Virus record (IMG/VR): IMGVR_UViG_3300024518_000282
Span: 1 to 25,866 of that record
Strand: one strand, 5' to 3'
DNA: 25,866 bases
From: a virus
In this document: positions 1 through 25,866 of the stretch, piece by piece
How the letters are laid out: each line of letters opens with the position of its first letter
Position numbering within the stretch: the first letter of the stretch is position 1
Made by a program: the position numbers and the translations under genes
Notes under the pieces: generated by a model
The model's database searches: none
What the model was told of the DNA's origin: nothing
Seen by the model: the letters and a program-made list of their open reading frames with translations, nothing else

Positions 1-13
1 TGCTTTTGTCCAA

Positions 14-220
14 TCATACATCTTCATCGGATTCCAACAAAGAGATGTATGCATTAGCCTCACCATAAGTTGCAGCGGGTGGTAAATCGTTCATGATTAA
101 TAGATATATTTGAGGATCGGTTGGCGGGGCTAATAATGTGTTAAGCCTTATTTGCTCAAGCCTTATTTGCTCAAGCCTTCTTCTCGCTCGCTCGTGTTTA
201 ATTACATCCTCTTTTTTCAT
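14..220 (-). CDS. Small charged protein of unknown function
   Basis: The protein has 68 residues and I do not recognise it. The start was chosen at position 220 because an AGAGAGG purine tract lies about 8 bases upstream and the helicase stop codon ends one base before it; the longer reading back to 331 would run into the helicase gene. The N-terminal half is basic and probably helical, with an exact five-residue tandem duplication (LEQIR twice) encoded by a 15-base DNA repeat. The C-terminal half is neutral to acidic and ends in DEDV. It is the last gene of the replication/modification cassette seen here and is probably translated from the helicase message, so a helicase-associated role is possible but only a guess. 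Confidence 0.6.
   Translation of the reverse strand: MKKEDVIKHERARRRLEQIRLEQIRLNTLLAPPTDPQIYLLIMNDLPPAATYGEANAYISLLESDEDV
143..179. repeat. 15-bp tandem repeat, 2.5 copies
   Basis: On the + strand the unit AAGCCTTATTTGCTC occurs at 143-157 and 158-172, followed by a partial copy (AAGCCTT) at 173-179. The copies are identical. The repeat is in frame inside the small gene at 14-220, so changes in copy number would add or remove five residues without breaking the reading frame. Confidence 0.95.
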
Positions 221-221
221 A

Positions 222-1904
222 TCAAAACCTCTCTGTTTCTGATTTTCTATCCACACGCTTCCAACCGTTGGCAGCGATTGCATCAATGAGTTTACTCGCT
301 TCGACCATACTGGTGTCTGGCGAGTACCCAAATCTTCTTAACAATTTTGCTTGTTTGTATGTTGCCTTGCCATTCTTCGATCTTTCAATAAGCCTACCAA
401 TCAAAGCCGAACCTTGCGATGATGTCATGAGGGTGGCATCTGCTGTGTCCACACCAAACCTTTTCAATCCGGCAACGAGCCTGTCGGAGCATGGCTTGTT
501 AGATTCACCCCAAGCCGACTTACGGTCAACAGGCTTCATGCCAATTGCATCGAATGGATTAGATGTTTTAGATGACCAATCGACCTTGGCTCTGAGCCTT
601 GCTCTTCTGGCATGCTCTTCTGCTTCACGCCGCTTAGACTCTTTGATCTTCTCCTCAAGATCAGCACGAGCTTGTTTTAGTGCCTCGTCTACATCCTTTG
701 GTTCTTTGTACTCTTTAAGAATTTCTCTTGCTATCGTGATCTCTGCTTCACTGTATATCCCGCCAAGCAAGTTGGCTGTGTGCATAAGTTTATGCCGACC
801 AGCGTTGCCAACAAAGTCTACTATTTCTAGTGTTTGTTTCGCTGATGCTGCGATAGCACACCTTCGCTCTTCAGACGAGGACAGACCGTCAACGGTGTTG
901 GCAAGTGTGCGTGTCCCTCTCCCAACCATCTGTGCAAACAGTGACCGAGACTTTGTTGGTCGTGCTAAGACTATTACCTCAACAGTTGGTTCATCAAAAC
1001 CCTCTGTAAAGCAGCCAACATTTACAAGTATTCTAGTTTTGCCTTCTGCAAACCTTCGCAATGTTTCCCTGCGAGAGTCTTTATGTGTCTTGCCACACAC
1101 CCATTCGGATGAGCCATGCTTGTGCCGATTGAATATCTCGCACAATCTTTCAGCGTGTGCAACACTTGCTGCGAACACCAGTGTCTTACGATCACCAATA
1201 ATTTCAAGCGTTGGTGTTGCAATGCCATGAAGATTCTTTTCGTACTCCATTACTGCTGCGAGTTGCTTGCCATTAAGATCCCCGGCTGTTGTTTTAATGC
1301 CAGAATAATCTAGGCTATTAACCACAACCGACCTCTGCACTATTGGGACAAGCCAGCCATCTGCTATTGCATCGTGGATCTTATATTCATAGGCTACTGC
1401 ATCGAATATCATCCCCAACGCTTTTTCGTCTGCACGATCAGGTGTTGCAGTAACCCCCAATATTTTTATCTCAGGATTATTCTGCTTGTAATAATCTATG
1501 ATTCTTTTGTAGCTTTTAGCGGGTGCGTGATGAGCCTCATCAATTATCACCATAGAGAATTGCTTAGGGTCAAACTTGAGTAGACGGTTACTAGCGTTCT
1601 GTGTTTGAACACTGGACACAATAACCTTTGACCTTCTAAAGAAACCTTCGTCTGCACGATAGTCAGCCATCTCTATTGATGGCTTACTACCAGTAATAAC
1701 CTCTACCTTTGCAGCCGCTTGCCAGATTAATTCCTCTCGATGCGCAAGGATAAGCACCCTACCAGAGATTTCTCTATCAACAAGGTGTACAAACACAATG
1801 GTTTTACCTGTACCTGTTGGGAGAATAAGAAGTTGAGATCGGTGTTTACTCCACCCAGACTCAATAGAATCAACAGCGTCCTTTTGATACGGTCTAAGGT
1901 TCAT
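222..1904 (-). CDS. DEAD/DEAH-type superfamily 2 helicase
   Basis: ATP-dependent nucleic-acid helicase of superfamily 2 (type III restriction subunit/RecQ-like ResIII architecture), 560 residues, normal for phage members. Motifs in order: a Q-like RPYQ near residues 4-7, Walker A PTGTGKT at 29-35, Walker B DEAHH at 122-126, motif III TATP at 152-155, then in the second RecA-like domain GFDEP followed by the motif VI block QMVGRGTR near 335-345. The C-terminal third is charged and coiled-coil-like (many E, K and R), followed by a small domain containing KATYKQAKLLRRFGY, which resembles C-terminal tails of other phage helicases. Start 1904 gives an ATGA overlap with the methyltransferase stop and has a GGAAGAA tract upstream; an in-frame start at 1925 would overlap further. 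It probably unwinds DNA during phage replication or recombination. Confidence 0.93.
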   Translation of the reverse strand: MNLRPYQKDAVDSIESGWSKHRSQLLILPTGTGKTIVFVHLVDREISGRVLILAHREELIWQAAAKVEVITGSKPSIEMADYRADEGFFRRSKVIVSSVQTQNASNRLLKFDPKQFSMVIIDEAHHAPAKSYKRIIDYYKQNNPEIKILGVTATPDRADEKALGMIFDAVAYEYKIHDAIADGWLVPIVQRSVVVNSLDYSGIKTTAGDLNGKQLAAVMEYEKNLHGIATPTLEIIGDRKTLVFAASVAHAERLCEIFNRHKHGSSEWVCGKTHKDSRRETLRRFAEGKTRILVNVGCFTEGFDEPTVEVIVLARPTKSRSLFAQMVGRGTRTLANTVDGLSSSEERRCAIAASAKQTLEIVDFVGNAGRHKLMHTANLLGGIYSEAEITIAREILKEYKEPKDVDEALKQARADLEEKIKESKRREAEEHARRARLRAKVDWSSKTSNPFDAIGMKPVDRKSAWGESNKPCSDRLVAGLKRFGVDTADATLMTSSQGSALIGRLIERSKNGKATYKQAKLLRRFGYSPDTSMVEASKLIDAIAANGWKRVDRKSETERF

Positions 1905-3160
1905 TTTAATTCTTCCATCAAGCACACAAAGGCTTTCGCCGCAACAATAGGTACTACTCCGTTTCCGAGTAGTCGCAGAGAATCCAATCGACAGGAACGC
2001 ACCACGTTGCCATCGGCAATCCCATAATCTGAGCCACCCATAGCGGTGATAGTTTCTTCACCCCCGATGGTTCGTGGGGCTTCCCAGCCTTGTTGTTGTT
2101 CATTTGGTTTGCTTGGGAATAAATCTCCACCGACTTCGGATCGACTTGTTCCCGAAGATTGCAGGGTCGTGTTCGCCCCTTCCTTATTCCGTCCGCTTGT
2201 TTTCGCAACGCCTCGTCGCTTCTGGTCAGATGATCCATTGTGTTTGGTGTTGCCCAATTTACAACATCCTCCCGAAGATTCCTGCACCCGCCCCCCTTTG
2301 CAGCATCCGTCAATTCGTTTGGCTTTCTTATCTGATCTCCCCTTGTCGAATCCGTCACTTGTGGTGTTGCCCACGCTTTCACTTTCCCCTGTTCTTTGAA
2401 TACATCTGCACCCAACATCGCATCTGCCTCTGCCTTGTCTAGCCCCGCAAGTACACCCTTTCGTAGTAGGCGTACATTCCCCTCGTGTGGTCGTAGAGTT
2501 ACGTCCGGCGTTGGCCAATTCGTCTGAACAACATCTGTCAACGTGTCCCCCACCACGCTCTTCCAATGTGGCTTGGCTGCTGTCGATCTTCGACTGCCCT
2601 TCGCATCGCTGGCTGTCTGTGTCGGACACCGCAAGGATGAACACTCGCTTCCTTTGATGAGGCGCGCCGCATTCCTCCGCACTGAATATGCTTGCCGTTG
2701 CTCTGTAACCCAAAGTCTCCAATCTTCCCAAGACATGCTTGAGAACACTTGTACCTTCTTCTCCTCCATACTTAGAGGAAATAATCCCTTCGACATTTTC
2801 AAGGAAGATGATTCTTGGTTTACACTCCATGATAATTCGTTCGATGTCTGGGAACAAATGTCTTGGATCATCTGTACTTTTTTGTTGCCCTGCATGGCTG
2901 AATGGCTGGCATGGGAATCCGCCAGTGAGGATGTCCACGAGTCCACAAAACGGTCGTGCATCGAAGGTTTTAAGGTTCGTCCACAAAGGTGCTTCATCCA
3001 ATTGTTTGCTTTCCATCTTCTCAACCAAGTTCCCCGCAGCGAAGGCTTCGATCTCCACATAAGCGACCGTTCGCATTGTTGGGAGAACGCTTCTGAGTCC
3101 AAGGTCGATGCCTCCGTATCCCGAACATAAACTGAGGTGATTGATTTTGGTAGTATCCAC
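1901..3160 (-). CDS. DNA (cytosine-5)-methyltransferase
   Basis: It transfers a methyl group from S-adenosylmethionine to C5 of cytosine in DNA. All key motifs are visible in this frame: motif I LCSGYGGIDLG near residues 11-21, motif IV GGFPCQPFS with catalytic Cys about 84, motif VI ENV at 121-123, motif VIII QRKR at 169-172, and the motif IX-X block RLLGNGVVP near the C-terminus. I chose the GTG start at 3160 because AAGGA lies 7 bases upstream; the longer form from a GTG at 3199 would overlap the previous gene. The roughly 200-residue variable region between motifs VIII and IX is low-complexity, rich in G, C, S, T and R, and has recurring L/V-A/G-N-T/A units. The same DNA is open in another frame, described separately. 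A phage methyltransferase of this type usually protects phage DNA from host restriction. Confidence 0.93.
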   Translation of the reverse strand: MDTTKINHLSLCSGYGGIDLGLRSVLPTMRTVAYVEIEAFAAGNLVEKMESKQLDEAPLWTNLKTFDARPFCGLVDILTGGFPCQPFSHAGQQKSTDDPRHLFPDIERIIMECKPRIIFLENVEGIISSKYGGEEGTSVLKHVLGRLETLGYRATASIFSAEECGAPHQRKRVFILAVSDTDSQRCEGQSKIDSSQATLEERGGGHVDRCCSDELANAGRNSTTTRGECTPTTKGCTCGARQGRGRCDVGCRCIQRTGESESVGNTTSDGFDKGRSDKKAKRIDGCCKGGRVQESSGGCCKLGNTKHNGSSDQKRRGVAKTSGRNKEGANTTLQSSGTSRSEVGGDLFPSKPNEQQQGWEAPRTIGGEETITAMGGSDYGIADGNVVRSCRLDSLRLLGNGVVPIVAAKAFVCLMEELK

Positions 3161-3162
3161 AT
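1954..3162 (-). other. Long overlapping ORF in the +1 frame inside the methyltransferase gene
   Basis: This frame is open for 402 codons from an ATG at 3162 that overlaps the methyltransferase GTG as ATGTG; the same AAGGA serves both, 5 bases from this ATG. The first half shows no recognisable motif. Over about 1984-2628 it reads like a real methyltransferase target-recognition region, with repeated units CPTQTASD, WPTPDVT, WATPQVTD and WATPNTMDHL, then NLRED, RKGRTRPCNLREQVDP and SPLWVAQIMGLP. From family knowledge, W-P/A-T-P repeats and an LxPxWVxxLMG ending are typical of phage cytosine methyltransferases. Other same-strand shadow frames in this window rarely exceed 90 codons. It could be an overprinted gene, a region reached by frameshifting, or the ancestral frame of a gene with compensating indels. 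Confidence 0.5.
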
Positions 3163-3176
3163 TTCTATCCTTTCGT

Positions 3177-4037
3177 TTATAAGCCACACATGCCTTCACA
3201 CTCGTTGTCCCAAAGGGCTAAATCTGGTTGACCTTTTTCGGCACTTGTCCGAAGGTCAGCGTCTCTTAGTGGAACACAACTTTTGTGCAAATACATATTC
3301 TTTCTAATTTTACCACGCTTGTCCTCTCGTATCTTGTCATCAAAATCGCAAGCGTTTTCCCATTCTTCCTCGTTTTCCCTAATTTTTCGCCACTCGTTTG
3401 TAGAATGGAATGGGCATCCTATGCAAGCAGATCGGGGGACAGTGATTTCAGGATAGTTTTCTTCCAACCATTTTATGCAATCACGCCTTCGCCAATTCTT
3501 ACCATCCATATAATCACAACCCCAAGAAATTAGCGGGAAAACATTTCTGCACCAAACATTGCGTGATGGTTTTGCCCTTGTTGCTTCATCATATGAAATG
3601 CCCATCCATTGCTCAATCACAACTTCTTTTGGAGCGCGTTGCCTATATTTCAAACCTAGAATGTTCTCGCGTAAGTATTTAGTCACTGGGGCAATCTTGA
3701 AATCCATAGTGCATTGCCGCATTGAAATCCCCTCTTGTTGTCCCTCAATTGTTGCCGTGTAAAATGGCAACATTGAAAACCTTTTGCCTTCAGGATTTGT
3801 GATGTTGTTCAAGACGGAATCCTTCAGGTTATCTCCATCCCTTTTGACAACGGCAACAGGAATGCCGTGCCTCTCACCTTCTTTTTTACACCAATCTAAA
3901 TGTGAATAAACAGATGCTGGCTCCCACCCAGTGTCGGCGAATACTGCGGCATCGAGTTTCGGTAAAAGTCCACGGCAGCTCATCAAAAATAAACAAGTGG
4001 ATTGGATTCCTGCTCCAAACGAAAGCACCTGTTTCAT
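3177..4037 (-). CDS. PAPS-reductase-like PP-loop protein (IbrA-like)
   Basis: Member of the phosphoadenosine phosphosulfate reductase/adenine nucleotide alpha-hydrolase superfamily, 286 residues. The ATP-binding PP-loop is SFGAGIQST at residues 6-14. Further on are RQCTMDFKIAPV and a CIGCPFHS motif, cysteine pairs typical of phage members of the family, which differ from the sulfate-assimilation CysH signature. Start 4037 makes an ATGA overlap with the ParB-like gene and has AAGGA 6 bases upstream; an upstream in-frame start at 4115 would extend into that gene. Known relatives include phage-borne IbrA, which is encoded beside the ParB-like IbrB, and DndC of DNA phosphorothioation. Its neighbours here (ParB-like before, cytosine methyltransferase after) point to DNA or nucleotide chemistry rather than sulfate assimilation. 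The exact substrate is unknown. Confidence 0.82.
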   Translation of the reverse strand: MKQVLSFGAGIQSTCLFLMSCRGLLPKLDAAVFADTGWEPASVYSHLDWCKKEGERHGIPVAVVKRDGDNLKDSVLNNITNPEGKRFSMLPFYTATIEGQQEGISMRQCTMDFKIAPVTKYLRENILGLKYRQRAPKEVVIEQWMGISYDEATRAKPSRNVWCRNVFPLISWGCDYMDGKNWRRRDCIKWLEENYPEITVPRSACIGCPFHSTNEWRKIRENEEEWENACDFDDKIREDKRGKIRKNMYLHKSCVPLRDADLRTSAEKGQPDLALWDNECEGMCGL

Positions 4038-4912
4038 ATTGTTCCTTTCATTTCTTCGGGCAAACATTTCCATAACTGTTGGGAGAGCCATCCACGATGA
4101 GAACATTCTGAACAACCATCGCCGTCACAGTAGACACACACCGCATGGGGCATCGCTGTTTTCCTTAACGCAGTAATAATGTTATGACAATCTGCAACAA
4201 AAGCATTAGTTGCTACATCGGCAGCAACGGCATCCATTCTTGATTCTGATTTTTCGCCCCATGTTTTCAGAGCATGGGCATGGGTTATAAGATCTGAAAT
4301 TTCATCTGTTATGTACCCCCATTTTCTACAAAGATGTTCAGGGATTACATTGCCAACCGCATCCTTCTGCACAGGAGGAGCGGGAGGGTTCTTAACAAAC
4401 ACATCCTTGGGACTTCCTATGTTGCTTGTTTCTACTTCTCGACCACCCTTGGTCACTCTTAACGTAGGTTGACTTGCAGAGTCTGCAAGTGAGTTTCTAT
4501 TTGTTCGGACTAATTCGTGCGACACACCAACGTGGCTTGCGATCATGGAGTCGCTCCACTCTGGATGAATTTTTAATCCCATCACGACAGCCCTACGTTT
4601 GTCTGCATTTGTCCTTCTAATGCCATGAGTTTGGTTCGCTGCAATAGCAAACCACTGAGCGTCCTCACGAGTCCCCTCACGAACATCTGCGTTAATCTTG
4701 GACATCAACGCCTTCCGAGCAGCGTGCCATCTATGGAAGCCGTCAGCAAGCCACATGTCAACACCGTCATTGAACACAACAATGGGCGGCAACTCTTTTG
4801 CCGACTCGTATGCTGCGGCATAATCTGAAACCGCGTTGACATCTATGGATACTCTTGACTGTGTATCACCGTTGATTTTAATATCTTCTACAAATATATC
4901 TTTAATAGTCAT
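4034..4912 (-). CDS. ParB-like nuclease-domain protein with C-terminal zinc finger (IbrB-like)
   Basis: The protein has 292 residues. The N-terminal ParB/sulfiredoxin-type domain covers about residues 1-100, with the diagnostic LADGFHR motif around 55-61. A helix-turn-helix-like stretch with ASHVGVSHELVR lies near 120-140. The middle is a variable, proline-containing linker (KNPPAPPV). Near the C-terminus CVYCDGDGCSECSHRGW has CxxC pairs arranged like a DnaJ-type zinc finger. Start 4912 was chosen because GGAG lies 6 bases upstream; the in-frame ATG at 4942 has no such site. It overlaps the PAPS-reductase-like gene by ATGA, so the two are probably co-translated. Phage ParB-like proteins may bind or nick DNA or use CTP/ATP; which applies here cannot be told from sequence. 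Confidence 0.85.
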   Translation of the reverse strand: MTIKDIFVEDIKINGDTQSRVSIDVNAVSDYAAAYESAKELPPIVVFNDGVDMWLADGFHRWHAARKALMSKINADVREGTREDAQWFAIAANQTHGIRRTNADKRRAVVMGLKIHPEWSDSMIASHVGVSHELVRTNRNSLADSASQPTLRVTKGGREVETSNIGSPKDVFVKNPPAPPVQKDAVGNVIPEHLCRKWGYITDEISDLITHAHALKTWGEKSESRMDAVAADVATNAFVADCHNIITALRKTAMPHAVCVYCDGDGCSECSHRGWLSQQLWKCLPEEMKGTI

Positions 4913-4969
4913 AATTAACTCCATGAAAAAAGTCGATGACAACCAACGAGGGCTGCCACCGACCAGAGG

Positions 4970-5476
4970 TTACTTGATACTTAGGCGGTTGCCCCTATCT
5001 TGCAGAATAGCAAAATCAAGTTCCTTGCCATTCTCTAGTGCTTCGCGGATTTTATTCTTATTAGGTTCAAGCCTCACGACTGAGAATTCGTGGGGGACTT
5101 CACCATGAATATCTAGTGGCTGTTTGCCACCATTGCCAGCAACAGTAACGCGATAGCGATCTGTTTCTAACTTCTTTATTCCAAGTTCAGTCAAAGCAAT
5201 TTTCAACCTGTTTGCTAAAAATGCTGCGGTACTAGAGTCCGTTCTAGCACGAGCAGCCAAGCGATCTGCCTCCGCCTTCCTTGTGGCAGACCTTGCCTTT
5301 AACTCAGTAATAAATGCAGCATAATTATCTACCTTATTATCTAAGTCATCTTGCATCTCAGAAATCCAAGTGCTGATAGCATTCTCAATTTGCGGATCTT
5401 CCATGTTCCCGCCGCATTCTTGAATCAAATCATCAAGCACAACCATATTATCTGTAATTTCTAATAGGGTACTCAA
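4970..5476 (-). CDS. Siphovirus Gp157-family protein
   Basis: The protein has 168 residues and matches the pattern of the Siphovirus Gp157 family: an N-terminal helical, coiled-coil-rich half (about residues 10-95, with ARSATRKAEADRLAARA and FLANRLKIAL) followed by a short beta-rich C-terminal half (KKLETDRYRVTVAGNGG, and EFSVVRLEPNKNKIREALENG). Family members have been linked to phage resistance and are usually encoded with recombination genes, as here. The start is TTG at 5476, with GGAGG 7 bases upstream and a TTGA overlap with the preceding DUF669-like stop; no ATG fits better. The protein may assist the adjacent Sak4-like ATPase and SSB-like protein, but its biochemical role is not established. 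Confidence 0.85.
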   Translation of the reverse strand: MSTLLEITDNMVVLDDLIQECGGNMEDPQIENAISTWISEMQDDLDNKVDNYAAFITELKARSATRKAEADRLAARARTDSSTAAFLANRLKIALTELGIKKLETDRYRVTVAGNGGKQPLDIHGEVPHEFSVVRLEPNKNKIREALENGKELDFAILQDRGNRLSIK

Positions 5477-5967
5477 AACGGAACCTCCGAATCTGGTGGT
5501 ACTGTTTCTTGTTTAGCAGCAGATACAGCAGACTCAAGATCTCCTGTATTCACAGGCACTATGTCAGAATAATCCTTGCCGTTCTGTGATTTTTTCCACT
5601 CAACATTGATAGCTAACTTTCGACCAATAAGATTTGTTTCTGCAAACTCTGGGTCAGCAAACGATGCAGGAGTAATTCCTGCCTCGGTCATCTTCGACAT
5701 ATTAGCAGGAGGGTCACATTCTTTTAGTATCCTTGCGAGAACCCAACCCGCCTTGTCAGAGAGTGTCACAAATTGTGCAGCCTCTCTTGCTTCTTGATCT
5801 GCAAAGATAATCAATATCTGTGGATCACCCTTACTACTTTCAAACGTACCATTCTTACCACCATGTACAACCTTTACGATGTGTACTTGGTGCATACCAG
5901 TAGGTAGGCGTTCAGCGAAATCGCCACCGCCGTCCTCTGTTGCTTTTTCATTCCAATCAAAGCTCAT
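5473..5967 (-). CDS. DUF669-like single-stranded-DNA-binding protein
   Basis: The protein has 164 residues and resembles DUF669 phage proteins, which act as single-stranded-DNA-binding proteins next to Sak4-type recombinases. The N-terminus begins MSFDWNEK, the usual DUF669-like opening; the middle contains a beta-rich core with LIGRKLAINVEWKKSQNGKDY. The last residues PDSEVPF form an acidic tip with a terminal Pro-Phe, very like the SSB tail (DDDIPF-type) that recruits repair and replication proteins. AGGAG sits 6 bases before the ATG. It lies between the Sak4-like ATPase gene (14 bases upstream) and the Gp157 gene (TTGA overlap). It probably coats single-stranded DNA during phage recombination and replication. 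Confidence 0.82.
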   Translation of the reverse strand: MSFDWNEKATEDGGGDFAERLPTGMHQVHIVKVVHGGKNGTFESSKGDPQILIIFADQEAREAAQFVTLSDKAGWVLARILKECDPPANMSKMTEAGITPASFADPEFAETNLIGRKLAINVEWKKSQNGKDYSDIVPVNTGDLESAVSAAKQETVPPDSEVPF

Positions 5968-5981
5968 AATTAACTCCTAAG

Positions 5982-6743
5982 TTAAAACTTTTCTACCTTG
6001 GCTGTTTCGACCACCGAACCAACCTCTTCGCCATCGAACACTTCTTTGGCATAATCTACTAAATCAACTTCTGCATCCTCAAGCCATGCTTTCATCTGTT
6101 TTCCAAATTTCACACCCGGTTTCTCAATCAAAACATCTTGAAACTTGCCAGTACGGTCTTTAATTACATGACCAATATGTTCCGTACTAATCTCCATCAA
6201 GAGGTCGAATTCATATTCGATTCCCTTGCCCTGTTCAGGTGCTAAACCAACCCTGTCAATCGTGGTTTTGCCGCGAGAATTCTCGCCAACCTTCCACTCG
6301 GTTTTGGTTCGCATGGTTGCGATGATATGACATGGAGAACGTAGCATGGCATCCACAAGTGATCTCTGCCTAGGCGTTCCTTCGCTCCAAGCAGACCAAG
6401 TGTTTCCGCGATACTTTGTTTTGGCAAGATTATCAATCTCTGTCAATAACTCCTGCCACGCATGGGTCAAACTGTCAATGATTAGAACATCATAATTTGA
6501 TCCAGCGTCATTGATTGCTGCGACATAGTGGTCGATGCTTCGACCCTCTAGTTCACAAACATCAAACCCAAAACGATCTGCGTACTTACTAGCACTGCCA
6601 CGTTCTGTATCAATGACGGCAACCTTTTTACCAAGTCCTCCTGCAACAGCAAGAGCCGTGTATGTTTTTCCTGCACCCGCAGGGCCAAAAATTGCAGCAC
6701 GAAGTTTCGACTGCTTCTTAGTGGCTTTACTAAATTTTCCCAT
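5982..6743 (-). CDS. Sak4-like RecA-fold ATPase (AAA_24), recombination
   Basis: The protein has 253 residues with a RecA-like core: Walker A GPAGAGKT at 20-27 and Walker B VLIIDS at 86-91, followed by SLTHAW. IDTERGSASKYAD at about 44-56 is typical of phage Sak4/AAA_24 proteins. A serine/threonine- and tryptophan-containing segment (NTWSAWSEGTPRQR) and ATMRTKTEW complete the usual pattern. Sak4 proteins are single-strand-annealing recombinases that work with a phage SSB, and a DUF669-like gene follows directly. The start codon has a textbook AAAGGAGG site 5 bases upstream, the strongest ribosome binding site in the window. It is the first gene after the 260-base non-coding gap, so it likely heads the replication/modification transcription unit. 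Confidence 0.88.
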   Translation of the reverse strand: MGKFSKATKKQSKLRAAIFGPAGAGKTYTALAVAGGLGKKVAVIDTERGSASKYADRFGFDVCELEGRSIDHYVAAINDAGSNYDVLIIDSLTHAWQELLTEIDNLAKTKYRGNTWSAWSEGTPRQRSLVDAMLRSPCHIIATMRTKTEWKVGENSRGKTTIDRVGLAPEQGKGIEYEFDLLMEISTEHIGHVIKDRTGKFQDVLIEKPGVKFGKQMKAWLEDAEVDLVDYAKEVFDGEEVGSVVETAKVEKF

Positions 6744-6779
6744 ATGAACCTCCTTTGGTCGTGGGGAATCACCCCGCCA

Positions 6780-6793
6780 ACCCCCGAAGGGGT
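6780..6793 (-). other. Leader hairpin upstream of the Sak4-like gene
   Basis: ACCCC and GGGGT form a 5-bp GC-rich stem around a 4-base loop. A second possible GGGG/CCCC pairing lies just downstream at about 6763-6775. Both lie in the 5' leader between the gap and the start codon at 6743, and could affect messenger stability or translation. No uridine run follows, so it is not a standard terminator. Confidence 0.5.
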
Positions 6794-6859
6794 CAACGAA
6801 GTGAAAGGATAGAACGACACGACCGTCTAATCCTAAGAAAAGATTATTATGCCCAGAAC

Positions 6860-6872
6860 AACTAGGCTAGTT
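6860..6872. promoter_or_regulatory. 13-bp perfect palindrome, operator-like
   Basis: AACTAG and CTAGTT flank a single central base. A short symmetric site near an AT-rich -10-like sequence is typical of a repressor or activator operator. No phage repressor gene is visible in the window, so its binding partner is unknown. Confidence 0.4.
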
Positions 6873-6883
6873 ACCACAAAATA

Positions 6884-6922
6884 ACAAGCGAAATAAGACA
6901 CATATAGTCCAATTTCGCTTGT
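6884..6922. terminator. 11-bp inverted repeat, candidate terminator
   Basis: ACAAGCGAAAT at 6884-6894 is exactly complementary to ATTTCGCTTGT at 6912-6922, with a 17-base loop. On the minus strand the second arm is followed by TATTTTG. It lies about 85 bases past the metallophosphoesterase stop and could end late transcription. The long loop and short T-run are weak for a rho-independent terminator; a protein-binding site is the alternative. Confidence 0.4.
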
Positions 6923-7007
6923 CTTGGTGTGGCTTGTTTTATTGGTCGTGTCCAACATACCTAATAGTATGACAGAAAAGTTCACAACCGTCTACTGGCA
7001 GCAACGA

Positions 7008-7874
7008 TTATTTTGCGGGGATTGCTTCTACCTTGATACGTTTGCCCTCGGCGTAGAAACGTAACCACATAGCACCAATCGGTTTAGGAGGCCCCCCGCG
7101 TTCAATATGCCAGCCGCCAAAGCCATCCATATATTCATCTTTATATGTTCCAATTCTTACATGGAGTTGTTCGTCCAGCCCAATTGTGTTGTTCTCTAGG
7201 ATTCTTTCTCGTGCAACTGGCACTACCCACTGATCGTGTGTATGTCCACCACAAACAATGTCTGCGTCTGGGAGATACACCGCTAGTCTGGCTGTCTGGA
7301 TGACTCCGCGTGTCACTGGCCCGCCACCACCAGAGCCGTGGAAATACTTCATGTTAAACCGTTGACCCTTTTTATTCTTTGTAAAGCAAAAGCGTACCCA
7401 ACCACCATAACCGCCAGCCTGAACATGATGTCCAGACATAGTGGACATCCGTTCACAGGTACGTTCAGTAAGATCTGTTTCATGACATTTCAGTATGGAT
7501 GTCTCGTGATTTCCCCTGCCAACTACAACAAAGTTCTCGGCGTATGGTGCATAAAAATCTGCTGCACACTTAACCAATGAATCTATATATTGACCCTCTT
7601 GTTGTTCGGGTCTACAAGCAGAAAGATCTGATCTCCTGTCCCACTTGCCTTGCATAGCACAGTGCATGTCACCGACATCTATGATGCCAGCCTTGCGTTT
7701 AACTGCGAGCTTGAGATGTTTTATTTCGAGTTCTTGGTCAGCGTGTGCGTTGTCGTGGTGTCGATCTGATGACAATAAAAACCATTGCTCCCATCCACCG
7801 TACCTCTTTATATCAGTCCTTACCACATGGACGTTTCTCTGCGGATGCGTTACAGTAAAGGGAAGTTTTGTCAT
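7008..7874 (-). CDS. Metallophosphoesterase (calcineurin-like)
   Basis: Two-metal phosphoesterase of the calcineurin-like superfamily, 288 residues. The signature metal-binding motifs are all present: D37-x-H39 in SSDRHHDN, the second-metal aspartate in VGDMH at 67-71, GNHE at 121-124, a histidine in KYFHG, and GGHTHDQ near 210-216. The stretch AMQGKWDRRSDL and the ETSILKCHETDLTER block match a family common in phage genomes. Substrates for that family are not firmly known; phosphodiester or nucleotide substrates are plausible. It is the last gene of the virion cassette, 10 bases after the larger fibre-like gene, with only a weak AG-rich site before the ATG. The 260-base gap follows, so it may be late-expressed. 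Confidence 0.9.
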   Translation of the reverse strand: MTKLPFTVTHPQRNVHVVRTDIKRYGGWEQWFLLSSDRHHDNAHADQELEIKHLKLAVKRKAGIIDVGDMHCAMQGKWDRRSDLSACRPEQQEGQYIDSLVKCAADFYAPYAENFVVVGRGNHETSILKCHETDLTERTCERMSTMSGHHVQAGGYGGWVRFCFTKNKKGQRFNMKYFHGSGGGGPVTRGVIQTARLAVYLPDADIVCGGHTHDQWVVPVARERILENNTIGLDEQLHVRIGTYKDEYMDGFGGWHIERGGPPKPIGAMWLRFYAEGKRIKVEAIPAK

Positions 7875-7884
7875 TTTTTTCTAC

Positions 7885-9264
7885 TTATGTTATAGCGGCT
7901 GTCATGCTTGCATCAAGAAGAAGTCTGCCACCATAAGATGTGACAGAGCAACCGCCCAGAGTTGATGATCCAGTACGAGTATCTACGACTCCGCCATAGA
8001 TGATTATCTCATCTCCAATACTTATTGGCGAACCTATGTTTCCTGCGAACCTTGTACTCCCACCATACTGTGTCAATGTGTTGAACAACTTTGCAAGCAT
8101 ACGCACCCTTGACGATCCAGAAACATAGATAACTGAATTCTCATTGTTCGTGTAATTGATGGTAACATTTGCATCTACTAGCGTTATCGCAGCACCACCA
8201 TCATTTAATACAGCAGTACCACCACTGCATCTTATGACCGCGACATCATCATCAGCAGTAAACTTAACACGCCTACCATGCGCATCTATTCTAGTAACGT
8301 CTGCCGTTTGCAATGCGACAGTACCTCTTGTACTCATTATAGTTGCATCGTACTCACTCTTAAAATGCACCGTGTCGTTGGTGGCTGCATCCACGATCCT
8401 CAATTCTGTGTTGGTGCCGACACCGTCGTTTAGTGATACATATATCCCGGCATGAGCAGAGGCCAGCGTAAACGTGTCAGCCACCACCTCAATGAATGCG
8501 GAACTGCTGCCTATTGTGCCTTTGTAATTCTTGCCAATCTTGCACGATGCGCAGGTCAATGTACCAGAGGTAGCATCGACAGAACCAGACCCAAACAACG
8601 CGATATCGTTCGCGGTTGGATTAACCCCCGTAGACCAGTTTAAAGCATTAGATAGACTGCCACTCGCTGAACCCTGCCATATGACCCTTGTCGCTGTTGT
8701 AACTACGATGTTGCAGGTCTTGCTGGCATGTTCTTTTGTGGCGAAAGATGTATACCCGCTGGCTGTGCCTGAAACAACGCCATCAACAGAAGCGACCAGG
8801 AGAAGCGTGCCAGATCTTCTAAGTATGGCATCAACTACTAGATCCTTTATGTCAATGACTACGTCGCTCGAGACACCACTGCCCACGCTAAATGTATAGG
8901 TCGGCTGCGTTGTCTCAGCGTTACCAAATGCACCCGCGCCGCCTGTCCAGGATACGCCGTCCTCGGACTCAGCCCAATCCGCCTCAGTCTCAACGAAGTC
9001 CTCGTTCAATCTTGCAAGGGTAACAGTCTGCGTAGTTGTGCCAGCACTGCTGACATATTCGAGGTTGAGATTTGCCTCAGTGATATCTGCGGGATTCGTA
9101 ATGCCTGAAACGTCAAAAGATAGGATCGCATTGTATTTGTAGAATGTCCCCAACATATAAATAGCACCCACGTTGAATTGTGTAGACGACCCATCATTCT
9201 GCGTAGATCTGCGCTCGTTGAGATAGGTATCTTTATTGGTGTAGACTGTTGTTGTGGTAGCCAT
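7885..9264 (-). CDS. Tail-fibre-like protein: DNRLRE-type domain plus beta-rich domain
   Basis: The protein has 459 residues. The N-terminal 180 or so resemble DNRLRE/CBM96-type beta-sandwich domains: a thiolated-looking start (TVYTNKDTYLNERR), then AILSFDVSGI, LNLEYVSSAG, DWAESEDGVSW and a VVIDIKDLV strand. From about residue 190 a second part begins with VIWQGSASGS and ALNWS and is beta-rich and repetitive, like a beta-helix. That second part is clearly related to the neighbouring 283-residue protein. No catalytic motif is visible. The position after the tape measure suggests a tail fibre or receptor-binding component, possibly binding a surface polysaccharide. The start at 9264 makes a TGATG overlap with the previous stop. 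Confidence 0.65.
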   Translation of the reverse strand: MATTTTVYTNKDTYLNERRSTQNDGSSTQFNVGAIYMLGTFYKYNAILSFDVSGITNPADITEANLNLEYVSSAGTTTQTVTLARLNEDFVETEADWAESEDGVSWTGGAGAFGNAETTQPTYTFSVGSGVSSDVVIDIKDLVVDAILRRSGTLLLVASVDGVVSGTASGYTSFATKEHASKTCNIVVTTATRVIWQGSASGSLSNALNWSTGVNPTANDIALFGSGSVDATSGTLTCASCKIGKNYKGTIGSSSAFIEVVADTFTLASAHAGIYVSLNDGVGTNTELRIVDAATNDTVHFKSEYDATIMSTRGTVALQTADVTRIDAHGRRVKFTADDDVAVIRCSGGTAVLNDGGAAITLVDANVTINYTNNENSVIYVSGSSRVRMLAKLFNTLTQYGGSTRFAGNIGSPISIGDEIIIYGGVVDTRTGSSTLGGCSVTSYGGRLLLDASMTAAIT

Positions 9265-10115
9265 CAGGAGATTGTCACGACTCTGCCAGCGTCATACCTA
9301 ATCTGGCCACCTTCACAATTTATGGGATTTGTATAGACCGCGTTGCTAAGACCTGACCTCTCGTCCAATATTCCTTGCTCATGGATCGTACAGGTGCCGA
9401 TTGTATATGTTGGAGATAATGAAAGCCTACTATCAAATAAGTCGGTATATATAGTTAATGTTGTTATTGTGCATGCTGCGGTAGGATTCCACCGAACCTT
9501 TCCGGCATAAATATCAAAGGTTGTAATTGTCCCAGAATCAAGAGAACAAATACACTCCCCGCCAAACATCGTGGTGGTGGCTATTGCTTCATTCATCTTA
9601 ACTATGCCCGAATCCATAGTAAGATTTGCGCTTGTCATTGTTGTCCCATCCGCGATGACCAGTGTCACGCCACTTGCACCAATCTGTTCAATTGTTGTAA
9701 GCTCTTGCGTAGAGTCTACATTTATTGTGCCTCGACCCCCCAAAATCCTAAGCGTGGTAATGTTGTCAGCCCCTTCGCCATATAAATTTAGCGCGTTGTC
9801 ATTTGTGGATGTCTCTTGCACTGTTACCGTAGTAAAATCACCTTCGATATAACAGGTATCGCCTCGACCCGAATAGTCGAAGGCTGTCGCTGATATTTGC
9901 AGTTTTGTTCCACTTGATCCAATTGATCCAGAATATTGTGTTCCTACAGTGAGTTGAGCGAGTATGACAGCATTCTGATCATCGCCACCAATGTCTACAC
10001 TGCCGCTAACAATGAATACTGAGTCTCCAGAAACTGGCACTTGTGCTGGTGACCAGTTTGCAGTAGTACCCCAATCACCATCGGTTGCACCTGTCCATGT
10101 GATGTTAGTTGGCAT
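9264..10115 (-). CDS. Beta-rich fibre-like protein with W-x-G/NW motif, paralogue of the next gene
   Basis: The protein has 283 residues. It starts with ITWTGATDGDWGTTANWS, a W-x-G...W...NW pattern known from repetitive beta-helical surface proteins of environmental bacteria and their phages. The rest is a run of short hydrophobic/threonine strands typical of a beta-solenoid. Paired motifs link it to the 459-residue neighbour: GTQYSGSIGSS against GKNYKGTIGSS, GDSVFIVSGSVD against NDIALFGSGSVD, and C-terminal GGQIRYDA against GGRLLLDA. There is no signal peptide or catalytic site. It is directly adjacent to the zinc-binding protein gene. I infer a tail-tip or fibre protein; virion localisation is unproven. 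Confidence 0.6.
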   Translation of the reverse strand: MPTNITWTGATDGDWGTTANWSPAQVPVSGDSVFIVSGSVDIGGDDQNAVILAQLTVGTQYSGSIGSSGTKLQISATAFDYSGRGDTCYIEGDFTTVTVQETSTNDNALNLYGEGADNITTLRILGGRGTINVDSTQELTTIEQIGASGVTLVIADGTTMTSANLTMDSGIVKMNEAIATTTMFGGECICSLDSGTITTFDIYAGKVRWNPTAACTITTLTIYTDLFDSRLSLSPTYTIGTCTIHEQGILDERSGLSNAVYTNPINCEGGQIRYDAGRVVTIS

Positions 10116-10583
10116 TTATTTAACCGCCTTCCATTTGTTTAGAGGACATGCCTCAGATTTTAATTTCACCTTCGCTGCAACAAAACATCCGCAGCCACCT
10201 TTTTCTTCTACGCAAACACCAAAGTCATAAATTGGACATCCCAAGCATAACGCTTTTCTTTCTGCCATTGTTTCTTCATCCGCAGCATCAACGCCTAGTT
10301 CTGATTTTAGAAGTTTTGCACCACCTTTAATCAAACGCAACAAACCTTTCTTGGCACATGACGAACAACCACTATTCTTTTTGTCCACCGACTTCTTAAC
10401 ATTTTTCTTGGACTTTTTTCGCACTGTCTTTTTTTGTGCAACTTCTTCTTTGGTATTATTATCTTCGTCTATTTTTACAACACCTACCACTTCTATGGAG
10501 TCATCGTAAAGAGAAACAGTACCACGCCGCCTACCATTATTGCCAGACCATAATAAGTCAACATCTTTAATCTTATTTTTCAT
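10116..10583 (-). CDS. Small zinc-binding, lysine-rich protein of unknown function
   Basis: The protein has 155 residues. Start 10583 was chosen because it gives an ATGA overlap with the preceding gene; an in-frame start at 10643 would overlap that gene by 64 bases. The N-terminal 45 residues may form a small beta domain, followed by a lysine-rich linker (about residues 48-75), a GCSSC pair, then a C-terminal cysteine cluster CLGCPIYDFGVC, GGCGCF and EACPLNKW. Similar CxxC...CGC...CPxxKW arrangements occur in uncharacterised phage proteins and look like a zinc or metal-binding fold. It sits among tail-tip genes, so it may be a virion component or an assembly factor, but the function is unknown. 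Confidence 0.65.
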   Translation of the reverse strand: MKNKIKDVDLLWSGNNGRRRGTVSLYDDSIEVVGVVKIDEDNNTKEEVAQKKTVRKKSKKNVKKSVDKKNSGCSSCAKKGLLRLIKGGAKLLKSELGVDAADEETMAERKALCLGCPIYDFGVCVEEKGGCGCFVAAKVKLKSEACPLNKWKAVK

Positions 10584-11845
10584 GATACAGAAACCGCCTG
10601 ATCGTAGATATTCCAGGGACCGCATGATGAGGGATCTTGGCACTCGCTGTTTTCACAGGTGAAGTGTGCGGGGGCTGATGTATCTAGTGTATACGTTTGA
10701 TTTTGTGGGCAAACACTTTTGTCGATAACACCCACATCACATCGACAACTTGTTATTCCTGTGCCATCAGCAAGGAAGTGCATCACCCAAGTATCTGGTT
10801 CTGAAATTATTGGCAAGGTTCCAACGCCACAGGTTCCACTTGCAGCATCCTCATGGTACGAGTATTCGGATGCCATGTCGGGTATTGCAATAATTCGCAG
10901 AGTGAGTGACCACTTAAATGTTCCATCGACATCATTATAAGTAACCGTATGAGAACTACCAAGGATTGATTGATCTGTCACTCCGTTCAATGCGTTGCAT
11001 TCTAATCCCACGCCGCCACCGCCAACATTTCCGCTTCCGCCGATTACATCACTCGTCAACGCGGTTGCACTGATTCCCTTTCCAATAGCGTTTATGCAAG
11101 CCACTGGGAACGGTGCATCATTTCGTACTGGGATGATACAACTATAACCATCATAGTCACCACCAGTAAAGGATATTTGGACTCCACTACCCCCCGCGTT
11201 TAATAATACATCTGTAGGGCTTCCCGTTGTCCCATCGTGCGAGACACTAAATGCGTTTATGGGATCAGTGTCTATAGTTGTGCTGCAACTAAGATCAGCC
11301 ATAGGTTCAGTTTCCCAATCTTGAGAGACAACGTATATCCCAACAGTAAAATCTGGTGCTTCCATAGTTTCACAGGTTGGGTGTCCGCCCCCTCTGTCGC
11401 AGCACGTTGCAGTAGTTTCTCCGAGTTTTTTTATGTACCAACAGTTTTCGCCACAAGTGCAATCTACTCCATCTGGCTGAAACTCCACAAATCCATCAGA
11501 TAAGTGCCACTGTGGACGCGCCTCAGAAAGTGCTTGGGTGGGGTCAAAAACAATTGACAAGTCAACATCAAACTCCCAGAAATAGTTATTGTCGAAGTAG
11601 TAACAACTACTTCCTGGGAAACATGGATCTGGATCAACTTGGCCCGGTACCTCATCGCCCCATTGAACTGCTCCACCATACTGGTGACCACTTGCCCCAA
11701 TCGTACCAGTAAATGTCGCCGTGAAATTACCGCACTCCGCGTAACTTGCAGCGAGACGGCACGTAGTATTTATTGGATCACAAACCGTACAATCCGTTTT
11801 GCAATTACCGCATGGATGATCGCAGCATTTCAGTCTAGGGATCAT
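10580..11845 (-). CDS. Cysteine-rich putative tail-tip protein
   Basis: The protein has 421 residues and I do not recognise the family. The first 40 residues hold eight cysteines, including CC, CGNC, CTVC and a further spread, and more pairs follow: CFPGSSC, CTCGENC, CCDRGGGHPTC, CRCD, and near the end CENSECQDPSSC. The rest is rich in G, S, T, D and aromatic residues, like extracellular or structural beta proteins. It could bind several metal ions or form disulfides outside the cell. It overlaps both neighbours by ATGA and lies in the block after the tape measure, where tail-tip and adhesion proteins are normally encoded. I infer a tail-tip role from position only. Confidence 0.6.
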   Translation of the reverse strand: MIPRLKCCDHPCGNCKTDCTVCDPINTTCRLAASYAECGNFTATFTGTIGASGHQYGGAVQWGDEVPGQVDPDPCFPGSSCYYFDNNYFWEFDVDLSIVFDPTQALSEARPQWHLSDGFVEFQPDGVDCTCGENCWYIKKLGETTATCCDRGGGHPTCETMEAPDFTVGIYVVSQDWETEPMADLSCSTTIDTDPINAFSVSHDGTTGSPTDVLLNAGGSGVQISFTGGDYDGYSCIIPVRNDAPFPVACINAIGKGISATALTSDVIGGSGNVGGGGVGLECNALNGVTDQSILGSSHTVTYNDVDGTFKWSLTLRIIAIPDMASEYSYHEDAASGTCGVGTLPIISEPDTWVMHFLADGTGITSCRCDVGVIDKSVCPQNQTYTLDTSAPAHFTCENSECQDPSSCGPWNIYDQAVSVS

Positions 11846-12342
11846 GTGCAGGTCCCATCGTGCGAGTTAGCCATACTGAATACTTCTCTGATATTCCCAT
11901 CTTCGTCTCTAACATGAAACATCAATACGACCACATCAATAGTCCCAGCATCTCCTGACGTTCCTATTGGCATCATCTCGAATTCTGACGCTGTATATTC
12001 TGCGGCATCCACCGCCACACCGGGGCCAACATCTGCCGCAGTGTTGGACATCTCACAAGTGTTCAAAGCAGTTGTACCCGACCTTCCGCCAGTTTTCACA
12101 CCGAACGAGCTGGCATTATCCAACTCTACCTCTGACCATGTATAGTTGTATCTGTTGGACGTTCCACCAATTGCAGTTGACGCTGTTATCTTTGCTAAAA
12201 AGTATGGTTTGTGGATTTTATTTGCACCACTCTCCCCAGTTCTTGCTATTGCTTCATGCCACTCCAACATCCTCATGAGCCTCTGCCACATAAGCGGAGT
12301 TAATTTGCCAAGCCCTTTTGAGATGGATGGATATTTGCTCAT
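11842..12342 (-). CDS. Unknown tail-region protein
   Basis: The protein has 166 residues and no motif I recognise. The N-terminal 45 residues are basic and probably helical (KLTPLMWQRLMRMLEWHEAI); the rest is a beta-rich, soluble-looking domain containing NYTWSEVELDNAS, EFEMMPIGTSG and VVVLMFHVRDEDG. It overlaps its neighbours on both sides by ATGA and sits third after the tape measure in a chain of co-translated genes. The W-S-E-V-E-L pattern and small acidic domain resemble minor tail proteins in environmental phages, but that is a weak resemblance. A minor tail or baseplate component is the likeliest role. Confidence 0.55.
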   Translation of the reverse strand: MSKYPSISKGLGKLTPLMWQRLMRMLEWHEAIARTGESGANKIHKPYFLAKITASTAIGGTSNRYNYTWSEVELDNASSFGVKTGGRSGTTALNTCEMSNTAADVGPGVAVDAAEYTASEFEMMPIGTSGDAGTIDVVVLMFHVRDEDGNIREVFSMANSHDGTCT

Positions 12343-13148
12343 GTAATAATTGGCAAAAACGAGAAACTGGTTGTATTCTTAAATGGCTGCTTAAAAAACA
12401 CATCCAGCGTCGGTGTTGCCGTAGAAACAACCTTTGGATTTCCGTCAGGATCTGGGTTTGGCATTTGTCGTAGATGAAACCACTTATCCCACGCCAGTTT
12501 GTAAGTCAATTCATACAAATTTGTGCCAATCTTTTTAATGTCAAGACCCATAAAGACCACTGACCCCGCGTCAAAGCCAAGCCATGCTTCTGTGTTTCTC
12601 TTTCCAGTAAAACTTAGCGCCGCTCCTGCGTTTAATGCGTGAGTTGTTATTGTCCCGGTTATAGATATATCTGCGGTTGGCAAGAAGTGTGTTACTGGAT
12701 GCCCCCCCTCATGTATCTCCGTCCCTCCAATATCTGTCCTTGCCGGATTGTCTTTGCTTGCGGGCATAGTAGGATCACTTTTCCACGCATCAACAAGTGT
12801 CACGCCGACATTTACAGAGATGTCGGTAAAAACATCATCTACATCATCTTCTTCTTCAGAATTATCTGATCCACCAGAATCCATATAATCATCTGTGTAT
12901 GACCACACCACCTCCCACGCATCCGCCCCGTCCTCTATAAGTTGCATAGCCCAACTTGAAGCAAATATTGATCCTATTTCTGGGTGTGCATCGCCAAACG
13001 AGGGCAACTGTTCATTGTTAATTATCTCACTGATAGTAAGGCTGATCCCCTCGTCATCATAAACAACAAAACTCCTTGAGCCAGTATAAGAATCTGAAGT
13101 TCTTTCAAGCGACCTTGACCCAGAAATTTCTTTAATAATAGTTGTCAT
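12339..13148 (-). CDS. Unknown protein directly after the tape measure, putative distal tail/baseplate component
   Basis: The protein has 269 residues. The N-terminal 85 or so residues include SRSFVVYDDEG and AWEVVWSYTDD; an acidic, serine-rich linker (SGGSDNSEEEDDVDDV, about 91-106) separates them from a beta-rich C-terminal part with TADISITGTITTHAL, WLGFDAGSVVFMG and LYELTYKLAWDKWFHLRQ. The gene directly downstream of a tape measure usually encodes the distal tail protein, and this is where one would expect it, but the sequence does not show a recognisable Dit or Tal signature. It overlaps the tape measure stop and the next gene by ATGA. Confidence 0.55.
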   Translation of the reverse strand: MTTIIKEISGSRSLERTSDSYTGSRSFVVYDDEGISLTISEIINNEQLPSFGDAHPEIGSIFASSWAMQLIEDGADAWEVVWSYTDDYMDSGGSDNSEEEDDVDDVFTDISVNVGVTLVDAWKSDPTMPASKDNPARTDIGGTEIHEGGHPVTHFLPTADISITGTITTHALNAGAALSFTGKRNTEAWLGFDAGSVVFMGLDIKKIGTNLYELTYKLAWDKWFHLRQMPNPDPDGNPKVVSTATPTLDVFFKQPFKNTTSFSFLPIIT

Positions 13149-15496
13149 ATTATTACCCCGCCGCTAGACTGTAATTTTTTGTTTATATTTTTCAAGTGTG
13201 TATTTGATTTGTTTTGTGCGCTTAACTGTTTATTCATGATTGCCTGTTGCTGATTAAAACCTCCAACCTTAACAGTTCCCAATACTGTCTGTATCCCCAT
13301 TAAATCAACAGAATCTTTCTTAGTGTCCTTCTTTAATTTTTTATCTGCAATATCCAACCCCTCCAAAAACTCAAACTGATTTATCATGCCTCTGCCAAAC
13401 ATTTGTTGCAATTCTTTTGTGCGATCTTCAAATTCGCCCTTGCTGCCACGCAGTTCTTTCTTTAGATCCTTCGCCTTGTCCTCTAGCTTTTTTGTAATCT
13501 CAAGGTCTTTTTCTTTCTGTGTCAAGAGCGCGTCCATTGCCTTAGCCTCTCGGATGAGATTCTCTGACACGCCCGCAATCCAAGCAGCCTCTATTTCTTT
13601 TTGCCTTGATGACATGTGCATAGTATCCATTGCAAACTGGGCTTCTGCAATAAAGTCGTGCATGTCTTGTGATGCGTCTTGCAATGCTTCGACAAACTCT
13701 GGGCTAATATAATCATCTTCCTTCATTGGTTCTTTTGGTTTCATTGCTTCTTGGGTTTCAACAATATTATCCTTAATGACCTTTAACTCATCCACCCATT
13801 GTAAATATGTTGCTCGAAGGTTCTCTATTCCACCCTCGGCTTCTATGTCTGCTTTTTGTTGCGACGTTCTTTTACCCCTTGCGCCGCCAATAATATTTCT
13901 GTATCTTTCTATCCAAGTTTCCCATTCGGTCGCGTCGCTCTTAAAGCCTTCCAATTTATCTTGCATTGCTTGCATCGCAGGATCCATCAGTTTAGCGGCT
14001 GGCTCTTTTAGATCATTTCCGGCATTCTTAAGGTTGGCTTTTGTTAGGTCAACAAAATCCCTAATATCTTTTCCTAAACCTGAGTTAAACTTTCCTGCTT
14101 CTGTTCCCTCTGCCACTTGATCGTCAACCCAATCAGTAAGACCCAAAAACATAAACTTTATGTCATCTGTTACGTTTGTAAACCTCGATGAATCCCAGTG
14201 AAACAAAGCGTCAAGCGCGGCAAATATTACAGCAACAGTAGAGGCAATCGCCATCAAGATGCCAACGACCGCAGCCCCCAGAACCTGAAAAACATTCCAC
14301 AGTGCTTGTAGAAAGTTTCCTGTTTGTCCAAAAGCTGTTATGATCCAGCCTGTTGTACTTGCAGTGGTCAATAATATATCATTCAGTTTTGAAACACTAA
14401 CCGCCGCATCATTTGGCCCAGTAATCATGCTATCAAACGCTAGTGTTCCTGCTACTGTTATATCTGATAAAGATTCAATAAGGTTAGAAATTGTTGGTTT
14501 GAGACGTTCTCCTATTTCGATTTTCAATGTTTCTACTTTTGACCTTAGTAGTTCCATTTGGCCAACAAGACTTTCCATCCTTATTCTAGCCATCTCTTTT
14601 GCGATGCCCTCGGCATCATTTAGATCTTCTGTCAACTGCGCTGTCTTGTCACTCATCTTTTCAAGAGCAAGGATTGCCGGCCCACCACGTTTTTGGAATA
14701 TTTCAAATGCCTCTGCGACACCAATGCCACCCTCTGTAAACTTCTTCAATGCAGATATTCCATTTGCATCAATTTCTGCTGCAAGCTCTGCGAAGATGTT
14801 TTTAAGACCAGTACCAGCACGGTCTGCTTGAATACCAGCGTTAGAGAGTTGACCAAGCATCGCTGCGGTTTCTTCAAGTGTGATGCCCAGCGCGGATGCT
14901 ACTGGGCCAACATACCCAAACGCAGAACCTAATTGCGATACTGTTGTATTTGTTTTTGCAGATGTTAATGCCAGTACGTCTGCGACTCTTGAGGTTTCAC
15001 TTACTTCTAAGCCCATGCCACGAAGAACCTGAGATGTAATATTAGCAGCCTCTGCTAACTCCATGTTTCCCGCAGCCGCGAGATCCAAGGTTCCGCCAAC
15101 AGTTGCGAGTGTCTCACTAGCATCGAACCCAGCGCGTGACAAAAACGACATTGCTTGTGCAGCCTCGGTAGCCGTAAACACAGTAGTTGCGCCAAGTTCC
15201 ATCGCCTTGTCAATCATGGGCTGAAACGCCTCGTCAGATATGTCAAGGAGAATTGACCTAACCTCTTGCATCGCGTGTTCAAAGTTAGCAAATGTGGTTA
15301 TGATAGATTTCAAAGCCTTTGCAAAGGCATACGCGCCGATAGCAGCCGCCGCGAACCCAACCATCGCTAAACCTTTTGTGAGTTTTGTAACCGCACCCTT
15401 AAAAGTAATGACCTTCTTCCTTGCATTCTTTAGACCCTTAGTAAGACTTCGGGTATTTGCAAGTACATTAATTTTAAGGTTGGCTATTGTTGACAT
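13145..15496 (-). CDS. Tail tape measure protein
   Basis: The protein has 783 residues. It sets tail length and is ejected with the DNA. The N-terminal 330 or so residues match the TP901-type phage tail tape measure family: FEHAMQEVRSILLDISDEAF, TVFTATEAAQAMSFLSRAGF, LRGMGLEVSETSRVADVLAL and FGYVGPVASALGITLEETAAM. Near 380-430 lie hydrophobic stretches (VFQVLGAAVVGILMAIASTV) able to cross a membrane. The C-terminal 250 residues are charged and coiled-coil-like. It begins in a TAATG overlap with the frameshifted chaperone gene and AGGA is about 10 bases upstream. At 783 residues the tail should be roughly 115 nm long by the usual 1.5 angstrom per residue rule, an inference. Confidence 0.95.
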   Translation of the reverse strand: MSTIANLKINVLANTRSLTKGLKNARKKVITFKGAVTKLTKGLAMVGFAAAAIGAYAFAKALKSIITTFANFEHAMQEVRSILLDISDEAFQPMIDKAMELGATTVFTATEAAQAMSFLSRAGFDASETLATVGGTLDLAAAGNMELAEAANITSQVLRGMGLEVSETSRVADVLALTSAKTNTTVSQLGSAFGYVGPVASALGITLEETAAMLGQLSNAGIQADRAGTGLKNIFAELAAEIDANGISALKKFTEGGIGVAEAFEIFQKRGGPAILALEKMSDKTAQLTEDLNDAEGIAKEMARIRMESLVGQMELLRSKVETLKIEIGERLKPTISNLIESLSDITVAGTLAFDSMITGPNDAAVSVSKLNDILLTTASTTGWIITAFGQTGNFLQALWNVFQVLGAAVVGILMAIASTVAVIFAALDALFHWDSSRFTNVTDDIKFMFLGLTDWVDDQVAEGTEAGKFNSGLGKDIRDFVDLTKANLKNAGNDLKEPAAKLMDPAMQAMQDKLEGFKSDATEWETWIERYRNIIGGARGKRTSQQKADIEAEGGIENLRATYLQWVDELKVIKDNIVETQEAMKPKEPMKEDDYISPEFVEALQDASQDMHDFIAEAQFAMDTMHMSSRQKEIEAAWIAGVSENLIREAKAMDALLTQKEKDLEITKKLEDKAKDLKKELRGSKGEFEDRTKELQQMFGRGMINQFEFLEGLDIADKKLKKDTKKDSVDLMGIQTVLGTVKVGGFNQQQAIMNKQLSAQNKSNTHLKNINKKLQSSGGVII

Positions 15497-15774
15497 TATT
15501 CTTCATCCTGAGTTCTGTTTACTAGAGTCATCATAATTGCCTTCATATCATCTTCAGTCTGTTCTTCTTCTTCTCTGCCAACAATTATGAAATCAGTGGG
15601 AGAAAACGGTTTTGTATTCTTGCCTCGGTTAACATTAGCAATAGTGCTTGCAACAATTCCTGCGTGAAGATCGCTACGCATACCACCAATAGGTTCAATC
15701 GAATGGTAGGCTGCCCATTCAGCGAGTTCGCGTGAGTCACATCTTAAAAGAAGTTCTTTCACAGTACATCCCAT
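15496..15774 (-). CDS. Downstream part of the tail assembly chaperone, made by -1 frameshift (lambda T-like)
   Basis: The 92 residues from the ATG at 15774 match the T-like, DUF4035-type region: GCTVKELLLRCDSRELAEWAAYHS and DLHAGIVASTIANVNRG. The frame is open back to the slippery site at 15822-15828, adding 16 residues (LKSRPERRFYFTLALA) that belong to the family pattern. No ribosome binding site precedes the ATG, so this part is probably made only as an extension of the upstream chaperone, giving a fusion of about 225 residues. In lambda, gpG and gpGT bind the tape measure and recruit tail tube protein during assembly; the next gene here is the tape measure. Confidence 0.88.
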   Translation of the reverse strand: MGCTVKELLLRCDSRELAEWAAYHSIEPIGGMRSDLHAGIVASTIANVNRGKNTKPFSPTDFIIVGREEEEQTEDDMKAIMMTLVNRTQDEE

Positions 15775-15800
15775 TGCTAAAGCCAGAGTAAAATAAAACC

Positions 15801-15828
15801 GCCGCTCTGGGCGGCTCTTTAGTTTCCC
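15801..15828 (-). promoter_or_regulatory. Programmed -1 ribosomal frameshift signal
   Basis: On the minus strand the heptamer GGGAAAC (15822-15828) sits in the right phase (G GGA AAC) directly before the TAA stop of the upstream chaperone. Slippage by -1 continues as CTA AAG AGC into the downstream frame. Six bases on, GCCGC-CCAGA-GCGGC (15801-15815) forms a 5-bp GC stem. Lambda G/T uses the close relative GGGAAAG. The sequence and layout are observed; the frameshift itself is inferred. Confidence 0.88.
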
Positions 15829-16172
15829 GCTAGTTCTTCAACATCCTCACCACTAAGACCGTTCAGTTTTTGTGCAACACTAAATATTCTATCTAGTGCA
15901 GCAGCAGATTTTTTGCCTAATGCATCTACATCTTTGGCTTCAAATAAACGGGTTCCATCTTCTGTGCAAATTGTTAACACAGATAATCTGGCTCGAATGT
16001 TTTTGAGGTTCATGTCACGATTCTTGCCCTTGCCTTCCATCATGGATTGCTCAAACATGTCTCGTTCTTGCCCAGATAACGTCCTTACGAACACATCCCC
16101 GCCCCATTCAGGGACGGAGACGAGTTCTTTGGGGAGGTCATCACATTGTAAAATGGATTTTTTGTCTAACAT
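15819..16172 (-). CDS. Tail assembly chaperone, upstream (G-like) part
   Basis: The protein has 117 residues and occupies the position between tail tube and tape measure where lambda-like phages encode gpG. It is a soluble, mostly helical protein: VFVRTLSGQERDMFEQSMME, LSVLTICTEDGTRLF and a C-terminal AALDRIFSVAQKLNGLSG. The last codons contain the slippery heptamer described separately, so a fraction of ribosomes should extend the protein with the downstream T-like part. Four bases separate the start from the tail tube stop; the ribosome binding site is weak. Chaperones of this type coat the tape measure and are absent from the mature virion. Confidence 0.85.
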   Translation of the reverse strand: MLDKKSILQCDDLPKELVSVPEWGGDVFVRTLSGQERDMFEQSMMEGKGKNRDMNLKNIRARLSVLTICTEDGTRLFEAKDVDALGKKSAAALDRIFSVAQKLNGLSGEDVEELAGN

Positions 16173-16176
16173 ATTA

Positions 16177-16608
16177 TTATGCTACCACGAAAGTCACGCC
16201 ACCACTTACTTTGACTGTAAAACTTGCAGTGACTTTATCGTCAATTGCTGCTGTTGGGGAAAATGATGTAATGAATCCTTTTGCATGAATATAGTTGCCA
16301 TCTGACCATTCCACTTTCCAATATCCCTCAGTGCCAGCGAGCATATCTGTTGTCATAAAGTGATGCCCTGAATCTGGATCAGATGCGGTGTCTGGATCAT
16401 AAGCAACATCGAATGTAACCTCTCCACCATCATACATTCCTGCAATAAATGTCTTTGCAGTATCTGCCAGATCCGTTGTTTCTATTGTCGCAACAGAAAT
16501 GCTCGGCCCAGACAATGACATTATCTGCCCGATTTCTACATTTGCTGGTGATGTGCCACCAATATCATTCCAATAAAACTTTGCTCCATTACCTGTAATT
16601 GCTGCCAT
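16177..16608 (-). CDS. Major tail tube protein
   Basis: The protein has 143 residues, a common length for siphovirus tail tube proteins. It resembles lambda gpV-type/Phage_TTP families: TGNGAKFYWNDIG at the N-terminus, IMSLSGPSISVATIETTDL, then GGEVTFDVAYDPD and the C-terminal FTVKVSGGV. The order D-x-T-x-x-A-K-T-F followed by G-E-V-T-F is typical of the family. It should form stacked hexameric rings of the tail tube. AGGAG lies about 10 bases before the ATG. It follows the DUF3168 tail terminator and precedes the chaperone pair, the standard order. Confidence 0.9.
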   Translation of the reverse strand: MAAITGNGAKFYWNDIGGTSPANVEIGQIMSLSGPSISVATIETTDLADTAKTFIAGMYDGGEVTFDVAYDPDTASDPDSGHHFMTTDMLAGTEGYWKVEWSDGNYIHAKGFITSFSPTAAIDDKVTASFTVKVSGGVTFVVA

Positions 16609-16627
16609 ATCTGAATTCTCCTAAATC

Positions 16628-17035
16628 CTAACTTGTGTACCAAACCGTGTAGTTACTAATAATTCGGGAAACGCCCCGATCTTCCGCAACCTGTGAATCT
16701 TCTACTAAAGCGTTGTCACCTTCATGCTGACAACTACTTACTACCACCCCTTCGCTTGTCCCCGAATAGTCCATGAGTGCCTGACGCACTTTTTCCGCTA
16801 ATGTTTTTGCTGCGCCATAAGATGTCGCAATACAATCATACGACATAAACGCCCTTGTTAAACTTGTGTGTCCACCCGCACTGTTCTGGGGATCAGTATT
16901 AACAAGTTCGTATACAATTGCGGGAAAATCGTTGCCTTGTTGCCTGTGTTCAGGGTATATGCGGCTGCTAACCAAAGCAGTCACATCTGAATCCGCAATT
17001 AACACGCTTCTTAATGCTTTTTCAATAGCGGTCAC
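16628..17035 (-). CDS. DUF3168-family tail terminator/completion protein
   Basis: The protein has 135 residues and matches DUF3168: ALRSVLIADSDVTALVSSRIYP at the N-terminus, then FPAIVYELVNTDP and a central FMSYDCIATSYGAAKTLAEKVRQAL helix. Family members form the ring that ends tail tube growth and joins the tail to the head. It starts with GTG at 17035, overlapping the gp10-like stop by GTGA, with GAGGTG 6-7 bases upstream. Lambda gpU is the functional analogue. The position between head-closure/gp10 genes and the tail tube gene fits this role. Confidence 0.9.
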   Translation of the reverse strand: MTAIEKALRSVLIADSDVTALVSSRIYPEHRQQGNDFPAIVYELVNTDPQNSAGGHTSLTRAFMSYDCIATSYGAAKTLAEKVRQALMDYSGTSEGVVVSSCQHEGDNALVEDSQVAEDRGVSRIISNYTVWYTS

Positions 17036-17574
17036 TGGAACACCTCAAGCACTACCGATGATGCACCCCTAGCCTTAAATACTTCGAGTGTAATTTCTTT
17101 TTGAAGTTTCTTGACAGCCTTGCGCCAATTTTGGTCAAATGTTCTTGTCATAAACATTGTCCTTGGGAAACTTTTTAGATCTGTTGGGGCTACTTTATTT
17201 CTTTTGTCGGATCTAAGCCATCTAACATTTGCTGTACTCCAAATGTTAAAAATCTTATGTGTAGTGGAACGAGATTTAGTGCCATACTCAACAAAGTTTG
17301 CGTACCACGCATCGTTCTTTGCCCCAGGGCCAGCGTCCACACCTGTTACCCCCCTAACTATATCAAACTTGGTTGACACCTTGCTTTTAATAGACTTCTT
17401 TAGCCTACCAGTTCCCTTTGGCGCGTTTCTTTTGCCCTGCTCCCTAAATACTTTATTCGCTCTTCGCACACCCTTTCTTACAGCATTCTTTCTAATCTTC
17501 TTGTCGAGTTCGAGGAAAATTTTGTCCAACTTTTTATCGCCAGTAAGAGTAATGTTGATTACATCTTGTGCCAT
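17032..17574 (-). CDS. HK97 gp10-like tail-completion protein
   Basis: The protein has 180 residues. It matches the HK97 gp10 family: NAPKGTGRLKKSIKSK followed by WYANFVEYGTKSRSTTH and a late FPRTMFMTRTFD segment. These basic proteins sit near the head-tail joint. Start 17574 was chosen because it gives a TAATG overlap with the head-closure gene and has GGAGG about 9-10 bases upstream; an in-frame start 24 bases earlier would sit inside that gene. It is rich in lysine and arginine, consistent with contact with DNA or other connector proteins. Confidence 0.9.
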   Translation of the reverse strand: MAQDVINITLTGDKKLDKIFLELDKKIRKNAVRKGVRRANKVFREQGKRNAPKGTGRLKKSIKSKVSTKFDIVRGVTGVDAGPGAKNDAWYANFVEYGTKSRSTTHKIFNIWSTANVRWLRSDKRNKVAPTDLKSFPRTMFMTRTFDQNWRKAVKKLQKEITLEVFKARGASSVVLEVFQ

Positions 17575-17903
17575 TACTCTGTTACCTCCTCTACACAAAA
17601 GAGTGACATTCTTTCATCTCTTTCATCTACGTTAAGGACAGAATCTATATTCAATACTCTTGAGCCAAAAAGTAGCCGTTTCTTGGGAGACACACTGGAT
17701 AAATACCGCATCACAACCCTGTGAGATACCACGCCAGCCCTACCTTCGCCAATGTCTCGCTCTGAACCATTAACTGGTTCGATAGCAGCCCACACAGTGT
17801 TGTCAGTTGCCCAACTACCTGTTGCCTCGCCATATCCATCTAGCGTGGCACTTTGGCTTTGGATGGATACACGATGCCGTAATCTTCCTGCTCGTACACT
17901 CAT
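17574..17903 (-). CDS. Head-closure/head-tail joining protein (SPP1 gp16-like)
   Basis: The protein has 109 residues and matches the phage head-tail joining family (SPP1 gp16/HK97 gp7 type): RLRHRVSIQSQSATLDGYGE, WAAIEPVNGSERDIGEG and VVSHRVVMRYL, then a C-terminal beta stretch. These proteins close the portal channel after packaging and are the attachment point for the tail. It overlaps the connector gene (ATGA at 17900-17903) and the gp10-like gene (TAATG), so expression of the three is coupled. Confidence 0.92.
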   Translation of the reverse strand: MSVRAGRLRHRVSIQSQSATLDGYGEATGSWATDNTVWAAIEPVNGSERDIGEGRAGVVSHRVVMRYLSSVSPKKRLLFGSRVLNIDSVLNVDERDERMSLFCVEEVTE

Positions 17904-18475
17904 CCTAAATCTGGTATCCGATATTGTGTCAACAGTGCATCTATTGCAAGAGGTACTAGGTGTACCTTCATGTCAACGGTTGAGCCTTCCCTGTTTTCAT
18001 ACCAGTGTGCAACCAAGTGTTTGATCGCCAACTTAATGCCTTCGGGTACGTCACTCGCCGCGCCATAACCAGCAACAAAAGTTACAGTTACTGCATCCAT
18101 TTGACTGCGAACGCTTGGCCAATCTTCGTCTACGTCTGGTCGTACTCTCGCTGGCTTACTGTTTGCATCCACAACATACTCGCCTGATGACCATGTTTGC
18201 GTTGCGCCGTTCGTGTCAACATATTGAATGCTGGTAACACTCTGCGACGGCGATTTCGGAAGCCGTATCTCTGTTGTTGGAAACTCGTCAATCCGCAGCT
18301 CTAATGTTTGTGTGACAAATGCTCTGCCAGTGTATGTCTGTGCGTATAGAGTAGCACCAGTGATAAGACCACCAATTAAGGTGTCATCATCTGATGTGTC
18401 TACGCGCATGTGCGACTTTGCTTCCGTAACCGTCACGGGATTTGTTGCGGGATCGCTTGATACTACTACACTCAT
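17900..18475 (-). CDS. Head-tail connector (HK97 gp6/phiE125 gp8-like)
   Basis: The protein has 191 residues and matches phage gp6-like connectors: NPVTVTEAKSHMRVDTSDDD and LIGGLITGATLYAQTYTGRAFVTQTLE at the N-terminus, then a beta-rich middle (SVTSIQYVDTNGATQTW and VTVTFVAGYG) and the typical IKLAIKHLVAHWYENREGS near the C-terminus. This protein forms a ring under the portal. An ATGA overlap couples it to the preceding small gene. The order MCP, small protein, connector, closure, gp10, terminator is standard for HK97-like phages. Confidence 0.92.
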   Translation of the reverse strand: MSVVVSSDPATNPVTVTEAKSHMRVDTSDDDTLIGGLITGATLYAQTYTGRAFVTQTLELRIDEFPTTEIRLPKSPSQSVTSIQYVDTNGATQTWSSGEYVVDANSKPARVRPDVDEDWPSVRSQMDAVTVTFVAGYGAASDVPEGIKLAIKHLVAHWYENREGSTVDMKVHLVPLAIDALLTQYRIPDLG

Positions 18476-18693
18476 TCTTCTGGGGTTTCCATTGCGGGAG
18501 TTTTAGCGTTTGCGGTTTCTTTTTTGGATACTTTAGTTTTTCTAACAACCTTGCTTGCGCCAGATGATTTCTTTAAGATTCCACGACCAACCAAATGTTT
18601 CGCGTAACCTTCGTCTAGTTCTACAACTTTGCCAACAGGGTGAAACGATCTACCGTCTTTACCTTGTCCACATTTAATTACTTCATATTCCAT
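18472..18693 (-). CDS. Small protein of unknown function after the capsid gene
   Basis: The protein has 73 residues. The N-terminal half contains EVIKCGQGKDGRSFHPVGKVVEL and YAKHLVGRGILK, a short beta-helix arrangement often seen in small phage proteins encoded between the major capsid and connector genes. The C-terminal half is a low-complexity tail of K, A, T and P. GGAG lies 5 bases before the ATG, and the stop overlaps the connector start as ATGA. A head decoration or accessory role is possible from position; the sequence alone does not show it. Confidence 0.75.
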   Translation of the reverse strand: MEYEVIKCGQGKDGRSFHPVGKVVELDEGYAKHLVGRGILKKSSGASKVVRKTKVSKKETANAKTPAMETPEE

Positions 18694-18706
18694 ATTATCT
18701 CCAAAC

Positions 18707-18759
18707 TGGCTTGGGGGGTAGCCTAAAACTACTATGTCTCAGGCTACCCTAAATAGCCA
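18707..18759 (-). other. Stem-loop between capsid gene and next gene
   Basis: GGGTAGCCT and AGGCTACCC (18716-18724 and 18741-18749) form a 9-bp stem with a 16-base loop, with an outer TGGCT/AGCCA pair at 18707-18711 and 18755-18759. There is no uridine run, so it is more likely a partial terminator or an RNA-processing or stabilising structure that raises capsid message over downstream messages. Confidence 0.6.
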
Positions 18760-18780
18760 AGGTTTTATACCGTTAACAGT

Positions 18781-19974
18781 TTACGCCATTAACAAGTGAT
18801 GGACTGCGGCTGAAGCTGTCAAAACACCATCAGTACGGCGAGTAGCCTTAAAGCCTACTTGGTCGTTTTCTGAGTAGAGTTCATTCAAGCGTTGCAGAAC
18901 AACTGAACCACGATCAGCAATCCAGTAGTAACTCATATCACCAAAGAGGATTGGTTTAAGACCAGTTGTCATTGCTTCGCAATCTTCAGAAATCGCAACT
19001 GGGCGGCCAAGAAGTGTATCAGGCGAACCCAATGCAAGTGCTGGTTGCCAAATATAAGTGCCGTCACCGTCTTTAAGTTTACGGATTGCACCAGCGACTG
19101 TTGAGTTGAACATCCATGTTGCGTTTTTGCGATAACCTTGACCAAGACCGTAGAAGTGGTCAATAAGTTCATCAGCAGTTACAGCAGCAACCGCTGCGGC
19201 AGTTGTACCCACAGCAGATCCATCGGTAACGCCAGATGGTTGAGCCGAACCTGTACCATTAACAAACGCAGTTTCTTCAAGATTCGCAAGACCACGACCG
19301 ATGTTTCGTCCTAGGTAGGATGACATATCGAATACTGAGTCAAAAAGCAACTCGTTAGAGATCTTAACAATAACAGCAGCCTTATAAGCACCGAGTGATG
19401 CTTGAGCAAAAACTGGGTCTGTGCCGCCTATTGTCGCTTCTTCTGCTGCCCAAACAGCAACTGTTGCAGATGATTCAACTGGGATGTTGCGATCTGATTC
19501 GGTTGCAATCACAGTAGCAAGTTTACGCATTTGACTTTCATTGTCAAGCGTTTCGATAATCATACGTTGAACAGTTGTTTCAGTAGCATAGCCACCTTCA
19601 GAATCTGTTCCTTCTTGCAAAGCACGGACTTCGTTAGAAGTTAAACCGTTTTGACCACGGCGTAGATACGATGTAAATGCTTCACGATATTCTCGTGTTG
19701 CAAGTGGATTAGTTTCCCGATCCTCATCATCACCTTTGTCAATTGCCAATTCGGTTTTGCGATCTTCAACCTTTGCAAGTTTCTCGTTATGTGAGTCAAG
19801 GCGTTGACGTTGTTCAATGTCTGATTGCATAAGATCAGAGTCATTTAGCATTACATCAACTTTTTCACGTTGTTCAGAATTTAATTCACGACCTTCTGCG
19901 TCCGCAGCGTCAATGATGGAGCGCGCGTCTGCGATCAGAGCCGCTCTTTTTTCAACCATTTCTTGAGTTTTCAT
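18781..19974 (-). CDS. Major capsid protein (HK97 gp5-like)
   Basis: The protein has 397 residues from the start at 19974. AGGA lies 9 bases before that ATG; an ATG 9 bases earlier (19983) would touch the AGGA and is less likely. The N-terminal 100 or so residues are a charged, helical delta domain (MVEKRAALIADARSI and EQREKVDVMLNDSD), expected to act as scaffold and be removed by the prohead protease. The mature part begins near RALQEGTDSEGGYATETT, typical of the HK97 capsid family, and continues with IPVESSATVAVWAAEEATI, FDSVFDMSSYLGR and VNGTGSAQPSGV, ending in the KATRRTDGVL block. It forms the icosahedral shell. It stands behind a 190-base gap and has its own leader. Confidence 0.95.
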   Translation of the reverse strand: MKTQEMVEKRAALIADARSIIDAADAEGRELNSEQREKVDVMLNDSDLMQSDIEQRQRLDSHNEKLAKVEDRKTELAIDKGDDEDRETNPLATREYREAFTSYLRRGQNGLTSNEVRALQEGTDSEGGYATETTVQRMIIETLDNESQMRKLATVIATESDRNIPVESSATVAVWAAEEATIGGTDPVFAQASLGAYKAAVIVKISNELLFDSVFDMSSYLGRNIGRGLANLEETAFVNGTGSAQPSGVTDGSAVGTTAAAVAAVTADELIDHFYGLGQGYRKNATWMFNSTVAGAIRKLKDGDGTYIWQPALALGSPDTLLGRPVAISEDCEAMTTGLKPILFGDMSYYWIADRGSVVLQRLNELYSENDQVGFKATRRTDGVLTASAAVHHLLMA

Positions 19975-20163
19975 ATTACTCATTCCTAAAATACGCCGTA
20001 AGCATACACAATGCAGCCACGACTATGTTTTGTTTACAAAAAACCAGTAGATCGGACTGCATCGGCAGAAAGGAATCTAATATGTCAGAATACGCGATGG
20101 ACAGGCAACGGCCTCCGAGCCATAAGGCTCACATAATTCCTCACCTCTTTATACAGAGTGTGT
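19975..20163 (-). promoter_or_regulatory. Leader region upstream of the capsid gene
   Basis: About 190 non-coding bases separate the protease from the capsid gene, an unusual gap in this compact genome. A perfect GAGCC-TTAT-GGCTC hairpin lies at 20117-20130. A GTG at 20132 with GAGG 6 bases upstream opens a 15-codon mini-ORF ending at 20085 that could be a leader peptide. A weak promoter-like pair (TTGCCT, 18 bases, CATATT) lies between them and the capsid gene. None of these is firm. A separate promoter or stability element for the highly expressed capsid gene would explain the gap. Confidence 0.35.
20117..20130 (-). other. Short perfect hairpin in the capsid leader
   Basis: GAGCC and GGCTC pair perfectly around a 4-base loop. 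It overlaps the start of the possible mini-ORF at 20132. There is no T-run after it, so it is not a simple terminator. Confidence 0.5.
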
Positions 20164-20769
20164 CTAATATTTCAGCACATTTTTATCAAAAATTATCTCT
20201 GCTATTCGGAGGCGTAGTCTTATCTCTGCATCGTCATTCTTCTCTGGCTCAACGACAACTTCCTTTTTAGACAGTTCCATAGACCTAACAGCAACCTCTG
20301 TATCCTGATACGCTGGCCACGCAACTACTGAAACCTCAAGGAGTTCCACATCTTCTAATGTCCTGACCTCCTGACCATCCTCTGTGTTCCAAGAATCAGT
20401 CTCAACAATAAACCCAAAAGACATTGAGTCGATGTCACCTCGGCGTACAGATTCGACAATATCTCGTCCAACACTTGTATCGGGTGGATCTATCTCGACT
20501 CTCAATCCGTGTTCATCCTCAAATATATCTAGCGTTCCAGCCTTATTCCGCCCAATGACTTGATTTGAATCATGTCCAACTAAGGCACGAACATCGGCTC
20601 CATCGGTCAGTGTCCTTGTAAAAGCACCGGGCTTGATGACTTCGACAAAGCCGCCCAAGTCCTCGCTTCTTGAATTGAACACGGCTGCATATCCACTAAT
20701 CTTAGGCTTACCACTGGCAGCACCCTCAACACGAATCTCTTTTACTGTTCTAGTTTCTTTATTGTTCAT
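20164..20769 (-). CDS. Prohead protease (HK97 gp4-like, peptidase S78)
   Basis: The protein has 201 residues and cleaves the capsid delta domain during maturation. Family features: KISGYAAVFNSRSEDLGG, VIKPGAFTRTL, catalytic His at about 66 in LVGHD, catalytic Ser in IDSMSFGF at about 113-119, and the acidic VELLEVSVVAWPAY strand that carries the third residue. The N-terminal RTVKEIRVEG is typical. GGAG lies 6 bases before the ATG, and an ATGA overlap couples it to the portal gene. The C-terminal tail (VEPEKNDDAEIRLRLR) is charged and may be removed by self-cleavage. Confidence 0.93.
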   Translation of the reverse strand: MNNKETRTVKEIRVEGAASGKPKISGYAAVFNSRSEDLGGFVEVIKPGAFTRTLTDGADVRALVGHDSNQVIGRNKAGTLDIFEDEHGLRVEIDPPDTSVGRDIVESVRRGDIDSMSFGFIVETDSWNTEDGQEVRTLEDVELLEVSVVAWPAYQDTEVAVRSMELSKKEVVVEPEKNDDAEIRLRLRIAEIIFDKNVLKY

Positions 20770-22391
20770 TTTTTACTCCATGAGCCATAGATCGACTCGG
20801 CTAGTCCATTGGCAGCATCTGCCGTTGTTTCGTCATACCAATTCTTTAGTTCTGCTGATGCCACCAAAGCATCACTTTCATTATCCCGCAAAATCCTCGC
20901 AAGCCCCTTCAGAGACTCATCTGCGACTTCGGATGCTTCCACCCTTACCGCAGACCTGAGAAGATCGACATCAAATCCTACGGCTTCAATAATAGGCTCT
21001 GTTATCTCCACCAAACGATCTGGCAACCTTTTTGATGCGACAGTCATTTCATCAACGAGTTTTTGTGGATTAACTCGTTTCTCAAGATGTTTTGTTGCAA
21101 ACCTTCGACCAGCATTTGCTTCGATAGCCATAGCCCTATTACAAGCCTCCTTCAGCCAGCCCAAAATAGAGGGGTGAATACTTCGATCTTCATCACTCTC
21201 TTGCTCTGGTTCGTTGGGTTGTTCATTTGTTATATCTGTCATGTTTAATGGTTGTAGATATATATCGCCGCCCTCGACAGGATTTAGGTTCTCTTTGTGT
21301 CGGATCTCGTTAACACTCAAAATGCCGGAATCCCTAGCAATTTTATATGCGCTAAATCTAGCCTCAGTGTCACCTCGCAACAGCCCATCAACATTATGTT
21401 CAGCGAATACGGAATCAGCCATTACGAGCTTGCGCTTGATCTCTTGTTCCCAACGTGCTAACCAAGGCAATAAGGTATCACGATAGAAACTTAATTGCTG
21501 TGCCTCAATATTGCTGAATGTGGCATACTGAAGATCGCCAAGAGTATGGGGTGGCACTCTGTATAAACGAGCAATTTCAGCCACTTGGAACCGTCTAGTT
21601 TCAAGCCACTGTGCATCATCAGATGGTATAGAGATATTGTGGAATTTCATACCCTCTTCAAGAATGGCAACACGGCTAGAATTTCCAGCACCACGGTGTA
21701 GTTTCTCCCAACTTTCACGAAGGTTCTTCACGCCATCTTCAGACAGTTTGCCGGGATGTTCAAGAACGCCTCCGGGATGTGCAGCATTTGAAAATCTGTC
21801 TCCGCCCATCTTTTCTGCGGCAACAGTTAGTCCCAATGCTTCACGAGCTAGACGAATGGGTGACTTGCCAATTATGCCATCTGATGAGTAACTCTTAATA
21901 TGTAATATCTGAGAAGGTTTCAGCACCACCCTTTGGTCGTATACATAGAACAGTTCGCCGCCATCAACTTGTATATCCATGTTATCGGGCAACAGGGGCC
22001 ATAACTCTGCGGGTCTGCCAGCACCATCTCGGACGATTTCAGCATAACCGTTACCGTGCGTTAGTGCATTCCCGGTCATAACCTCCCTGAAGGTATACGA
22101 TGACATCTCCGAGTTTGGTTCGTCATGCAGCAACCGCCAAAGGGTGTTCTCTCTGAATTCCTGCCGCGACCCATCAGCATTATCTTTATATACCTTTAGT
22201 GGCAATGCAGCTAGTGTTTCTGCGATAACTCTTACAGCAGCATAAACTGCGGTTATAGATAGTGCAGAGTCTGGCGTAACAGTAACCCCTGACGATGTTG
22301 GCGCACCAATCAATGCTTCTTGTAGCCATTGGGGTGGGTTGCCTAATCCTGCTCTTTCTTCTACTTCGTTTGTTTTTTCTATTTCACTCAT
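20766..22391 (-). CDS. Portal protein (HK97-type)
   Basis: The protein has 541 residues and matches HK97-family portals: SALSITAVYAAVRVIAETLA and LPLKVYKDNADGS near the N-terminus, then EMSSYTFREVMTGNALTHGN, ILHIKSYSSDGIIG and the RVPPHTLGDLQYATFSNIEA/LSFYRDTLLPWLARWEQE signature. It forms the dodecameric ring through which DNA enters and leaves. After about residue 390 there is a C-terminal extension of some 150 helical residues (ATKHLEKRVNPQKLVDEM and onwards) longer than in HK97 itself, probably a crown or barrel domain. ATGA overlaps link it to both terminase and protease genes. Confidence 0.95.
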   Translation of the reverse strand: MSEIEKTNEVEERAGLGNPPQWLQEALIGAPTSSGVTVTPDSALSITAVYAAVRVIAETLAALPLKVYKDNADGSRQEFRENTLWRLLHDEPNSEMSSYTFREVMTGNALTHGNGYAEIVRDGAGRPAELWPLLPDNMDIQVDGGELFYVYDQRVVLKPSQILHIKSYSSDGIIGKSPIRLAREALGLTVAAEKMGGDRFSNAAHPGGVLEHPGKLSEDGVKNLRESWEKLHRGAGNSSRVAILEEGMKFHNISIPSDDAQWLETRRFQVAEIARLYRVPPHTLGDLQYATFSNIEAQQLSFYRDTLLPWLARWEQEIKRKLVMADSVFAEHNVDGLLRGDTEARFSAYKIARDSGILSVNEIRHKENLNPVEGGDIYLQPLNMTDITNEQPNEPEQESDEDRSIHPSILGWLKEACNRAMAIEANAGRRFATKHLEKRVNPQKLVDEMTVASKRLPDRLVEITEPIIEAVGFDVDLLRSAVRVEASEVADESLKGLARILRDNESDALVASAELKNWYDETTADAANGLAESIYGSWSKK

Positions 22392-24019
22392 AAAATTGTC
22401 AATCCACGATCCTCATCGTTGTAAATACTTCTTCCATCTTCACCACGTCCATCATCGTCAAGCATTGCCCTACCCAGAGCCATCACCAATGCAACTATCG
22501 GGTCGATACGTTGCAGGGAGTGTTTCTTGCTTGGTCGAATGTTTTGATTATTATCTGTTTCTATTGCCACGTTTGATGCACACCACCGCAATACAGGATG
22601 GTCGAAGTGGCACAACCTTCCTTCCGTAACCAACGCTTCAAGATAGTGACTCGGCTCAGTCATCGTCCTGAACGCCTGTGGCACTGCCGCCACAGGTACG
22701 CCTTCGTCCTCAAGTCTCTTCGCCACGAGTTTTGCATTCCACGGGTCAATCGCAACTTGTTGAACAGAAAATCTGGTACACGCATCCAAAACAGCTTGGA
22801 CGATGGTTTCATGGTCAATTGTCTCTCCCGGTGTTGTCAACATATCACCATCGTCATGCCACACGTCGTATGGCACACGATCTTCCCTAGCGCGTAAAAA
22901 CAGTCGTTCGTGTGGCAAGAATGTATTGGTGACGATTGCATACCTATCATCTTCCATTCGCACCACTAAAACTACGGCAGTGAGGTCGTGTCTTTCTGAA
23001 AGGTCAATACCAATCCAACACGGCAACCCTTCTGCTAATTCAATATCAAGATCTCCGTCCCTTGTACAAGAGTCCCACCGTTCCATAGAAATCCAACGGT
23101 CAGCTTGCTCAGTCCACCTGTTTAGGTATAGTCTCAAGAAAGAGTTTCTAAAACCGGGAACGTCTTTTGCCCTTTTGCATTCGCGTTCTAAAAATTCTGT
23201 GCCGATACTAATACCAAGGTTAGGATTTGCTTTTTTCCATGTTTCAGGATCTTCCCAATCGTCATCTACTCCTGCGGCGAATATTACTGGCAAGAATGCT
23301 GGATCTTCAATAATTCCATCCCGCACTTGTTCAGCGTACTTATGCACCTCATAACAAATTGTTGTTTGATCGTACCCAGCCGTAGTAATGCCGATTACGA
23401 GTGGTTGCCGTCTGGCTCCAGTTGAAGTGACCAAAGTGTCCCAAAGATCTCTATTCTTTTGGGTGTGCAATTCATCGAAGATAATTCCATGAGCATTAAA
23501 GCCATGTGCTGAATGTGCGTCTGCGGCTATACAGCGATATGTACTCTTTGTAGAGTCAACCATGATGGAGTTGCGATATAGGGTACACCTCTTGTCTAGG
23601 ATGTCATCACTTTGTACAAAGCCCTTTGCCACTTGGAACACAATGCCAGCCTGATCTCGGTCAGAAGCAGCACCATAAACTTCAGCCCCTGCCTCACCAT
23701 CTGCGGTCAAAAGATATAATGCTAATCCAGCAGCAAGGTGAGACTTCCCATTCTTGCGCGGAATCTCCATATAGGAAGTTCTGTACCGCCTAGATCCGTC
23801 ACGCCTCTTCCACCCAAACAAGTTCCCAACAATAGACTTTTGCCAATCCTCAAGCTCGAATGGCTTGCCATTAAATTTCCCTTTGCCATGACGAAGAAAT
23901 CTAGGAAAGAAGTCGATAGCGCGAATTGCCTCATCCTCATCGAACCAATGCCCCTCCTCTGCCGTTGCAGCAGGATCGTATCCGCCGGGCAATGCTTCTA
24001 GTTTTAGGCTAGTTGGCAA
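22388..24019 (-). CDS. Terminase large subunit
   Basis: ATPase-nuclease motor that packages DNA into proheads; 543 residues. Walker A is PRKNGKS at about 87-93, Walker B IIFDE at 179-183 (with ELHT following), then GITTAGYD, the coupling motif. The C-terminal RNase H-like nuclease is marked by WIGIDLSERHDLTAVVL near 325, a later VAIDPWNAKLV, and SLQRIDPIVALVMALG near the end. It begins with TTG at 24019, with AGGA 8 bases upstream, overlapping the small terminase stop by 11 bases; no ATG nearby fits. It belongs to the Terminase_1/HK97-like large subunit group, which usually packages from cos sites, but no cos site is visible here. Confidence 0.95.
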   Translation of the reverse strand: MPTSLKLEALPGGYDPAATAEEGHWFDEDEAIRAIDFFPRFLRHGKGKFNGKPFELEDWQKSIVGNLFGWKRRDGSRRYRTSYMEIPRKNGKSHLAAGLALYLLTADGEAGAEVYGAASDRDQAGIVFQVAKGFVQSDDILDKRCTLYRNSIMVDSTKSTYRCIAADAHSAHGFNAHGIIFDELHTQKNRDLWDTLVTSTGARRQPLVIGITTAGYDQTTICYEVHKYAEQVRDGIIEDPAFLPVIFAAGVDDDWEDPETWKKANPNLGISIGTEFLERECKRAKDVPGFRNSFLRLYLNRWTEQADRWISMERWDSCTRDGDLDIELAEGLPCWIGIDLSERHDLTAVVLVVRMEDDRYAIVTNTFLPHERLFLRAREDRVPYDVWHDDGDMLTTPGETIDHETIVQAVLDACTRFSVQQVAIDPWNAKLVAKRLEDEGVPVAAVPQAFRTMTEPSHYLEALVTEGRLCHFDHPVLRWCASNVAIETDNNQNIRPSKKHSLQRIDPIVALVMALGRAMLDDDGRGEDGRSIYNDEDRGLTIL

Positions 24020-24494
24020 AGTAGGATTCCTTCAATGCTTTGTTCGCATCTTTCTTTTTTCGTTCAGTTACAGGAACACGCACCCTAGATGATGGCGTTA
24101 AGCCAAATTCTGTCTCTAGCTTGATTAAGTCTTTGTTTAACGCCTCCACAATTCTGGAGTAAGGAGATCTAATTGGATCGCCTTTTGAGTTAATGAATAC
24201 ATCACCCTCTTTTGCAAGCACCTCTAGTGCATCAACATACCTAACATAAGTCATACATAGCCGAGCCAGTGCTTCTCCATCAACTGATGAGATAACACCA
24301 ATCTCTAGCAACTCTTTAACTAGCCTTCTCCACTGATATTTGGCTCTCCGTCCACTGACCCATGTCGGCATCTTCGGTTCACCCGGATCTACCTCAACCT
24401 CATCAGCCCTGCCCGATCTAGTTTCATTAACCCATGTTGAACCAGAGAGTTTCAGCATTTGCTTTGGCTTTGGTTTTGGACCACGTTTACCCAT
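24009..24494 (-). CDS. Terminase small subunit (P27 family)
   Basis: The protein has 161 residues. It opens with GKRGPKPKPKQMLKLSG, the classic P27-family N-terminus, followed by PGEPKMPTWVSGRRAKYQWRRLV and VDGEALARLCMTYVRYVDA, and a VNSKGDPIRSPYSRIVEALN-like block. The small subunit recognises phage DNA and regulates the large subunit. Start 24494 was chosen because GGAG lies 9 bases upstream and the start is embedded in the HNH stop (ATGGGTAA); an ATG at 24536 has no ribosome binding site. Its stop overlaps the large terminase start. Confidence 0.92.
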   Translation of the reverse strand: MGKRGPKPKPKQMLKLSGSTWVNETRSGRADEVEVDPGEPKMPTWVSGRRAKYQWRRLVKELLEIGVISSVDGEALARLCMTYVRYVDALEVLAKEGDVFINSKGDPIRSPYSRIVEALNKDLIKLETEFGLTPSSRVRVPVTERKKKDANKALKESYFAN

Positions 24495-25269
24495 AGATAA
24501 TTTCTCCGATTTCAATCTGTTCTTTATTCTTGCCATAACGCTTGATGTAGGCAGCCTTGTTTGCGTACCAAGCGTTGATTACTGTTTCCAGCTTTCTATT
24601 GTTTTCTTTTTCTGCCTCTTGAAGTGCAGCATCTTGGCCATTGTCAATAATAATTAACTTCCCGCCAGTTTCTTCTGCAAGGTCATTCGCTCCTGCATAG
24701 TCAGTCAGAATTATAAATGCCTTCCTTTTCTCACTGATTCTCTTAGAGTGTTTCACAACAACCTCTCTAATAGACATGCCAAGCGTAATGTCCTTTGGAT
24801 CAACAGGTATCACAGCAGCCATAACCTTATCCCAATCAAAGACAATATCATTACGGCGTATCTGAGAATAGACATACGCTCTTTTTCCTGCATAGGGTGG
24901 CCCATTCACAATACGAATGTTATCGTGATTTCTTTCTTCGTTTCCTGCATCTCGAATCGTTTTCTTTTGATGACACTCTCGGCAGATACCCTGAAGGTTC
25001 TCTCTGTCGTTTCCACCGTCATCACATTTCGGGATTATGTGATCTACTTCCTCAGATGGATTATTCTTACAAACCATGCAAAACGGCTCTTCAGCAAGAA
25101 CCATCTTTCGCAACCGCCTCCACGCAACACCATATCCACGCTTATGCGCGGATAGGTGTCTACGTGGCTCTTCTCCAACAACCTTTTTCTTCGCACCATG
25201 AGATTCACATTTGCGGCTTCCATCAACCGCGAGGTGGTTACAGCCAGCATGTGTACAAAAGGTTCTCAT
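24487..25269 (-). CDS. HNH endonuclease fused to a P-loop domain
   Basis: The protein has 260 residues. The N-terminus has a small zinc knuckle (C5, C10, C21, H24). The HNH nuclease follows: zinc pairs C64/C67 and C96/C99, and VDHIIPKCDDGGNDRENLQGICRECH containing His77, Asn91 and His100. Residues 118-260 form a second domain beginning with IVNGPPYAGKRAYV, a Walker A-like GPPYAGKR, in which the last position is Arg rather than Ser/Thr, then a DWDKVMAAV strand. It resembles phage nucleotide-kinase-like AAA domains. HNH proteins next to terminase genes are often needed for cohesive-end cleavage by the packaging complex. The ATGA overlap with the preceding gene suggests coupled translation. Confidence 0.88.
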   Translation of the reverse strand: MRTFCTHAGCNHLAVDGSRKCESHGAKKKVVGEEPRRHLSAHKRGYGVAWRRLRKMVLAEEPFCMVCKNNPSEEVDHIIPKCDDGGNDRENLQGICRECHQKKTIRDAGNEERNHDNIRIVNGPPYAGKRAYVYSQIRRNDIVFDWDKVMAAVIPVDPKDITLGMSIREVVVKHSKRISEKRKAFIILTDYAGANDLAEETGGKLIIIDNGQDAALQEAEKENNRKLETVINAWYANKAAYIKRYGKNKEQIEIGEIIYG

Positions 25270-25568
25270 TCCTTATTCTCGTTCTCGTTCTCGTCCAGTT
25301 TCTTTTTCATATTGACATCATCAAGTTTTTTAATCGATGCACCGCCTTGCATGGCAATTACGCCATACACGTTCTTGGCAGACTCAATCCATGCGCTCTT
25401 TAGCCATTCGTGCAATTCATTCCACTCAGCAGATTCTGAGTCTGTGTGGAGTTCAACACGATCCTTCATTGTCCTGAATGCAACCAAGGCACATGACTCC
25501 AACAACGATTCTGTTGGCGGTGGTATTTTTGCCATCCGATAGTCAATCTGTATAGCCTCAACAGCCAT
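25266..25568 (-). CDS. Small acidic protein of unknown function
   Basis: The protein has 100 residues and I do not recognise it. It is helical and charged, with HTDSESAEWNELHEWLKSAW in the middle and an extreme C-terminal repeat of Asp/Glu-Asn (DENENENKE) encoded by a six-base tandem repeat. Start 25568 was preferred because it overlaps the upstream 36-codon ORF as TGATG; no good ribosome binding site precedes it, so translation may depend on that coupling. A later in-frame ATG at 25535 is an alternative. The stop overlaps the HNH gene by ATGA. It lies upstream of the packaging genes. Confidence 0.6.
   Translation of the reverse strand: MAVEAIQIDYRMAKIPPPTESLLESCALVAFRTMKDRVELHTDSESAEWNELHEWLKSAWIESAKNVYGVIAMQGGASIKKLDDVNMKKKLDENENENKE
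25276..25293. repeat. TTCTCG hexamer, three tandem copies
   Basis: Three exact copies on the + strand encode the alternating Glu/Asn tail of the small acidic protein. Copy-number change would alter tail length in steps of two residues without frameshift. Confidence 0.85.
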
Positions 25569-25681
25569 CAATCATTAAAGAACCGTGTAAGCCATGTTCT
25601 ACAAGACCACACACCCGCAACAAACCCAGCACCACAGCACATAACCGACCACCACGTTGTTCCTAAAAAATCAGCCATCAC
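25568..25681 (-). CDS. Tiny ORF, possible membrane peptide
   Basis: This ORF is too short for usual gene callers: 37 codons from a GTG at 25681 (GGAG 6 bases upstream) or 36 from the adjoining ATG at 25678. The translation begins MADFLGTTWWSVMCCGAG and is hydrophobic around residues 5-25 (WWSVMCCGAGFVAGVW), followed by a basic/aromatic end (TWLTRFFND). It could be a single-pass membrane peptide such as a small holin-like protein, but there is no lysis gene beside it. It overlaps the next gene by TGATG, which favours real translation. Confidence 0.45.
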   Translation of the reverse strand: MMADFLGTTWWSVMCCGAGFVAGVWSCRTWLTRFFND

Positions 25682-25690
25682 ATTTGTCTC

Positions 25691-25762
25691 CTAACAAATT
25701 CTAACAATCCATTCAGCACAATCAATAATAACGATAATTCTAGCCCAAAACAACATTCTCAT
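25691..25762 (-). CDS. Tiny hydrophobic ORF (23 residues)
   Basis: This ORF begins with ATG at 25762 in an ATGA overlap with the preceding partial gene and has GGAG 6 bases upstream. The 23-residue product (MRMLFWARIIVIIDCAEWIV and three more) is hydrophobic and could be a membrane peptide. The good start signals and tight packing support translation; the small size leaves doubt. Confidence 0.4.
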   Translation of the reverse strand: MRMLFWARIIVIIDCAEWIVRIC

Positions 25763-25866
25763 GATCTTCTCCAAGCAGAGTCGTATGCGGGGTCACTTGC
25801 TCTCCTAGCAGCAATCGCCTCGCGTGGTGATGTGTTTCGATTCGGGTCAATAGACTCTTTATCTAA
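25759..25866 (-). CDS. C-terminal end of an unknown gene, cut by the window edge
   Basis: Only the last 35 codons are inside the window; the start lies beyond position 25866. The visible end is charged and helical (NTSPREAIAARRASDPAYDS and then AWRRS) with no recognisable motif. Its stop overlaps the 23-codon ORF start by ATGA. It belongs to the cluster of small genes preceding the HNH and terminase genes. Confidence 0.5.
   Translation of the reverse strand, partial: LDKESIDPNRNTSPREAIAARRASDPAYDSAWRRS

Follow-up and report, generated by a model that had tools for sequence, protein, structure and literature searches.

C5-cytosine DNA methyltransferases in which a second chain carries motif IX are already known. 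The gene for the large chain of M.EcoHK31I also contains, in an alternative frame, the coding sequence of the small chain. In this two-polypeptide enzyme (YGGCCR; Lee, Kam and Shaw 1995), only motif IX resides on the small chain, and the recognition domain has been assigned to the large chain (PMC3404938). M.AquI (CYCGRG) is a split C5 methyltransferase, the small chain of which holds part of the variable region along with motifs IX and X (PMC3404938). We compared these enzymes with a locus in a 25.9-kb virus record (hereafter, the window, meaning the whole stretch of DNA that was analyzed). Genes for the terminase large subunit, portal, major head and tape measure were found in the window, and the virus is therefore a tailed phage.

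On the minus strand of the window, a methyltransferase frame (alpha, frame 0) and a second frame in +1 phase (beta) occupy the same DNA (Table 1). A previous inspection of the letters alone (the sequence-only reading) had described both frames as open for approximately 400 codons and as starting from one AAGGA through a shared ATGTG, and the coordinates confirm both descriptions. The alpha stop codon overlaps, as ATGA (1901–1904, minus strand), a start codon of the ResIII/DEAD helicase gene that follows (222–1925 frame), an overlap that suggests translational coupling. Two other genes of the window were noted. The gene directly upstream of the methyltransferase (3177–4115, minus strand) displayed a weak similarity to PAPS reductase (PF01507, below the cut-off), and PAPS reductase-family genes also lie near the nested methyltransferases of phages C72C1 (L100) and Alfacinha3 (L090). 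At 24490–25269 (minus strand), a single ORF combines an HNH endonuclease-like part with a terminase small subunit-like part (PHROG matches).

Table 1. Features of the methyltransferase locus in the window
Feature	Position	Strand	Description
Alpha, C5-cytosine methyltransferase catalytic frame, 419 aa	1901..3160	-	GTG start; motifs I-VIII and X, without motif IX
Beta, +1 frame ORF, 402 aa	1954..3162	-	ATG start; nested in alpha over nearly its full length
Overlapping start codons ATGTG	3158..3162	-	Beta ATG 3162-3160, alpha GTG 3160-3158
AAGGA, Shine-Dalgarno-like	3168..3172	-	5 nt ahead of beta ATG, 7 nt ahead of alpha GTG
Alpha catalytic domain, motifs I-VIII	2606..3142	-	PF00145 match; PCQ motif about 2914-2906, ENV, QRKRV
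Alpha linker, aa 189-398	1967..2596	-	Low-complexity L/V-A/G-N-T; predicted disordered
Alpha motif X region RLDSLRLLGNGVVPIVAAKAF	1904..1990	-	Consensus RVDRLRLLGNGVVP; AlphaFold helix 404-418, pLDDT above 90
Beta N-terminal region, aa 1-175	2638..3162	-	Overprints alpha catalytic domain
Beta target-recognition-like region	2068..2637	-	W-x-T-P units, NWATPNTMD block, RKGR..P.NLREQV block (consensus)
Beta motif IX-like segment KLSPLWVAQIMGLPMATW	2002..2058	-	Family consensus KLNP.WVEQLMGLP.GWT
Repeat TGGCCAACGCC	2507..2517	-	Beta W-P-T-P, alpha L-A-N-A
Repeat TGGGCAACACC	2363..2373	-	Beta W-A-T-P, alpha V-G-N-T
Repeat TGGGCAACACC	2246..2256	-	Beta N-W-A-T-P, alpha L-G-N-T

Alpha meets the criterion for a C5-cytosine DNA methyltransferase (PF00145; motifs I–VIII with PCQ, ENV and QRxR). 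It matched Pfam PF00145 (E = 4.3e-39) only over residues 7–185 and NCBIfam dcm TIGR00675 with E = 1e-32, and P83 C84 Q85, E121 N122 V123, R170 and R172 were invariant in the alpha alignment. In the consensus of 62 relatives, motifs I–VIII are followed by a poorly conserved low-complexity stretch and then by motif X, and motif IX was absent from alpha. The AlphaFold model was ordered over residues 1–185, with pLDDT mostly above 90 in the catalytic domain, and over residues 400–418, with disorder in between (pLDDT of about 30–45 over residues 189–348 and 364–398); approximately 210 predicted disordered residues thus occupy the position where a recognition domain and motif IX would be expected. 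The criterion for the monomeric form, a recognition domain and motif IX between motifs VIII and X in one chain, is not met by alpha. The earlier description of the catalytic frame as low-complexity L/V-A/G-N-T units across the recognition region is confirmed.

Beta matched phrog_1008, a family of PHROGs labelled DNA methyltransferase (E = 2.5e-10, residues 74–383). No match was obtained in Pfam, NCBIfam or PDB sequence searches with beta, and the beta alignment retrieved nothing beyond chance matches from PDB sequences. The AlphaFold model of beta alone was poor (mean pLDDT 57, pTM 0.25), and this model, too poor for fold matching, found no PDB match. The motif IX-equivalent segment of gp69 of Moonbeam, a single-frame relative, aligned with residues 272–291 of M.HhaI, RKLHPRECARVMGYPDSYKV, in a phmmer alignment below the threshold. 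From this alignment and the similarity to the family consensus, the KLNP.WVEQLMGLP.GWT segment of beta is putatively assigned as motif IX. The sequence-only reading had placed SPLWVAQIMGLP at the end of a target-recognition region; the segment is best read as the conserved C5 motif IX and not only as such an end. At the level of sequence, then, parts resembling a recognition region and motif IX are shown to be lacking in alpha and present in beta, and beta is predicted to be the recognition (specificity) subunit carrying motif IX.

The window resembles M.EcoHK31I in that motifs I–VIII and X lie on the large chain and motif IX lies on a second chain, although the assignment to beta, in the other frame, is a sequence-level one with a weak match to the M.HhaI register. 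It differs in that the recognition domain of M.EcoHK31I is on the large chain, whereas in the window the recognition-like region is in beta and its alpha counterpart is predicted to be disordered; furthermore, beta is 402 residues long and starts with alpha, in contrast to a short internal ORF. Given the different location of the recognition domain, we did not file the window as an EcoHK31I enzyme, a decision made without sequence comparison with EcoHK31I. M.AquI likewise consists of two chains split after motif VIII, but motifs IX and X are both on its second chain, whereas motif X of the window is on alpha (frame 0). M.HhaI shares the catalytic motifs of alpha (profile match, E = 9e-23) but, unlike the window, has the recognition domain and motif IX in one frame with them.

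Beta-like proteins have already been clustered as phrog_1008, a family matched by each of the 43 aligned betas (best E = 4.8e-30), but the family label is silent on the +1 nesting inside the catalytic frame. Gene 50 of Paenibacillus phage Diva is also a nested ORF, annotated as 'g49 internal gene' inside a methyltransferase gene; however, its product is given as 'hypothetical protein' with no role, and this beta is short (about 234 aa) with an internal start. What is new relative to the known systems is that the recognition-like region is in beta, that beta spans almost all of alpha, that the two starts overlap and that phages and prophages commonly have this arrangement. We found no paper describing a nested methyltransferase class in phages in the open-licence literature, to which the search was confined.

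A search of viral contigs with the C-terminal half of beta yielded 79 loci, and nearly all of those that span the gene have the two frames in an identical phase relation. When six-frame translations of named phage records were searched with profiles of the parts, the nesting, with alpha motifs I–VIII and usually X in frame 0 and the recognition region and motif IX in +1, was found in phages of Paenibacillus (Diva), E. coli (ZCEC5), Xanthomonas (phiXaf18), Erwinia (two), Acinetobacter (ABMM1), Acidovorax (Alfacinha3), Microbacterium (R1), Synechococcus (S-H1, Ssp-JY39) and Cylindrospermopsis (Cr-LKS3), as well as in C72C1 and C75C1. Among bacterial genomes, phrog_1008 was matched at 1e-6 in 24 genomes out of 398 drawn from a single phylum, to which one relative, a Micavibrio assembly, belongs, and the loci fetched from these genomes were nearly all nested in the same way (L132 being an exception). 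This profile search performed better than a scan of genome contigs with the beta alignment, which relied on a single short pattern and recovered two relatives only. A gene similar to that of ZCEC5 was present in 67 of 5,426 E. coli genomes, labelled DNA cytosine methyltransferase among the matches listed, and the copy in E. coli O103:H2 12009 is nested. One Micavibrio assembly (G001) was observed to contain three separate nested loci (L104, L106 and L107). In E. coli XYEH3314 (L140, 678–1847), the methyltransferase is annotated as two incomplete pieces, and its catalytic and +1 frames are both long and open. A sequencing error or a frameshifted pseudogene was rejected as an account of the locus, the arrangement being conserved in about 100 loci.

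From one set of parts, four architectures were distinguished: one-frame, split, short nested beta and full-length nested beta. In the one-frame enzymes of Mycobacterium phage Moonbeam and of Gudmit, the N-terminal part of alpha, the recognition part of beta, motif IX and motif X follow one another in one chain, and on the sequence evidence these single chains show what the alpha and beta chains would sum to. In the split form, represented by gp76/gp75 of Mycobacterium phage Datway and by L088, as well as by L029, L049 and L051 according to tblastn, motif X is also in the +1 frame, as in M.AquI; the boundary between the chains therefore moves while the sum of the parts remains constant. The Datway halves (L086, 1490–2585) carry motifs I–VIII and then, in +1, the recognition region, IX and X, and both are annotated as DNA methylase. 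Short nested betas occur in Diva, C72C1 and S-H1, and ordinary numbers of +1 stops were observed in the first part of alpha: over the first 78 alpha positions, 5 against 4.5 expected in L092 and 4 against 4.4 in L100, and, in the first part of alpha of the third such locus, 2 against 1.2. The full-length nested beta, open from the alpha start, is found in the window and its closest relatives; relative to the short betas of other phages, its first 70 or so residues are an extension. In three further loci (L028, L055 and L084), alpha ends early (about 190–225 aa) and the +1 frame continues, with similarity to motif X still present in frame 0 past the alpha stop in L055 and L084; these may be degraded, misassembled or further split forms.

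An open +1 frame might arise merely from codon usage or from the constraint on the alpha protein. We evaluated this possibility by synonymous codon shuffling, in which the alpha protein and its codon usage are preserved. For the whole alpha gene of the window alone, 3 stops were observed in the +1 frame against 8.7 expected, and all 3 are in the last codons of alpha since the +1 frame is open until 1954. In 63 non-redundant loci, the catalytic-domain part contained 1 stop against 193 expected, and the rest, up to the +1 stop, contained 0 against 185; in total, 378 stops were expected and 1 was seen. The +2 control frame of the same loci was normal (526 against 544 in the catalytic domain and 685 against 710 in the rest). 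The loci share ancestry, so the counts are not independent, and many of them were picked because they resemble the C-terminal part of beta; the catalytic-domain part, however, played no role in selecting most of them. A further 40 nested loci gave a similar depletion, with 1 stop against 39.3 expected over alpha profile positions 78–181 and 0 against 42.8 after motif VIII. After motif VIII, the single-frame relatives contained 9 stops against 9.2 expected. Over positions 78–181, the single-frame Moonbeam and Gudmit (L096, L101) also lacked +1 stops (0 against 4.7), a result that would suit an effect of composition and because of which these positions alone are not diagnostic; it is possibly a trace of a nested ancestor.

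Fourfold-degenerate sites gave a second line of evidence. At 50–55% protein identity, the identity at these sites in the catalytic domain was 0.505 against 0.314 expected by shuffling, whereas that in neighboring genes of the same loci was 0.359 against 0.306, and this gap was present in all identity bins. The synonymous constraint that the sequence-only reading had proposed to compute is therefore strong in the catalytic domain. Pairwise identity in the +1 frame also exceeded the synonymous null, and by more than that in the +2 frame; because an excess was present in +2 as well, reflecting shared ancestry, this test was set aside in favor of the stop and fourfold-site tests. At the level of sequence evolution, an explanation by chance or composition is already refuted, and both frames are shown to be maintained by selection. 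The earlier reading had also stated that it would fail if the +1 translation had no homologues or if relatives carried stops throughout it; homologous loci exist, their +1 frame has almost no stops (1 where 193 were expected over the catalytic domain), and the reading survived this test.

Selection on both frames could in principle reflect a single fused product, for which ribosomes would start in the catalytic frame, shift to +1 after motif VIII and shift back for motif X. The W-x-T-P region indeed begins in +1 directly after motif VIII, and some single-frame enzymes have their parts in the same order. Such a product, however, would not need the +1 frame to stay open along the whole catalytic domain, and it would regain motif X only through two shifts in opposite directions. 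Moreover, a start codon in the beta frame was retained in 60 of 60 relatives (ATG in 56, GTG or TTG in the other 4), as was one in the alpha frame, with ATGTGG in 44 of the 60. Both starts persist even where ATGTG is altered (L085 and L047), as in L085, which reads ATG ACA TGG. In 36 loci, the 45 nt surrounding the end of motif VIII contained no stretch of six A or six T; the criterion for programmed frameshifting, a slippery signal without an independent start in the second frame, was thus not met, although only simple slippery runs were searched. Frameshifting in and out, one of the possibilities raised from the sequence alone, is accordingly disfavored and appears improbable. Real overprinting, another of those possibilities, is best supported, by the depletion of stops, the synonymous constraint, the separate starts and the +1 phase, which hardly varies and is the same in about 100 loci.

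The sequence-only reading had derived the repeats of both frames from the same DNA, and three copies of TGG[C/G]CAAC[A/G]CC bear this out, being read as W-P/A-T-P in +1 and as L/V-A/G-N-A/T in the catalytic frame. In the close relatives L002 and L003, the flanks are nearly identical to those of the window and the recognition region is divergent, with the differences breaking at the W-x-T-P repeats. Given that one DNA sequence underlies both sets of repeats and that insertions between repeats distinguish close relatives, small indels at the repeats could be imagined to switch the phase between two specificity regions, as had also been proposed. Against this, the insertions keep both frames open, the nested class always has the C-terminal part of beta in +1 and motif X in frame 0, no nested-class locus with a changed phase was encountered, and, the single-frame enzymes aside, no locus was seen with its recognition region arranged the other way round. 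Switching by indels therefore seems highly improbable. The pattern fits an exchange of sequence between W-x-T-P repeats that would amount to an exchange of specificity, where the specificity itself is inferred.

Finally, beta could be a real overprinted protein with a separate task, such as a regulator or a counter-defence protein, alongside an alpha that works alone. The absence of Pfam, NCBIfam and PDB sequence matches to beta would be compatible with such a protein, as would its 175-residue N-terminal region of unknown role and the helices predicted by AlphaFold with moderate confidence at residues 20–50 and 140–160. Alpha, however, has neither motif IX nor an ordered recognition domain, and beta carries both kinds of sequence; the single-chain relatives hold the same parts in one chain, and in the five loci with the split form even motif X is in +1. 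We therefore regard a separate protein as unlikely. A narrower suggestion concerns the N-terminal region only, the consensus of which is MWI.PK..LTS..V.DT ... E.SLMWRSKPS ... TWLRRWK. These 175 residues might form a de novo domain with a distinct function in assembly, regulation or counter-defence, in which case many phage lineages would encode two full-length proteins of approximately 400 residues in one gene; this remains a tentative idea and is doubtful at present.

We thus favor, with a probability of roughly 0.8, the interpretation that the locus encodes a two-polypeptide C5-cytosine DNA methyltransferase by true overprinting, in which the translation of beta, the assembly, the specificity, the activity and the role are inferred. 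Under this interpretation, alpha would be the catalytic chain, providing SAM binding, PCQ and ENV up to motif VIII, and its motif X helix would pack back onto the catalytic core after the long disordered linker. This linker would be an unavoidable frame-0 shadow of the beta recognition region and would serve as a tether for the helix, whereas beta would supply the missing small domain, namely the W-x-T-P target recognition region and motif IX. Ribosomes would start both frames at the shared initiation region (ATGTG behind one AAGGA), so that both subunits would be made together in similar amounts. Alpha and beta might then assemble into an active enzyme, as in the two-chain M.EcoHK31I and M.AquI (PMC3404938). 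Swapping of sequence between the W-x-T-P repeats would alter the recognition part, and the enzyme would methylate the phage DNA, probably protecting it from host restriction. For other phage methyltransferases, such a protective role against restriction, or a different use of methylation, has been established.

C5 methyltransferases of the nested class in phages and prophages are annotated as one protein, often in the wrong frame or with half of the enzyme missing. If both chains are needed, many predicted methyltransferases would test inactive when cloned as the single annotated chain or when recoded, and the search for recognition sequences would so far have looked in the wrong frame. The locus also provides a long overlap on one strand (about 400 codons) in which selection on each frame is independently supported. 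It is a good test case for two proteins evolving in one sequence, and for the exchange of specificity regions with both frames kept open.
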